Shown one piece after another: positions 1-64,000 of a stretch of DNA of 64,000 nucleotides. The stretch covers positions 62,001 to 126,000 of the forward strand of contig NZ_JALIDZ010000005.1 of the NCBI RefSeq assembly GCF_025397915.1, written 5' to 3'. The stretch is from Microbaculum marinisediminis. GTDB lineage: Bacteria > Pseudomonadota > Alphaproteobacteria > Rhizobiales > Tepidamorphaceae. The position numbers and the translations under genes were made by a program. Positions within the stretch are counted from its first letter, which is position 1; each line of letters begins with the position of its first letter. A model generated the notes under the pieces. It made no database searches. It had not been told where the DNA came from and saw only the letters and a list, made by a program, of their open reading frames with translations.

Positions 1-1325
1 CGATCATCGGCTTCGAGTGGACGTCACTGGTGGCCGGCAACAACCTGCACCGCAACGTGCTGCTGCGCGACAATGCCAATCGCGCGCTGCAGGTCGTGCC
101 CATGGTCACGCAGCCGCCGGTCGGCTCGACCGACCCGCTTGATCTCTACAAGTGGCTGGAGACCTACGAGCAGAAGACCGGGGGATCGGCGCTGGCGATC
201 GCGCATAACGGCAACCTGTCGAACGGCCTGATGTTCCCGGTCGACGCCCAGTACACCGGCCGGGCCATCGACGCGGCCTATGTCGAGGCGCGCGGCAAGT
301 GGGAGCCGCTCTACGAATGGACCCAGATCAAGGGCGATGGCGAGGCGCATCCGTTCCTGTCGCCCGACGACTCCTTCGCCGACTACGAGACCTGGGACGT
401 CGGCAACCTAGATCTGACCCAGGCCAAGACCGACGACATGCTGCAGTTCGAGTATGCCCGCGAAGCGCTCAAGAACGGCCTGGCGCTGAAGCAGACGCTC
501 GGCACCAATCCCTACAAGTTCGGGGCGGTCGGCTCGACCGATGCCCATACATCGCTGACCGCGATCGAGGAGGACAACTTCTTCGGCAAGGCGACCAACG
601 TGGAGCCGTCGCCGCAGCGCATGGAGCATGCGTTCATCGAGACCGACCTCGGCGTCTACGAGGACTATCAGCTCGTCGCTTCGGGCTATACCGGTGTGTG
701 GGCGACGGAGAACACGCGTACCGCGATCTGGGACGCGATGGCGCGCAAGGAGGTCTACGCGACGACGGGACCGCGCATGATCGTGCGCTTCTTCGGCGGG
801 TGGGGCTTCGAGGACGCCGACATGAACAGCCGCCAGCCGGCCTTCCGCGGCTACGAGAAGGGCGTGCCGATGGGCGAGGACCTTCGCCCGCGCGACGGCG
901 ATGGCGCACCGACCTTCATGGTCTATGCGCTGCGTGATCCCATCGGGGCCAATCTCGACCGTATCCAGATCGTCAAGGGCTGGATCGACGCCGACGGCGA
1001 GACCCACGAGCAGGTCTATGACGTCGCCTGGTCGCCGGGGCGCGAGCCCGACGCGAACGGCGTATTGCCGGCGGTAGGCAACACGGTCGATATCGCGGCG
1101 GCGAACTGGACCAACACGATTGGTGCCTCAGAATTGGGAACGGTGTGGACCGACCCCGATTTCGATCCGGCGCAATCGGCCTTCTACTACGCGCGGGTTC
1201 TCGAGATCCCGACGCCGCGCTGGGTGGTCTACGATGCGTTCCGCTTCGGGGTAGAGATCCCCGAGGGGGCCGAAACGACCGGTCAAGAGCGAGCCTACAC
1301 CTCGCCGATCTGGTACACTCCGTAG
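1..1325 (+). CDS. DUF3604 domain protein, 3' part only
   Basis: The frame is open from the left edge of the window, so the true start lies outside it; the GTG at 30 is only an internal codon. The visible 440 residues match the C-terminal part of DUF3604 proteins, a PHP-hydrolase-like family often found as large exported proteins. Motifs seen are AHNGNLSNG near visible residue 65, GSTDAHTS near 177, and the closing YTSPIWYTP that is characteristic of this family. Substrate and reaction are not established for the family, and I make no functional claim beyond a likely metal-dependent hydrolase fold. The gene ends 37 bases before the next one on the same strand. Confidence 0.85.
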
Positions 1326-1362
1326 AACCGGCTTCGACGAGGGGACAGTTTCGCGAGGGGGC

Positions 1363-1815
1363 ATGAGCGGTCTCGACATCTTTGCCTGGATCGTGCTGGG
1401 CGTGCTGTTGATCGCGGCTCTCGTGATCTGGTTCGTGCTGGCCATGCTGCCCGGGCGGATCGCGCGGGCGCGCCAGCATCCGCAGGCTGATGCGGTGAAC
1501 GTGGCCGGCTGGCTGGGGGCGTTGTTCGGCGGCATCTTCTGGCCGCTGGCCCTCGTCTGGGCGTTCTACAAGTCCGAAGCGGCGCAGGTTGGCGGCGTGC
1601 CGGAAGCCGACAACACGGCGGTGGCCAAGCCACCAGCAAGCAAGACGTCGACAGGCAAGACGGCGGCAGCCAAGACGCCAGCAGGCAAGGCGCCAGCAGG
1701 CAAACCCGCGGCGGAAAAGACATCGGCAGGCAAACCATCCGCGGGCAAGACAACGGCACGAAAGAAAGCGGCGGGTAAGCCGCCAACGGGCAAGACGGCG
1801 GAGGCCGACCAATGA
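1363..1815 (+). CDS. DUF3302 inner-membrane protein with Lys/Ala-rich tail (YiaW-like)
   Basis: A 150-residue protein with two predicted membrane helices (about residues 6-28 and 46-66), matching DUF3302 as in E. coli YiaW. The start has a GAGGGGG ribosome site. Beyond residue about 75 the protein is an unusual tail of AGK, SGK and TGK units rich in Lys, Ala and Thr, much longer than in YiaW (about 107 aa). The stop overlaps the next start (ATGA), so the two genes are translationally coupled. In E. coli the same pair, yiaW-yiaV, is an inner-membrane protein plus an HlyD-type membrane fusion protein of uncertain substrate. The basic tail probably lies in the cytoplasm, but its role is unknown. 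Confidence 0.85.
   Translation: MSGLDIFAWIVLGVLLIAALVIWFVLAMLPGRIARARQHPQADAVNVAGWLGALFGGIFWPLALVWAFYKSEAAQVGGVPEADNTAVAKPPASKTSTGKTAAAKTPAGKAPAGKPAAEKTSAGKPSAGKTTARKKAAGKPPTGKTAEADQ
1627..1800 (+). repeat. degenerate 15-base in-frame repeats encoding (A/S/T)GK units
   Basis: The 3' part of the DUF3302 gene is built of imperfect units around GCAGGCAAG. They encode repeated xGKT/xGKP peptides and look like expansion by slippage followed by drift. The result is a strongly basic tail resembling histone-H1-like tails. Confidence 0.6.
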
Positions 1816-2756
1816 TCGCCTTTCTCACGCTCGTCTATGTCGCGCTGCTTGCCATTCTGGTGAAGCTGAAGGTCCTGCCGAACAAGCCCGGCACCTGGCT
1901 TTCGACGATCGTCTGGATCGTTCTGCTGTTCGTCGTCCTGTTCATTCCCATGCAATGGGGGGCGCCGGCCGGCCCGGCGCGGACGATGACCTACTCGGTG
2001 CAGATCATCCCGAACGTGAGCGGCGTGGTGACGGAGGTGCCGGTCGAGCCGAACGTGCCGCTCAAGCAAGGGGACGTGCTGTTCCAGCTCGACCCGACGG
2101 TCTTTCAGGCCACCACCGACGCAAAACGGGCACAACTGTCGTTCGAGACCTTGCGGCTGCAGCAATACCGCCAGCTCGCCTCCCGCGACGCGGGCACGCG
2201 GTTCCAGGTCGAGCAGACCCAGGCCGAGGTCGACCTGCTCAGGGCCGAATTGCAGGCGGCGGAGTGGAACCTCGACGAAACGACGGTCCGCGCGCCGTCC
2301 GACGGCTACGTGACCTTCCTGGCGCTGCGCCCGGGACAAAGGGTCACGAGCGCGCCGTTCCAGCCGGCCATGGTGTTCATCGACACCACGACGAAGCGCG
2401 TCGTGACGCAGATCAACCAGATCTACCTTCGGCACGTCAAGGTCGGGCAGCCGGTCGAGATCGCGTTCAAGACGCTGCCCGGCGAGATCGTCACCGGCAC
2501 GGTGGACGCGATCATCGAGGTGGCGTCGCAGGGCCAGGCCGTCATCGGCGGAACGATCCCGACGCCCGCGCAGGTTTCGGCCGAGCCGTTCTATGTCCGT
2601 ATCGCCTTCGACGATCCCGAGGCGCTGGCGCGGCTGCGTCCCGGCGCGGTCGGGACGGCGGCGATCTACACCAACAGCGCCAACGCCACCCATGTCATCC
2701 GCAAGGTGATGCTGCGGATGCAGGCGATCCTGAACTACCTGAACCCGGTGCTTTGA
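1812..2756 (+). CDS. HlyD-family membrane fusion protein (YiaV-like)
   Basis: A 314-residue periplasmic adaptor. Two hydrophobic segments lie at the N-terminus (about 2-18 and 30-47). They are followed by a biotinyl-lipoyl-like half (PNVSGVVTEVPVEPN, VLFQLDP), a helical hairpin (about 95-150), the second lipoyl half (TVRAPSDGYV) and a beta-barrel region. Such adaptors bridge an inner-membrane transporter and an outer-membrane factor or act with small DUF3302 proteins. No ABC, MFS or RND pump lies beside it, so its partner is probably the coupled DUF3302 protein just upstream (4-base ATGA overlap). The gene ends 16 bases from the convergent enoyl-CoA hydratase gene. Confidence 0.85.
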   Translation: MIAFLTLVYVALLAILVKLKVLPNKPGTWLSTIVWIVLLFVVLFIPMQWGAPAGPARTMTYSVQIIPNVSGVVTEVPVEPNVPLKQGDVLFQLDPTVFQATTDAKRAQLSFETLRLQQYRQLASRDAGTRFQVEQTQAEVDLLRAELQAAEWNLDETTVRAPSDGYVTFLALRPGQRVTSAPFQPAMVFIDTTTKRVVTQINQIYLRHVKVGQPVEIAFKTLPGEIVTGTVDAIIEVASQGQAVIGGTIPTPAQVSAEPFYVRIAFDDPEALARLRPGAVGTAAIYTNSANATHVIRKVMLRMQAILNYLNPVL

Positions 2757-2772
2757 GGGCCGCGCGGTCGGC

Positions 2773-3543
2773 TCATCCGAACCCGGCGACGCGCTTCGCC
2801 GTCTCGGGATCGAGGAAGCCGCGAACCGTCGCCTCCGTCTCCGCCTTCAGGGCCTGACGCAGGCCGGCGCCATCCGGGCGCGCGAGGCTGCGGCGCAGGT
2901 CGCGGACGGGCCCGGCGGGCAGGGCCGCGATCCGTCTGGCCAGGTCCACCGCGCGCGGCATCAACTCGTCGTCCGGAACGACGTCGTGCAGCATGCCCCA
3001 GGCCTTTGCCTGGGTCGCGTCGAACTTCTCGCCGAACAGGATCATCTCGCGCGCCCTCTGCAGGCCGACCATGCGCGGCAGGATGTCGGTGATGCCGCCG
3101 GTAACGAAGACGCCCCAGGAGATCTCCGGGAAGAAGAAGCGCGTGCCCTCCGCGGCAATGGCGAAATCGCAGTTGATGACCCATTCGAGGCCGCCGCCGA
3201 CGGCCCAGCCGCGGATCGCGCCGACGACCGGTGTGTTTCCCAGAACCATCGCGCGCGTCACGTCCTGGATGCGCTCGATATAGGCGGTCGTGCCGGGCAC
3301 GTCGGAGACCTGGGCCTCGAAATCCTTGAGGTCGTCGCCGGAGCAGAAGGCACGGCCTTCGCCGGTCAGCACGATGGCGCGGACGGCGTCATCCGCGTCG
3401 GCGGCGGTTACGGCCTCGACCAGATCGTCGAGCAAGTCCGGCACGATGGCGTTGAGCCGGTCCGGCCTGTTGAGTGATATCCGGCGAACGCCGTCGCCAA
3501 TATCCTCGGCAAGCACGGTGCCGTTCGCGGTGGCGAGGCTCAT
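2773..3543 (-). CDS. enoyl-CoA hydratase/isomerase family protein
   Basis: A 256-residue crotonase-fold enzyme, the usual length. The oxyanion-hole segments GRAFCSGDDL (about 68-77) and GWAVGGGLEW are present. Both glutamates used by true hydratases are there: the Glu in GGGLE and the one in FFPEISWG. Hydration of an enoyl-CoA is therefore chemically plausible rather than only isomerase or hydrolase activity. The start ATG overlaps the stop of the upstream CoA-ligase gene by four bases, so both are one operon. The pair looks like activation of a carboxylic acid followed by beta-oxidation-type chemistry. The exact acyl-CoA is unknown. Confidence 0.88.
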   Translation of the reverse strand: MSLATANGTVLAEDIGDGVRRISLNRPDRLNAIVPDLLDDLVEAVTAADADDAVRAIVLTGEGRAFCSGDDLKDFEAQVSDVPGTTAYIERIQDVTRAMVLGNTPVVGAIRGWAVGGGLEWVINCDFAIAAEGTRFFFPEISWGVFVTGGITDILPRMVGLQRAREMILFGEKFDATQAKAWGMLHDVVPDDELMPRAVDLARRIAALPAGPVRDLRRSLARPDGAGLRQALKAETEATVRGFLDPETAKRVAGFG

Positions 3544-4845
3544 GGCGTGTCCTTTCGAATGACGCGGCGTGTCTTGCCCTCGGTGCGGGGCAGGGCATGG
3601 AAGGGGAGAAGGTCGACCCTGGCGGTGATGCCGAGCGACTGCTTGATGCGCTGTTCGAGCGATAAGGCCAGCGCGGCCTCGATCGTGCCGCCGTCCGCGA
3701 CCTCGGCTTCCACCGGCAGCACGTCGTAGGGACCGGGGCCGTCGAGGACGATCCGGTATTCGCCCGACAGGTCGGCGAACTGGTTGATGACGGCGGCGAC
3801 CTGGGTGGGGAAGGCGTTGATGCCGCGCACCACCACCATGTCATCCGACCGGCCGACGACGCGGAAGCGCGGCGCGGTGCGCCCGCAGGCGGCCGTGTCC
3901 GTTCCCGTCAGCACGACGATGTCGCCGGTGCGGAAGCGCACCAGCGGCTGGCACTGCCGGCTCACGTGGGTGAGCACCAGTTCGCCCCGCGTACCCTCGG
4001 CCCAGGGGAGAGGATCGCCGGTCGCTGGCTCCACAAGCTCGGGGTGGAGGATGTCGAGCGCCATGAAATGCAGGTCGGTGTCGCGCTCGGTCTGGCCGGC
4101 GAAATTGCAGAACACGTCGGAGACGCCGTAATTGGCGTTGCGTACCTTGAAGCCCCAGGTCTCCTGCAGCCGGGCGCGGAAATCGGCGTTGTCGAGGCCG
4201 GCTTCGCCGCCGAACAGGCCGAGCTTGAGCCCGAGGTTGCGGGGGCTGATCTCCGGGAAGTGGTCGGCGATGACCCGTTCGAGCACGGCCGGGTAGGAGG
4301 GCGTGCACGAGATCGCGGTGATGCCCAGGTCCCGGATCGTGCGGATCAGCAGCTGCGTCTCGCCGACGCCGAAGGGGACGACGGTGGCGCCGGTCTCCTC
4401 CAGCGTGGTGTGGTCGGTGAAGCCACCCATCCAGAGCCGGTAGTTCAGGCAGTGGACGACGCGGTGGCCCGGCCCCAGGCCGCTTGCCGCCTGCGCGCGG
4501 CCGCCGACCACGGCGGTTTCGTGCGCGTCGCGCCGGGACAAAGCGAGGTTCATCGCCGTGCCCGTGGTGCCGGAGGTGCGGTGGACGCGGGCGATGGTCG
4601 TCTCGTCGCTCGCGAGGTAGTCGCCGAAGGGGGGATGATCGCGTTGGCTGGCGCGCAGCATCTCCTTGGTCGTGAACGGCAGGTCGGCCAGGCCGTCGAG
4701 CGATTTCGGCGGGGATGCCTTGCCCCAGGCACGCCGATGCAGCGACGATTTCGTCGCGACGTAATCGCGCTGGGCGTCCCACAACCGCTGGCGGTGAGCG
4801 GCGAGATCGGAGAGATCGGCGAAGTCCGCGCGGTCGACCAGCATT
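3540..4845 (-). CDS. phenylacetate-CoA ligase-like AMP-forming CoA ligase
   Basis: A 434-residue PaaK-like adenylate-forming enzyme that would activate an aryl or short carboxylic acid to its CoA thioester using ATP. Seen are the P-loop RTSGTTGTAMN (about 100-110), the YGVSD motif, RFRTGDIV, and the C-terminal hinge GRSDDMVVVRGINAFP of the PaaK branch. I place the start at the ATG at 4845, preceded by TTGAGG about nine bases upstream; a TTG at 4859 is in frame but lacks a ribosome site. It is the first gene of a two-gene operon with the enoyl-CoA hydratase and is divergent from a TetR regulator across an intergenic palindrome. Confidence 0.88.
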
Positions 4846-4867
4846 GATTTTCGCCTCAATTAGCGAT

Positions 4868-4879
4868 AGTGATATCACT
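4868..4879. promoter_or_regulatory. perfect palindrome, probable TetR operator
   Basis: AGTGATATCACT is a perfect 12-base inverted repeat, extended imperfectly by GA/TC on each side. It sits in the 91-base gap between the divergent CoA-ligase and TetR genes. Position and symmetry suggest the operator of the adjacent TetR protein, controlling both directions. This is an inference, because TetR sites are not recognisable by family consensus. Confidence 0.6.
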
Positions 4880-4936
4880 GTCATTTTTTATCGATTGAGG
4901 GCTGGAGTCAATGGCGGATATTTCGAGGATTCCGGG

Positions 4937-5659
4937 ATGAAGGCGCCCTCTGCCCCGGCCTATTCCCAGGGGGACACGGACGACGAGGCTGTTCAGGACT
5001 TCACCGCGGTCCTGCTGGCCAGGGCGCAGGCCGAGGATCTGCGCAAGCCAGAGCGGACGCGGTTGAAGCTCCTGGCGAGCGTGGCGGCCGAGCTGCAGTC
5101 GGGCGTCGCGCGCAGTGCGCTGAAGGTCGCGGTCGTCACCGCCAAGGCCGGCGTCGCGCACGGCACCTTCTATCGCTACTTCGCCGACATACGAGCCGCG
5201 ACCGAAGCGCTGATCGAGGCCTTCGCCGCGTTCGTGCGAGACCGGCTGGAAGGCGCGCGGGAGGGTGACCCGGGGTCGCGGGAACGGGTGCGCGGGGCGA
5301 CACTGATCTATACCCGCGTGTTCCGTGCCAACGCCCCGCTGATGCGCTGCCTGTTCGATCTGGGGGGCGAGGAAACCGCGGTCAGCAAATCGCTGCAGGA
5401 GTTGAACTGGCAGTGGAACATGCGCATGGCCGCCTCGATCGCCAAGCGCCGGGCGGGCGGCTCCGGCGGAGGCCCGAAGCCCCCGGCGGAGCTGCTGCCC
5501 GTCGCCTATGCGTTGGGCGGCATGATCGACGAATTCCTGACCCAGCTGTACCTGCGCAAGGACCCGGCGCTGGACGACCTCGCCGACGACGAGGCGGCCG
5601 TCGCCGATCTGCTGACCGAGCTCTGGTGTCTGGGCGCTTACGGGGAGGTCAGGGCGTAG
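4937..5659 (+). CDS. TetR-family transcriptional regulator
   Basis: A 240-residue regulator. After a variable N-terminal stretch, the helix-turn-helix lies near residues 60-100, with AVVTAKAGVAHGTFYRYFAD as its recognisable core (family form: xxAGVSxGTFYxYFxxK). The rest is the helical ligand domain. I chose the ATG at 4937 (GAGG upstream), because longer frames run back into the divergent ligase gene. Its likely targets are itself and the divergent CoA-ligase/hydratase operon, with an acyl-CoA or aromatic acid as possible effector. Its 3' end overlaps the convergent LysR gene by 11 bases. Confidence 0.85.
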   Translation: MKAPSAPAYSQGDTDDEAVQDFTAVLLARAQAEDLRKPERTRLKLLASVAAELQSGVARSALKVAVVTAKAGVAHGTFYRYFADIRAATEALIEAFAAFVRDRLEGAREGDPGSRERVRGATLIYTRVFRANAPLMRCLFDLGGEETAVSKSLQELNWQWNMRMAASIAKRRAGGSGGGPKPPAELLPVAYALGGMIDEFLTQLYLRKDPALDDLADDEAAVADLLTELWCLGAYGEVRA

Positions 5660-6566
5660 CGGGCGCCGCGGCCCGCGCCCGGTATTCCACAGCGCAGCAT
5701 TCGAGGAAGGCCTGGAGCAGGGGCTGCTTCTCGTGGCCCTTGCGGCTGATGACGACGATGTTGGCGTCATAGCTCAGCCGTTCCGGGAGCAGGCGCCGCA
5801 GGGCGCCACGCTGCTCGAACGGCTCGGCGAGATGATTGGGCAGGAACCCGACGAAGCCGCCGGTCAGGATCAGCGCCAGCGCCGCTTCCATCGTATTCGC
5901 CATGGCGCCGAACTCGTGCATCTCCAGCCGCTCCAGGTCGGCAAGCTGCCAGTAGGAGCGGCTGATAACCGGGGCGGCGCGGATCTCCTCGATGGTGACG
6001 GCCTCGGGCCTGTCGAAGAACGGATGGCCCTCGCCGCAATAGAATCCCTGCGGTTCGTCATAGAAGGGCTGACGCGTGAGCGAGGCGATCGGGCTGGGGA
6101 ACACGCCGATCGCGACGTCGAGCCCGTCGCGGGCCACTTCCATCCCCAGGCTCGGCGGATCGGAGATGGTCAGGTACGGCCGGATATCGGGGCCCAGCGC
6201 GACGAAGCGCGACAGGGTCCTGACAATCGGCGACGACTGGTCGCCGATCGTGCTGTCGACGATGCCGATGCGGATCTCGCCTGCCAACTCGCCCTTGAGG
6301 GCGAGGGCTTCGGTGCGGAACGCCTCGATCGAATGCAGAAGCCGTTCGGCCGCCTCGAAGATCCGGCGCCCCTCGCGGGTCAGCCGGAAGCCGGTGCGGC
6401 CGCGGTCGCACAGGCGGACACCGAGACGCGCCTCCAGCGACTTTACGTGGTTGGAAATCGTCGACTGGCTGAGGTTCAGAACCGCCTGGGCCTGCGTAAA
6501 GCCGCCGGACCGGACGATGGTCATGAACACGCGCAACAGGCGCAGATCGACATCGGCGATATTCAC
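5649..6566 (-). CDS. LysR-family transcriptional regulator
   Basis: A 305-residue LysR-type regulator of normal length. The N-terminal winged HTH spans about residues 5-65 (LRVFMTIVRSGGFTQAQ, LSQSTISNHVKSLEARLG), and a periplasmic-binding-protein-like effector domain follows. The start is a GTG at 6566. The gene is divergent from the agmatinase-family gene, with a candidate LysR box between them. The usual arrangement would make it the activator of the agmatinase-ABC transporter genes. The effector is unknown, with a guanidino compound or amino acid the obvious guess. Confidence 0.9.
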   Translation of the reverse strand: MNIADVDLRLLRVFMTIVRSGGFTQAQAVLNLSQSTISNHVKSLEARLGVRLCDRGRTGFRLTREGRRIFEAAERLLHSIEAFRTEALALKGELAGEIRIGIVDSTIGDQSSPIVRTLSRFVALGPDIRPYLTISDPPSLGMEVARDGLDVAIGVFPSPIASLTRQPFYDEPQGFYCGEGHPFFDRPEAVTIEEIRAAPVISRSYWQLADLERLEMHEFGAMANTMEAALALILTGGFVGFLPNHLAEPFEQRGALRRLLPERLSYDANIVVISRKGHEKQPLLQAFLECCAVEYRARAAAPATP

Positions 6567-6579
6567 GCTCGTCTAGTCC

Positions 6580-6599
6580 AATGTAAGTGAAGTCACATT
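6580..6599. promoter_or_regulatory. candidate LysR box (AATGT-N10-ACATT)
   Basis: An inverted repeat AATGT-N10-ACATT with a T-N11-A core lies in the gap between the LysR gene and the agmatinase-family gene. It sits 7 bases upstream of the proposed -35 element, where activating LysR proteins normally bind. Assignment is by position and symmetry only. Confidence 0.5.
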
Positions 6600-6606
6600 T
6601 GCCTTT

Positions 6607-6636
6607 TTGAAAGTAACATTTTTCACGCCGCTATGG
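6607..6636 (+). promoter_or_regulatory. possible promoter of the agmatinase-family operon
   Basis: TTGAAA, an 18-base spacer and CTATGG resemble the alphaproteobacterial housekeeping promoter. The element lies 46 bases before the start codon. The weak -10 fits a promoter that needs an activator. Confidence 0.4.
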
Positions 6637-6682
6637 ATAGAGCACAGCCGTCTCAGCAGTCTTTCCGCATAAGGAGAAACGC

Positions 6683-7699
6683 ATGGGCGAAACCACCACT
6701 ACCAAGCAGCATCATCAGCCGTTGAGCGGCAACGACATGCCGCGTTTCGGCGGCATTACCACGATGATGCGTCTGCCGTTGATCCCCGATCCGTCGGAGT
6801 TGGACGCCGGCTTCATCGGCGTGCCGCTCGATATCGGCACGTCGAACCGGTCGGGAACCCGGTTCGGTCCGCGGCAGATCCGCAACGAAAGCGTGATGGT
6901 TCGCCCCTATAACCTGGCCACACGGGCGGCACCCTTCGATTCCCTGACGGTCGCGGACCTCGGCGACGTCGCCACCAACCCCTACAGCCTCGAGCGCGCG
7001 GTCGACAGCATCGAGGCGCATTTCGACCGCATAGCCCAGGCCGATTGTCGGCCGGTGGCGATGGGCGGCGACCATACGCTGACGCTGCCGATCCTCAGGG
7101 CGATGGCGAAACGCTACGGGCCGGTCGCGTTCGTCCATGTGGACGCCCACGCCGACATGAACGACCTGATGTTCGGCGAGCGCATCTCGCATGGCTCGCA
7201 GTTCCGCCGCGCCACCGAGGAGGGGCTGTTCGACAACCGCAGCGTCGTGCAGATCGGGCTGCGCGGCAGCGGCTATCACGCCGACGACCTCGACTGGGCG
7301 CGCAAGCAGGGCTTTTGGGTGGTTCCAGCCGAGCGCTGCTGGCACCGCTCGCTGGAACCGCTGATGGAGGAAATCCGCAAGCGGCTCGCCGGCAAGCCGG
7401 TCTACCTGTCCTTCGATATCGACAGCCTCGACCCCGCGTTCGGTCCCGGTACCGGCGCGGTGGAGCCGGGCGGGCTCAGCCTGATCCAGGCGCTGGAGAT
7501 TATTCGCGGTCTGCGCGGTCTCGACATCGTCGGGTGCGATCTCGTAGAGGTCGCGCCGATGTACGATACCTCCGGCAACACGGCGCTGATCGCGGCCAAC
7601 CTCCTGTTCGAGATGCTGTGCGTCCTGCCCGGCGTCGCGTATCGCGAGGCGCCGGCCCCTTCCACATTCCGCTCCGACCTTCCGGAGGAGTGGACCTGA
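6683..7699 (+). CDS. agmatinase/ureohydrolase family protein
   Basis: A 338-residue binuclear-manganese ureohydrolase. The metal-binding signatures are intact: GGDHTLTLP near 127, HVDAHADMN near 152, and SFDIDSLDPAFGPGTGAVEPGG near 240-260. Such enzymes release urea from agmatine, guanidinobutyrate, guanidinopropionate or related compounds; the sequence alone does not fix the substrate. A GGAG ribosome site precedes the ATG. It lies 45 bases before a family-3 solute-binding protein gene and a permease gene, so uptake and hydrolysis of the same guanidino compound is likely. The divergent LysR gene probably regulates it. Confidence 0.88.
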   Translation: MGETTTTKQHHQPLSGNDMPRFGGITTMMRLPLIPDPSELDAGFIGVPLDIGTSNRSGTRFGPRQIRNESVMVRPYNLATRAAPFDSLTVADLGDVATNPYSLERAVDSIEAHFDRIAQADCRPVAMGGDHTLTLPILRAMAKRYGPVAFVHVDAHADMNDLMFGERISHGSQFRRATEEGLFDNRSVVQIGLRGSGYHADDLDWARKQGFWVVPAERCWHRSLEPLMEEIRKRLAGKPVYLSFDIDSLDPAFGPGTGAVEPGGLSLIQALEIIRGLRGLDIVGCDLVEVAPMYDTSGNTALIAANLLFEMLCVLPGVAYREAPAPSTFRSDLPEEWT

Positions 7700-7744
7700 C
7701 CGTCTCCAAACCGCATCCATAACAACGATCCAGAGGTTGGTAAC

Positions 7745-8578
7745 ATGCGCAGGAATGGACTGAATATCCTCACCGGACTTGTGGCACTGTCCGCGTTCGC
7801 AATGGCGGCGCCGGCGGAAACGAAGGCGGAAACGGCGCCGAGCTTCGTCTCGGGCGGAAAACTGCTCGTCTGTCTAGATCCGACGTTTCCGCCCATGGAA
7901 TACATGGAGAACGCCGACGCCAGGCAGCCGATCGGCTTCGACGTCGACGTGATCACCGCGCTCGCCGAGACGTGGAAGGTGGAGCCGCAGATCGTCACCC
8001 TGGATTTCTCGGGCCTGCTGCCGGCGCTGGACGCCAAGCGCTGCGACATGATGATCAGCGGCGCGACGCTGAAGCCGGAACGGCTTGAGAGCTTCAACGG
8101 CGTGCCGTACCTGAAGACTGGTAGCGTCGTCGTCGGCCGGTCGGACGCGGACGGCACGTACTCCAGCTACGAGGACTTCAGCGGCAAGACGCTGTCCTAC
8201 CAGTCCGGCTCGATCTACGAGAAGATCGTCGCCGACGTGAACGCGGCGCTGAAAAAGGCCGGCAAGCCGGAGATCGACGTGCAGGCCTATCCCAAGGGCA
8301 CCGACGTGGTCCAGCAGGTGCTGCTCGGACGCGTGGCGGGCGGCATCACCCTTGACTCCGAGTTCGCCTTCCGCGACCTGCAGAAGCCGGGCGAGCTGAA
8401 GGTCATCTTCTCCGATCCCAACAAGGAGCAGTACGCAGCCTATTTCCGCAAGGAGCCGGCGAGCGATCAGGCGGCCGTTGAGGCGGCGGTGGCCGAGCTT
8501 GTATCTTCGGGCCGTCTGAAGGCGATCGCGGAGAAGTGGCGGATTCCCGCCGACGCCCTGGACGGTATCGGCCAGTAG
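7745..8578 (+). CDS. amino-acid ABC transporter substrate-binding protein (family 3)
   Basis: A 277-residue exported protein. A signal peptide covers about residues 1-27 (MRRNGLNILTG...AMAAPAETKA). The mature part is a bacterial extracellular solute-binding protein family 3 (LVCLDPTFPPMEYM, IGFDVDVITALAE, LDFSGLLPALDAKRCDMMISG). It would bind a polar or cationic amino acid or related compound in the periplasm and pass it to the permease encoded 41 bases downstream. Being behind a ureohydrolase gene suggests a guanidino substrate. Confidence 0.9.
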   Translation: MRRNGLNILTGLVALSAFAMAAPAETKAETAPSFVSGGKLLVCLDPTFPPMEYMENADARQPIGFDVDVITALAETWKVEPQIVTLDFSGLLPALDAKRCDMMISGATLKPERLESFNGVPYLKTGSVVVGRSDADGTYSSYEDFSGKTLSYQSGSIYEKIVADVNAALKKAGKPEIDVQAYPKGTDVVQQVLLGRVAGGITLDSEFAFRDLQKPGELKVIFSDPNKEQYAAYFRKEPASDQAAVEAAVAELVSSGRLKAIAEKWRIPADALDGIGQ

Positions 8579-8619
8579 CCGGTCCGGACGAGTGTCCCGA
8601 AGCGCCGGGAGCGGAATAA

Positions 8620-9300
8620 ATGGCTTTCGATTGGTCCGTCTTCGTCTCGGCGCTTTTTTCGGCCTCGCTGTTCAAGGGGGCGGTCATCGCGCTCGCCCTC
8701 ACGGTCCTGGCCCATGCGCTCGCCATCGCGCTGTCCCTGCCGATGGCGATCGCGTTGCGCGGCACGAACACGACGCTCAAGGCCGCCATCAAGGTCTATG
8801 TGACCCTGTTCCGCGCCGTGCCGATCCTGCTTCTGCTGCTGATCATCTGGAACGGGCTGCCGCAGCTGAGCCCCATCTTCCGCGAACAGTGGTTCACGCC
8901 GTTCCTGGCCGCGCTGATCGGCCTCGCGCTCACCGAGGCGGCCTATCAGGTGGAGATCAACCGTGCCGCGCTCGGCGCCATCCACCACGGCCAGGTCGAC
9001 GCCGGCAACGCACTCGGATTCAACCGGCTGCAGATCTTCTTCCTGATCCAGGTTCCGCAGGCGATGCGCGTCGCCCTGCCTCCGACCGTCAACGAGTTCA
9101 TCACGCTGCTGAAGGCGACTTCGATCGCTTCGGTGATCTCGCTGCGCGAGCTGATGACGGTGACGCAGCAGGCGGTCGCCTTCACCTACAAGTACGCCGA
9201 GTACTACCTCGCCGCGCTGATCTACTATGTCGCGATGGTGCTGTTGCTCATGGTGGTGCAGGCGTTCTACGAGCGCCGGATGTCCTGGATCGGCCGGTAG
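8620..9300 (+). CDS. amino-acid ABC transporter permease (HisM/GlnP type)
   Basis: A 226-residue inner-membrane permease with about five helices. The EAA loop that docks the ATPase is visible around residues 118-140 (HHGQVDAGNALGFNRLQ). It forms a set with the preceding binding protein. No ATP-binding subunit and no second permease gene follow, so it must work as a homodimer with an ATPase encoded elsewhere, or the locus is incomplete. Confidence 0.9.
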   Translation: MAFDWSVFVSALFSASLFKGAVIALALTVLAHALAIALSLPMAIALRGTNTTLKAAIKVYVTLFRAVPILLLLLIIWNGLPQLSPIFREQWFTPFLAALIGLALTEAAYQVEINRAALGAIHHGQVDAGNALGFNRLQIFFLIQVPQAMRVALPPTVNEFITLLKATSIASVISLRELMTVTQQAVAFTYKYAEYYLAALIYYVAMVLLLMVVQAFYERRMSWIGR

Positions 9301-9448
9301 CCGGACCTATAGCCGCTGCCGTGACCTTCTGCCGCGTTCCCTGACGCGGCGCGCGCCTATCTATGTACGGCAATGCGACGGGGCCCAAGTCAACGGCCCG
9401 CAACGAGGCCATCCCGTCGCGACGGCGCAAGAGGAAGGCTACGACGCG

Positions 9449-9682
9449 ATGCTGCTTCGAATGATCTACGCGATTCCGCTTTTGGGCTGGATGCTCCGCG
9501 ACGCGGTGCAGGGCACCGACGAGTCGCGCGTCTGGTTCATGCTCAACATGATCATGCTGTGGATCTTCGCCGGCGTCATCTTCGGCTATCCGGGCATCAT
9601 CATCCCGGCCATCGCCGCGGCGTTCATGGTCTTGACCACCCTGGTCTGGATGACGGCGGGCAGCCTGTTCCCGAGGCGCTAG
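9449..9682 (+). CDS. small two-helix membrane protein, unknown function
   Basis: A predicted 77-residue protein starting at an ATG with AGAGGAAGG upstream. It has two strongly hydrophobic segments (about 28-44 and 48-70) separated by a YPG turn, and ends in a basic RR tail. I do not recognise a family. It stands alone, 148 bases after the ABC permease and convergent with the oxoprolinase gene. Longer frames upstream lack hydrophobic or conserved features, which supports the short start. Confidence 0.6.
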   Translation: MLLRMIYAIPLLGWMLRDAVQGTDESRVWFMLNMIMLWIFAGVIFGYPGIIIPAIAAAFMVLTTLVWMTAGSLFPRR

Positions 9683-9766
9683 GACGCCAGTGTTATCGGG
9701 GCTGCGAAGGCGAGGGCCGCGAGGCCGCACCGCGGCGCCGCGCCACCAGGCCGTCGTCCGGCACGC

Positions 9767-13510
<3,744 letters not shown>

Positions 13511-13583
13511 CGTTCGTTGTCTCGCTTGGCGTTGCTCGGTCGCTAACAATTACTAGCGTCGCGTTCTTGTCAACGTCAACGAT

Positions 13584-13602
13584 TTGTCGATAAATTGTCG
13601 AT
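13584..13602. promoter_or_regulatory. direct repeats TTGTCGAT, 11 bases apart
   Basis: Two copies of TTGTCGAT at 13584 and 13595 lie in the gap between the divergent oxoprolinase and MarR-like genes, preceded by a GTCAAC pair. One-turn spacing on the helix suggests a protein-binding site, probably for the adjacent regulator. No consensus is known to me. Confidence 0.4.
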
Positions 13603-13628
13603 GAAATTCACGGTGCGAGGGGATGGCC

Positions 13629-14288
13629 ATGGCCGGACACGGCAAATCCAGAACGGTGACGCAGGCGCCCGCCCGGGAACCCGCGCAAGAGTCCCCGCCT
13701 AAGTCCGGGCCCGAATCCCCGCCAAAATCGCCAACGAAATCCGGCCTGAAATCTGACTTGAAATCCGGGCAGGAATCCACCCGAGGGCCCGGGCCGATTG
13801 TCTCATCGGCGCATCTGGCCGCCGGGGGGATGGCGAGCCTGTCGGAGTTCGAATTCGGCCTCATCCTCGCCTCCCATGCCTTCCATCGGTGGATGGTGCG
13901 CTGCATCGAGGCGGCCGGCATCAGCGGGCTGTCGCCGCTCGACGTGATGGTGCTGCATTCGGTCGCCCATCGCGCCCGGTCGAAGAAGCTCGCCGACATC
14001 TGCCTCGTGCTCAATGTCGAGGATACCCATCTCGTCACCTACGCGGTGCGCAAGCTCGAGGCGCAGGGGCTGGTCAAGAGCGGACGGGCGGGCAAGGAGA
14101 AGACGGTCGAGATCACCGCCAGGGGCGAGGACGCGGTGCAGCGCTATCACGAGATCCGCGAGGCGCTGCTGGTGCGGGCGGTGAAGGGGATCGGCTTCGC
14201 GCCCGACCTCCTGAGCGACAATGCCGCGGTCCTGCGCGCCTTGTCGGGCCACTACGATCAGGCGGCACGTTCGGCGGCTTCGCTATAG
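13629..14288 (+). CDS. MarR-like winged-helix regulator
   Basis: A 219-residue protein. The first 60 residues are low-complexity (KS, ES and PP repeats). The rest is a MarR-type winged helix: SPLDVMVLHSV, LADICLVLNVEDTHLVTYAV as recognition region, and KLEAQGLVKSGRAGKEKTV as wing. I use the ATG at 13629, which has GAGGGG at proper distance; the ATG at 13623 is too close to it. It is divergent from the oxoprolinase gene and probably regulates it. A paralogue with the same architecture starts at 24126, also divergent from catabolic genes. Confidence 0.8.
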   Translation: MAGHGKSRTVTQAPAREPAQESPPKSGPESPPKSPTKSGLKSDLKSGQESTRGPGPIVSSAHLAAGGMASLSEFEFGLILASHAFHRWMVRCIEAAGISGLSPLDVMVLHSVAHRARSKKLADICLVLNVEDTHLVTYAVRKLEAQGLVKSGRAGKEKTVEITARGEDAVQRYHEIREALLVRAVKGIGFAPDLLSDNAAVLRALSGHYDQAARSAASL

Positions 14289-14318
14289 GATTTGCGGACA
14301 GGATCCAGGGTAAGAACA

Positions 14319-14347
14319 GCGCCGCCGCGAGGGGAGGGCGGCGGCGC
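14319..14347 (+). terminator. strong GC hairpin between convergent genes
   Basis: A perfect 10-base stem GCGCCGCCGC/GCGGCGGCGC with a 9-base loop lies between the convergent MarR-like and holin-like genes. It has no T tract, so it may be a bidirectional or Rho-assisted terminator. Confidence 0.5.
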
Positions 14348-14396
14348 AGTGCCGTGGTATCGGTCGTGCCGACCCGCGGCGAGGCCTCAGGCGCGT

Positions 14397-14711
14397 TCAG
14401 GCGCCGGAGGGATGGGACGTGGCGGTTCCGTGGCCCTCGGGGCCGTGACCTTCGGGGGCAAAGCGTCCGGTCGCCACGAAATTGTACACCCAGGCGATGA
14501 CGACGCCGGCGATGAAGCCGTCGACGAACGCCCAGATCGCCCCGATGATCGCACCCGCGAACGACGGGCCGTAGCCGATATACAGCGACGCCAGAACCCC
14601 GACCAGGACATCGCCCCAGCCGTATATCGCCGTTATGCCGACCACGAAGACATAGAGAGCCCACAGCACGCCTATCGCTATGCCGAGGGCCAGGGGATGC
14701 GAATTTTTCAT
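14397..14711 (-). CDS. holin-like small membrane protein
   Basis: A 104-residue protein with three hydrophobic segments (about 6-24, 31-50 and 53-78). LALGIAIGVLWALYV, SLYIGYGPSF and IWAFVDGFIAGVVIAW match a widespread chromosomal family that databases label 'bacteriophage holin'. There are no phage genes nearby, so the label should not be read as lysis function. The true role is unknown. The ATG at 14711 is preceded by a GGAG-like site; longer frames add Cys/Pro-rich shadow sequence. Confidence 0.65.
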   Translation of the reverse strand: MKNSHPLALGIAIGVLWALYVFVVGITAIYGWGDVLVGVLASLYIGYGPSFAGAIIGAIWAFVDGFIAGVVIAWVYNFVATGRFAPEGHGPEGHGTATSHPSGA

Positions 14712-14817
14712 GGCAGTATCCCCGCTCCTGTTGTTGCGGTGGGACACGCAGGAGACGTAGGGTCCCGCACCCGAAATTAAAGGGGGTGTGACAGTATGCT
14801 TGGGCCCGGCATGCCTG

Positions 14818-14833
14818 GCCCGGCATGCCGGGC
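14818..14833. repeat. 16-base perfect palindrome, possible terminator of the EamA gene
   Basis: GCCCGGCATGCCGGGC is a perfect palindrome, and a near copy (GGCCCGGCATGCC) lies just before it at 14803. It sits 15 bases past the EamA stop on the minus strand. It could end that transcript, but no T tract follows. Confidence 0.4.
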
Positions 14834-14847
14834 AATGCACCGGGCCG

Positions 14848-15741
14848 TCAGGCCGTGCCGGTTTCGTTGCGCATGCCGACCCGCGCGCGCCCTCCCATGG
14901 CCACGACCGCGACGACGGCCACGGCGAACAGGATCGTGGCGAGGTCGATGTGCTCGCCGAGCAGGAGCGCGGCGATGATCAGCGTGACGAAGGTCTGCAG
15001 CAACTGCACCTGGCCGACCCGGGAAATGCCGCCGATCGCCAGCCCGACGTTCCAGGCGAAGAAGCCCAGGAACTGGCTGAAGGCGGCGAGATAGCCCAGG
15101 GCGACCCAGGCATCGATCGGCACGGCGGCGGTGTGTGCCGGCCACAGCCACCAGGTCGCGACGATCGTGACCGGCAGCGACAGCACGACGACCCAGGAGA
15201 TCACCTCCCAGCCCGGCATGATGCGGGCAAGGCGCGCGGACACCGTGTAGCCGATGGCGGCGCAGACGGTGGCGGCGAGCAGCAGCAGGTCGCCGATTTC
15301 GAACGTCAGGCCGCTGTCGCGCAGGGCGAAGACGACGACGATGGCCGCGCCGATCGCGCTCCACATCCAGAAGGCGGGGGAGGGGCGTTCGCCGGCAATC
15401 AGGGTGGCCGAAGCGGCGGTCGCCAGCGGCAGGATGCCGAGGACGACGCCGCCATGCGCCGCGGGAACCAGTTGCATGGCGAGCGCCATCGTCAGCGGAA
15501 AGCCGAAGACGACGAACACGGCGATCATCAGCAGGGTGCCCAGATGGCGGGCGGGAAAGCGGCGGCGCAGCACGAGCAGGATCGCCGCGGCGAGCAGGCC
15601 GGCGAACATGGCCCGGGCGGCGGTCACGAACCACGGGTCGAGCCATTCGACCGCCAGCCGCGTCACCGGCAGGGTCGCGCCGAAGATGACGACGCCGACA
15701 AAACCGAGGGCGTAGCCCAGCAATGCCCGGGAATACGGCAT
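14848..15741 (-). CDS. EamA-family (DMT) transporter
   Basis: A 297-residue inner-membrane protein with about ten hydrophobic helices arranged as two EamA repeats, the normal size of the drug/metabolite transporter family. Typical segments are the N-terminal GVVIFGATLPVTRLAV and, in the second half, FAWNVGLAIGGISRVGQVQL. These proteins export or import amino acids, nucleobases or similar metabolites; the substrate cannot be read here. It stands alone, divergent from a small hypothetical gene. Confidence 0.85.
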   Translation of the reverse strand: MPYSRALLGYALGFVGVVIFGATLPVTRLAVEWLDPWFVTAARAMFAGLLAAAILLVLRRRFPARHLGTLLMIAVFVVFGFPLTMALAMQLVPAAHGGVVLGILPLATAASATLIAGERPSPAFWMWSAIGAAIVVVFALRDSGLTFEIGDLLLLAATVCAAIGYTVSARLARIMPGWEVISWVVVLSLPVTIVATWWLWPAHTAAVPIDAWVALGYLAAFSQFLGFFAWNVGLAIGGISRVGQVQLLQTFVTLIIAALLLGEHIDLATILFAVAVVAVVAMGGRARVGMRNETGTA

Positions 15742-16011
15742 GACCCGTCGCTCCGCGAAAGGCTTGGGTGATCGGAACCCTGGACGGGTCCGGTGCGAGA
15801 GGGGCGTATCACAGCGTCGAAACGCGGTTCTGGCGAATCAATAATTCTGATTCCGCCCGTCTTGGAGGCTGATCCCGCGCCGTCGCCGGCGGTAATCGGG
15901 ATTGATTTTCAAGCGATTTTCGCCTCGAAACAGTTTGCCGTCGAATTTAATCCTGTCCGGACGTATTATCGATTCGTGGCTTCTCGGGGCTGGGCCGTGG
16001 AGCGGAAACGT

Positions 16012-16350
16012 ATGGAAAGTCAGCACAGGGCCGTATTGTCCGCCGTCTCGGCGCTGGTCGATTCCGAATCGGTCGCACGGCGCGACCGGGCAGAGTTGAT
16101 CAGAACATGCCGGACACTGGCCGACTGGCTGCGCCAGTATGTTGAGATCGCCGCCGAACAGAGCGTGGAGATCCAGCGGCTGAAGCAGCTCATCGACGCG
16201 GCGGAGACCGGCGAGGACGCGTCGCAAGACCCTCCCCGATGTGAGCCCGTTCGGAGCGAATCCGTTCCGGGCAACCCCGTTCGGCGTGAACGGCTTGGGG
16301 GCGAACGGCTTGGGGCGAACGGGTCGGGGGCGATCCCGCTCAGGGATTGA
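16012..16350 (+). CDS. hypothetical helical protein with repeat tail
   Basis: A predicted 112-residue protein. I start it at the ATG at 16012, preceded by GGAG nine bases upstream; the AT-rich 150 bases before that look like a promoter region. Residues 1-65 are predicted helical (LSAVSALVDSESVARRDR, TLADWLRQYVEIAAEQSVE). The C-terminus (from about 80) is low-complexity R/G/N-rich and encoded by tandem repeats. The last 11 bases overlap the convergent antiporter gene. No family recognised, and the coding status is moderately supported. Confidence 0.5.
   Translation: MESQHRAVLSAVSALVDSESVARRDRAELIRTCRTLADWLRQYVEIAAEQSVEIQRLKQLIDAAETGEDASQDPPRCEPVRSESVPGNPVRRERLGGERLGANGSGAIPLRD
16288..16329. 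repeat. tandem repeat GAACGGCTTGGGG
   Basis: Two exact copies (16288 and 16303) and a degenerate third (16317) with a 14-15 base period. They form the 3' end of the small helical ORF next to the antiporter stop. The preceding CGTTCGG and CGTTCCGG segments look like older decayed units. Confidence 0.7.
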
Positions 16351-17494
16351 ACAGCAGCACCGCGTAGACGATGAACATCACCAGATGGACGGCGCCCTGC
16401 AGGATATTGGTGCGCGGGCCGTTGAAGGTGAGCGAGGCGACGACCAGCGTCAGCGTCAGCAACACCATCTCTTCCGCCGGCAGGCCGAACACGATGTGCC
16501 GGTCCGACAGGGTGCCGATCAGCAGCACCGCCGGCACCGTCAGGCCGATGGTCGCCAGCGCCGAGCCGAGCGCGATGTTGACCGCGCGCTGCAGCTGGTT
16601 GGAGACGGCGGAGCGCAAGGCGCCCATGGCTTCCGGCGACAGCACCAGGATGGCGACGAGCACGCCCGCGACGGCGGCCGGCAGGCCGGCGGCGGCGATG
16701 CCGTCTTCGACGAGGTGGGCCAGTTCCTCGGTCAGCAGGACGACGGGCAGCAGCGCGACGAGCAACAGCACGGCGTGATAGAGCGCCGAGGTCTGCTCAC
16801 CGTGGGGCTGTTCCTCGACCTCCGGCACGAAGGCCGGTTCGTCCACGGTTTCGGAGTCGGCGACCGCCTTGGGCGCAAAGGTCGTGGCGGGCTGATCGGT
16901 GAAGTAGCCGACATGGCGAACGGTCTGGATCGCCAGGAAGATACCGTAGAGCAGCAGCGTCAGGGAACCGAAGATGATCGCCTGCACGGTCGAGAGCGTC
17001 GGGCCGCTTGTCGAGGTCGTGAAGTTGGGCAGGATCAGGACGATCACCGACAACGGCATGATGACCGAGAGGAATGCGCGGGCACCGTTGAGGTTGTAGG
17101 ACTGCTCGTTGTGGCGCAGACCGCCGAGCAGGATGCACAGGCCGGCTATGCCGTTCAGGGTGATCATGACGACGGCGAAGATCGTGTCGCGGGCCAGCGT
17201 CGAATCCGCGTCGCTGGACAGCATAACCACGACGATGAACGAGACCTCGATGATGGTGACCGACATGGTCAGCACCAGCGTGCCATAGGGTTCCCCGACC
17301 CTGTGGGCGAGTTCCTCGGCGTGGCGGACGACGGTGAACGCGCCCCACATGATCACGCCGAACAGCCAGGCGAACAGGCCGGCGCGGACCGCCAACGCCT
17401 CCTGCGCCATCAGGGTGCTGCCGAACATCAGGATCAGAACGACCGACGCCCAGCCGACGACGAGCTGGATTTCCTTCCTCAGCGTACCCAGCAT
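16340..17494 (-). CDS. calcium/sodium:proton antiporter, ChaA-like
   Basis: A 384-residue inner-membrane cation/proton exchanger of the CaCA superfamily with about eleven helices in two halves. The alpha-repeat signatures GEPYGTLVLTMSVTIIEVSF (near 90) and LSPEAMGALRSAVSN with ALGSALATIGLTVPAV (near 290-320) carry the acidic and polar ion-binding residues. A short hydrophilic loop (about 215-245) separates the halves. It would extrude Ca2+ or Na+/K+ in exchange for protons. It has its own transcription unit, divergent from the djlA-like gene. Confidence 0.85.
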   Translation of the reverse strand: MLGTLRKEIQLVVGWASVVLILMFGSTLMAQEALAVRAGLFAWLFGVIMWGAFTVVRHAEELAHRVGEPYGTLVLTMSVTIIEVSFIVVVMLSSDADSTLARDTIFAVVMITLNGIAGLCILLGGLRHNEQSYNLNGARAFLSVIMPLSVIVLILPNFTTSTSGPTLSTVQAIIFGSLTLLLYGIFLAIQTVRHVGYFTDQPATTFAPKAVADSETVDEPAFVPEVEEQPHGEQTSALYHAVLLLVALLPVVLLTEELAHLVEDGIAAAGLPAAVAGVLVAILVLSPEAMGALRSAVSNQLQRAVNIALGSALATIGLTVPAVLLIGTLSDRHIVFGLPAEEMVLLTLTLVVASLTFNGPRTNILQGAVHLVMFIVYAVLLFNP

Positions 17495-17640
17495 ACGGTT
17501 CGCGTCCCTTCGGTTTTGCTCGTATCGATGATCGTCCCCCGGCGGGAGCCCGCCCGGTATGGCATGCGTTGCGCGCGGGGCTCAAGACCGAGTTGCCCGA
17601 AAACCGGGCATCGCTTCGGCGTGCCGACTGCCTTACAGTC

Positions 17641-18366
17641 ATGGCTATGAGCATATGGGGGAAAATCGGCGGTGCGGCCGCGGGGCTGGCGCTGGGGGGA
17701 CCCCTCGGCGCGCTGATCGGGGCGGTGGCCGGACACATGATGTTCGATCGCGGCCGGTCGGCGCCGTCGCCGCAGCAGGCGCAGCTCGCCTTCACGATCG
17801 GGGTCATCGCGCTCGCCGCCAAGATGGCCAAGGCCGACGGCGTGGTCACCGAGGAAGAGGTGCGCGCCTTCCGGCAGGTCTTCGACGTGCCGGAGGATGA
17901 AGCCGGCAACGTCGCCCGCATCTTCGACCTGGCGAACCGCTCGGTGGACGGATACCAGGCCTATGCCCGCCAGCTCGCCGGCCTGTTCGCCAACGAGCCG
18001 GACATCCTGGAGGACGTGGTCGACGGCCTGTTCCACGTCGCCACGGCGGATGGGGCGGTGCACGAGCGCGAGCTGGAGTATCTGCAGAACGTCGCGGCGA
18101 TCTTCGGCTTCAGCGAGGCCGACTTCGCCCGCATCAGCGCCCGCCACATCCGCCCGGACGGCGAGGACCCCTATGTCGTCCTCGGCCTCGATCGCTCGGC
18201 CAGCGACGCGGCGGTGAAGGCGGCCTATCGCAAGCTCGTCGCCGAGCACCATCCCGACCGGGCGATCTCGCGCGGCCTGCCCGAGGAATTCGTCAGGATC
18301 GCCACCGACAAGCTGGCCAAGATCAACGGCGCCTACGAGACGATCCAGCGGGAGCGCGGCCGGTGA
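17641..18366 (+). CDS. djlA: TerB/J-domain co-chaperone (DjlA-like)
   Basis: A 241-residue protein. The N-terminus is a glycine-rich hydrophobic segment (GGAAAGLALGGPLGALIGAV, about 8-27) as in membrane-anchored DjlA. A TerB domain (about 45-160) follows, then a C-terminal J domain with the HPD triad in AEHHPDRA near 204. It would stimulate DnaK at the inner membrane. Start ATG at 17641 (an alternative is two codons on). The stop overlaps the next gene (GTGA), and an AmpD-like amidase follows, a grouping I recall from other alphaproteobacteria. Confidence 0.85.
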   Translation: MAMSIWGKIGGAAAGLALGGPLGALIGAVAGHMMFDRGRSAPSPQQAQLAFTIGVIALAAKMAKADGVVTEEEVRAFRQVFDVPEDEAGNVARIFDLANRSVDGYQAYARQLAGLFANEPDILEDVVDGLFHVATADGAVHERELEYLQNVAAIFGFSEADFARISARHIRPDGEDPYVVLGLDRSASDAAVKAAYRKLVAEHHPDRAISRGLPEEFVRIATDKLAKINGAYETIQRERGR

Positions 18367-19307
18367 CGACCGATGCCGGGCACCGCGACAGCGTCGCCGC
18401 GCCCGCCCCCGGCCTGTCGATGGTCGACGTCCTCGTGCTGCTGGCGATGCAGCTCGCGTGGGGCGGCAGCTTCGTCATCAGCAAGGTCGCGGTGACTGAT
18501 TTCCCGCCACTGCTGTTCATGGGGCTGCGGTTCCTGATCGTCTCGATCCTGCTGATCCGGTTTCTGCGCTGGCACAAGGGCCAGATGTTGAACGTCCTGC
18601 TGATCTCGCTGTTCACCGGGTCGCTGAATTTCGGGTTCATGATCCAGGGGCTGTCGATGGCCGCCGACGTCGCCCCGGTCGCGATCGCCGTCCAGCTCGG
18701 CGTGCCGTTCGCGACGCTGCTGTCGGTCCTGGTCCTGCACGAGCGGCTTGGCGTCTGGCGCATCGCGGCGCTCGCCATCTCGTTCGCCGGTGTGCTCGTC
18801 GTCGGGCTCGACCCGGCCGTGTTCCAGTACGGCGACGCGCTGATGCTGGTCGTCTTCGCCGCCTTCATGATGGCGGTCGGCACGATCTTCATGCGGCGCG
18901 TGCGCGGGGTACCCGTCTATTCGATGCAGGCCTGGATCGCGCTGTTCGCCTGGCCGCCGCTGATGGCCGCCTCGTTCTTCCTCGAAGGCGCGCCGGTCGA
19001 CATCATCGCGACCATCGAACTGAGCTGGGGCGTGATCGCCGGCCTTGCCTGGGTCGTGTTCGGCACCAGCCTGATCGGCCATGCCGCCTACTACTGGATC
19101 ATGCAGCGGCACGAGGTGGGACTGACCGCGCCGTTCATGCTGCTCGCGCCGATCCTCGGCGCGGCGGGCGGCGCCTACTTCCTCGGCGACGTCATCACCT
19201 GGCGGATGGTGGTCGGCGGCGCGATGACGCTCGCGGGCGTGCTGATCATCACCGTGCGCGAGGGCCGCGGGCGACGCGCCCCGGAACTGGCCGAGCGGGG
19301 CCTGTGA
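18363..19307 (+). CDS. EamA-family (DMT) transporter
   Basis: A 314-residue membrane protein with about ten helices and two EamA repeats (AMQLAWGGSFVISKVAV near 30, and TAPFMLLAPILGAAGGAYFL in the second half). The GTG start lies in the GTGA overlap with the djlA-like gene, so it is coupled to it. The tail after the last helix is short and basic. It is a second, only distantly similar EamA paralogue 3.5 kb from the one at 14848. Substrate unknown. Confidence 0.85.
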   Translation: MTTDAGHRDSVAAPAPGLSMVDVLVLLAMQLAWGGSFVISKVAVTDFPPLLFMGLRFLIVSILLIRFLRWHKGQMLNVLLISLFTGSLNFGFMIQGLSMAADVAPVAIAVQLGVPFATLLSVLVLHERLGVWRIAALAISFAGVLVVGLDPAVFQYGDALMLVVFAAFMMAVGTIFMRRVRGVPVYSMQAWIALFAWPPLMAASFFLEGAPVDIIATIELSWGVIAGLAWVVFGTSLIGHAAYYWIMQRHEVGLTAPFMLLAPILGAAGGAYFLGDVITWRMVVGGAMTLAGVLIITVREGRGRRAPELAERGL

Positions 19308-19323
19308 GCCGTAGGATCCGGCG

Positions 19324-20076
19324 ATGACCGTGGCGTTCGACACCCGCGAGAGCCCCAATCACGACGCCCGCCCGGCGGGGGTGCCGGTCGATATCCTGCT
19401 GCTGCACTACACCGGCATGCGGACCGCCGAGGGGGCGCTGGAGCGGCTGTGCGATCGCGACGCGAAGGTGAGCTGCCACTGGGTGGTCGACGAGGACGGG
19501 CGGATCGTGCGGCTGGTGCCCGAGGCGCGGCGGGCCTGGCATGCCGGCGTGGCGTCCTGGGCGGGCGCGCGCGACATCAACGCCCGCTCGGTCGGCATCG
19601 AGATTGTCAATCCCGGGCACGAGTTCGGCTACCGCGACTTTCCCGACGTCCAGATCGCTTCAGTGATCGCGCTGTGCGCAGACATCCTGTCGCGCCACCC
19701 GATCCCGTCGCACCGCGTGCTCGGCCATTCCGACGTGGCGCCGGATCGCAAGACCGATCCCGGCGAGCGCTTTCCGTGGCGGCGCCTACATGCCGCCGGC
19801 ATTGGCCACTGGGTCGAGCCGGCGCCCGTGACATCCGGGCCGGCGCTTGGGCCATCGCTCGGGCCGGGGGATGCGGGGGCTGCCGTCGCGGCGCTGCGGC
19901 ACGACCTGGCGGCCTATGGCTACGGGCTCGCACCGGGGGAGGCCTATGACGGCGAGACGGAAACCGTCGTTGCGGCGTTCCAGCGCCATTTCCGGCCGGC
20001 CCTGGTCGACGGCGTCGCCGATCCCTCGACGCGCGAGACGCTGGCCAAATTGCGTGCCGCGCTGCCGAACGGCTGA
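19324..20076 (+). CDS. N-acetylmuramoyl-L-alanine amidase, AmpD/AmiD-like
   Basis: A 250-residue amidase_2 enzyme. It cleaves the lactyl-Ala bond of muropeptides. Zinc-site motifs are LLLHYTGM (about 23-30), WHAGVASW, VGIEIVNPG, and the C-terminal GHSDVAPDRKTDPGERFPW. A peptidoglycan-binding_1 domain occupies about 185-245 (AVAALRHDLAAYGY, VVAAFQRHFRP). No signal peptide is visible, so it is probably the cytoplasmic recycling enzyme. It starts 16 bases after the EamA stop and so belongs to the djlA-EamA transcription unit. Confidence 0.87.
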   Translation: MTVAFDTRESPNHDARPAGVPVDILLLHYTGMRTAEGALERLCDRDAKVSCHWVVDEDGRIVRLVPEARRAWHAGVASWAGARDINARSVGIEIVNPGHEFGYRDFPDVQIASVIALCADILSRHPIPSHRVLGHSDVAPDRKTDPGERFPWRRLHAAGIGHWVEPAPVTSGPALGPSLGPGDAGAAVAALRHDLAAYGYGLAPGEAYDGETETVVAAFQRHFRPALVDGVADPSTRETLAKLRAALPNG

Positions 20077-20430
20077 TCCGAAGCGACGTTTGAATGTGCT
20101 GGCGGCTTCGGTTTTCGTGTAGAATTGGCGCTATATTATTGCCGAATCGGATGAGCATCCCTAAGCAACTTGTTGGCAATCCGATTCCTGTTAAGCAGTT
20201 TATTCTTGATCGTCATTCGATTTGGTTATGCCCCTTCGGGTGTGTCCGCTTGATGTAACCTTTTGTAATAATCCGTGATCAGCCTTTTGGTCATTAATGT
20301 AAATAAGTGTAAGATCGTAAAAACTCCCCGTAATTGCCGTATTTGACGCCGGTTCTTGCCGTATTCGCCCTTTAGCGGCGTCTGCGGCGCTGGGGCGTTG
20401 AACATTGAAACAAGTGCGGGGATTACACGC
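20077..20430. other. 354-base AT-rich intergenic region with no gene
   Basis: No open frame with a ribosome site is visible. It holds a 9-base inverted repeat (GAATCGGAT at 20144, ATCCGATTC at 20179), a promoter-like element at 20287-20315, and two copies of TTGCCGTATT just before the transglycosylase. The low GC and long leader suggest regulation of the downstream gene or a small RNA. Confidence 0.5.
20287..20315 (+). promoter_or_regulatory. possible promoter of the transglycosylase gene
   Basis: TTGGTC, 17 bases, TAAGAT. It lies 115 bases before the start codon, which would give a leader of about 110 bases. Confidence 0.35.
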
Positions 20431-21141
20431 ATGACAAAATATATCCGTTTGGCAAGCGGACTGGCTGGACTTGGCATCGCGGTGAGCGTGGGCATGGCCC
20501 CGGGGCTCGCCGGCGCCGAGTCGTTCGCCGGGCACGACGATGCCACCGAGATTCGTGCCGGCAAGGTCGCGGGCACGACGACGAAGAAAACCACCGCGAT
20601 GGGCTTCACCGGTTCGACCGGAACGAAGACCTTCCGGCTGTCGACGAATGCGGCCGGCGCGCGCTATGGCCGTGCCGACGCGGCGTCGACGCCGGTCGGG
20701 GCCGGCTCGCCGTCCGCCGGCAAGACGGAACCGGAAGCGAAAGCGGCCGCCGCCACGTCGGCGCGTCCCTATCACGCGCAGATCGCGAAGCATGCGAAGG
20801 CCAACGGCGTGCCCGTGGCGCTGGCGCTGGCGGTCGTGCGGGTGGAATCCAACTACAGGCCGGGCGCACGCGGCCGTGCCGGCGAGGTCGGCCTGATGCA
20901 GATCAAGCCGCAGACCGCGCGCGGCATGGGCTTCTCCGGCTCCACCAAGGCGCTCTACGATCCCGAGACCAATCTGCGCTGGGGCATGAAGTACCTGGCC
21001 GGCGCCTACAAGCGTGCCGGCGGCGACACCTGCGGCACGATCATGCGCTACCAGGGCGGCCACTACGCCAAGCGCATGTCGCGGGTCGCGGTCGGCTACT
21101 GCGCCAAGGTGAAGCGTCACATGGCCGGCAAGTGGGCCTGA
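20431..21141 (+). CDS. lytic transglycosylase (SLT domain), exported
   Basis: A 236-residue exported protein. The signal peptide is about 1-29 (ASGLAGLGIAVSVGMAPGLAGA). A Thr/Ala/Gly-rich linker (about 30-110) precedes an SLT goose-lysozyme-like domain. The catalytic Glu is in VVRVESNYRPGA (near 139), followed by GEVGLMQIKPQTARGMG and a late YQGGHYAKRMSRVAVGYC. It would cleave glycan strands with 1,6-anhydro ends in the periplasm. The ATG at 20431 is preferred because the signal peptide starts there. A clear terminator follows. Confidence 0.9.
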   Translation: MTKYIRLASGLAGLGIAVSVGMAPGLAGAESFAGHDDATEIRAGKVAGTTTKKTTAMGFTGSTGTKTFRLSTNAAGARYGRADAASTPVGAGSPSAGKTEPEAKAAAATSARPYHAQIAKHAKANGVPVALALAVVRVESNYRPGARGRAGEVGLMQIKPQTARGMGFSGSTKALYDPETNLRWGMKYLAGAYKRAGGDTCGTIMRYQGGHYAKRMSRVAVGYCAKVKRHMAGKWA

Positions 21142-21180
21142 CGCCCACGGCCACGTCGTTTCACCGATGGTGACGACCGG

Positions 21181-21205
21181 AACGGGGCCTTTGGGCCCCG
21201 TTTTT
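21181..21205 (+). terminator. intrinsic terminator of the transglycosylase gene
   Basis: A 9-base stem AACGGGGCC/GGCCCCGTT with a TTTG loop, running into TTTTT. There is no T tract for the opposite strand, so it serves the plus-strand gene. Confidence 0.9.
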
Positions 21206-21228
21206 CATTTGTCTTGCTGCGTCCGGTG

Positions 21229-22308
21229 CTATGCGCCGTCGTCGCCGGGATAGTCGGTATATCCCCTGGCGCCGCCGCCGTAGATCGTCGCCTTGTCGGC
21301 CTCGGCGAACGGCCGGCCCGCGGCGATGCGGGCGGGCAGGTCGGGATTGGCGATGAAGGGCTTGGCGAAGGCCACCGCGTCCGCGTCGCCCGATCCGACA
21401 GCTACGGCCGCCGTCTCCCCATCGTACCCGCCGTTGACGATCAGCTTCGTTGCCGCCGCATCGGCGATCCTGCGGCCGATCGACGGGGCTGTGCCGACCG
21501 GCTCGACCACATGGACATAGGCGAGGCCGAACGGTGCGACCGACTTGGCGGCGATCGGGAACAGCCGCTCGGGCGCGCTGTCGGCCATGTCGTTGTAGCC
21601 GTTCCAGGGCGAGAAGCGGACGCCCAGGCGGGCCCCGCCGACACGGTCCGCGATGGCCTCCACCACCTCGGCCAGGAACCGCGCACGCCGCTCCGGCGGG
21701 CCGCCATAGGCGTCGTCGCGGCGGTTCGAACCGTCGCGCAGGAACTGGTCGACCAGATAGCCGTTGCCGGCGTGGATCTCGATGCCGTCGAAGCCGGCCG
21801 CGCGCGCGTTCGCAGCGGCCGTGGCGAAGTCGCGCACGATCGCCTCGATGCCGACGCGGTCGAGCGCCACCGGAACCTCGTAGGCGCGCTTGCTCCAGTC
21901 CGGTCCGTAGATGTGTCCGGCCGGCGCGATGGCCGACGGGGCGACCGGGCGGGCGCCGCCCGGCTGGAAGGTGGGGTGCGAGATGCGTCCGCCATGGCAG
22001 AGCTGCGCGACGATCCGGCCGCCGGCCGCGTGCACGGCGTCGACCACGGCGCGCCAGCCCTCGACCTGGTCTTGGCCGTGCAGGCCGGGCGTCGCCGGAT
22101 AGCTCTGGCCCTGCGGGCTCACCTGCGTCGCCTCGGTGACGATGAGGCCGGCGGAGGCGCGCTGGGCGTAGTAGGTCGCGGTCAGCGGGCCAGGCACGTT
22201 GTCCGGGCCGGCGCGATTGCGGGTCATCGGCGCCATGACGATGCGGTTCGGCAGGGGCAGGTCGCCGAACGCGACCGGCTCGAACAGGCGGCGGGTATCG
22301 TCGGTCAT
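21229..22308 (-). CDS. ene-reductase of the Old Yellow Enzyme family
   Basis: A 359-residue FMN-dependent NAD(P)H oxidoreductase that reduces activated C=C bonds. N-terminal PLPNRIVMAPMTRNRA, the QLCHGGR segment, IEIHAGNGYLVDQFLRDGSN with the His/Asn substrate pair, and the late GGYDG/FAKPFIANPDLP phosphate-binding region are all typical. It is the last gene of a monooxygenase-flavin reductase-ene-reductase operon. Its ATG overlaps the flavin reductase stop. Its role may be reduction of an unsaturated product in that pathway. Confidence 0.9.
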   Translation of the reverse strand: MTDDTRRLFEPVAFGDLPLPNRIVMAPMTRNRAGPDNVPGPLTATYYAQRASAGLIVTEATQVSPQGQSYPATPGLHGQDQVEGWRAVVDAVHAAGGRIVAQLCHGGRISHPTFQPGGARPVAPSAIAPAGHIYGPDWSKRAYEVPVALDRVGIEAIVRDFATAAANARAAGFDGIEIHAGNGYLVDQFLRDGSNRRDDAYGGPPERRARFLAEVVEAIADRVGGARLGVRFSPWNGYNDMADSAPERLFPIAAKSVAPFGLAYVHVVEPVGTAPSIGRRIADAAATKLIVNGGYDGETAAVAVGSGDADAVAFAKPFIANPDLPARIAAGRPFAEADKATIYGGGARGYTDYPGDDGA

Positions 22309-22844
22309 GCGAGGATATCGGTCACGGCGTAGCTGCCATTGCGGTAGACGAGCCCGCCACAGTCGGCCCCGTCGCCGGGGCCCACGGCAACGCCGTCGAC
22401 CCGGCCGACGACGATCGAATGGGTGTGCCAGTCGACGATCCGTTCGATGGTGCAGCGCAGCGCGAAGGCCGCGTCGGACAGTGTCGGCGCCCCCTCGTGG
22501 AGACCGCGCCAGTCGCCGGCGGCAAAGCGCTGGGGCCCGCTCAGCCCGTGCCGTCCGGCGAAGCGGTCGGCAAGGTCGCGGTGGGCGTGGGTCAGGCCGC
22601 TGACGCCGAAATGGCTGCCCTCGCCAAGCAGGGCATGCAGCGAGGCGGTCTTGGCGATCGAGACGGTGACGGCGGGCGGCGTGACCGAGAGCGAGGCGAC
22701 CGAGGTTACCGTCATGCCGGTGAGCGTGTCGCCGGCGCCGGCCGCGACGATCGCGACATGGCCGGCGAGCCGGCGCATGGCAAGGCGGAAATCCTCGGCG
22801 AGAGGATCGGACAGATCCGCCGCGCGGGGCAGGACGGCATGCAT
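22305..22844 (-). CDS. flavin reductase (RutF/HpaC-like)
   Basis: A 179-residue NAD(P)H:FMN reductase of the flavin_reduct family, supplying reduced FMN to a partner monooxygenase. Motifs are LAGHVAIVAAGAGDTLTGMT, SVASLSVTPPAVTVSIAK and HSIVVGRVDGV. The start at 22844 is set by GGAGG five bases upstream; an ATG 15 bases further out has no such site. It follows the LLM monooxygenase gene after 65 bases and precedes the ene-reductase with an ATGA overlap, a classical two-component flavin monooxygenase arrangement. Confidence 0.88.
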   Translation of the reverse strand: MHAVLPRAADLSDPLAEDFRLAMRRLAGHVAIVAAGAGDTLTGMTVTSVASLSVTPPAVTVSIAKTASLHALLGEGSHFGVSGLTHAHRDLADRFAGRHGLSGPQRFAAGDWRGLHEGAPTLSDAAFALRCTIERIVDWHTHSIVVGRVDGVAVGPGDGADCGGLVYRNGSYAVTDILA

Positions 22845-22909
22845 GGGCACCTCCGTCATCTTGGAATGGGCGGGGCGGCGGGATATCCGACCGCCCCGGT
22901 TCTCAGGCG

Positions 22910-24007
22910 TTAGCGGATGCCCTTTTCCTTCAGGATCGGCAAGACCGTGTCGCGGAAGTAGGGGAACTCCTCGACATAGTCGACGAAGGACAACGTGGTG
23001 CCGCCGAAGCCCGCGTCGACGAGCTGCAGGATGCCGTTGGCGACCTGCTCCGGCGTGCCGATCAGCGGGAATCCGCCGTGGCCCATCGCCATGCGGTCGC
23101 GGATCAGCGCCAGCAGATCGTGCGGGAAGGAGTGGGCGTGGGCGAACTGGAGGTTCACCAGGTTGTCGACGGCATCCCAGTCGGCGTTCTCGCGGGCGAA
23201 GTACTCGGCGTAGGACTTCGCCTCTTCCTCGGTCGGGCGGCAGACGACGTGCGAGAAGGTCAGCACGTCGACCTCGCGTCCCTTCGCTTCCGCCTGGGTC
23301 TTGAGTTCGCCGATCTCCTCCTTCGAGCGGTCGAGATCGATCGCCGGCGTGAACAGGAAGTTGGCGTTCTTGGTGGCGAAGTCGCGGCCCTGCGGCGAGC
23401 CGGCGGCGTTGATGATCGGCGGGCGGCCGTCGACCGGGCGGGGATCGCCCTTGACGCCCTTCAGCTTGAAGTAGTCGCCGTTCCAGTCGAAGCGCTCGGT
23501 CGAGGTCCACAGCTTCTGGACGACGTCGAACCATTCCTGGGCATAGCCGTAACGGGTCTCGTGGTCGTCGGGCAGGGTGAGGCCGAGGGCGTCGTATTCC
23601 GGCTTGTTCCAGCCGGCGACGATGTTCAGGCCGGCGCGGCCGTGGCTGAGCTGGTCGATGGTGGCGATCTGCTTGGCGACGACGACGGGATTGTTGGCGG
23701 CGGTGTGGATGGTGGCGAAGACGGCGATGTTCTCGGTCTTGGCGAGCAGGCCGGCGGCCCAGGTCATGGTCTCGAGCACGCTGCCGTGGAAATCGGTCTC
23801 GCCGCCATAGCCGATCCAGCGGGCGATCGGCAGCATGAAGTCGATGCCGGCGTCGTCGAGCAGCTTGGCGAGCTTGATGTTGTTGTCGAAGGAATTGTCC
23901 CAGCGCTCCGGCACCTTGGTGACGCTCATGCCGCTCGAGCAGTTGGAGGAAAAGGTGCCGAGCTTGAAGCGTTTCTCGGCGAACATCGGATTGGTTCTGG
24001 TCGACAT
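22910..24007 (-). CDS. LLM-class FMN-dependent monooxygenase (RutA-like)
   Basis: A 365-residue luciferase-like TIM-barrel oxygenase. Segments TDFHGSVLETMTWAAGL, IHTAANNPVVVAKQIATID, LSHGRAGLNIVAGWNKPEYDA and INAAGSPQGRDFA are those of the RutA/SsuD/NtaA branch. It would oxygenate a small heterocyclic or organosulfur/amine substrate using FMNH2 from the adjacent reductase. The start at 24007 follows GAGGAAA; a longer frame adds 11 Lys-rich residues. The full rut set (rutB-E) is absent, so uracil is not the assured substrate. Divergent from a MarR-like gene. Confidence 0.88.
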   Translation of the reverse strand: MSTRTNPMFAEKRFKLGTFSSNCSSGMSVTKVPERWDNSFDNNIKLAKLLDDAGIDFMLPIARWIGYGGETDFHGSVLETMTWAAGLLAKTENIAVFATIHTAANNPVVVAKQIATIDQLSHGRAGLNIVAGWNKPEYDALGLTLPDDHETRYGYAQEWFDVVQKLWTSTERFDWNGDYFKLKGVKGDPRPVDGRPPIINAAGSPQGRDFATKNANFLFTPAIDLDRSKEEIGELKTQAEAKGREVDVLTFSHVVCRPTEEEAKSYAEYFARENADWDAVDNLVNLQFAHAHSFPHDLLALIRDRMAMGHGGFPLIGTPEQVANGILQLVDAGFGGTTLSFVDYVEEFPYFRDTVLPILKEKGIR

Positions 24008-24065
24008 GGGTTTCCTCGATTTATTCAGTTTAAGTTTCAAATAAAAAGTCTATTTAAAAATCGAT

Positions 24066-24094
24066 TTGGTGACAAGCGTCCCGATCGCTATCGT
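24066..24094 (+). promoter_or_regulatory. possible promoter of the MarR-like gene
   Basis: TTGGTG, 17 bases, TATCGT. The -10 is embedded in the inverted repeat described separately. AT-rich DNA before it probably carries the divergent monooxygenase promoter. Confidence 0.4.
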
Positions 24095-24111
24095 CTTGCG
24101 ACACGATCGGG
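24080..24111. promoter_or_regulatory. inverted repeat CCCGATCG-N16-CGATCGGG
   Basis: Eight-base perfect arms separated by 16 bases straddle the proposed -10 of the MarR-like gene and end just before its ribosome site. It is a plausible autorepression operator. Confidence 0.45.
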
Positions 24112-24125
24112 GGAGGCGGCAGACC

Positions 24126-24758
24126 ATGGCGCGCAAGCGCGACACGTCCGGTAAGAGCGAGACGGGCAGCAAGCGCGAGGCATCAGGCAAACGCGAGATG
24201 ACGGGCAAGCAGGCCGCGGCGGAGCAGGCGGGCTTCGACCGGCGCTGGCACCTCGCCGAGACGCCGGCCGAGGTGGATATGACCGAGCTCGAGTTCGCGG
24301 TGATGCGGACCTTCGAGTCCTTCGGGCGCTGGCAGTCTGAGTGCCTGGCCGGCTGCATCGATTTTGCCGCGAGCGGCCCGGAAAACGCGCTTCTGCACGT
24401 CATCCGCATGAACGACCGGCCGAAGAGCGTGAAGGAGCTGGCGCGGCTGATGAACCGCGACGACATCCCCAATATCCAGTACAGCCTGCGCAAGCTGATC
24501 GCCGCCGGCCTCGTCGAGCGATCCGGCACGGCGCGCACCGGGGTCAGCTATTCGGTGACGCCGCTCGGCCACGAGGTGACCGAGACGTTCGCCGAGATCC
24601 GCCGGGCGCTGCTGATCGCCGCGATCGAGAGCGTGCCCGGTTTCGCGGATCGGCTGGCGGATGCGACGCGGACCCTGAACCTGCTCACCGGCATCTACGA
24701 GGAGGTCTCGCGCGTCGCGGCCACGCACCGGCGGCCGCGCGACGGCTGGGCGACCTGA
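24126..24758 (+). CDS. MarR-like winged-helix regulator, paralogue of the one at 13629
   Basis: A 210-residue protein. Residues 1-35 are low-complexity (SGK, TGK and KRE units). The body is a winged helix: LLHVIRMNDRPKSVKELARL, MNRDDIPNIQYSLRKLIAAG as recognition region, LVERSGTARTGVSYSVT as wing. GGGAGG precedes the ATG. It is divergent from the monooxygenase operon, its probable target. It shares architecture and N-terminal style with the regulator at 13629, which likewise faces a catabolic gene. Confidence 0.82.
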   Translation: MARKRDTSGKSETGSKREASGKREMTGKQAAAEQAGFDRRWHLAETPAEVDMTELEFAVMRTFESFGRWQSECLAGCIDFAASGPENALLHVIRMNDRPKSVKELARLMNRDDIPNIQYSLRKLIAAGLVERSGTARTGVSYSVTPLGHEVTETFAEIRRALLIAAIESVPGFADRLADATRTLNLLTGIYEEVSRVAATHRRPRDGWAT

Positions 24759-24794
24759 CGCCGTAACGGCGCTCGCCACGGTTTCGCGTCATAA

Positions 24795-24812
24795 AGGTCA
24801 TAAAACTGTCAT
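24795..24812 (+). promoter_or_regulatory. candidate Pho box
   Basis: AGGTCATAAAACTGTCAT matches 16 of 18 positions of the alphaproteobacterial PhoB consensus CTGTCATAWAWCTGTCAY. A third GTCAT lies at 24788. It is 93 bases before the start of the cyclic-nucleotide-domain gene, a sensible place for a PhoB-activated promoter. Confidence 0.55.
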
Positions 24813-24905
24813 CGGCTTCGGCGAGGACTCCGGAGCGTGGCCCCTTGAACCGACCCGCTGGTGACAGCCATCCGCGGCGGTGACCTGATAACCCGGACCT
24901 TTGAG

Positions 24906-25373
24906 ATGATCGATCCTTTTTACGACTTTCCGCGCGACGTCGCCGCGCGTCTTGATGCCGTGTGCCGCTGGCGCCGCGTCGAGGCCGACACGTTGGTGAT
25001 CGACGCGGCGTGCGGGGCACTGCACGGGGTATTCGTGCTGGCGGAAGGGGAGGTCGACGTGCATCGGCGCGACGGCTCGGGCGAGATCATCCATCTGCGG
25101 CGGCTCGAGGCCGTCTCCTGCTTCGGCGAATTCGCGGCGCTTCACGGCGCGCCGGGGGCCGCGAGCGTGCGCACGCTGACGCCCTGCGTGATCGCGGAGA
25201 TCGATCCGGCGACGTTCGTCGCCCTGCTCAACGAATTTCCGATGCTGTCGATCAGGCTCCTGCGCCGGGCGGAGTCGCGTCTCAAATCCCTCGACGAGGA
25301 CATGGTTTGCCTGCGGCTCGCCCGCAAACGGATCGATGAGGCCTATCGCAACGCCGTCTTGCGGACGTTGTGA
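24906..25373 (+). CDS. cyclic-nucleotide-binding domain protein without HTH
   Basis: A 155-residue protein with one Crp-like cNMP-binding beta-roll (about 10-125: GVFVLAEGEVDVHRR, SCFGEFAALHG, PCVIAEIDPATFVALL). Only a helical tail follows, and the winged-helix DNA-binding domain of Crp/Fnr proteins is missing. It is therefore probably a stand-alone sensor or a regulatory subunit. The PGAASVRTLTP region lacks the canonical R-T/S-A phosphate-binding cassette, so true cAMP binding is uncertain. The ATG at 24906 is weakly supported; a GTG at 24861 is an alternative. Preceded by a Pho-box match. Confidence 0.75.
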   Translation: MIDPFYDFPRDVAARLDAVCRWRRVEADTLVIDAACGALHGVFVLAEGEVDVHRRDGSGEIIHLRRLEAVSCFGEFAALHGAPGAASVRTLTPCVIAEIDPATFVALLNEFPMLSIRLLRRAESRLKSLDEDMVCLRLARKRIDEAYRNAVLRTL

Positions 25374-25433
25374 ACGCGAGGGGCGGCGGAAGGCCCGCCG
25401 CGACCCGGATTAGGGGGGGGCGCCGCCCGTTTC

Positions 25434-25469
25434 CGCAAACCGTTTGCGCCGCCTCAAATCGTTTGCGCC
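25434..25469. promoter_or_regulatory. inverted repeat plus direct repeat of GTTTGCGCC
   Basis: CGCAAAC-C-GTTTGCG is a perfect 15-base palindrome, and GTTTGCGCC recurs 19 bases further on. It lies about 60 bases before the DUF3124 start, a plausible operator of an unidentified regulator. Confidence 0.4.
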
Positions 25470-25528
25470 TGGCGGGCGACTCCGGCGAAAGTGCGCCCGA
25501 GCGTGGAGCGCGACGGAGAAACGGCGAA

Positions 25529-26011
25529 ATGTCCTGGTTCAATCGATCTTTTGTTCGCCTGTCGTCCCTGGTGTCGTCATTGCTACTGGCCGCATTCCTG
25601 ACAGGGGGCACGGCGGTCGCGCAGGAGGCGACGTCGACCGGGCAGACCGTCTACGTGCCGGTCTATTCGGCGATCGGCTTCGTCTCGACCGAGCGGTTCG
25701 ACGTCGCGGTGACGCTGAGCTTCCGCAACCTCGATCAGGCGGCGCCGATCACGATCAGGTCGTCCGTCTACTACGACAGCGACGGCAAGGAGATCCGGGA
25801 CCTGCTCAACGGCCCGACGACGCTGGGGCCGTTCGGCTCGGCGCAGATCCTCATCCGGCAGCAGGATTTCAGCGGTGACGTCGGCGCCAACGTCGTCGTC
25901 GAATGGTCGTCCGAGACGGCGGTGACGCCGCCGCTGTTCGAGGCCGTTATGGTCGGCGCTCGCGGGACGCAGGCCTTCGCCTTCACCAGCCGCGGCGTGG
26001 TGCTGGACTAG
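25529..26011 (+). CDS. DUF3124 exported protein
   Basis: A 160-residue protein with a signal peptide (about 1-31, SLLLAAFLTGGTAVAQ). The body matches DUF3124: VYVPVYSAIGF, LSFRNLDQAAPITI, VYYDSDGKEI, DVGANVVVEWSSE and PLFEAVMVGARGTQAFAFTS. The family's function is not known. The ATG at 25529 is chosen because the signal peptide begins there and GGAG lies upstream; the frame remains open further up without conserved residues. It is the last gene before rnpB. Confidence 0.85.
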   Translation: MSWFNRSFVRLSSLVSSLLLAAFLTGGTAVAQEATSTGQTVYVPVYSAIGFVSTERFDVAVTLSFRNLDQAAPITIRSSVYYDSDGKEIRDLLNGPTTLGPFGSAQILIRQQDFSGDVGANVVVEWSSETAVTPPLFEAVMVGARGTQAFAFTSRGVVLD

Positions 26012-26067
26012 GGCGGCGTTCGTTTCGTCCGGCTGATGGCCGATGGCCGGCTGTTGTCGTCATCGCC

Positions 26068-26097
26068 CTTGACCTTTTGCCCCGCAACCCCCTTATC
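26068..26097 (+). promoter_or_regulatory. rnpB promoter
   Basis: CTTGAC, 18 bases, CTTATC. The -35 is a perfect alphaproteobacterial consensus. Predicted transcription start falls at about 26105, exactly where the RNase P RNA P1 helix begins. Confidence 0.75.
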
Positions 26098-26106
26098 TTG
26101 CTCATT

Positions 26107-26500
<394 letters not shown>

Positions 26501-26615
26501 AAATTTCCCTTCTCCGGAGACGGTGTGTTTTCGGGCAGATGCGTTTTCGGGCCGGTACCGATCCGACCGTGTCCAAAGACTGGGACCGCGCATCGCGCGG
26601 GCGACACGCTCGCCT

Positions 26616-26708
26616 GTCATGCCCGGACGTGTTCCGGGCATCCATATCCCCGGCCGCTGCTCGCGTCGCACGGGCGGTGGCCATCGATTGCCGGACCGGG
26701 TCCGGCAA
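26616..26708. repeat. two-hairpin intergenic repeat element
   Basis: GTCATGCCCGGA...TCCGGGCATCC forms the first hairpin and TTGCCGGAC-CGG-GTCCGGCAA the second, a perfect 9-base stem. This two-palindrome layout with ATGCCCGGAC...GTCCGGGCAT is a common alphaproteobacterial intergenic repeat. It is not similar in sequence to the repeat inside the oxoprolinase gene. Confidence 0.65.
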
Positions 26709-26886
26709 GGGCCGTCCCGGTGAGAGGCGCGGTTTCCGCGTCGTTCCCCGGTTCCTGTTAGCCAAGAATTCCCTTCATATTCAAACGGTTAATAAATTAT
26801 CCGGCTGAATCAACCGGTTCTTAAGGCGTGTCGGTAACACTCCGGCAAGGTTAACGAATCGATCACCCTCGAACCGGGTTTGTGAA

Positions 26887-26915
26887 TTGACCCCCATGTC
26901 TGCCCATGGTATCCC
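26887..26915 (+). promoter_or_regulatory. possible mraZ (dcw cluster) promoter
   Basis: TTGACC, 17 bases, TATCCC. It overlaps the first two MraZ boxes, which would allow direct occlusion by MraZ. The -10 is poor, so this is tentative. Confidence 0.4.
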
Positions 26916-26927
26916 AAATCATCCCAA
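26893..26927. promoter_or_regulatory. MraZ operator: four CCCAW repeats at exact 10-base period
   Basis: CCCAT (26893), CCCAT (26903), CCCAA (26913) and CCCAA (26923). Read on the other strand these are WTGGG repeats separated by five bases, which is the arrangement known for E. coli MraZ (TGGGN-N5 repeats). They lie 208 bases before mraZ and should mediate its autoregulation of the dcw cluster. Confidence 0.8.
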
Positions 26928-27092
26928 GCCAGTGGTTCGGGATACCCAGGCCGCAGGGGCGCGGCACGGCTCACGGAACAGGCTCCAGCAAGTCCTTCCG
27001 ACTTGTGGCGTGGCGGCGCCGCGGGGTGGTTCTCCGGCAGTGTCGGCTTCCGCCCCGGCAGCGGTTTCAGGCCCGGGTCGGTGCCCAATGTC

Positions 27093-27107
27093 GGGCGGGT
27101 CTTTTTT
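27093..27107 (+). terminator. possible attenuator in the mraZ leader
   Basis: A GGGCGGGTC stretch followed by TTTTTT lies 28 bases before mraZ. GGGCGG can pair with CCGCCC near 27052, and a smaller GCCC/GGGC hairpin forms locally. Only a weak structural case. Confidence 0.3.
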
Positions 27108-27134
27108 GCGTAAAGCCGGGAGGCGGGAAGCTCC

Positions 27135-27629
27135 ATGGACCGGTTCGTGTCATCCTTCACGAACAGGATCGACTCCAAGGGGCGCGTCTCGGTTCCGGCG
27201 ACCTTCCGGGCGACACTCGCGCGGGACGGTTTCGACGGTGTCTATGTCTATCCGGCTCTCGGACTGTCGGCGCTCGACGCCGGGGGGAGCCGGCTGGTGG
27301 AGGAGATCAACGGGCTGCTCGACAGCATGCCCCGGTACTCCGACGAGCACGACCTCTTGTCGACGTCTCTGTACGGCGACAGCGAGACCCTCAAGCTCGA
27401 CGCGGAAGGCCGTATCGTTCTCTCCGAACGCCTCAAGGACTGGGCACAGATCGAGGACCGTGTCGCGTTCGTGGGGCTCGGGCACAAGTTCCAGCTCTGG
27501 GAGCCGGAACGCTTCGCCGCGCGCCAGGAAGAGGCCAGGTCCAAAGTGCGCGAGTTGAAGCAATTGCTGAGTGGCATGCCCCCGAGAGGCACAATGTCGG
27601 GGAGCGGCCCGAGTGGAGTGACGGAATGA
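27135..27629 (+). CDS. mraZ: transcriptional regulator MraZ
   Basis: A 164-residue protein with two AbrB-like SpoVT domains. The signatures [16 protein letters not shown] (about 10-25) and [17 protein letters not shown] (about 89-105) are seen, then [14 protein letters not shown]. It forms ring oligomers that bind phased repeats upstream of its own gene and restrain the division cluster. The ribosome site is GGGAGGCGGG. The stop overlaps the rsmH start (ATGA). The phased CCCAW boxes upstream fit autoregulation. Confidence 0.96.
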
Positions 27630-28678
27630 TGGCGGGTCGCGGTGGACCTTCTGAGGATGCCGCTGGCGGACCGGCCCGCCACATTCCGGTTCTCCTGTCC
27701 GATGTCCTCGATGTCATCGCCCCGAAGGCGGGCGGCATCTATATCGACGGCACCTTCGGCGCCGGCGGCTATACGCGCGGCATCCTCGATGCCGCCGACT
27801 GCCGCGTCATCGCCATCGACCGCGATCCGACGGCCATCCGGGCCGGGCAGGCGATGGTCGCCGACTATCGCGGCCGGCTCGGCCTCGTCGAGGGGCGGTT
27901 CTCCGAGCTCGACCGGCTCGCGGCAGGCGAGGGCGTGGAGGCCGCGGACGGGGTCGCGCTCGATGTCGGCGTCTCCTCGATGCAGATCGACACGGCCGAG
28001 CGCGGCTTCTCGTTCATGCAGGACGGCCCGCTCGACATGCGCATGGGCGGCGATGGCCCAAGCGCGGCGGATATCGTCAACACGATGGCGGAGGTCGATC
28101 TCGCCCGGCTGATCTTCACGCTCGGGGAAGAGCGCAAGTCGCGGGCGGTGGCGCGGGCCATCGGCCGGGCGCGGGCCGACAGTCCGATCGCGACGACCGG
28201 TCAGCTGGCCGAAATCGTCGCCCGCGCGGTTGGGCCGTTGCGCGACGGCAAGCATCCGGCCACGCGCACCTTCCAGGCTTTGCGGATTTACGTGAACGGC
28301 GAACTCTCCGAACTGGCCGAAGGGCTTGCCGCCGCCGAGCGGATCCTCAAGGAGGGCGGGCGCCTGGCGGTGGTCAGCTTCCATTCGCTGGAAGACCGCA
28401 TCGTCAAGCGGTTCCTGGCCGAGCGCAGCCAGATCCGGCGCGGCTCGCGGCATATGCCGGAGGTTCGCGCCGAGGCACCGACGTTCAAGCTGATCACGCG
28501 CCATCCGGTGGGCGCGTCGGAAGACGAGATCGCCGCCAATCCGCGGGCGCGATCGGCGCGGCTGCGCGGGGCGGAGCGCACCGGCGCGCCGGCGCGGCCG
28601 ATCGATCCGGCCGCCCTCGGCGTGCCGCGCCTGGCGGACCCGTCGCGGGACCATCGACATGGAGGAAGAGCATCATGA
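27626..28678 (+). CDS. rsmH: 16S rRNA (cytosine1402-N4)-methyltransferase
   Basis: A 350-residue SAM-dependent enzyme (MraW/RsmH) that methylates C1402 of 16S rRNA. Seen are [11 protein letters not shown] near 20, the SAM site [16 protein letters not shown] near 42, [19 protein letters not shown], the [16 protein letters not shown] block, and [12 protein letters not shown] in the C-terminal part. The start lies in the ATGA overlap with mraZ (two adjacent ATG codons are possible). The last four bases overlap ftsL. Confidence 0.96.
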
Positions 28679-29025
28679 CCCGGTTGGTCAGCCTGTTGGC
28701 CGTCGTGCTGATCGTCGCCGCCGCGGTCGGACTCTATCGCTTCAAGGGCGAGTCCCAGCAGCTTGCCCGCCAGATCGCCGAGCTGCGCGCTGAGATCGAC
28801 GACGAGCGCGAGATGATCTCGGTGCTTCGGGCGGAGTGGAACTATCTCGACCAGCCGAGCCGGATCCAGGAGCTGGCGGACCGCTATCTCGATCTCAACC
28901 GGCTCGACGTCGAGCAGATTTCCATGGTCGAGCACCTGCCGATGCGGCCGCTCGACATCGATCCCTCGGGTGCCAACACCACGATCGGCGGCTTCGCCGG
29001 CGGTGACGACAGGACGGTCCAGTAA
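28675..29025 (+). CDS. ftsL: cell division protein FtsL
   Basis: A 116-residue bitopic membrane protein of the divisome. One membrane helix (about 3-20, [18 protein letters not shown]) is followed by a periplasmic coiled coil (about 22-60, [19 protein letters not shown]) and the alphaproteobacterial [18 protein letters not shown] block. It would pair with FtsB/FtsQ and activate FtsWI. Short and poorly conserved as usual; position between rsmH and ftsI and the LDQPSRIQ motif decide the call. Confidence 0.93.
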
Positions 29026-30755
29026 TGCGTATGCCGCGTCTTTTCCGGTCCAGATCCGCGGAGCGGCGCTTCGACGCGGGCAAGCCCGCCGGGCGTGACA
29101 GGCAGGCGGGCGACAGGCAGATGCGCAACCGCCTGATGCTGGCCATGGTCGCTTTCTCCGCGATCTATCTGGTCATCGGCGGCCGGCTGATGATGCTCGC
29201 CACGATGACGCCGGACACGCCGGTGGTCTATCTCGATCCCGGCCAGCAGGTGAGCCACGCCCGGCCCGACATTCTCGACCGCGCCGGCAACGTCCTTGCG
29301 ACCGACATCAACGTGCCGTCGGTCTATGCCGAACCGACGAAGATCATCGACGTCGACGAGACGATCGAGGACATCACCTCGGTGTTCCCGGAGCTCGACG
29401 CCGGCGACCTGCGCGCCAAGCTGACCAGCGGCAAGCAGTTCGTCTGGGTTAAGCGCGAGATCACCCCGACGCAGAAATCCCAGCTGTTCGGCCTCGGCGT
29501 CCCCGGCGTCGGGTTCCTGGAGGAGAACAAGCGCGTCTATCCGGCCGGCGCCATCACCTCGCACGTGCTCGGCTACGTCAACATCGACAACCAGGGCATC
29601 GCCGGCTTCGAGAAGTATCTCGATTCCAGCTGGCTCGGCGCGCTGCACGAGGCGGGGCTGGCCCGCAACGCCGCGCTGGAGCCGGTGAAGCTGACGATCG
29701 ACCTGCGCGCCCAGCACGCCATGCGCGACGAGCTGCTCGCATCGATGGACAAGTTCAAGGCCACGGCGGCCGCCGGGGCGATCATGGACGTGCACACCGG
29801 CGAGCTGGTGGCGATGGTGTCGGTGCCGGATTTCGATCCGGAGCGGCCGTCCGAGGCGCTGCAGCCCGACCGTATCAACCGCATGACCACCGGCGTCTAC
29901 GAGCTGGGCTCGGCGTTCAAGGCGTTCACCACCGCGATGGCGCTCGATACCGGCCGGATCGGCGTCGACACGACCTTCGACGCGCGCTCGCCGATCCGGG
30001 TCGGCCGGAACACCATCGGCGACTACCACGCCCAGAACCGGATCATGACCGTGGAGGACATCTATATCCATTCCTCCAATATCGGCACGGCGCGGATGGC
30101 GCTCGCCGTCGGCGTGCCCGGCCACCAGGCATTCCTGAAGAAACTCGGCTTTTTCGATCGTCTGACCACCGAACTGCCCGAATCCGGCGCTCCCATCATT
30201 CCGCAACGCTGGAAAGAGGTGAACACGATGACGATCGCCTTCGGGCACGGCATGTCGATCGCGCCGCTGCAGGCGGTCGAGGCGGGCGCCGCGCTGGTCA
30301 ACGGCGGGCAGCTGATCCCGCCGACCTTCCTGCCGCGTTCGGCGGCGGACGCGCGCAAGCTGGCGCGCCGGGTGATCGAGCCGCAGACCAGCGACAAGAT
30401 GCGCTACCTGATGCGGCTCAACGTGGTAGAAGGCACGGCGAAGAAGGCGGACGTGCCCGGCTATCACGTCGGCGGCAAGACCGGGACGGCGGAAAAGGTC
30501 GTCAACGGACGCTATTCGGGCAACAAGGTTTTGACGACTTTCCTCAGCACCTTCCCGACGACCGATCCGAAATACCTTGTCTTCGTCATGCTGGACGAAC
30601 CGCAAGGCATCAAGGAAACCCACGGCTACCGTACCTCGGGCTGGAACGTCGCGCCGACGGCGCGAAACATCATCGCCCGGATCGCCCCCATCCTCGGCGT
30701 CGTCCCGGACATGGCGCCGGCCGACCCGAACGAACTGCTCAGCGTGTCCTATTGA
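29025..30755 (+). CDS. ftsI: septal peptidoglycan transpeptidase FtsI (PBP3)
   Basis: A 576-residue class B penicillin-binding protein. A cytoplasmic basic N-terminus and one membrane helix (about 38-58) precede the PBP dimer domain (about 80-230) and the transpeptidase domain. Active-site motifs are SxxK as SAFK near 295, SSN (IHSSNIG) near 350, and KTG (GGKTGTAEK) near 484. The first reads GSAFK instead of the common GSTFK, a tolerated change. It cross-links septal peptidoglycan with FtsW. The start shares one base with the ftsL stop (TAATG). Confidence 0.96.
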   Translation: MRMPRLFRSRSAERRFDAGKPAGRDRQAGDRQMRNRLMLAMVAFSAIYLVIGGRLMMLATMTPDTPVVYLDPGQQVSHARPDILDRAGNVLATDINVPSVYAEPTKIIDVDETIEDITSVFPELDAGDLRAKLTSGKQFVWVKREITPTQKSQLFGLGVPGVGFLEENKRVYPAGAITSHVLGYVNIDNQGIAGFEKYLDSSWLGALHEAGLARNAALEPVKLTIDLRAQHAMRDELLASMDKFKATAAAGAIMDVHTGELVAMVSVPDFDPERPSEALQPDRINRMTTGVYELGSAFKAFTTAMALDTGRIGVDTTFDARSPIRVGRNTIGDYHAQNRIMTVEDIYIHSSNIGTARMALAVGVPGHQAFLKKLGFFDRLTTELPESGAPIIPQRWKEVNTMTIAFGHGMSIAPLQAVEAGAALVNGGQLIPPTFLPRSAADARKLARRVIEPQTSDKMRYLMRLNVVEGTAKKADVPGYHVGGKTGTAEKVVNGRYSGNKVLTTFLSTFPTTDPKYLVFVMLDEPQGIKETHGYRTSGWNVAPTARNIIARIAPILGVVPDMAPADPNELLSVSY

Positions 30756-30825
30756 GAAGACGCGCATCAACAATGAAAACGACTACGCACACGACTTCGC
30801 ACATGACCAGAAACCGGCCGATTTC

Positions 30826-32280
30826 ATGGAGCTTCATGCCCTTCTAGCCGACGTCGACAGTTACCCGGACGCCTGGCGCGCCATCGAGACAACCGGGCTC
30901 ACCGCCGACAGCCGGACGGTGCGGCCCGGCTATGTGTTCGCGGCGCTTTCGGGCAGCCGGACGGACGGCGCGCGCTTCGCCCGCGACGCCGCGGCGGCCG
31001 GTGCCGTCGCGGTCGTGGCCGCGCGCGACGCCGTGCTCGACGTCGATATTCCCGTGATCCGCGCGGCCGATCCGCGCCGGGCGCTGGCGCTTGCCGCCGC
31101 GCGCCTGTCCGGCGCCCAGCCGGAGACGGTGGTCGCGGTGACCGGCACCAGCGGCAAGACCTCGGTCGCCTCGTTCACGCGGCAGATCTTCGCTGCCGCC
31201 GGCCGGCAGGCGGCGAGCCTGGGAACCATCGGCGTCGTCTCGCCGAAGAAGACCGAATACGGCTCGCTGACGACACCGGACCCGGTGGCGCTGCATGCGC
31301 TGCTGGCCGAGCTCGCGCGCGACGGCGTCACCCACCTGGCGCTCGAAGCCTCCAGCCACGGCCTCGATCAGCGCCGCCTCGACGGCGTGCGCTTCGCCGC
31401 CGGCGCCTTCACCAATCTCGGCCGCGACCACATGGACTATCACCCAACGGTCGAGGCGTATTTCGCCGCCAAGCTGCGGCTGTTCGACGAGCTGCTGCCG
31501 GACGGCGCGGCGGCGGTGGTCGATTCCGACCGGCCGGAATCGGCGCGCGTCGTCGCGGTCGCCAGGCGGCGCGGGCTCGACGTGCTCGGCGTCGGTGCGG
31601 CGGGCGATGCGATCCGGCTGCTCTCGGCGACGCCCGAGGGTTTCCGCCAGCGGCTCAGGCTCGACGCGGGAAGCGGCGAGCGCGAGGTGCTGCTGCCGCT
31701 CGTCGGCGGGTTCCAGGTCTCCAACGCGCTCGTCTCGGCGGGACTGGCGATCGCGACCGGCACGCCGGCCGATACGGCGTTCGGCGCGCTGGAAACGCTG
31801 GAGGGCGCCAAGGGGCGGCTCGAACTCGCCGGGCAGACCCGCGCCGGAGCGCTGATCTTCATCGACTACGCCCACAAGCCCGACGCCATCGTCAACGCGC
31901 TGCAGGCGTTGCGGCCCTTCGCCACGGGCAGGCTCGCGATCGTCGTGGGCGCCGGCGGCGACCGCGACGCCGGCAAGAGGCCGCTGATGGGCCAGGCTTC
32001 GGTCGAGAACGCAGACACCGTCTACGTCACCGACGACAATCCGCGTTCGGAAGACCCCGCGGCGATCCGCGCTGCGATCCTGGCGCAGGCGCCGGGCGCG
32101 ATCGAGATCGGCGACCGCCGCAAGGCCATCGAGACCGCCGTGGACGCGCTGGAGCCGGGCGACATCCTGCTCGTCGCCGGCAAGGGGCACGAGACCGGCC
32201 AGACCGTCGGGGCGACGGTCCTGCCGTTCTCCGATCATGAAGTGGTGGCGAGCGCGCTCGCCCGGGAGACGGTGGCATGA
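30826..32280 (+). CDS. murE: UDP-MurNAc-L-Ala-D-Glu:meso-diaminopimelate ligase
   Basis: A 484-residue Mur ligase that adds the third stem residue. ATP loop VTGTSGKTSVASF near 103-115, LEASSHGLDQ, FIDYAHKPDAI, and the DNPR motif (TDDNPRSEDP near 404), which selects meso-diaminopimelate rather than lysine. I use the ATG at 30826; no strong ribosome site is visible. A 24-codon out-of-frame ORF (30773-30847) overlaps this start. The gene begins 70 bases after ftsI and ends overlapping murF by four bases. Confidence 0.95.
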   Translation: MELHALLADVDSYPDAWRAIETTGLTADSRTVRPGYVFAALSGSRTDGARFARDAAAAGAVAVVAARDAVLDVDIPVIRAADPRRALALAAARLSGAQPETVVAVTGTSGKTSVASFTRQIFAAAGRQAASLGTIGVVSPKKTEYGSLTTPDPVALHALLAELARDGVTHLALEASSHGLDQRRLDGVRFAAGAFTNLGRDHMDYHPTVEAYFAAKLRLFDELLPDGAAAVVDSDRPESARVVAVARRRGLDVLGVGAAGDAIRLLSATPEGFRQRLRLDAGSGEREVLLPLVGGFQVSNALVSAGLAIATGTPADTAFGALETLEGAKGRLELAGQTRAGALIFIDYAHKPDAIVNALQALRPFATGRLAIVVGAGGDRDAGKRPLMGQASVENADTVYVTDDNPRSEDPAAIRAAILAQAPGAIEIGDRRKAIETAVDALEPGDILLVAGKGHETGQTVGATVLPFSDHEVVASALARETVA

Positions 32281-33713
32281 GCGTTCTTTGGACCGCGGAC
32301 GATTTCCTCGCCGGCACCGGCGGACGCCTCGCCGATTGCACCGCCGGCGCCGGTCTGGGGGCCGTTACCGGCATCTCCATCGACAGCCGCACGCTGGAGC
32401 CGGGCGATGCGTTCTTCGCCATTCTCGGCGACAGCCGCGACGGTCACGATTTCGTAGCCGGCGCGCTGGCGAAGGGGGCCGCCGTCGCGGTGATCGACGA
32501 GGCGCACGCGGCGCAGTTCGATCCGGCGGCGGGACCGCTGGTGATCGTGCCGGACGTGCTGGAGGCGCTGCGCAATCTCGGCCAGGCGGCGCGGGCGCGC
32601 TCCACCGCCAGGATCATCGCCATCACCGGCAGCGTCGGCAAGACCGGCACCAAGGAGGCGCTCCGGCTGTCGCTGTCGCGCTCGGGCCGCACGCACGCCT
32701 CGGCTGCGTCCTACAACAACCACTGGGGCGTGCCGCTGACGCTCGCGCGGATGCCGGCGGACACCGAATTCGGCGTCTTCGAGCTGGGCATGAACGCGCC
32801 GGGCGAGATCGCCGCGCTGGTGCGTCAGGTGCGTCCGCAGATCGCCATCGTCACCACGGTCGAGCCGGTGCATCTGGAATTCTTCGGCGCGATCGAGAAG
32901 ATCGCCGACGCCAAGGGCGAGATCGTCGAAGGCATCGAGCCCGGCGGCTGCGTCCTGCTCAACGCCGACAATGCCCAGTTCGACCGGCTCGCCGGGAAGG
33001 CGCGGGCGGCGGGCATCCGCATCGTCTCCTTCGGCGAGACGGCGGGCAGCGACGTGCATCTCGAGCGTGTCGCGCTGCATGCCGAGTGCTCCTGCGTGTC
33101 CGCCAACGTGCTCGGCTCCGAGATCACCTACAAGTTCGGCGCGCCGGGCCGGCATCTCGTCGGCAACAGCCTGGCGGTGCTTGGCGCGGTGAAGCTCGCC
33201 GGCGGCGACCTGGCGCTCGCCGCGATGGCGCTGGCCGACATGCGGGCGCCGAAGGGGCGCGGTGCGCGCTTTAAGCTTCACGGCAAGGGCGGCGACATCA
33301 CGGTGATCGACGAAAGCTACAACGCCAATCCGGCGTCGATGCGGGCCGCGCTGGGGCTGCTGGCGCAGACCGAGCCGGGGCTCCGCGGCCGCCGCATAGC
33401 CGTGCTCGGCGACATGCTGGAGCTGGGAGAGGCGTCCGAAACGCTGCATCGGGAGCTTGCCGGGCCTCTGGCGGAGGCTTCGGTCGACCTGCTGTTTGCC
33501 TCCGGACCGCACATGAAGGCGCTGTACGAGGCGGTGCCGGACCTGCGGCGCGGCCGCTACGCACCGGAGTCAACGGGATTGGTTGCCGCGCTCGGAGACG
33601 AGGTCCGGGCCGGCGACGTGGTGATGGTGAAGGGGTCCTTGGGCAGCCGGATGGGACCGGTGGTCGAAGCCCTGCGCGAGCAGTTCGCGCCCGCCGAAGC
33701 GGCGGACGCGTGA
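32277..33713 (+). CDS. murF: UDP-MurNAc-tripeptide:D-Ala-D-Ala ligase
   Basis: A 478-residue Mur ligase that completes the pentapeptide. It shows ISIDSRTLEPGDAFFAI (substrate domain, about 27-45), the ATP loop ITGSVGKTGTKEAL near 115-128, SYNNHWGVPLTLA, FELGMNAPGEIA, and the C-terminal VIDESYNANPASMRAAL. The ATG lies within the four-base overlap with murE. mraY follows after 26 bases. Confidence 0.96.
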   Translation: MSVLWTADDFLAGTGGRLADCTAGAGLGAVTGISIDSRTLEPGDAFFAILGDSRDGHDFVAGALAKGAAVAVIDEAHAAQFDPAAGPLVIVPDVLEALRNLGQAARARSTARIIAITGSVGKTGTKEALRLSLSRSGRTHASAASYNNHWGVPLTLARMPADTEFGVFELGMNAPGEIAALVRQVRPQIAIVTTVEPVHLEFFGAIEKIADAKGEIVEGIEPGGCVLLNADNAQFDRLAGKARAAGIRIVSFGETAGSDVHLERVALHAECSCVSANVLGSEITYKFGAPGRHLVGNSLAVLGAVKLAGGDLALAAMALADMRAPKGRGARFKLHGKGGDITVIDESYNANPASMRAALGLLAQTEPGLRGRRIAVLGDMLELGEASETLHRELAGPLAEASVDLLFASGPHMKALYEAVPDLRRGRYAPESTGLVAALGDEVRAGDVVMVKGSLGSRMGPVVEALREQFAPAEAADA

Positions 33714-33739
33714 CGCGCACGAGGGGGACTGGCTGACAG

Positions 33740-34825
33740 ATGTTCGAGCTTCTGGCCAACTACGGCGACACGGTGCCGCTGTTCAATGTGTTCCGCTACA
33801 TCACGTTCCGCACCGGGGCGGCGATGATGACGGCGCTGATCTTCGTGTTCCTGTTCGGGCCGGCGATCATCCGCTCCCTGCGCGTGCGCCAGGGGCGGGG
33901 CCAGCCGATCCGCGAGGACGGGCCGCAATCGCACCTGATCGCCAAGCAGGGCACGCCGACCATGGGCGGCCTGATGATCATGACCGGGTTCCTGGTGGCG
34001 ACGCTGTTGTGGGGCAGCCTCACCAACCCCTATGTCTGGACGGTGCTGTTCGTCACCGTCTGCTTTGGCCTGATCGGGCTCTACGACGACTATCTCAAGG
34101 TGACGCGGTCGTCTGCCTCCGGCTTCGGCGGGCGGCAGCGGCTGGTGCTCGAATTCATCATCGCGGGGCTGGCCGTCTACGCGGTGTCGCGCATCGGCGA
34201 GCAGCCGTTCTCGACCTCGCTCGCCTTCCCGTTCTTCAAGGACTTCATCATCAATCTCGGCTGGTTCTTCGTTCCCTTCGGCGCCTTCATCATCGTCGGC
34301 GCCGGCAACGCGGTGAACCTGACCGACGGCCTCGACGGGCTCGCCATCGTGCCGGTGATGATCGCCGCGGGCACCTTCGGCGTCTTCTCCTATCTCATTG
34401 GTAACGCTGTCTTTTCCGATTACCTGCAGATTCATTTCGTGCCCGGCACCGGCGAGCTGGCGGTGCTGTGCGGCGCGCTGATCGGCGCCGGTCTGGGCTT
34501 CCTGTGGTTCAATGCGCCGCCGGCCTCGATCTTCATGGGCGATACCGGATCGCTGGCGCTCGGCGGCATGCTGGGCTCGGTGTCGGTCGCCATCAAGCAC
34601 GAGATCGTGCTGGCGATCGTCGGCGGCCTGTTCGTGCTCGAGGCGGTGTCGGTCATCGTCCAGGTGGTCTCGTTCAAGCTCACCGGGCGGCGCGTCTTCC
34701 GCATGGCGCCGATCCATCACCATTTCGAGCAACTCGGCTGGAAGGAGCCGCAGGTCGTCGTGCGCTTCTGGATCATCGCCTTCGTGCTGGCCCTGATCGG
34801 CCTGTCGACGCTCAAGCTGAGGTAG
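33740..34825 (+). CDS. mraY: phospho-MurNAc-pentapeptide translocase
   Basis: A 361-residue inner-membrane enzyme that transfers phospho-MurNAc-pentapeptide to undecaprenyl phosphate, making lipid I. About ten helices. Motifs are [12 protein letters not shown] near 72, the Asp pair in [20 protein letters not shown] near 190, [12 protein letters not shown] and the [12 protein letters not shown] loop near 325. Full-length and normal. murD starts five bases after the stop. Confidence 0.97.
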
Positions 34826-34830
34826 GCGGC

Positions 34831-36240
34831 ATGATACCGGTCACCACATTCGAGGGTCGCAGCGTCGCCGTCTTCGGACTGGCGCGGTCGGGTCTCGACG
34901 CCGTGCGCGCGCTGATGGCGGGCGGGGCGCGGGTGGCGGCGTGGGACGATTCCGCGCCGCGCGTCGACCAGGCGCGCGAGCAGGGGTTCCCGGTGCGCGA
35001 CCTAAGAGAGATGGACTGGGACGGACTCGATGCGCTGGTGCTGTCGCCCGGCGTGCCGCTGACCCATCCCGCGCCGCACTGGACGGTGGAGAAGGCGACT
35101 GCGGCCGGCGTCGAGATCATCGGCGACACCGAGCTGTTCTTCCGCGAACGGGCCGCCCGCGATCCCGCCTGCGCGGTCATCGCGATCACCGGCACAAACG
35201 GCAAGTCGACGACGACGGCGCTGATCGGGCACCTGATCCGCAGCGCGGGGCGCGCGGTCTCGGTCGGCGGCAATATCGGCACCGCCGTGCTCGGGCTCGA
35301 GCCGTTCGGCGACGATCGCGCCTATGTGCTGGAACTGTCGTCCTATCAGATCGACCTGACGCCGACGCTGGCGCCGACCGTCGGCATCCTCCTGAACGTG
35401 ACGCCCGATCATCTCGACCGGCACGGAACGCTTGAACACTACGCCGCCGTGAAGGCGCGGATCGCCGAGAAGGCGGAGACGGTCGTCATCGCGGTCGACG
35501 ACGACTGGACGCGCGGCATCGCCGATGCGGCGGAGGCCCGCGGCGACCGCGTGGTGCGGGTTTCGGCGCGCGAGAAGCTCGGCGTCGGCGTCTTCGTGCG
35601 CGGCACGACCATCGTGTCCGCCTCGGGCAGCGCGGAAACCGAAATCGCCGACCTTTCGGGCATCGGCGCGTTGCGCGGCGAGCACAATGCGCAGAACGCG
35701 GTCGCCGCCGTCGCCGCCGCGCTCGCCGTCGGGCTCGACCCGGCGCAGATCGCCGAGGGGCTCGAGAGTTTCCCCGGTCTCGTCCACCGCATGGAGGAGA
35801 TCGGCCGGCGCGGCAAGGTGCTGTTCGTCAACGATTCCAAGGCGACGAACGCGGATGCCGCCGCGCGCGCGCTGGCGAGCTTCGAGACGGTCTACTGGAT
35901 CGCCGGCGGGCGGGCCAAATCAGGCGGCATCGCGCCGCTGAAGGGCCTGTTCCCGCGCGTGCGGCGCGCCTTCCTGATCGGCGAGGCGGCCGAAGACTTC
36001 GCAATGACGCTCGGCAACCAGGTGCCGCACGAGCTGAGCGGCGATCTTGCGACCGCCGTCGCCGCCGCCGCCGAGGCCGCTGCTAACGACCCGTCCAACG
36101 CCGCCGAGCCGGTGGTGCTGCTTGCGCCCGCCTGTGCCTCGTTCGACCAGTTCGCCGACTTCGAGGCGCGCGGCGACGCGTTCCGCAGGCTCGTCGCCGA
36201 CATCGACGGGGTGACGCTGAAATCCAGGGAGGCCGCCTGA
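34831..36240 (+). CDS. murD: UDP-MurNAc-L-alanine:D-glutamate ligase
   Basis: A 469-residue Mur ligase adding D-Glu. N-terminal Rossmann FGLARSGLDAVRALM, LVLSPGVPLTHP, ATP loop ITGTNGKSTTTALIGH near 117-132, ELSSYQIDLTP, NVTPDHLDRHGT, and the C-terminal VNDSKATNADAA and LLAPACASFDQF. The ATG at 34831 follows GAGGTAGG. The stop shares one base with the ftsW start (TGATG). Confidence 0.96.
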   Translation: MIPVTTFEGRSVAVFGLARSGLDAVRALMAGGARVAAWDDSAPRVDQAREQGFPVRDLREMDWDGLDALVLSPGVPLTHPAPHWTVEKATAAGVEIIGDTELFFRERAARDPACAVIAITGTNGKSTTTALIGHLIRSAGRAVSVGGNIGTAVLGLEPFGDDRAYVLELSSYQIDLTPTLAPTVGILLNVTPDHLDRHGTLEHYAAVKARIAEKAETVVIAVDDDWTRGIADAAEARGDRVVRVSAREKLGVGVFVRGTTIVSASGSAETEIADLSGIGALRGEHNAQNAVAAVAAALAVGLDPAQIAEGLESFPGLVHRMEEIGRRGKVLFVNDSKATNADAAARALASFETVYWIAGGRAKSGGIAPLKGLFPRVRRAFLIGEAAEDFAMTLGNQVPHELSGDLATAVAAAAEAAANDPSNAAEPVVLLAPACASFDQFADFEARGDAFRRLVADIDGVTLKSREAA

Positions 36241-37418
36241 TGTTCTCGCGTACCGACGAGCGCCTGATTGCGCGCTGGTGGTGGACCGTCGACCGGGTGC
36301 TGCTCGGCGCGATCCTGGCGCTGATCCTCGGCGGCCTTGTGCTGTCGCTGGCGGCGAGCCCGCCGGTGGCCCAGAGGCTCGGCCTCGACTATTTCCACTT
36401 CGTCAAGCGCCACGCCCTGTTCGTGCTGCCGGCGATCGCGCTGATGATCGGCGTATCGATGATGAGCCCGCGCGGGATCCGGCGCTCGGCGCTCGTCGTC
36501 TTCGCGGTCGGCATCGTCCTGATGGCGCTGACGCTGTGGATCGGGCCGGAGGTGAAGGGCGCGCGGCGCTGGATCTCGATCGGCGGCATCGCCCTGCAAC
36601 CGTCCGAATTCGTCAAGCCGGCCTTCGTCGTGCTGGTCGCCTGGGCGTTCTCCGAGCGGATGAAGCGGCCCGACATGCCCGGCAACCTGATGGCCATATT
36701 GCTGCTTGCGGCCTTCGTCGGCCTACTGGTGCCGCAGCCCGACTTCGGCCAGACCATGCTCGCGGTGCTGGTCTGGGGCGCGCTGTTCTTCGCCGCCGGC
36801 ATGTCGTGGCTGTGGATCGTGACGCTGGGCGGCCTCGGCGTCGGCGGCCTTGTCACCGCCTATACCTTCGTGCCGCACGTGCGCGGACGCATCGACCGGT
36901 TCCTCGATCCCGAATCCGGCGACACCTTCCAGGTCGACACGGCGATCGAGTCCTTCGTGCGCGGCGGCTGGCTGGGGCGCGGGCCGGGCGAGGGCACCGT
37001 GAAGCAGAGCCTGCCGGACTCCCATACCGACTTCATCTTCGCTGTGACGGCGGAGGAATTCGGTATCCTCGTCTGCCTGATCATCGTCGCCGCCTTCGCC
37101 TTCATCGTGCTGCGCGGGCTGACGCAGGCGCTCAAGGAGAGCGATCCCTTCGTGAAGCTCGCGGTCACCGGCCTGATCGTGCTGTTCGGGCTGCAGTCGG
37201 TGATCAACATGGCGGTCAACCTGCAACTGATGCCGGCCAAGGGCATGACGCTGCCGTTCGTCTCCTACGGCGGCTCCTCGATCCTGTCGCTGGCCTACGG
37301 CATGGGCATGGTGCTCGGGCTGACGCGCCGGCGGCCGCAGACCGAGCCGGTGCTCTACGACCTGCCGGCGCCGCATCAGCGGCATCCCGGCATGCATGCG
37401 GGGGCGCGGCCGGCATGA
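36240..37418 (+). CDS. ftsW: septal peptidoglycan polymerase FtsW
   Basis: A 392-residue SEDS glycosyltransferase that polymerises lipid II at the septum with FtsI. About ten membrane helices. Typical blocks are [23 protein letters not shown] (read in parts; the [12 protein letters not shown] stretch near 118-129), [13 protein letters not shown], and [14 protein letters not shown] with [16 protein letters not shown]. The periplasmic loop [20 protein letters not shown] near 325 is also present. It ends overlapping murG (ATGA). Confidence 0.96.
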
Positions 37419-38551
37419 GTGGCGAGAAGGGCCTCATCCTGCTTTCGGCCGGCGGCACCGGCGGCCACCTGTTCCCGGCGCAGGCGCTGGCGGAAGTGCT
37501 GATTTCGCGCGGCTGGCGGGTCGATCTCGTCACCGACGAGCGCGGCGATCGCTATGGCGGCAAGTTCCCGGCGCAGGAGATGCACATCATCCCCGCCACC
37601 ACCGTGCGCGGCGGCAATATCCTGAGCTACGCCAAGACCGCGTTCGTGCTCGGCATCGGCGTGATGCGGGCGTGGTTCCTGATCAGCCGGCTCAAGCCCC
37701 GCGTCGTCGTCGGCTTCGGCGGCTATCCGACGGTGAGCCCGGTGATCGCGGCTTCGCTGCGCGGGGTGCGGACCATCATCCACGACCAGAACGCGGTGAT
37801 GGGCCGGGCCAACCGGATGCTCGCCGACCGGGTCGACGCTGTCGCGACCAGCTTCCCGAAGGTGCACATGCTGGGCGAGAAGAACGCGCACAAGGCGGTC
37901 CGCACCGGTGCGCCCGTCCGCGCGGCCGTGGTCGAGGCGGCGACGCCCTACGATCCGCCCGAGGCGGGCGGCGAGTTCCGCCTGCTCGTGTTCGGTGGCA
38001 GCCAGGGCGCGCGCATCTTCTCCGACGTGGTGCCCGGCGCCATCGCCCGCCTCGACGAGGCGCATCGCAACCGGCTCAGGCTGGTCCAGCAGTGCCGCGA
38101 GGAGGACATGGAACGGGTGCGCTTCGGCTACGAGGCGATCGGCGTCAACGCGGAGCTGGCGCCGTTCTTTCCCGATCTGCCCAAACGTATCGCCGATGCC
38201 CATCTCGTCGTGTCGCGCTCCGGCGCCAGCACGGTGGCCGAGCTCGCCGTCATCGGCCGGCCGGGCATGCTGGTGCCGCTGCCGCACGCGATCGACAACG
38301 ACCAGCTTCTCAACGCCACCGCGCTGGCGCAGGCCAAGGGCGGCTGGCTGATGCCGCAGCCGGCGTTCACGCCGCACCGGTTCGCCGAGGAACTGACGAG
38401 CCGCATGGACCATCCGGAGATGCTCTCCGTCGCCGCCGAGGCCGCCAGGAAGGTCGGCAATCCGCACGCCGCCGACACGCTGGCCGACGTCGTCGAGGCG
38501 CTGGCGGAGGGCCGGGAAATCCCGCCGGAGCTCAAGGGAGCGACCGCATGA
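37415..38551 (+). CDS. murG: UDP-GlcNAc:lipid I N-acetylglucosaminyltransferase
   Basis: A 378-residue membrane-associated GT28 enzyme that makes lipid II. N-terminal glycine loop [18 protein letters not shown] (about 9-26), [29 protein letters not shown], second glycine loop [13 protein letters not shown] near 197, and the donor site [20 protein letters not shown]. Overlaps both neighbours by four bases (ftsW and murC). Confidence 0.96.
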
Positions 38552-39996
38552 GACCGCCGCGCGACACCGGCCCCATCCATTTCGTCGGCATCGGCGGCAT
38601 CGGCATGAGCGGCATCGCCGAGTTGCTGGCCGATCTCGGCTACACGGTGCAGGGCAGCGACCAGGCCGAGTCCGCCAATGTCGAACGGCTGCGCGCCAGG
38701 GGCGTCACCGTCACGGTCGGCCATGCGGCCGAGAACGTGGGCACGGCGGCGGTCGTGGTGATCTCGACGGCGGTGAAGCCGGACAATCCGGAGCTGGTCG
38801 CGGCGCGGTCGCGGCATATCCCGGTGATCCGCCGGGCCGAGATGTTGGCCGAGCTGATGCGCGGCAAACGCGGCATCTCGCTCGCCGGCACGCACGGCAA
38901 GACCACGACGACGACGATCATGGCGACGCTGCTCGAGGGCGCCGGCTACGATCCGACCGTCGTCAACGGCGGCATCATCAACGCCTGGGGCACCAACGCC
39001 AGGCTGGGCCAGAGCGACTGGTTCGTCATCGAGGCGGACGAGTCCGACGGGACGTTCCTGAAGTACCCGAACGAGATCGCGCTCGTCTCCAACATTGACG
39101 CCGAGCACTTGGACCACTGGCACAGCTTCGACGCGCTGAAGCAGGGCTTCCGCGACTTCGTGATGAACCTGCCGTTCTACGGCTTCGCGGCGCTGTGCAT
39201 CGACCACCCGACCGTGCGCGCGGTCGCCGACGGCATTACCGACCGCACCGTCGTTACCTATGGCGAGAGCGCGGACGCCGACGCGCGGCTGGTCGATTTC
39301 AGCCATGACAGCGGCGGGACGCGGTTCTCGGTCGAGATAACGGACCGGGTTTCCGGCGCGGTCGACCGGATCCGCGATATCCGCCTGCCGATGCCCGGCC
39401 ATCACAATGCGCTCAACGCCACCGGGGCCATCGCCATCGCGCGGCGCATCGGCATCACCGGCGAGGCGATCGTCGCGGCGCTCGCCGGCTTCGAGGGCGT
39501 GAAGCGCCGCTTCACCTTCACCGGCGAATGGAACGGCGTGCGCATCTACGACGACTACGGCCATCATCCCGTCGAGATCGCGGCGGTGCTGAAGGCCGCG
39601 CGCGGGGCCGTCGAGGACGCGACCGGGCCGGAATCCAGAAAATCTGGCCGTGTCATCGCGATCATGCAGCCGCACCGCTACACGCGGCTGTCCGACCTGT
39701 TCGACCAGTTCGCCGGCTGCTTCGGCGAGGCCGACACCCTCTATGTCGCCGACGTCTACGCCGCTGGCGAGGACCCGATCGAAGGCGCGGACCGCGATGC
39801 GCTGGTCGCCGCGATCCGGGCATGCGGTCACACCGACGCGCGGGCACTCGCCGGGCCGGACGTGCTGGCGGCCGAGATCGCGGCGATCGCCCGGCCGGGC
39901 GATCTGGTGATCTTCCTCGGCGCCGGCTCGATCACCCAGTGGGCGCACGCGCTGCCGCAGCAACTCAAGACCAATCCCGAAGGAGTTTCCGCATGA
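38548..39996 (+). CDS. murC: UDP-MurNAc:L-alanine ligase
   Basis: A 482-residue Mur ligase adding the first stem residue. [17 protein letters not shown] near 11-27, [15 protein letters not shown] loop [19 protein letters not shown] near 113, [40 protein letters not shown], and [12 protein letters not shown]. It ends in the ATGA overlap with murB. Confidence 0.96.
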
Positions 39997-40913
39997 GTTT
40001 CGCGGACATCACGGCCGATCTGCGCGCCCGTCTGCCGGAGCTGCGCGGCCGGCTGACCGCCAATGCGGAGCTTGCGCCGATCACGTGGTTTCGCGTCGGC
40101 GGGCCGGCGCAGGTGCTGTTCACGCCCGAGGACGAGGCGGATCTCGCCTATTTCCTGAAGAACATCGATCCCGACCTGCCGGTCACGGTGATCGGGTTGT
40201 GCTCCAACATGATCGTGCGCGACGGCGGCGTGCCGGGCGTCGTCATCCGGCTCGGCCGGGGCTTCTCCCGCGTCACCATCGAGGACGGGTTCCGCGTCCG
40301 TGCGGGAACCGCCGTGCCGGACGTGAAGGTCGCCCGCGCGGCCGCCGATGCCGGCATCGGCGGGCTCGCCTTCTTCCGTGGCATCCCGGGCTCGATCGGC
40401 GGTGCGTTGCGGATGAACGGCGGCGCCTATGGCGGCGAGACCGTCGACGTGCTGATCGAGGTTCGCGCCGTCGACCGGCAGGGCACCATTCACGTGGTGC
40501 CGGCCGGGGACCTCGGCATGACCTATCGCCATTCCGGCGCGCCCGCCGACTGGATCTTCACCGAAGCCCTGTTCCAGGGCCGCGACGGCGATCCGGAGGA
40601 GATCGCTGCCGAGATGAATGCGATCACCGAGCGGCGCGAGGCCTCGCAGCCGATCAAGAGCCGAACCGGCGGCTCGACCTTCAAGAACCCGCCCGGCGGC
40701 AAGTCGTGGGAGCTGATCGACGCGGCCGGCTGCCGCGGCCTCACGGTCGGCGGGGCGCAGGTTTCGGAGAAGCACTGCAACTTCCTGATCAACACCGGCG
40801 ACGCCACCGCGGCCGACATCGAGACGCTGGGCGAGACGGTGCGCGCGCGGGTGAAGGAGACGAGCGGCGTCGAGCTCCAATGGGAAATCAAGCGGATCGG
40901 AGTGCCGGCGTGA
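39993..40913 (+). CDS. murB: UDP-N-acetylenolpyruvoylglucosamine reductase
   Basis: A 306-residue FAD enzyme that reduces the enolpyruvyl group to make UDP-MurNAc, type II by length. FAD-binding [13 protein letters not shown] near 30, [19 protein letters not shown] near 128, [13 protein letters not shown] with the catalytic Ser, and [16 protein letters not shown]. The usual GxGSN FAD loop reads [13 protein letters not shown], with Cys replacing Gly. The start follows AAGGAG. A 106-base gap without features separates it from ddl. Confidence 0.96.
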
Positions 40914-41019
40914 CCGACGGCTACGCACGTCTCTCCGCGCGCTCAGGGCAGTGCGGGATGGTGGTTTCGCTGCAACGGACCGGTCGGCCATCGAGGAACG
41001 AACCCGGAAGGAACGACGA

Positions 41020-41940
41020 ATGACCAAGCATGTCGCGGTTCTGTTGGGGGGATGGTCGGCGGAGCGCGAGGTCAGCCTTGCCTCGGGCAAGGCGTGCGGC
41101 GCGGCGCTGGAGGGCGAGGGCTACAAGGTCACCTATGTCGACGTGGACCGCGATCTCGCGATCCGGCTCGGCGAGGTGAAGCCGGACGTCGTGTTCAACG
41201 CCCTGCACGGGCCCTACGGCGAGGACGGCACGGTGCAGGGGATGCTCGAGATCATGGGGCTGCCCTATACCCATTCCGGCGTGCTCGCCTCGGCCCTTGC
41301 CATGCGCAAGGCGCACTCGCGCACGATCTTCAAGGCGGCCGGCATCCCGATCGCCGACGGCAAGGTGGTGCATCGGCTGACGGCGGCCGAATCACATGTG
41401 TTCCCGCCGCCCTACGTGCTGAAACCGGAGGCCCAGGGCTCCAGCTTCGGCGTTTTCATCGTCCGCGAGGACCAGGCGCACCCGCCGCAGGAACTTTTTT
41501 CTTCCGACTGGAAATACGGCGACTACCTGCTCGCCGAACGCTACGTCGCGGGCAAGGAATTAACCTGCGCCGTCATGGGAAACGTGGCCCTCGGCGTCAT
41601 CGACGTGGTGCCCACTCAGGGGTTCTACGACTACGCCGCGAAGTACGTTCCGGGCGGGTCGAAACATGTGCTGCCAGCCGAAATTAAACCGAATGTTTAC
41701 CAAGAAGTGCAGAAGCTGGCGTTGAAGGCGCATAGGGCGCTCGGCTGTCGCGGCGTGAGTCGGGCGGACTTTCGTTACGACGACCGGGCCGAGGGTACGA
41801 CGGGCCTCGTGTGTCTCGAGGTCAACACCCAGCCGGGCATGACCGAGACGTCCCTTGTGCCTGAAATGGCGGCCCATGCGGGCCACTCATTTGGAGATCT
41901 CGTGCGTTGGATGGTGGAGGACGCATCGTGCAATCGCTAG
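41020..41940 (+). CDS. ddl: D-alanine:D-alanine ligase
   Basis: A 306-residue ATP-grasp enzyme that makes D-Ala-D-Ala for MurF. VLLGGWSAEREVSLASG near 7-23, FNALHGPYGEDGTVQG, PYTHSGVLASALAMRK, KPEAQGSSFGVFIV, the omega loop TQGFYDYAAKY, and CLEVNTQPGMTETSLVPEMA. The ATG at 41020 follows GGAAGGAAC. The 3' end overlaps the ftsQ start by 13 bases. Confidence 0.96.
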   Translation: MTKHVAVLLGGWSAEREVSLASGKACGAALEGEGYKVTYVDVDRDLAIRLGEVKPDVVFNALHGPYGEDGTVQGMLEIMGLPYTHSGVLASALAMRKAHSRTIFKAAGIPIADGKVVHRLTAAESHVFPPPYVLKPEAQGSSFGVFIVREDQAHPPQELFSSDWKYGDYLLAERYVAGKELTCAVMGNVALGVIDVVPTQGFYDYAAKYVPGGSKHVLPAEIKPNVYQEVQKLALKAHRALGCRGVSRADFRYDDRAEGTTGLVCLEVNTQPGMTETSLVPEMAAHAGHSFGDLVRWMVEDASCNR

Positions 41941-42902
41941 GCGACAGCCTGCGACATCTGATGGGAAGACAGTCACGCGGCGGCCCGGACGGCCGGCGGC
42001 GCGGCGTCGAGTCCCGCCTGCACGAGCCGGCGCCGCGCCGTCGCGCACGTACGGGTGCGTTCGCGCGCCTGATCGGCTCGTTCGACGACATCCGCATCCC
42101 CAACCGCGCCGGCCTCTACGGCGTCGCCGCCCTGTTCGCGGCGACCGGTGCCTTCGGCGCCGTCGCCGGCGACCATCTGGGCGATGTCCGCCGCAGCGTC
42201 TTCGTCGCCGCCGACTACGTGACCGCGAAGGCCGGCTTCGGCATCCAGTCCGTCGTCATCACCGGCCACAGGGAAGTCGGCGAGAGCGATGTCCTGCGGG
42301 CGCTGGAGATCGGCGACGCGACCTCGCTGCTCACGTTCAACGCCCATTGGGCGCGCAAGCGCCTGTCCGATATCGCCTGGGTGAAGAGCGCGACGGTGCA
42401 GAAGCTGTTCCCCGGCACGCTGCGCATCGACCTGGTCGAGCGCGAGCCCTATGCGCTGTGGCAGCTCACCGGCATCGTCTCGCTGATCGACCGAGACGGA
42501 GAGGTTATCGGCGAGCTTGCCGACGAGCGTTTCGCCAGCCTTCCGCTCGTCGTCGGCGCCGGCGCCAACAAGCGGGCCGGCGAGCTGATGGCGCTGGTCG
42601 CGCCCCATCCTTCCGTCGCCACGCGCCTGCGCGCCGCGGTGCGCGTCGCCGACCGGCGCTGGAACCTGATGCTCGACAACGGCGTCGAGATCCGCCTCCC
42701 GGAGAAGAATGCCGACGCGGCGCTGACAGAACTCGACACCCTGACCGCCAAGCAGGGGCTGATGGCGCGCGACATCGTGCTGATCGACCTGCGGCTCGCC
42801 GACCGCGTCGTCGTCAGGCTGTCCGACCAGGCGGCAATGCAGCGCAAGGCGGCCATGAAGTCGAAGGGTACCTCGCGGCAACGGAAAGGGCAGGACACGT
42901 GA
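41928..42902 (+). CDS. ftsQ: cell division protein FtsQ
   Basis: A 324-residue bitopic divisome protein. A long basic cytoplasmic N-terminus (about 1-55) is followed by a membrane helix near 58-78. Next come a POTRA domain (about 92-160, QSVVITGHREVGESDVLRAL, LFPGTLRIDLVEREPYALW) and the FtsQ/DivIB domain (RRWNLMLDNGVEIRLP). I choose the GTG at 41928, with GGAGG eight bases before it, inside the end of ddl; a TTG further up lacks a site. Its last codons overlap ftsA (GTGA). Confidence 0.93.
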   Translation: MQSLGDSLRHLMGRQSRGGPDGRRRGVESRLHEPAPRRRARTGAFARLIGSFDDIRIPNRAGLYGVAALFAATGAFGAVAGDHLGDVRRSVFVAADYVTAKAGFGIQSVVITGHREVGESDVLRALEIGDATSLLTFNAHWARKRLSDIAWVKSATVQKLFPGTLRIDLVEREPYALWQLTGIVSLIDRDGEVIGELADERFASLPLVVGAGANKRAGELMALVAPHPSVATRLRAAVRVADRRWNLMLDNGVEIRLPEKNADAALTELDTLTAKQGLMARDIVLIDLRLADRVVVRLSDQAAMQRKAAMKSKGTSRQRKGQDT

Positions 42903-44224
42903 GCGGACGTAGCAACCACTGGCTACCGCGCGCCCGTCCGTTGCCGCCGGGCCGCGGACAGACGATCGCCATCCTGGACATCGGCTCCAGCAAGATCTGC
43001 TGCCTGATCGCGCGGCTGCGGCCGCAGCGTCCCGAATCCGAACTCGCCTGCCGCACCCATTCGATCGAGGTGGTCGGGGTCGGCCACCAGCGCGCCACCG
43101 GGGTGAAGCGCGGCGCGATTACCGACATGGAGCAGGCCGAGCGCGCGGTGCGCCTCGCCGTCGATGCCGCCGAGCGCATGGCCGGCGTCACCGTCGAGAG
43201 CGTCCTCGTCAACGTGTCGTCCGGCCGGCTGGAAAGCGATCACTACGCCGCCCGCGTCACCGTCTCCGGCGACGCCGTCAGCGACAACGACATCCACCGC
43301 GTCCTCGAGGCGGGCCGGACCCACACCATTCAGCCCGACCGCGTCGTGCTGCATTCGCTGCCGATCGCCTTCTCGCTCGATCAGGCCGGGGGGATTTCCG
43401 ACCCGCGCGGCATGGTCGGCCGCGAACTGGGCATCGACATGCATCTGGTCACCGCGCAGGCCGCCCCGGTGCGCAATCTCGTCCTGTGCGTGGAGCGCAG
43501 CCATCTGCACGTCGAGGCCGTCGTGGCGAGCCCCTACGCCGCGGGCCTGGCCGCGCTGACCGCCGACGAGCTGGAGCTGGGCTCCGCCTGCATCGACATG
43601 GGCGGCGGCACCACCACCTTCGGCGTGTTCGCCTATGGCCGTTTCGTCTGCGCCGACGCCATCGCCATCGGCGGCCATCACGTGACCATGGATCTGGCGC
43701 GCGGCCTGTCGACCTCGATCGAGGCGGCGGAGCGCATCAAGACGCTGTACGGCTCGGCCATCGGCTCCGGCCTCGACCATCGCGACATGATCTCGGTGCC
43801 GCTGGTGGGCGAGGGCGACTATCCCGGCGCCAACCAGGTGCCGCGGTCGGTCGTCACCGAAATCATCCGGCCGCGCGTCGAGGAGATCCTCGAGCTGGTG
43901 CGCGATCGGCTGCGGGCCACCCCGTTCAGCGCGCTCGCCGGCCAGCGCGCGGTGCTGACGGGCGGCGCCAGCCAGCTTCCCGGCGTCACCGACCTGGCCG
44001 AGCGGATCACCGGCCTGCAGGTGCGCATGGGCCGGCCGCTGGGGGCCTCGGGCCTGCCGGACTCGGGCCGCGGACCGGCCTTCGCCACGACCGTGGGCCT
44101 GCTGGTCTATCCGCAGCTTGCGGGAATCGAACGACACGACCGCTCGGGCGGGCGGCTCGGCGCGGCTGCGGCCGGCGACGGGTATTTCGCCCGGGTGGGA
44201 AACTGGATCAGGGAAAGTTTCTAG
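42899..44224 (+). CDS. ftsA: cell division protein FtsA
   Basis: A 441-residue actin-like ATPase that tethers FtsZ to the membrane. IAILDIGSSKICCLIARL near 22-39, GVKRGAITDMEQAERAV, VNVSSGRLES, SACIDMGGGTTTFGVF near 230, VLTGGASQLPGVTDLAERI near 350, and a C-terminal amphipathic helix (VGNWIRESF). The start is a GTG in the GTGA overlap with ftsQ. ftsZ follows after 90 bases. Confidence 0.96.
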   Translation: MSGRSNHWLPRARPLPPGRGQTIAILDIGSSKICCLIARLRPQRPESELACRTHSIEVVGVGHQRATGVKRGAITDMEQAERAVRLAVDAAERMAGVTVESVLVNVSSGRLESDHYAARVTVSGDAVSDNDIHRVLEAGRTHTIQPDRVVLHSLPIAFSLDQAGGISDPRGMVGRELGIDMHLVTAQAAPVRNLVLCVERSHLHVEAVVASPYAAGLAALTADELELGSACIDMGGGTTTFGVFAYGRFVCADAIAIGGHHVTMDLARGLSTSIEAAERIKTLYGSAIGSGLDHRDMISVPLVGEGDYPGANQVPRSVVTEIIRPRVEEILELVRDRLRATPFSALAGQRAVLTGGASQLPGVTDLAERITGLQVRMGRPLGASGLPDSGRGPAFATTVGLLVYPQLAGIERHDRSGGRLGAAAAGDGYFARVGNWIRESF

Positions 44225-44314
44225 AGACGTACCTGGGGCCGCGGGGCGGCAGGCGTGGATTGAGTTGCCCGGGGGTCGGGCGCAACGGACACTAGTAAAG
44301 GACGCGAGGGTTCC

Positions 44315-46066
44315 ATGACGATCAACCTCAAGATGCCGGATCTTACCGAACTGAAGCCGAAGATCACCGTTTTCGGTGTCGGAGGCGCCGGCGGCAACGC
44401 CGTCAACAACATGATCGAATCCGGCCTCAAGGGGGTCGAGTTCGTCGTCGCCAACACCGACTCGCAGGCGCTGACCATGTCGTCGGCCGAGCGCATCGTG
44501 CAGATGGGCGTGGCGATCACCGAGGGCCTCGGCGCGGGTTCGCAGCCGGAAGTCGGCCGCGCGGCGGCGGAAGAGACGATCGACGAGATCAACGACCATC
44601 TCGGCGGCTCGCACATGGTGTTCATCACCGCCGGCATGGGCGGCGGCACGGGCACGGGCGCGGCGCCGGTCATCGCCCAGGCGGCGCGTGACATGGGCAT
44701 CCTCACCGTCGGCGTCGTCACCAAGCCGTTCGACTTCGAAGGCAAGCGCCGCATGGCGGTCGCCAATGCCGGCATCGAGTCGCTGCAGCAGCACGTCGAC
44801 ACCCTGATCGTCATCCCGAACCAGAACCTGTTCCGCATCGCCAACGAGCGGACGACGTTCTCGGAAGCCTTCGGCATGGCCGACGAGGTGCTGTATTCGG
44901 GCGTGGCCTGCATCACCGACCTGATGGTCAAGGAAGGCCTCATCAACCTCGACTTCGCCGACGTGCGCGCCGTCATGCGCGCCATGGGCAAGGCGATGAT
45001 GGGCACGGGCGAGGCCTCCGGCGATCAGCGCGCGATCCAGGCAGCCGAAGCCGCCATCGCCAATCCGCTGCTCGACGAGAGCTCGATGCGCGGCGCGCGC
45101 GGCCTGCTGATCTCGATCACGGGCGGCAACGACCTGACCCTGTTCGAAGTGGACGAGGCGGCGACCCGCATCCGCGAGGAAGTCGATCCGGACGCCAACA
45201 TCATCCTCGGCGCCACCTTCGACGAGAGCCTCGAGGGCATCATCCGGGTTTCGGTCGTCGCGACTGGCATCGATCAGGTCGGCACCGTCATGGAACGCAC
45301 CGCCGAGGACACGATCACCGAGCTCACCGAGCGGCTGCGGGCCCGCAAGGCGAAGACCTCGGAGGCCGCGCCGGCCCAGATGCCGGCTCAGGCCCAGATC
45401 CCGGTTCAGGCGCCGGCCCCGACCTACGAGCAGGTCGCGGCGGCGACGGAAGTCGCCGAGGCCGCGGTGCAGGCGGCTCTGGCTCCCGAAGTGCCGGAGG
45501 CAGCGCCCCAGCCGGTTCCCGCTCCCGCACCGGCGCCCGCGCCGGCTCCGATGGCGGCGCGCGATCACGGTGTGCAGATCAGCCGCATGGAGCCGCCGGC
45601 CGCTCCGGCGATGCCGCCCGCCGAGGCGCCGATGGCCGAAGACACCCATGCCGGCTACGGCGATCCCTTCGTCCCGCCGGTCGCCTCGCATCCCGAGCGC
45701 CGTCAGGCGCGGATGCCGCGCATCGAGGACTTCCCGCTGATCGCCCAGAAGGAAATGCGGGCGAAGTCGGGTTCGGGCGATCACGGCGCACACGAGAGCC
45801 GTCGTCCCGGCCTGCTGCAGCGACTCGCCTCCGTCGGCCTCGGCCGTCGCGAAGAATCGGACGATTCCGCGCCGGTCCAGCCGCCGATGGTTGTGTCGCA
45901 CGCGACCGAGGAGCCGGTTTCGGAATACGCCAGGCGGCCGCAGCGGCCGGCGCATCCCGAGCAGCCCAAGCACGCGCCGCAGGTCGCCAACGCGCCACGT
46001 CGGCCGTCTTCGATCGACGACGATCAGTATGAAATCCCTGCATTTCTGCGCCGTCAGGCCAACTGA
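44315..46066 (+). CDS. ftsZ: cell division GTPase FtsZ
   Basis: A 583-residue tubulin homologue that forms the Z ring. The GTPase domain (about 1-320) has [28 protein letters not shown] and the tubulin signature [15 protein letters not shown] near 107. A long Ala/Pro-rich linker (about 330-560), usual in alphaproteobacteria, leads to the conserved C-terminal peptide [12 protein letters not shown] that binds FtsA and other partners. The ATG follows a GGGTTCC leader. A strong terminator follows. Confidence 0.97.
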
Positions 46067-46385
46067 GCGGGCCAGTTGAGCGGGATTGCATAGAGGCTAG
46101 GGGTGCCCGGCGGCGCAAGCTGCCGGGCACCTTTCGTTACAAAGCGAGCTATTCGCGTAACACACGGTAAAAAAGCGTGATTTGGCCCGCCGGGGGCGCG
46201 CCGGTACAAATGTCGCGGACAACGGGGGTTCAGCCAGCAGGACATCGCAATGCACGGCCCGTCGCCGAACGAGGATCTTCGTTCAGCCGGTGCCAGCGAC
46301 ACAAGCGATCCTGCCACGTTGGACGTAATGCCTGAATGACAGCAGTCGCGGGGGCGGCACATTCGGGCCAGTAAAGCGCGGGACT
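46067..46385. other. 319-base ftsZ-lpxC intergenic region without a gene
   Basis: It begins with the ftsZ terminator (46102-46138). The rest contains an AT-rich stretch near 46150-46185 that probably holds the lpxC promoter and a GAACGA-N6-TCGTTC hairpin (46267-46284) in the presumed leader. No coding frame is convincing. Confidence 0.5.
46102..46138 (+). terminator. intrinsic terminator of the dcw cluster
   Basis: GGTGCCCGGC and GCCGGGCACC pair perfectly, extended by three inner pairs to a GCAA tetraloop: a 13-base stem. TTTCGTT follows. It separates ftsZ from lpxC transcription. Confidence 0.85.
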
Positions 46386-47330
46386 ATGAAAGCTCAGTCG
46401 CAGACAACAATAAAAGAACGCGTATCGCTTAGTGGAGTCGGTGTGCACAGCGGAGCCGCCTCCACGGTAACCTTTCACCCCGCAGGCCCCGATACCGGAA
46501 TCATCTTCCTCAAGAATTCCAGCGAAGGCACCGCCGATATCGAGGTGCCGGCGTCGCACCGTAACGTCGTCGCCACGTCGCTGAGCACGGTGCTCGGCAG
46601 CGAGTCGGCCGGTTCCATCGGCACCGTCGAGCATCTGCTGGCTTCGCTGAGCGGCCTGGGCATCGACAACGTGATCGTCGAGATCGACGGCGACGAAGTG
46701 CCGATCATGGACGGCAGCGCGGAAGCCTTCTGCGAAGCGATCCAGCAGGCCGGCCTGCGCAAGCAGTCGGCGCAGCGCCGCTACATCAAGGTTCTCAAGC
46801 CGGTGACGGTGCGGATGGGCGATGCCATCGCCGAGTTCCTGCCGAGCGACCGCCGCCGCGTCGAGGTCGAGATCGACTTCGCCGACACCGTGATCGGCCG
46901 TCAGGCCTATGTCTACGACGCCGATTCGGGCGACTTCGCCCGCGATCTGGCCCGCGCCCGCACCTTCGGCTTCATGTCGAGCGTCGAGCAGCTCTGGGCC
47001 AACGGCTATGCGCTGGGCGCCTCGCTGGAGAACACCGTGGTGATCGGCGACGATCAGGTGGTCAATCCGGAAGGCCTGCGCTTCGCCGACGAGTTCGTGC
47101 GCCACAAGGTGCTGGACGCCATCGGCGACCTGACGCTGGCCGGCGCGCCGATCCTCGGCCACTACCGCAGCTATCGCGGCGGCCACAAGCTGAACGCCGC
47201 CATGGTCGAGGCCCTGCTGTCCGACGACAGCGCCTGGGAATGGTCTACCGCCACCGTGCGCCGCGATGCCGGCCAGGCACAGGTGGGCGCCATGGTCCCC
47301 GCCGCCGCGTTCGGCCCGGACGTCTCCTGA
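46386..47330 (+). CDS. lpxC: UDP-3-O-acyl-N-acetylglucosamine deacetylase
   Basis: A 314-residue zinc deacetylase, the committed step of lipid A synthesis, which implies an LPS-containing outer membrane. VSLSGVGVHSGAAST near 14-28, STVEHLLASLSGLGIDN-type zinc motif (TVEHLLASLSG near 79), EIDGDEVPIMDGSAEAF near 98, and the C-terminal HKVLDAIGDLTLAGAPILGHY near 240 with the catalytic His. Standard position downstream of ftsZ. Confidence 0.96.
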   Translation: MKAQSQTTIKERVSLSGVGVHSGAASTVTFHPAGPDTGIIFLKNSSEGTADIEVPASHRNVVATSLSTVLGSESAGSIGTVEHLLASLSGLGIDNVIVEIDGDEVPIMDGSAEAFCEAIQQAGLRKQSAQRRYIKVLKPVTVRMGDAIAEFLPSDRRRVEVEIDFADTVIGRQAYVYDADSGDFARDLARARTFGFMSSVEQLWANGYALGASLENTVVIGDDQVVNPEGLRFADEFVRHKVLDAIGDLTLAGAPILGHYRSYRGGHKLNAAMVEALLSDDSAWEWSTATVRRDAGQAQVGAMVPAAAFGPDVS

Positions 47331-47369
47331 CGGCCCGATTTCCTGCCGGTTTACAGCACCATCGGAACT

Positions 47370-47391
47370 CGCCGATTTTTCCTAATCGGCG
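47370..47391 (+). terminator. hairpin after lpxC
   Basis: CGCCGATT and AATCGGCG, eight perfect pairs with a TTTCCT loop, 39 bases past the lpxC stop. There is no T tract after it, so termination is only possible. Confidence 0.45.
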
Positions 47392-47474
47392 GGTAACGAC
47401 GTTGCGCGAACATCGCATTCCCGCGCTTGCGGGGCCGGTGTCCCGCCCGCATAGTCCGCCGCCTGAGGTGAGAC

Positions 47475-47615
47475 ATGCTGTTTGTGTTCCGTATCGTGCT
47501 TGTGGCTGCGTTCGTCGCCAGCCTGACCGCCGTGCTCGAGGCACGGGCGCAGGACACGCGCCCGTGCGCCGCCGCCTGCACCGCGAATCACGGCCCGGCC
47601 CAGCCGGCGCGCTGA
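47475..47615 (+). CDS. 46-residue exported peptide, unknown
   Basis: A short frame with a strong ribosome site (GAGGTGAGAC before ATG). It encodes a clear signal sequence (LFVFRIVLVAAFVASLTAVL, cleavage likely after ARA near 25) and a 21-residue mature part (QDTRPCAAACTANHGPAQPAR) with a CxxxC pair. I recognise no family. The combination of good initiation site and signal peptide makes it credible despite its size. It lies alone between lpxC and bamD. Confidence 0.5.
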   Translation: MLFVFRIVLVAAFVASLTAVLEARAQDTRPCAAACTANHGPAQPAR

Positions 47616-47790
47616 GGCCCGTTCGGGCTGTACACGTATACGGCCTGCCGCGACGGAATCGGACACGGCCATGCGGCGATAGCGCCGCGCCGGCGGCACC
47701 GCCACAAATTCGCTCAATTCGGAGGTCAGCCAAACTGGCCTGGGAAACGGCGTTGGGATAAAGTCCGCCGCCGAGTGCGTCGGGTGTCCG

Positions 47791-48717
47791 ATGCGCATTG
47801 CGATGATCGAGCCTATGACGAGTAAGCGTTTGCCTGACATGACATTCCGCGCGACGCGCGCCACCGGGACTACGACGACGGGTTCGAGGGCGCTGCGGTT
47901 CGCTGCGCTGCTTTGCCTCGGACTGTCGCTGACGGCCTGCCAGAGCCTGTTCGGCAAGGACGATGACGAGTTCGCCGTCATCGAGGAGGAGCCGGCGGAG
48001 GCCCTCTACAACGAGGGGCTGGTGCTCTCCAATTCCGGGTCCTTCAAGGCGGCCGCGGAAAAGTTCTCGGAGGTCGAGCGGATCCATCCCTATTCGGAGT
48101 GGGCCCGCAAGTCGCTGATCATGTCGGCCTACACGAACTACGAAGCGCAGCGCTATACCGACGCCATCACCTCGGCGAAGCGGTACGTCACCCTCTATCC
48201 GGGCAGCGATGACGCGGCGTACGCCCAGTATCTGGTCGCCGAATCCTACTACAACCAGATCGTCGACGTCGGCCGCGACCAGGCGCGCTCGGAGAAGGCC
48301 GCCGTAGCCTATCGCGAGCTGATCGAGAAGTATCCCGAATCCGAATACGCGGTGGAGGCGCGCGGCAAGCTCGAGGTCGCGCGCGACCAACTGGCCGGCA
48401 AGGAGATGGACGTCGGCCGCTACTATCTGTCCAAGCGCCAGTACCTGGCCTCGATCAACCGTTTCAAGACGGTCGTATCCGACTACCAGACCACGCGGCA
48501 CGTCGAAGAGGCGCTGCACCGGCTGACCGAATCCTACTACGCGCTCGGGCTGATCTCCGAGGCGCAGACGGCGGCGGCCATCCTCGGCCACAACTACCCG
48601 GACAGCCCCTGGTACAAGGATTCCTACGCCCTCCTGTCGAAGGGGGGCTACGAGCCGCAGGAGAACGAGGGGTCGTGGCTGAGCGAGGTGTTCCGCAAGG
48701 CCTCCGGTACGCTGTGA
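47791..48717 (+). CDS. bamD: outer-membrane assembly lipoprotein BamD
   Basis: An up to 308-residue lipoprotein of the BAM complex. The lipobox LSLTACQS gives the lipidated Cys at about residue 50 of this frame. Five TPR-like repeats follow (ALYNEGLVLSNSGSFKAA, MSAYTNYEAQRYTDAITSAK, YLVAESYYNQIVDVGRDQ, and so on). The start is uncertain: in-frame ATGs at 47791, 47803, 47815 and 47839 all lack a good ribosome site. The one at 47839 gives the most normal signal-peptide length. recN follows after seven bases. Confidence 0.92.
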   Translation: MRIAMIEPMTSKRLPDMTFRATRATGTTTTGSRALRFAALLCLGLSLTACQSLFGKDDDEFAVIEEEPAEALYNEGLVLSNSGSFKAAAEKFSEVERIHPYSEWARKSLIMSAYTNYEAQRYTDAITSAKRYVTLYPGSDDAAYAQYLVAESYYNQIVDVGRDQARSEKAAVAYRELIEKYPESEYAVEARGKLEVARDQLAGKEMDVGRYYLSKRQYLASINRFKTVVSDYQTTRHVEEALHRLTESYYALGLISEAQTAAAILGHNYPDSPWYKDSYALLSKGGYEPQENEGSWLSEVFRKASGTL

Positions 48718-52518
<3,801 letters not shown>

Positions 52519-52631
52519 TTTCGGTTTTCCCTCAAGGCTTCATTCACTGGATCGGCAGGATCGGCTGTTCGCGCATCCGGACCCGTGCCACAGTGATGAC
52601 TGTCTCGGTTCTGTCGCGTCCTGGGGGTGTC

Positions 52632-53111
52632 ATGCGCAGGTTCGTTCCAATAGTCGCTCAAGTCTTCCTGTGCATCGCGATCCTTGCGGCCGCGCCGTCC
52701 GCGTTCGCGCAACAGGAGCCGGACGCCGTCGTCGGCGAGATCTACACCAGCTATGAAGATAACGGTCTTGGCGTTTCGCCCACCGACCCGGCCTTGCGCG
52801 ACCGGTTCTCCGCGCGGCTGCAGGCGCTGCTTGCCGAGGAGGACGACCGCATCGACCGCGACGGCATCGGCAACCTCGATTTCGACGTCTTCGTCGACGC
52901 GCAGGATTTCGATATCACCGGCATCGAGATCGGCACGCCCGAGATATCCGGTGATAAGGCCGAGGTCGCGGTGGGCCTGCTGAATTTCGGCCAACCGCGC
53001 AAGTTCCGCTACCTGCTCGTTATGGAGGATGGCGCCTGGCGGATCGACGATATCGTCGCGGTCAGCGACGACATGCCCTGGACCCTGTCGGTGCTGCTGG
53101 CGGGGAACTGA
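52632..53111 (+). CDS. DUF3828-like exported protein
   Basis: A 159-residue protein with a signal peptide (about 1-26, VFLCIAILAAAPSAFAQ). The mature part resembles DUF3828 proteins: VVGEIYTSYEDNG, LRDRFSARLQALLAEED, FDVFVDAQDFDITGIEI, KFRYLLVMEDGAWRIDDIVA. This is an NTF2-like pattern of a small periplasmic domain with unknown role. The ATG at 52632 follows a GGGGGTG site, and the signal peptide starts there. Confidence 0.72.
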   Translation: MRRFVPIVAQVFLCIAILAAAPSAFAQQEPDAVVGEIYTSYEDNGLGVSPTDPALRDRFSARLQALLAEEDDRIDRDGIGNLDFDVFVDAQDFDITGIEIGTPEISGDKAEVAVGLLNFGQPRKFRYLLVMEDGAWRIDDIVAVSDDMPWTLSVLLAGN

Positions 53112-53204
53112 GGTCCGGCGCCCGTTCCACGCCCCCCACCAGCCCCAGGAGGGGGCGCAATCTCGTTCAAGACGCACAGGCGCGGGGCTGCTAGTCTCCG
53201 GGCC

Positions 53205-54089
53205 ATGGACGTGAAAGACCAGATGACGGCGCTGTCCGAGCGCGGTCTCGACGCGGGCGACAGCGCACGCTACTGGCGTGCGCCCCGCTACGGCGGCCTG
53301 GAATGCCTGGCCGCCCGGTTCTTTTCCCACCGCTACGCCCCGCACACGCACGACACCTATGTCGTCGGCGCGATCGTCGCGGGCTGCGAGACCTTCGTGC
53401 TGCGCGGCGAGCGCCGCTACGGCCGCCCCGGCGACCTGTGCTTCGTTCATCCCGGCGATGTGCACGACGGAGAGCCATACGGAGACGGCTATGCCTACCG
53501 GATGTCCTATCCGAGCGTCGACCTTCTCCGCGAGATCGCCTGCGAGCTGACTGGCCGCGAGACCTGCGCGACGCCGTTCTTCCCTGAGCCGGTCGTCAAC
53601 GACCCCGACGGGACGGCGCGCTTCGTGGCCGCCCACAAGGGGCTGGGCGGCAGCGATCTGCTCTACAGCGACGAGCGCTTCGTCTCGGTAATGGCGATGA
53701 TCCTGTCGCGCCACGCCCGCCTGGGCGATCCCGCCCCGGTGGGCACGGAGCGCGGGCCCGTGCGCCGGGCGCAGGACTATCTCGACGCCCATTATGCCGA
53801 GTCGATCGACCTGCCGACGCTGGCCGGCGTCGCCGGTGTCAGCCGCTTCCACCTGATCCGCGCGTTCCGCAAGGAAACCGGCCTGACGCCCTATGCCTGG
53901 CTCGCCGACCGGCGCATCAAGGCGGCGCGTGGTCTGCTCGCCGGCGGCCGGACGCCTGGCGCGGTCGCGCTCGACTGCGGTTTCGCGGACCAGAGCCATC
54001 TGACCCGGGCCTTCAAGGCGCGCGTCGGCGTCACGCCGGCCCGGTTCCGCGCCGCCGCCCTGGATATCGCGGGCCAGGATGCGGCCTGA
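53205..54089 (+). CDS. AraC-family transcriptional regulator
   Basis: A 294-residue regulator. The N-terminal cupin effector domain covers about 20-150 (FFSHRYAPHTHDTYVVG, RPGDLCFVHPGDVHDGEP). The C-terminal domain carries two HTHs (about 185-285: LPTLAGVAGVSRFHLIRAF, VALDCGFADQSHLTRAFK, ARVGVTPARFR). It overlaps the start of azlC by 11 bases, and AraC-AzlC-AzlD is a recurrent grouping, so it probably controls the exporter in response to an amino acid. Confidence 0.9.
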   Translation: MDVKDQMTALSERGLDAGDSARYWRAPRYGGLECLAARFFSHRYAPHTHDTYVVGAIVAGCETFVLRGERRYGRPGDLCFVHPGDVHDGEPYGDGYAYRMSYPSVDLLREIACELTGRETCATPFFPEPVVNDPDGTARFVAAHKGLGGSDLLYSDERFVSVMAMILSRHARLGDPAPVGTERGPVRRAQDYLDAHYAESIDLPTLAGVAGVSRFHLIRAFRKETGLTPYAWLADRRIKAARGLLAGGRTPGAVALDCGFADQSHLTRAFKARVGVTPARFRAAALDIAGQDAA

Positions 54090-54837
54090 GACCGGGCCAG
54101 AGACCCGTCCTGAGACCGGGCCTGAGACCGGGCCTGAGACCTTGGCGGAAATGCGCGACGGCGCGATCGACGTCCTGCCGGCCGCCGTTGCCGTCGTTCC
54201 CTTCGCGCTCCTGCTCGGCGCGCTGGCGGCGCAGAAGGGCATCAGCGTGCCTGAGATGGTGCTGATGAGCGCGACGGTGTTCGCCGGCAGCGCCCAGTTC
54301 GTCGCCGTCGACATCTGGCGCGAGCCGGTGCCGTGGCTGCTGCTCACCGTTACCGCGCTGATGATCAATCTGCGGCATCTGCTGATGGGGGCCTCGCTCG
54401 CCGGCAAGATCGGGCACTTCGGCACCGGCACGAGCCTGATCGCGCTGTTCACAATGGTCGACGAGACCTGGGCGCTGGCAGAGCGCCGGGCCGCCCGCAC
54501 GAAACTGTCCGCGACCTATTTCCTGACCATGGGCCTGATCCTCTACGTCAACTGGATCGGCTGGACCGGGCTCGGCGCGGCGCTCGGCGGCCTTATCGGC
54601 GATCCGTCGCGATACGGCGCCGATTTCGCGTTTCCGGCAATCTTCCTGACCCTGCTGGTCGGCCTCTGGCAGGGGCCGCGCACCGGCGTCGCCATCGCCG
54701 CCAGCGCGATTGTCGCCGCGCTCGTGTACCTGAGCTTCGAAGGCCCCTGGTTCATCGCCGCTGGCGGTATTGCCGGGGCGCTCGCCGGCGCGGTCATCGG
54801 GCCCGCCGACGAAGCGGTGACGGAGACGGTCGAATGA
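54079..54837 (+). CDS. azlC: branched-chain amino acid exporter large subunit AzlC
   Basis: A 252-residue membrane protein of the AzlC family (about six to eight helices: VLPAAVAVVPFALLLGALA, SATVFAGSAQFVAVDIW, NLRHLLMGASLAGKI). With AzlD it exports branched-chain or similar amino acids. The start is uncertain: the ATG at 54079 includes 24 residues of PETG repeats, while an ATG at 54151 starts directly before the conserved part. The stop overlaps azlD (ATGA). Confidence 0.87.
   Translation: MRPETGPETRPETGPETGPETLAEMRDGAIDVLPAAVAVVPFALLLGALAAQKGISVPEMVLMSATVFAGSAQFVAVDIWREPVPWLLLTVTALMINLRHLLMGASLAGKIGHFGTGTSLIALFTMVDETWALAERRAARTKLSATYFLTMGLILYVNWIGWTGLGAALGGLIGDPSRYGADFAFPAIFLTLLVGLWQGPRTGVAIAASAIVAALVYLSFEGPWFIAAGGIAGALAGAVIGPADEAVTETVE
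54085..54144 (+). repeat. five 12-base tandem repeats (CCTGAGACCGGG)
   Basis: Units at 54085, 54097, 54109, 54121 and 54133; three are near identical and two are diverged. They straddle the araC stop and the proposed azlC N-terminus and encode PETG/PETR units. Copy number could vary between strains. Confidence 0.85.
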
Positions 54838-55151
54838 CGCTGGACGCGCTTCAGATCGATCCGCTGGCGCTTGCCGCGATCGCGGGCATGGCGCTCGTCA
54901 CCTACGCGAGCCGGATCGGCGGCTGGCTGGTGATCCGCCGGCTGGTCGTGTCCGGCCGGGCACGGGCGGCGCTCGAAGCGGTGCCCGGCGCGGTGCTGGC
55001 CGCGGTGATCACGCCCGCCGTGCTGGCCACCGGGCCGGCGGAGACGGCCGCCGCGGCGATCACGGTGGTCGCTGCGCTGCGGCTGCCGCAGCTCGCGGCG
55101 ATCGTCATCGGCGTCGTCTCCGTGGTGATCCTCCGGGCCGTGCTGTACTGA
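54834..55151 (+). CDS. azlD: branched-chain amino acid exporter small subunit AzlD
   Basis: A 105-residue membrane protein with about four helices (LALAAIAGMALVTYASRIGG, LEAVPGAVLAAVITPAVL, IVIGVVSVVILRAVLY), normal for AzlD. Translationally coupled to azlC through an ATGA overlap. The small subunit is required together with AzlC for export. Confidence 0.9.
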   Translation: MTLDALQIDPLALAAIAGMALVTYASRIGGWLVIRRLVVSGRARAALEAVPGAVLAAVITPAVLATGPAETAAAAITVVAALRLPQLAAIVIGVVSVVILRAVLY

Positions 55152-55318
55152 CTCTGCCGCTGGATGCCCTTGGGCGAGCGTCCGTTCGCACCCTCCCGAC
55201 ACCGTGTCTTGCTTCCGGAGCCGAAGGGCTTTCGAGACATTGCCATTTCGCAATGCACGCCCGGCCTGGCGCGCGATAGTGGTGATGAGGCGACCAAGCA
55301 CTTTTGTCGCAATTGTAT

Positions 55319-55338
55319 ATATTCAATATTTGGAATAT
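55319..55338. promoter_or_regulatory. SqrR/BigR-type operator (ATTC-N8-GAAT)
   Basis: ATATTC-N8-GAATAT is an inverted repeat in an AT-rich promoter region 87 bases before the sulfide:quinone oxidoreductase gene. It contains the ATTC-N8-GAAT motif reported for the persulfide-sensing repressor SqrR of Rhodobacter and its relative BigR. A possible -35 (TTGTCG) overlaps just upstream. The regulator gene itself is not in the window. Confidence 0.65.
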
Positions 55339-55425
55339 GTTTATTCGAGAGCATAATCGTGGGGCAGTCGGCCGGGGCGTCCGGTGACGCTGGGAGGGCG
55401 GCCGCCAAAGGCAGGAAACAGGCAG

Positions 55426-56703
55426 ATGGCAAACGTAGTCGTTCTCGGTGCCGGCCTCAGCGGCGTGCTGATGGCCTACGAGCTGGTTCCCCAGATGCGG
55501 CAGGAAGACAAGGTCATCCTGATCGGGCAGGGGCCGACCTATCACTTCGTACCCTCCAACCCCTGGGTGGCGGTGGGGTGGCGCAAGCAGTCGGACATCG
55601 AGATCAACCTGCCCGACATCATGCAGCGCAAGAAGATCGAGTATGTCGGGGCGGGCGCGAAACGGGTGCATCCGAAGGAAAACCGGATCGAGCTCGAGGA
55701 CGGCAACTCGGTCGCCTACGACTATCTCGTCATCGCCACCGGCCCGGACCTGGCTTTCGACGAGATCGAGGGGCTGGGACCGGAGGGCAACACCCAGTCG
55801 ATCTGCCACGTCGATCACGCCTCCAGGGCCTATGACGCGTTCCAGGCCTTCGTGGAGACCCCGGCACCGATTGTCGTCGGCGCGGTGCAGGGCGCGTCCT
55901 GCTTCGGCCCGGCCTACGAGTTCGCCTTCATCCTCGACACCGAGCTGCGCCGCCGCAAGATCCGCGACAAGGTGCCGATGACCTTCGTCACCTCCGAGCC
56001 CTATATCGGCCATCTCGGCCTTGACGGCGTCGGCGATACAAAGGGCCTGCTCGAAAGCGAGATGCGCGAGCACCACATCAAGTGGATCACCAACGCCAAG
56101 GTGAAGACGGTCGAGGACGGCAAGATGATCGTCGAGGAGGTCAACGAGGACGGCTCGCCGAAGACCACGCACGAGCTGCCGTTCGGCTACGCGATGATGC
56201 TGCCGGCCTTCCGCGGCGTGCCGGCGGTGAAGGACATCGAGGGCCTCACCAATCCGCGCGGCTTCATCCTTGTCGACGAGCACCAGCGCAATCCGGCCTA
56301 TCCCAACATCTTCAGCGTCGGCGTCTGCGTGGCGATCCCGCCGACGGGGCCGACGCCGGTGCCCTGCGGCGTGCCGAAGACCGGCTTCATGATCGAATCC
56401 ATGGTGACGGCGACGGCGCACAACATCGGCGCGCTGCTGAAGGGCCAGGCGCCGGAGACGCAGGCGACGTGGAACGCGGTGTGCCTGGCCGACTTCGGCG
56501 ATTCCGGCGTCGCCTTCGTCGCCCAGCCGCAGATCCCGCCGCGCAACGTCAACTGGGCGTCGAAGGGCAAGTGGGTCCACTTCGCCAAGATCGCGTTCGA
56601 GAAGTTCTTCCTGCACAAGATCCGGCGCGGCACCGCCGAGCCGTTCTACGAGAAGTTCATGCTCGAGCGCCTGAACATCACCAAGCTCAAGGAGGTCAAG
56701 TGA
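55426..56703 (+). CDS. sqr: sulfide:quinone oxidoreductase, type I
   Basis: A 425-residue FAD enzyme that oxidises sulfide and passes electrons to the quinone pool at the membrane. FAD loop VVVLGAGLSGVLMAYEL at the N-terminus, then VIATGPDLAFDEI. The three redox cysteines fall at residues 127 (QSICHVD), 159 (QGASCFG) and 353 (WNAVCLADFG). As I recall, these are the positions of Cys127, Cys159 and Cys353 in the Rhodobacter capsulatus enzyme. The C-terminus is amphipathic (FAKIAFEKFFLHKIRRG). Its stop overlaps the thioredoxin start (GTGA). An SqrR-type box lies upstream. Confidence 0.93.
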   Translation: MANVVVLGAGLSGVLMAYELVPQMRQEDKVILIGQGPTYHFVPSNPWVAVGWRKQSDIEINLPDIMQRKKIEYVGAGAKRVHPKENRIELEDGNSVAYDYLVIATGPDLAFDEIEGLGPEGNTQSICHVDHASRAYDAFQAFVETPAPIVVGAVQGASCFGPAYEFAFILDTELRRRKIRDKVPMTFVTSEPYIGHLGLDGVGDTKGLLESEMREHHIKWITNAKVKTVEDGKMIVEEVNEDGSPKTTHELPFGYAMMLPAFRGVPAVKDIEGLTNPRGFILVDEHQRNPAYPNIFSVGVCVAIPPTGPTPVPCGVPKTGFMIESMVTATAHNIGALLKGQAPETQATWNAVCLADFGDSGVAFVAQPQIPPRNVNWASKGKWVHFAKIAFEKFFLHKIRRGTAEPFYEKFMLERLNITKLKEVK

Positions 56704-57137
56704 GCGCCAGCCTTCATGTGGTCTGCCCCGGCTGCGGGGCGACCAATCGCCTGCCCGAGGACAAGCCGGCAAAGGCGGCGCGCTGCGGTTCGTGCAAGGC
56801 GCCGCTGTTCGCCGCGAAGCCGCTCAACGTCGACGGCGCCGCCTTCCAGCGCCACATCGCGTCGAACGATATCGCGGTGCTGGTCGACGTGTGGGCGCCG
56901 TGGTGCGGCCCGTGCCGGTCGATGGCGCCGAACTTCGAGGCGGCGGCGGCCGAGCTGGAGCCCGACGTGCGGCTGTTGAAGCTCAACGCCGACGAGGAAG
57001 GCGAGATCGCCCGCCAGCTCGGCGTCAGCGGCATTCCCGCGCTGATCCTGTTCCACGGCGGCCGGCCGGTCGCCCGCACCGCCGGCGCCATGCCGGCCAG
57101 GTCCATCGTCGACTGGACCCGGCAGAACCTGGGCTGA
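56700..57137 (+). CDS. zinc-ribbon thioredoxin (TrxC/Trx2-like)
   Basis: A 145-residue thioredoxin. An N-terminal zinc ribbon (CPGCG near 10 and CGSC near 30) precedes a thioredoxin fold with active site VWAPWCGPCRSMAP near 66-79 and cis-Pro in VSGIPALILF. The GTG start sits in the overlap with sqr and is preceded by AAGGAGG. Coupling to sqr suggests that it reduces the persulfide or polysulfide made by SQR, or protects thiols during sulfide stress. That role is inferred from context. Confidence 0.9.
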   Translation: MSASLHVVCPGCGATNRLPEDKPAKAARCGSCKAPLFAAKPLNVDGAAFQRHIASNDIAVLVDVWAPWCGPCRSMAPNFEAAAAELEPDVRLLKLNADEEGEIARQLGVSGIPALILFHGGRPVARTAGAMPARSIVDWTRQNLG

Positions 57138-57210
57138 ACGGCGCTCAGCGCCCGCGACCCGGCCGTATTCCGGGCATGATCACCGGGGCAACGGGCCCTG
57201 ACGGAGGGGC

Positions 57211-59025
57211 TCAGAGCGGTGCCGTCGCGGCCTCCAGCCATGCCGTGTCGTCGCCGTCGAGCTGCGGCCCGATCTCGGCCCGGACGCGGGCGTGGTAGGC
57301 GTTCAGCCACGCCTTTTCCGCCTCGCTCAGCAACGCCACGTCGACCAGCCGCCGGTCGATCGGGGCGAGCGTCAGCGTCTCGAAGGACAGGAGCGCCTTC
57401 TCGCCGCCGGGAACCGGCTCGGGCGGCTTCACCAGTTCCAGGTTCTCGATGCGGATGCCGTAGTGGCCGGTGCGGTAGTAGCCGGGCTCGTTGGACACGA
57501 TCATGCCGGGCCGGAACGGCACGGTGCCGGTCTTGGCGATGCGCTGCGGGCCTTCGTGCACCGACAGGAAGCTGCCGACGCCGTGGCCCGTGCCGTGGTC
57601 GAAGTCGAGGCCGGCCTGCCACAGCGCGTAGCGGGCGAGCGTATCGACCTGCGCGCCGCTCGTGCCCTCAGGAAACCGCGCCGTGGCGATGGCGATGTGG
57701 CCCTTGAGCACCAGCGTGAAATGGCGGCGCATGTCGGCTGTCGGCTCCCCGATCGCCACCGTGCGGGTGATGTCGGTGGTGCCGTCGACATATTGCGCGC
57801 CGGAATCGACCAGATAGAGCGAATTCGGCTCCAATGGCCGGTTGGTGTCGGTGGTGACGCGGTAATGGACGATGGCGCCGTTGGGGCCGGCCCCCGAGAT
57901 GGTGTCGAAGGAGATTTCCCTGAGCTGGCCCGTGGCGGCGCGGAAGCCTTCCAGCGCCTTGGCCGCACCGATCTCGTCGACGCCGCCGGACGATGCCTCG
58001 CGGTCGAGCCATGCGAGGAAGCGGCTGACGGCGGCGCCGTCGCGCAGGTGGGCGGCGCGCGCGCCGGCGATCTCGGCCTCGTTCTTGGTCGCCTTGGGCA
58101 GGGTGCAGGGATCGTCACCGTCGACGATCCGCCCGCCCGCCGCCTCGATCCGGTCCGCGATCCAGCGCGCCGTGGTCGCCGGGTCGAGGCGAATGGCGCC
58201 CTGGCCGCCCGCCGCCTGATCGAGCGCCGGTCCGAACTCGGACGGCTCGGCGATGTCGGCGACATCCTCGATATGGGCGCGCGAGGCGTTGGTGAGCTTG
58301 CGCGAATCGATCAGCAGCGTTGGCCGCCCCTCGGCGGGAACGATGGCGAAGGACAGCGGTAGCGGCGTGTGCTGCACGTCGGCGCCGCGGACGTTGAGGA
58401 GCCAGGCGATCGAATCGGGCTGTGTCAGCACGGTCGCACCGGCCCGTGCCTTCGCCAGCGTCTTCTGGATATCGGCGAGCTTGTCGGCGGCGGAACGGCC
58501 CGCGACGTCGAGCGGGTGCACGACGACCTGGCCGAGCGGCGGGCCCGGCCGGTCGCTCCAGACCGCGTCGACCGGATTGTCCGGTGTCGGCACCAGACTG
58601 GCGCCGGTCTTCTCGGCGATCTTCTCGAGCCTGCGGACGCCGGCGACGGTATGCAGCCAGGGGTCGTAGCCCAGCGTCGCACCGGCCTGCAGCTGCTCCT
58701 CCAGCCAGGCATGCCAGCCCGGATCGATCAGGTGCAGCGGCTCGAAGGCGCCGGTGTCGACCTGGTCGCGGACCTGCAGGGTATAGCGGCCGTCGACGAA
58801 GATCGCCGCGGCGTGCTTCAGCACCACGGCCAGGCCGGCGGAGCCGGAGAAGCCGGTCAGCCATTTCAGCCGCTCGGCGCCGGGCGGCACGTATTCGCCC
58901 TGATGCTCGTCGGAACGGGGGATCAGAAAGCCGTCGAGGCCGCGCCGCTCGAGCTCGGCCCTGAGTCGGGCCAGACGCTCTGCACCGTGGCTTGGATCGG
59001 CACCATCGTCGAAGGTCTGGAACAT
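57211..59025 (-). CDS. Xaa-Pro aminopeptidase (M24B, aminopeptidase P)
   Basis: A 604-residue three-domain aminopeptidase P, which removes N-terminal residues before proline. Two creatinase-like N-terminal domains (about 15-310; GFLIPRSDEHQGEYVPP near 33) precede the pita-bread domain. Metal ligands are in LVDSGAQYVDGTTDITRT (two Asp), HGTGHGVGSFL (His), IVSNEPGYYR (Glu) and LLSFETLTLAP (Glu). The length matches the long cytosolic form found in alphaproteobacteria and eukaryotes. Confidence 0.95.
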   Translation of the reverse strand: MFQTFDDGADPSHGAERLARLRAELERRGLDGFLIPRSDEHQGEYVPPGAERLKWLTGFSGSAGLAVVLKHAAAIFVDGRYTLQVRDQVDTGAFEPLHLIDPGWHAWLEEQLQAGATLGYDPWLHTVAGVRRLEKIAEKTGASLVPTPDNPVDAVWSDRPGPPLGQVVVHPLDVAGRSAADKLADIQKTLAKARAGATVLTQPDSIAWLLNVRGADVQHTPLPLSFAIVPAEGRPTLLIDSRKLTNASRAHIEDVADIAEPSEFGPALDQAAGGQGAIRLDPATTARWIADRIEAAGGRIVDGDDPCTLPKATKNEAEIAGARAAHLRDGAAVSRFLAWLDREASSGGVDEIGAAKALEGFRAATGQLREISFDTISGAGPNGAIVHYRVTTDTNRPLEPNSLYLVDSGAQYVDGTTDITRTVAIGEPTADMRRHFTLVLKGHIAIATARFPEGTSGAQVDTLARYALWQAGLDFDHGTGHGVGSFLSVHEGPQRIAKTGTVPFRPGMIVSNEPGYYRTGHYGIRIENLELVKPPEPVPGGEKALLSFETLTLAPIDRRLVDVALLSEAEKAWLNAYHARVRAEIGPQLDGDDTAWLEAATAPL

Positions 59026-59083
59026 CGCTCTTAACTAATTGGTGAGGATCGGCGGATCAATCGCGATTCTCGGACGACGATAT

Positions 59084-59098
59084 GCGCACAATGTGCGC
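59084..59098. promoter_or_regulatory. perfect inverted repeat GCGCACA-A-TGTGCGC
   Basis: A 7+1+7 palindrome in the 237-base gap between the divergent aminopeptidase and DUF1127 genes, 59 bases from the former. A second symmetric element, TTTTGC-N6-GCAAAA, lies near 59124. Probably a repressor site; the protein is unknown. Confidence 0.5.
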
Positions 59099-59262
59099 GT
59101 TTTCCGTGTCCGGATGCCTGAATCTTTTGCAGTGCAGCAAAATTTTTGCGCATGCGAAATATGCAGGCCTGTCATGTAGCGATCGGTCTTCTAAAAAGGT
59201 CAGGGTAGCTTACCTTCCTTCTCGAAACGGCACCGAATTCAGTTCCAGCCGAGGAGGTTGTG

Positions 59263-59481
59263 ATGGCCACGACGATTTTTGCCCCCACTCACATCGCTGT
59301 AGAGCCGCGGCAGCGCCGCAGTGTGCTCCGGCGCATGTTCGACCACATGGTGAAGGCCCGCGAGGCCGAGGCGCGCCGCCTGACGGCGCGTGCGCTCTGG
59401 TCCTACAGCGACGAGTCGCTGAAGAACATGGGGCTTACCCGCGAAGAACTCGCCCGCTGGCATTCGGGCGCGACCGACTGA
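59263..59481 (+). CDS. DUF1127-type small protein
   Basis: A 72-residue basic protein ending in the DUF1127 (YjiS-like) pattern: RRMFDHMVKAREAEARRL followed by LWSYSDESLKNMGLTREELARW. Small DUF1127 proteins in alphaproteobacteria have been linked to phosphate and carbon metabolism and RNA turnover; nothing here fixes the role. The ATG at 59263 is set by GAGGAGG; a GTG three bases earlier is too close. A strong terminator follows. Confidence 0.8.
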   Translation: MATTIFAPTHIAVEPRQRRSVLRRMFDHMVKAREAEARRLTARALWSYSDESLKNMGLTREELARWHSGATD

Positions 59482-59514
59482 CCGGTCGACGGCAGATTTC
59501 CTCCTGACCTTGCG

Positions 59515-59550
59515 ATCCCCGGTCCGGCGTCCCCGGACCGGGGATTTCTT
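59515..59550 (+). terminator. intrinsic terminator of the DUF1127 gene
   Basis: A perfect 13-base stem, ATCCCCGGTCCGG with CCGGACCGGGGAT, loop CGTCC, then TTCTTT. It is 34 bases past the stop and close to the end of the convergent prmA. Confidence 0.92.
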
Positions 59551-59581
59551 TATCCGGAAGGTTCCCGATCAGGCCGGGGCG

Positions 59582-60451
59582 CTACCGCGCCTCCAGCGCC
59601 AGGGTCGCCCAGCCGTCGCGGGCGATGCGGAACAGCGGCACGCAGCCCTGCGCCCGCCAGGCCGCTTCCACCTCGCGGCGCTGGCCGACCAGCAGACCCG
59701 ACAGGATGACGATGCCGCCGGGCGCGACCAGCGGCCGGACCTGCGGCGCGAGCTTGACCAGCGGCTTGGCCAGGATGTTGGCGAAGACCAGGTCGTAGGG
59801 CGCGCCCTGGCGCACGGCGGCGGTGTCGACGCCGTTGGCGGTGAACGCCTTGACCTGCCCGCCGACGCCGTTCTTGACCGCGTTCTCCTTTGTCACCGTG
59901 ACCGCCAGCGGGTCGATGTCGGTCGCCATCACGGCGATGCGCGCGGCCTTGGCATGGGCTATCGCGAGGATGCCGGTCCCCGTGCCGATATCGAGGGGCC
60001 GGAAGAAGCGCCGCCGCTTCAACAGCCGGTCCAGCGCCATCAGGCAACCGAGCGTGGTGCCGTGATGGCCGGTGCCGAAGGCTTGGCCGGCCTCGATCTC
60101 GATGGGGATGGCGTTCGCCGGAATGCGGTGGCGGTCGTGATGGCCGAACACGGCGAAGCGGCCGGCATGGATCGGCGGGAGGGCCTCCAGGCTCTCCTTG
60201 ACCCAGTTGCGGTCGGCGAGCGCCTCGATGGTGATCTTGTACCTGGCCGCGCCCTTGCCGAGCGCATTGACCATCACCGCGCGCAGCGTCGCCTCGTCCG
60301 GCTCGTCGGTGTAGTAGGCCTCGCCGAGCCAGCCCTTTTCGGCCTCCATCATGGAGACGGCGTTGGTCTCGGGCTCCAGCGCGTAGCTCAGCGCGTTCGA
60401 GAGGATATCGGCCTCGGTCTCGTCTTTGACCGGAATGCGGACCCTGAAAAT
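59582..60451 (-). CDS. prmA: ribosomal protein L11 methyltransferase, apparent AUU start
   Basis: A SAM enzyme that trimethylates ribosomal protein L11. FGTGHHGTTLGCL, LDIGTGTGILAIAHAK, TDIDPLAV and FANILAKPL are intact. The first ATG in frame (60352) would remove the conserved N-terminal substrate-recognition part. The frame remains open upstream and encodes a family-like N-terminus (FRVRIPVKDETEADILSNAL) with no ATG, GTG or TTG. At 60451 an ATT codon follows GGAGG with six bases spacing, giving 289 residues, the normal length. I therefore propose AUU initiation, as in infC. An upstream frameshift or sequence error is the alternative. Confidence 0.85.
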   Translation of the reverse strand: MFRVRIPVKDETEADILSNALSYALEPETNAVSMMEAEKGWLGEAYYTDEPDEATLRAVMVNALGKGAARYKITIEALADRNWVKESLEALPPIHAGRFAVFGHHDRHRIPANAIPIEIEAGQAFGTGHHGTTLGCLMALDRLLKRRRFFRPLDIGTGTGILAIAHAKAARIAVMATDIDPLAVTVTKENAVKNGVGGQVKAFTANGVDTAAVRQGAPYDLVFANILAKPLVKLAPQVRPLVAPGGIVILSGLLVGQRREVEAAWRAQGCVPLFRIARDGWATLALEAR

Positions 60452-60555
60452 GGCGAACCTCCAACCTGAACCGGCGAGCCTGCGAATAGGAATCCGCCTC
60501 TCATACTGCTATGCCGCTCGCGCGGATAGGGGCGTTCGATCGACGATGAGCAGCT

Positions 60556-61062
60556 ATGGCCGGGACACTGCCTGACGAAACCGCCGGCGACGGCGGAAAC
60601 CTGCGCCGCTGGCTGCCGCTCGGCGTCGTCGCGGCCGCGGCCGTGTGCCTCGTGCTCGGGCTGACCCTGCCGAGCCTGCAGTTCTACCGGTTCTTTTTCC
60701 TGTCCGAGGAGCATTCGCTGCTCGGCGTCACCGTCGCGCTGCTCGACGAGGGCGAGTATTTCCTCGGCGTCGTGCTCGGCGCGTTCTCGGTGGTGTTTCC
60801 GGGGCTGAAGCTGCTCGTACTGGCGCGGATCGCGGCCGGTCGGGCGTTCGGCCGGAACGGCTGGGCGGGGGCGGCGCGGCTTGCCGGGATCTTCGGGCGC
60901 TGGTCGATGCTCGACGTGGTGCTGCTCGCGCTCGTCGTGTTCGCCGTCAAGCGCTCGGGCCTGGCCGATGCCGCGGCGCTGCCGGGCATCTGGTTCTTCG
61001 CCGCCTCGGCGGGGCTGTCGATCGTCGCCGCCCGGCTTCTGGACGTCCACAAGGTCTCCTGA
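60556..61062 (+). CDS. paraquat-inducible protein A family
   Basis: A 168-residue inner-membrane protein with four hydrophobic segments (about 20-40, 62-84, 103-125 and 137-160), matching one PqiA domain: LTLPSLQFYRFFF, EEHSLLGVTVALLDEGEYFLG, SVVFPGLKLLVL, FGRWSMLDVVLLALVVFAVK. E. coli PqiA works with MCE proteins in lipid movement, but no MCE (PqiB/MlaD) gene is adjacent here. It is a single-domain version. Confidence 0.85.
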   Translation: MAGTLPDETAGDGGNLRRWLPLGVVAAAAVCLVLGLTLPSLQFYRFFFLSEEHSLLGVTVALLDEGEYFLGVVLGAFSVVFPGLKLLVLARIAAGRAFGRNGWAGAARLAGIFGRWSMLDVVLLALVVFAVKRSGLADAAALPGIWFFAASAGLSIVAARLLDVHKVS

Positions 61063-61098
61063 CCCCCGGGGGGCTGAAACGCGGGACGCCCTTAAACG

Positions 61099-61124
61099 CA
61101 AAAGGCCGCCCCGATGGGGCGGCC
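61099..61124 (-). terminator. intrinsic terminator of rpsD
   Basis: GGCCGCCCC and GGGGCGGCC pair over nine bases with a three-base loop. Read on the minus strand the stem runs into TTTTG, 26 bases past the rpsD stop. It may also help stop the convergent pqiA-like transcript. Confidence 0.85.
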
Positions 61125-61149
61125 CTGCGATTCGGTAGTGACCGAACGA

Positions 61150-61767
61150 TCAGCGCGAGTAGAACTCGATGACCAGGTTCGGTTCCATCATCACCGGATA
61201 GGGCACCTCCGAGAGGGCAGGCACGCGGGTGATCGACGCCGTCAGCTTCTTGTGATCGACATCGAGATATTCCGGAATGTCGCGCTCGGGGCTGTCCACG
61301 GCTTCGAGGACCAAGCCGAGCTGCTTCGACTTGTCGCGCACCTCGACCACGTCGCCGACCTTCAGGCGCATGGACGGGATGTTGGCGCGGCGGCCGTTGA
61401 CCTTGACGTGGCCGTGGCTGACGAACTGACGGGCCGCGAACACGGTCGGCACGAACTTGGCGCGGTAGACCACCGCGTCGAGCCGGCGCTCGAGCAGGCC
61501 GATCAGGTTCTCCGAGGAGTCGCCGCGCAGCCGCTGGGCTTCGTCGTAGATGCGGCGGAACTGCTTCTCGGAAATGTTGGCGTAGTAGCCCTTGAGCTTC
61601 TGCTTGGCCTTGAGCTGCAGGCCGTAGTCGGACGTCTTGCCACGGCGGCGCTGGCCGTGTTCGCCGGGGCCGTATTCGCGCCGGTTGACCGGGCTTTTCG
61701 GGCGGCCCCAGATGTTCTCGCCCATGCGGCGATCGATCTTGTACTTTGCCTGGATGCGCTTCGACAT
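61150..61767 (-). CDS. rpsD: 30S ribosomal protein S4
   Basis: A 205-residue primary 16S rRNA-binding protein. [20 protein letters not shown] at the start, the basic [21 protein letters not shown] block, [20 protein letters not shown], and the S4 RNA-binding domain ([21 protein letters not shown] near 105). The ATG at 61767 follows GAGGT. Transcribed alone from a strong promoter with a leader of about 150 bases. Confidence 0.97.
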
Positions 61768-61923
61768 CGCGTGTGTAACCTCTGTATCTTCGAAAGTGTG
61801 TTCAGTTCGAGTATGACCCGCTCCTCCTCTGCCGTTCGCACGGCTGACAGGCACCGGAGAAACTCCCCGAAACCACGGAAGCGGAAAGAAATACGCGGAC
61901 CCAACAGCCCGCGCACGCCGTCA

Positions 61924-61950
61924 AATATAGGTGCGGGGGGCCCGTGTCAA
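61924..61950 (-). promoter_or_regulatory. rpsD promoter
   Basis: On the minus strand TTGACA, 15 bases, TATATT (or TTTGAC-N15-CTATAT in the alphaproteobacterial frame). Both hexamers are near consensus, though the spacer is two bases short of usual. Confidence 0.6.
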
Positions 61951-61999
61951 ACGGCGGCGGGCGCTCACGCCGGCGCGGACAGGCGCGCGTCCATGGCGA

Positions 62000-62800
62000 T
62001 CAGACCCGCAGGGCCAGGGCTTCGGGCGATGAGAGCGCGAAGCGATCCAGGAGCGCCGTCATCGTCTCGGCGTTTGCCGGCATCGCGGTGAACAGGACGA
62101 CGGTCTTGCCGGCCGCCGGCTGGTCCGGGCGGTCGGCGAGCAGGCTGGCGACGCGCCGCGCGATCGCCGGTGCCGGGTCGATCCAGGCCACTGGCCAGGG
62201 CGCCAGGCGCTCGAGGTGGTTCAGCACGAGCGGATAGTGGGTGCAGGCGAGGACCACCGTATCGGTCCGTTTGCCGCCCTTTTCGACGAAGGCGGGGGCG
62301 ATCTCGGCGCGGATCGCCTGTTCGTCGACCGATTCGCCGCGCATGGCCGCCTCGGCCAGCGCCGCCAGGCCCGTGGCCCCGACCAGCGTGACGTCGACAT
62401 TGGCGGCGTAGGTGGCGATCAGGGCCTGGGTGTAGTCGCGTTTCACCGTGCCCGGCGTCGCCAGGACGCTGACGAGGCCGGTTTTCGTGCCCGCGGCGGC
62501 CGGCTTGATTGCCGGCACCGTGCCGACGAAGGGAAACGCGTGGCTGGCGCGCAGGAACGGCAGCACCAGCGTCGAGGCGGTGTTGCAGGCGATGACCGCG
62601 AGATCCGGCGCGCGGCGCGCGGCGACCCCTTCGAATGTGGCCAGCACGCGGCGGACCACCTCCTGTTCCGACAGGGCACCATAGGGAAAGCCGCCGGTAT
62701 CGGCGACATAGGTGATGTCGGCGCCGGGGCGGGCGCGGCGCACCTCCTTCAGGACCGACAGGCCACCGAGGCCGGAATCGAAGACGACGATGTGCGTCAT
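62000..62800 (-). CDS. murI: glutamate racemase
   Basis: A 266-residue cofactor-independent racemase supplying D-Glu for Mur[17 protein letters not shown] near 5-20, DTGGFPYG, the first catalytic Cys in [13 protein letters not shown] near 72, and the second in [14 protein letters not shown] near 185. The start lies three bases after the stop of the upstream methyltransferase gene, so both form an operon. Confidence 0.95.
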
Positions 62801-62803
62801 GGC

Positions 62804-63556
62804 CTAATTCGTATCGGTTCCGCGCCGTTGCTTCAGTTCGCTCAACGCCCTGACGACGCCGCGCAGGGAGCGGACCTCCTGGTCGGTGAGATCGGCCTTG
62901 AGGAAGATCGTGCGCAGGTTGCGCACCATGGTGGGGCGTTTTTCGGGCGGAAACAGGAAACCGGCGGCATCGAGCTCGGATTCCAGGTGCTCGAACAGGC
63001 GCTGCAGGTCGGCCTTGGGCGCCAGCGGCGGCGCGGCCTGGCGCGGCCGGCCGCCCTCCAGCCCGCGCGTGCGGAACCATTCGTAGCCCGTCAGCAGCAC
63101 CGACTGGGCGAGGTTCAGCGAGGCGAATTCCGGGGCGGTCGGGAAGGTGATGACGGCGTCGGCGAGGGCCACATCGTCGTTGTCGAGCCCGGCGCGCTCG
63201 CCGCCGAACAGGATGCCGGCCGTCTCGCCCGCGTCGATACGCCCGGCCAGCCGCTCGGCGGCGGCCTGCGGATCGAGCACCGGCTTGGCCATCTCGCGCG
63301 GGCGCGCGGTGGTGGCGAGCACCACGCCAAGATCGGCGATGGCCTCGGCCGTCGACCCGTAGACGCGCGCGCCCTCGACCACCCAATCGGCGCCGGAGGC
63401 GGCGGAGAGCGCCTTTTCGCTCGGCCAGCCGTCGCGCGGATTGACCAGGCGTAGCTCGGACAGGCCGAAATTCGCCATAGCGCGGGCGACCATGCCGATG
63501 TTTTCGCCCAGTTGCGGGGCGACGAGGATGACGACGGGGGCGGGCGATGCGGTCAC
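62804..63556 (-). CDS. RNA 2'-O-methyltransferase, TrmJ-like SPOUT family
   Basis: A 250-residue SpoU/TrmH-family enzyme. ILVAPQLGENIGMVARAMAN near 10, LRLVNPRDGWPS, FGGERAGLDNDDVALAD near 118, and the knot segment SLNLAQSVLLTGYEW near 146. A C-terminal helical extension with LFEHLESELDAAGF is typical of TrmJ, which methylates position 32 of tRNAs. Upstream partner of murI. Confidence 0.9.
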   Translation of the reverse strand: MTASPAPVVILVAPQLGENIGMVARAMANFGLSELRLVNPRDGWPSEKALSAASGADWVVEGARVYGSTAEAIADLGVVLATTARPREMAKPVLDPQAAAERLAGRIDAGETAGILFGGERAGLDNDDVALADAVITFPTAPEFASLNLAQSVLLTGYEWFRTRGLEGGRPRQAAPPLAPKADLQRLFEHLESELDAAGFLFPPEKRPTMVRNLRTIFLKADLTDQEVRSLRGVVRALSELKQRRGTDTN

Positions 63557-63725
63557 GGGCGGTCCGGTCGGTTGTTGTCCGGTCCGTCGGATACAGGATC
63601 AACGGCCACGAAGTCGAGGGGCGAGCGGTCCGCGCGCCTCAAGGCCGTTCCGGGCAGGATGATGGGGGTGCGGCAGATATGTGGGGCGTTTCGGACGGGA
63701 TCCGGCGTCTCCGTCCAAGGGTCGG

Positions 63726-63754
63726 CTTCAAAGTCGCGGACGGGGGTGCTATAG
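63726..63754 (+). promoter_or_regulatory. icd promoter
   Basis: CTTCAA, 17 bases, CTATAG, close to the rhizobial CTTGAC-N17-CTATAT consensus, 85 bases before the start codon. The 283-base gap upstream of icd otherwise shows no gene. Confidence 0.6.
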
Positions 63755-63839
63755 GGGCCGCGACATTCGTGCTGGCGGCGCTGTCGCGCAGGTGCCGGCT
63801 TCCCATTCCATACCGTTAGCGACGCGAAAGGCCCGTTTC

Positions 63840-64000
63840 ATGGCGAAGATCAAGGTCGAAAATCCGGTGGTCGAACTCGATGGCGACGAGATGACCCGGA
63901 TCATCTGGCAGCTCATCAAGGACAAGCTGATCCATCCCTATCTGGATATCGATCTGAAGTACTATGACCTCGGCATCGAACACCGCGACGAGACCGACGA
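63840..64000 (+). CDS. icd: NADP-dependent isocitrate dehydrogenase, 5' part
   Basis: The first 53 codons before the right edge. [20 protein letters not shown] followed by [11 protein letters not shown] and [13 protein letters not shown] is the conserved N-terminus of the dimeric, eukaryote-like (type II) NADP-IDH used by alphaproteobacteria. It converts isocitrate to 2-oxoglutarate in the TCA cycle. GAAAGG lies upstream of the ATG. The gene is cut by the window edge. Confidence 0.95.

Follow-up and report, generated by a model that had tools for sequence, protein, structure and literature searches.

The prmA locus and its product

The window, which is the whole 64,000-nucleotide stretch of DNA analysed, carries on its minus strand prmA, a gene for a predicted ribosomal protein L11 methyltransferase. 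Among named records, a Tepidamorphus MAG (G001) is the closest, at 78% identity, and it points to the family Tepidamorphaceae in the order Hyphomicrobiales. The gene and its start region comprise the following features:

59582–60451, minus strand: prmA, ribosomal protein L11 methyltransferase, from NCBIfam NF001784, Pfam PF06325 and a fold match
60449–60451, minus strand: ATT, the strongly supported start codon of prmA, from alignment with family relatives
60458–60462, minus strand: GGAGG, the Shine-Dalgarno sequence of prmA, from an energy of about -11 kcal/mol for its pairing to the 16S tail
60353–60451, minus strand: the 33 codons 5' of the first ATG in prmA, from the AlphaFold2 model and dN < dS
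60350–60352, minus strand: the first in-frame ATG of prmA (codon 34), lacking a Shine-Dalgarno sequence and not conserved as a start
60509–60511, minus strand: TAG, the in-frame stop that closes the prmA frame upstream, from re-reading of the frame

Re-reading of the minus strand showed all of the prmA coordinates in the original prediction to be correct. The frame opens with the ATT at 60451–60449, spans 289 codons and ends at the TAG at 59584–59582, with six bases, TTCGCC, separating the GGAGG (60462–60458) from the ATT. As had been proposed, ATG, GTG and TTG are absent from the 52 codons lying between the TAG at 60511–60509 and the ATG at 60352–60350. An open frame is by itself little proof of an AUU start, and it is the comparison with relatives that lifts the case above chance.

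The product is PrmA, a predicted L11 methyltransferase, which passes the cut-off of the NCBIfam equivalog for the alphaproteobacterial enzyme (NF001784; 270.3 bits versus 244) and is also matched by Pfam PF06325. In the NF001784 alignment, PrmA residues 10–286 correspond to model positions 11–289 of 290. As residue 10 aligns to model position 11, the ATT stands at the expected start position, and the claim of a PrmA of normal length, 289 residues, beginning six bases after GGAGG, fits this alignment. An AlphaFold2 model built from 56 sequences has a mean pLDDT of 90.7, with block values of 80–93 over residues 1–40. The best solved matches of this model in Foldseek are T. thermophilus PrmA, over 287–290 columns, and the N-terminal L11-binding domain and the class I methyltransferase domain are both present. 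The enzyme family and fold are thus the same as those of T. thermophilus and E. coli PrmA.

A small DUF1127-like gene (MATTIFAPTHIAVEPRQRRSVLRRMFDHMVKAREAEARRL...) is located on the plus strand at about 59260–59480 and converges with prmA. It is ended by a strong, terminator-like hairpin at 59514–59546, and G006 has a similar gene at the same place.

The start codon inside and outside the family

The family sample comprised eight genomes, and prmA was readable in only seven of these. The aligned first codon is ATT in the source genome (G000), G001 and G006, ATC in G002 and G007, and ATG in G005 and G004. The three ATT and two ATC genomes span three genera. Since the aligned codon is ATG in two relatives, the position of the start codon is fixed, and these alignments strongly support the AUU at 60451 as the translation start, in agreement with the original prediction. 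In-frame canonical codons are absent from prmA before residue 34 in G000 and G001 and before about residue 83 in G006 and G007, and none of these four (of the five AUU/AUC genomes) has an in-frame canonical start upstream. In the fifth, G002, the only nearby canonical codon is an in-frame GTG located 45 bases upstream of the ATC and lacking a Shine-Dalgarno sequence. By sequence comparison, prmA is a gene with a conserved, non-canonical (AUH) start, with the conserved N-terminus beginning at the AUH codon. As G004 and G005 start at AUG, the trait is not indispensable.

Translation could in principle begin at the ATG at 60352, where the prmA frame has its first canonical codon, leaving the upstream 33 codons untranslated. 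Several findings make this very unlikely. These 33 codons are conserved, with dN < dS, and the ATG of relatives is found at the position of the AUU. The internal ATG is preceded by pairing of only -3.0 kcal/mol, that is, no Shine-Dalgarno sequence, and in G006 and G007 such a codon would be reached only at about residue 83. The N-terminal domain of PrmA is responsible for recognition and binding of L11 (PMC3347575). In the AlphaFold2 model, the first strand of this domain is formed by residues 2–8 and is followed by a helix at residues 11–23. Residues 2–23 would therefore be needed for the L11-binding domain, and a start at residue 34 would lose both strand and helix. Codon 34 is probably not a start. 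Gene finders limited to ATG, GTG and TTG would nevertheless shorten PrmA to 256 residues (206 in G006), at the cost of some or all of the L11-binding domain.

It is extremely improbable that the ATT is a sequencing error, or that translation begins upstream in a different frame and then shifts into that of prmA. Five genomes agree on ATT or ATC, so that independent species contradict the error for which the original prediction had asked relatives to be inspected. A frameshift could draw on two out-of-frame codons, an ATG lying some 53 bases upstream and a TTG at 60464. However, G000 and G001 do not share the frame of this ATG, and the peptides encoded from it differ between them; the TTG is not conserved. 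Frameshifting from the upstream ORFs was rejected, as a common frame, a common peptide and a shared slippery site are all absent.

Outside the family, a canonical start was found at or near the expected N-terminus in 133 of 134 sampled PrmA loci. These include every one of the 105 loci (45 and a further 60) from the same order; a class-wide sample added 29 loci, nearly all of other orders, of which 28 start canonically. The sole exception, L185 (G328), is from another alphaproteobacterial order and its prmA seems to start at CTG. The matching codon is TTG in the sister species G379 (71% identical) and ATG in G380, and the CTG appears to be an independent weak start. A second candidate, prmA of G064 (L126), was rejected: its N-terminal domain is interrupted by a frameshift, probably an assembly error in this draft genome, and its start is ATG.

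Neighbouring genes were also examined by a conserved N-terminus check, in which about 33 further genes within the window, plus about 27 on the contig flanks, were compared with G006 (300 kb) and G007 (100 kb). No non-canonical start was found among these approximately 60 conserved neighbours, the apparent gaps being overlapping upstream genes or shadow frames. Generally relaxed start codons in this genome were consequently rejected, and, with canonical starts in all other genes checked, the machinery of initiation does not seem lax overall. In the family, infC starts at ATC in G000, G005, G006 and G007 and at ATA in G003 and G004 (L065–L070), and in these six genomes strong Shine-Dalgarno sequences accompany the ATC or ATA. 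Here too, gene finders restricted to ATG, GTG and TTG would place the start later.

Shine-Dalgarno strength and changes of the start codon

The AUU and AUC starts of prmA are offset by strong Shine-Dalgarno sequences, with pairing energies of -7.4 to -11.5 kcal/mol, whereas those of the two AUG relatives are weak (-2.2 and -4.9 kcal/mol). A stronger Shine-Dalgarno sequence beside a weak start is a general trend, described for GUG and UUG by Belinky et al. (PMC5622118). In the PrmA tree, G004 is placed outside, and the pair (G005, G007) lies beside (G002, (G006, (G000, G001))). This topology requires at least two switches of the start codon: either the non-AUG start was gained once and G005 went back to AUG, or it was gained twice.

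These changes could reflect relaxed selection, where the start decayed once or twice because the dosage of prmA is of little consequence, and the strong Shine-Dalgarno sequence compensates for the loss. Retention of AUG in G005 and G004, the minimum of two changes on the tree, the CUG start of L185 in another order and the general trend just described are all consistent with this explanation. Against it, the four-species clade of G000, G001, G002 and G006 shows no single-base return to AUG, and AUG-to-AUU switches are rare, being found at 1 in 61,358 starts (Belinky et al., PMC5622118). In addition, the third base of the start codon is T or C in all five non-AUG genomes. The start codons of G000, G001 and G006 share a T even though GC3 is 83–94% in the coding part of prmA, while 0 of 96 fourfold sites of prmA do so. 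As T is not kept at these fourfold sites and GC3 is high, drift is an improbable source of the T at the start, although this retention against base composition concerns a single site and is suggestive only. Taken with the rarity of the switch, relaxed selection is considered unlikely.

A proposed link between start-codon discrimination and the output of PrmA

To our knowledge, very few bacterial genes begin at AUU or AUC. Two AUU-start genes are known in E. coli. No report of a non-canonical prmA start, for T. thermophilus and E. coli included, was found in the open-access papers searched. A class of genes with AUU or AUC starts is thus already known; the membership of prmA and the conserved exchange of ATT and ATC appear to be new.

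The proposed mechanism is that the strong Shine-Dalgarno sequence would position the AUU at 60451 for initiation, where it would be decoded by the ordinary fMet initiator tRNA. The third base of AUU or AUC pairs badly with the initiator anticodon, which would allow IF3 to destabilise the 30S complex. PrmA would then be made at a low rate, which would rise as IF3 becomes scarce in relation to ribosomes, and PrmA output would run parallel to that of infC, which has an AUC start in the same genome. It is known that codons with poor third-base pairing to the initiator anticodon are disfavoured by IF3 (PMC10158994) and that the non-canonical starts of infC and sigR are repressed by IF3 (PMC5472188). 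By analogy with the published infC and sigR work, IF3 would discriminate against the prmA start, and its codon type alone suggests an IF3-repressed gene. An AUU start combining a strong Shine-Dalgarno sequence with a low, IF3-disfavoured and IF3-linked output is the likely arrangement. Tuning of prmA by IF3 discrimination, as the original prediction supposed, is plausible and is indirectly favoured by four observations: a third-base T or C is kept, the Shine-Dalgarno sequence is strong, infC of the same genome starts at AUC, and control of this kind is published for infC and sigR. That prmA belongs to an IF3 regulon, with its AUU/AUC start coupling L11 methylation to the ratio of IF3 to ribosomes, is a tentative proposal, quite possible yet short of probable.

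Comparison with known genes shows both likenesses and differences. Both infC and prmA belong to the translation apparatus, and both have a good Shine-Dalgarno sequence before a conserved AUH start. Unlike prmA, infC encodes IF3 itself, resulting in autoregulation, whereas any control of prmA would be that of a downstream gene; in addition, the AUH start of prmA is so far confined to one family. The Streptomyces sigR gene also has a conserved non-canonical start with an extended Shine-Dalgarno sequence (PMC5472188), and its start is GTC in some species and GTT in others, much as prmA has either ATT or ATC. It differs from prmA in using GTC instead of AUH and in encoding a sigma factor, and its repression by IF3 was shown by experiment (PMC5472188).

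The AUU could instead be a start that sets a fixed low output, with IF3 varying too little to act as a signal. The precedent is pcnB of E. coli, a translationally limited gene which, like prmA, is non-essential and has a housekeeping role, and which is kept low by its AUU start (PMC9410913), although the two enzymes are unrelated. Also in line with a fixed output, prmA is non-essential in E. coli, where mutants show no growth defect (PMC3347575). As these mutants grow normally, weak expression of prmA may be tolerated and not useful. Against a fixed output, infC of the same genomes uses the same codon class; sequence does not separate the two readings. A fixed low output is possible, but on the doubtful side.

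A low or IF3-linked output of PrmA may nonetheless be of use to the cell. L11 is methylated at the factor-binding site of the ribosome. The AUU/AUC start bears on the purpose of L11 methylation, which would gain a physiological control if prmA were in an IF3 regulon. With its conserved start, prmA is also a ready, naturally occurring case in which to look for IF3 control of genes other than infC outside Streptomyces.

Around the prmA start, no leader RNA or known RNA family was matched above the Rfam gathering score, and no sigma-70-type promoter for prmA was found. The leader lies between divergent genes, and at about 60498–60530 of the window it contains CCCCTATCCG and CATAGCAGTATGA, which are common to G000 and G001 and are probably candidate promoter elements.
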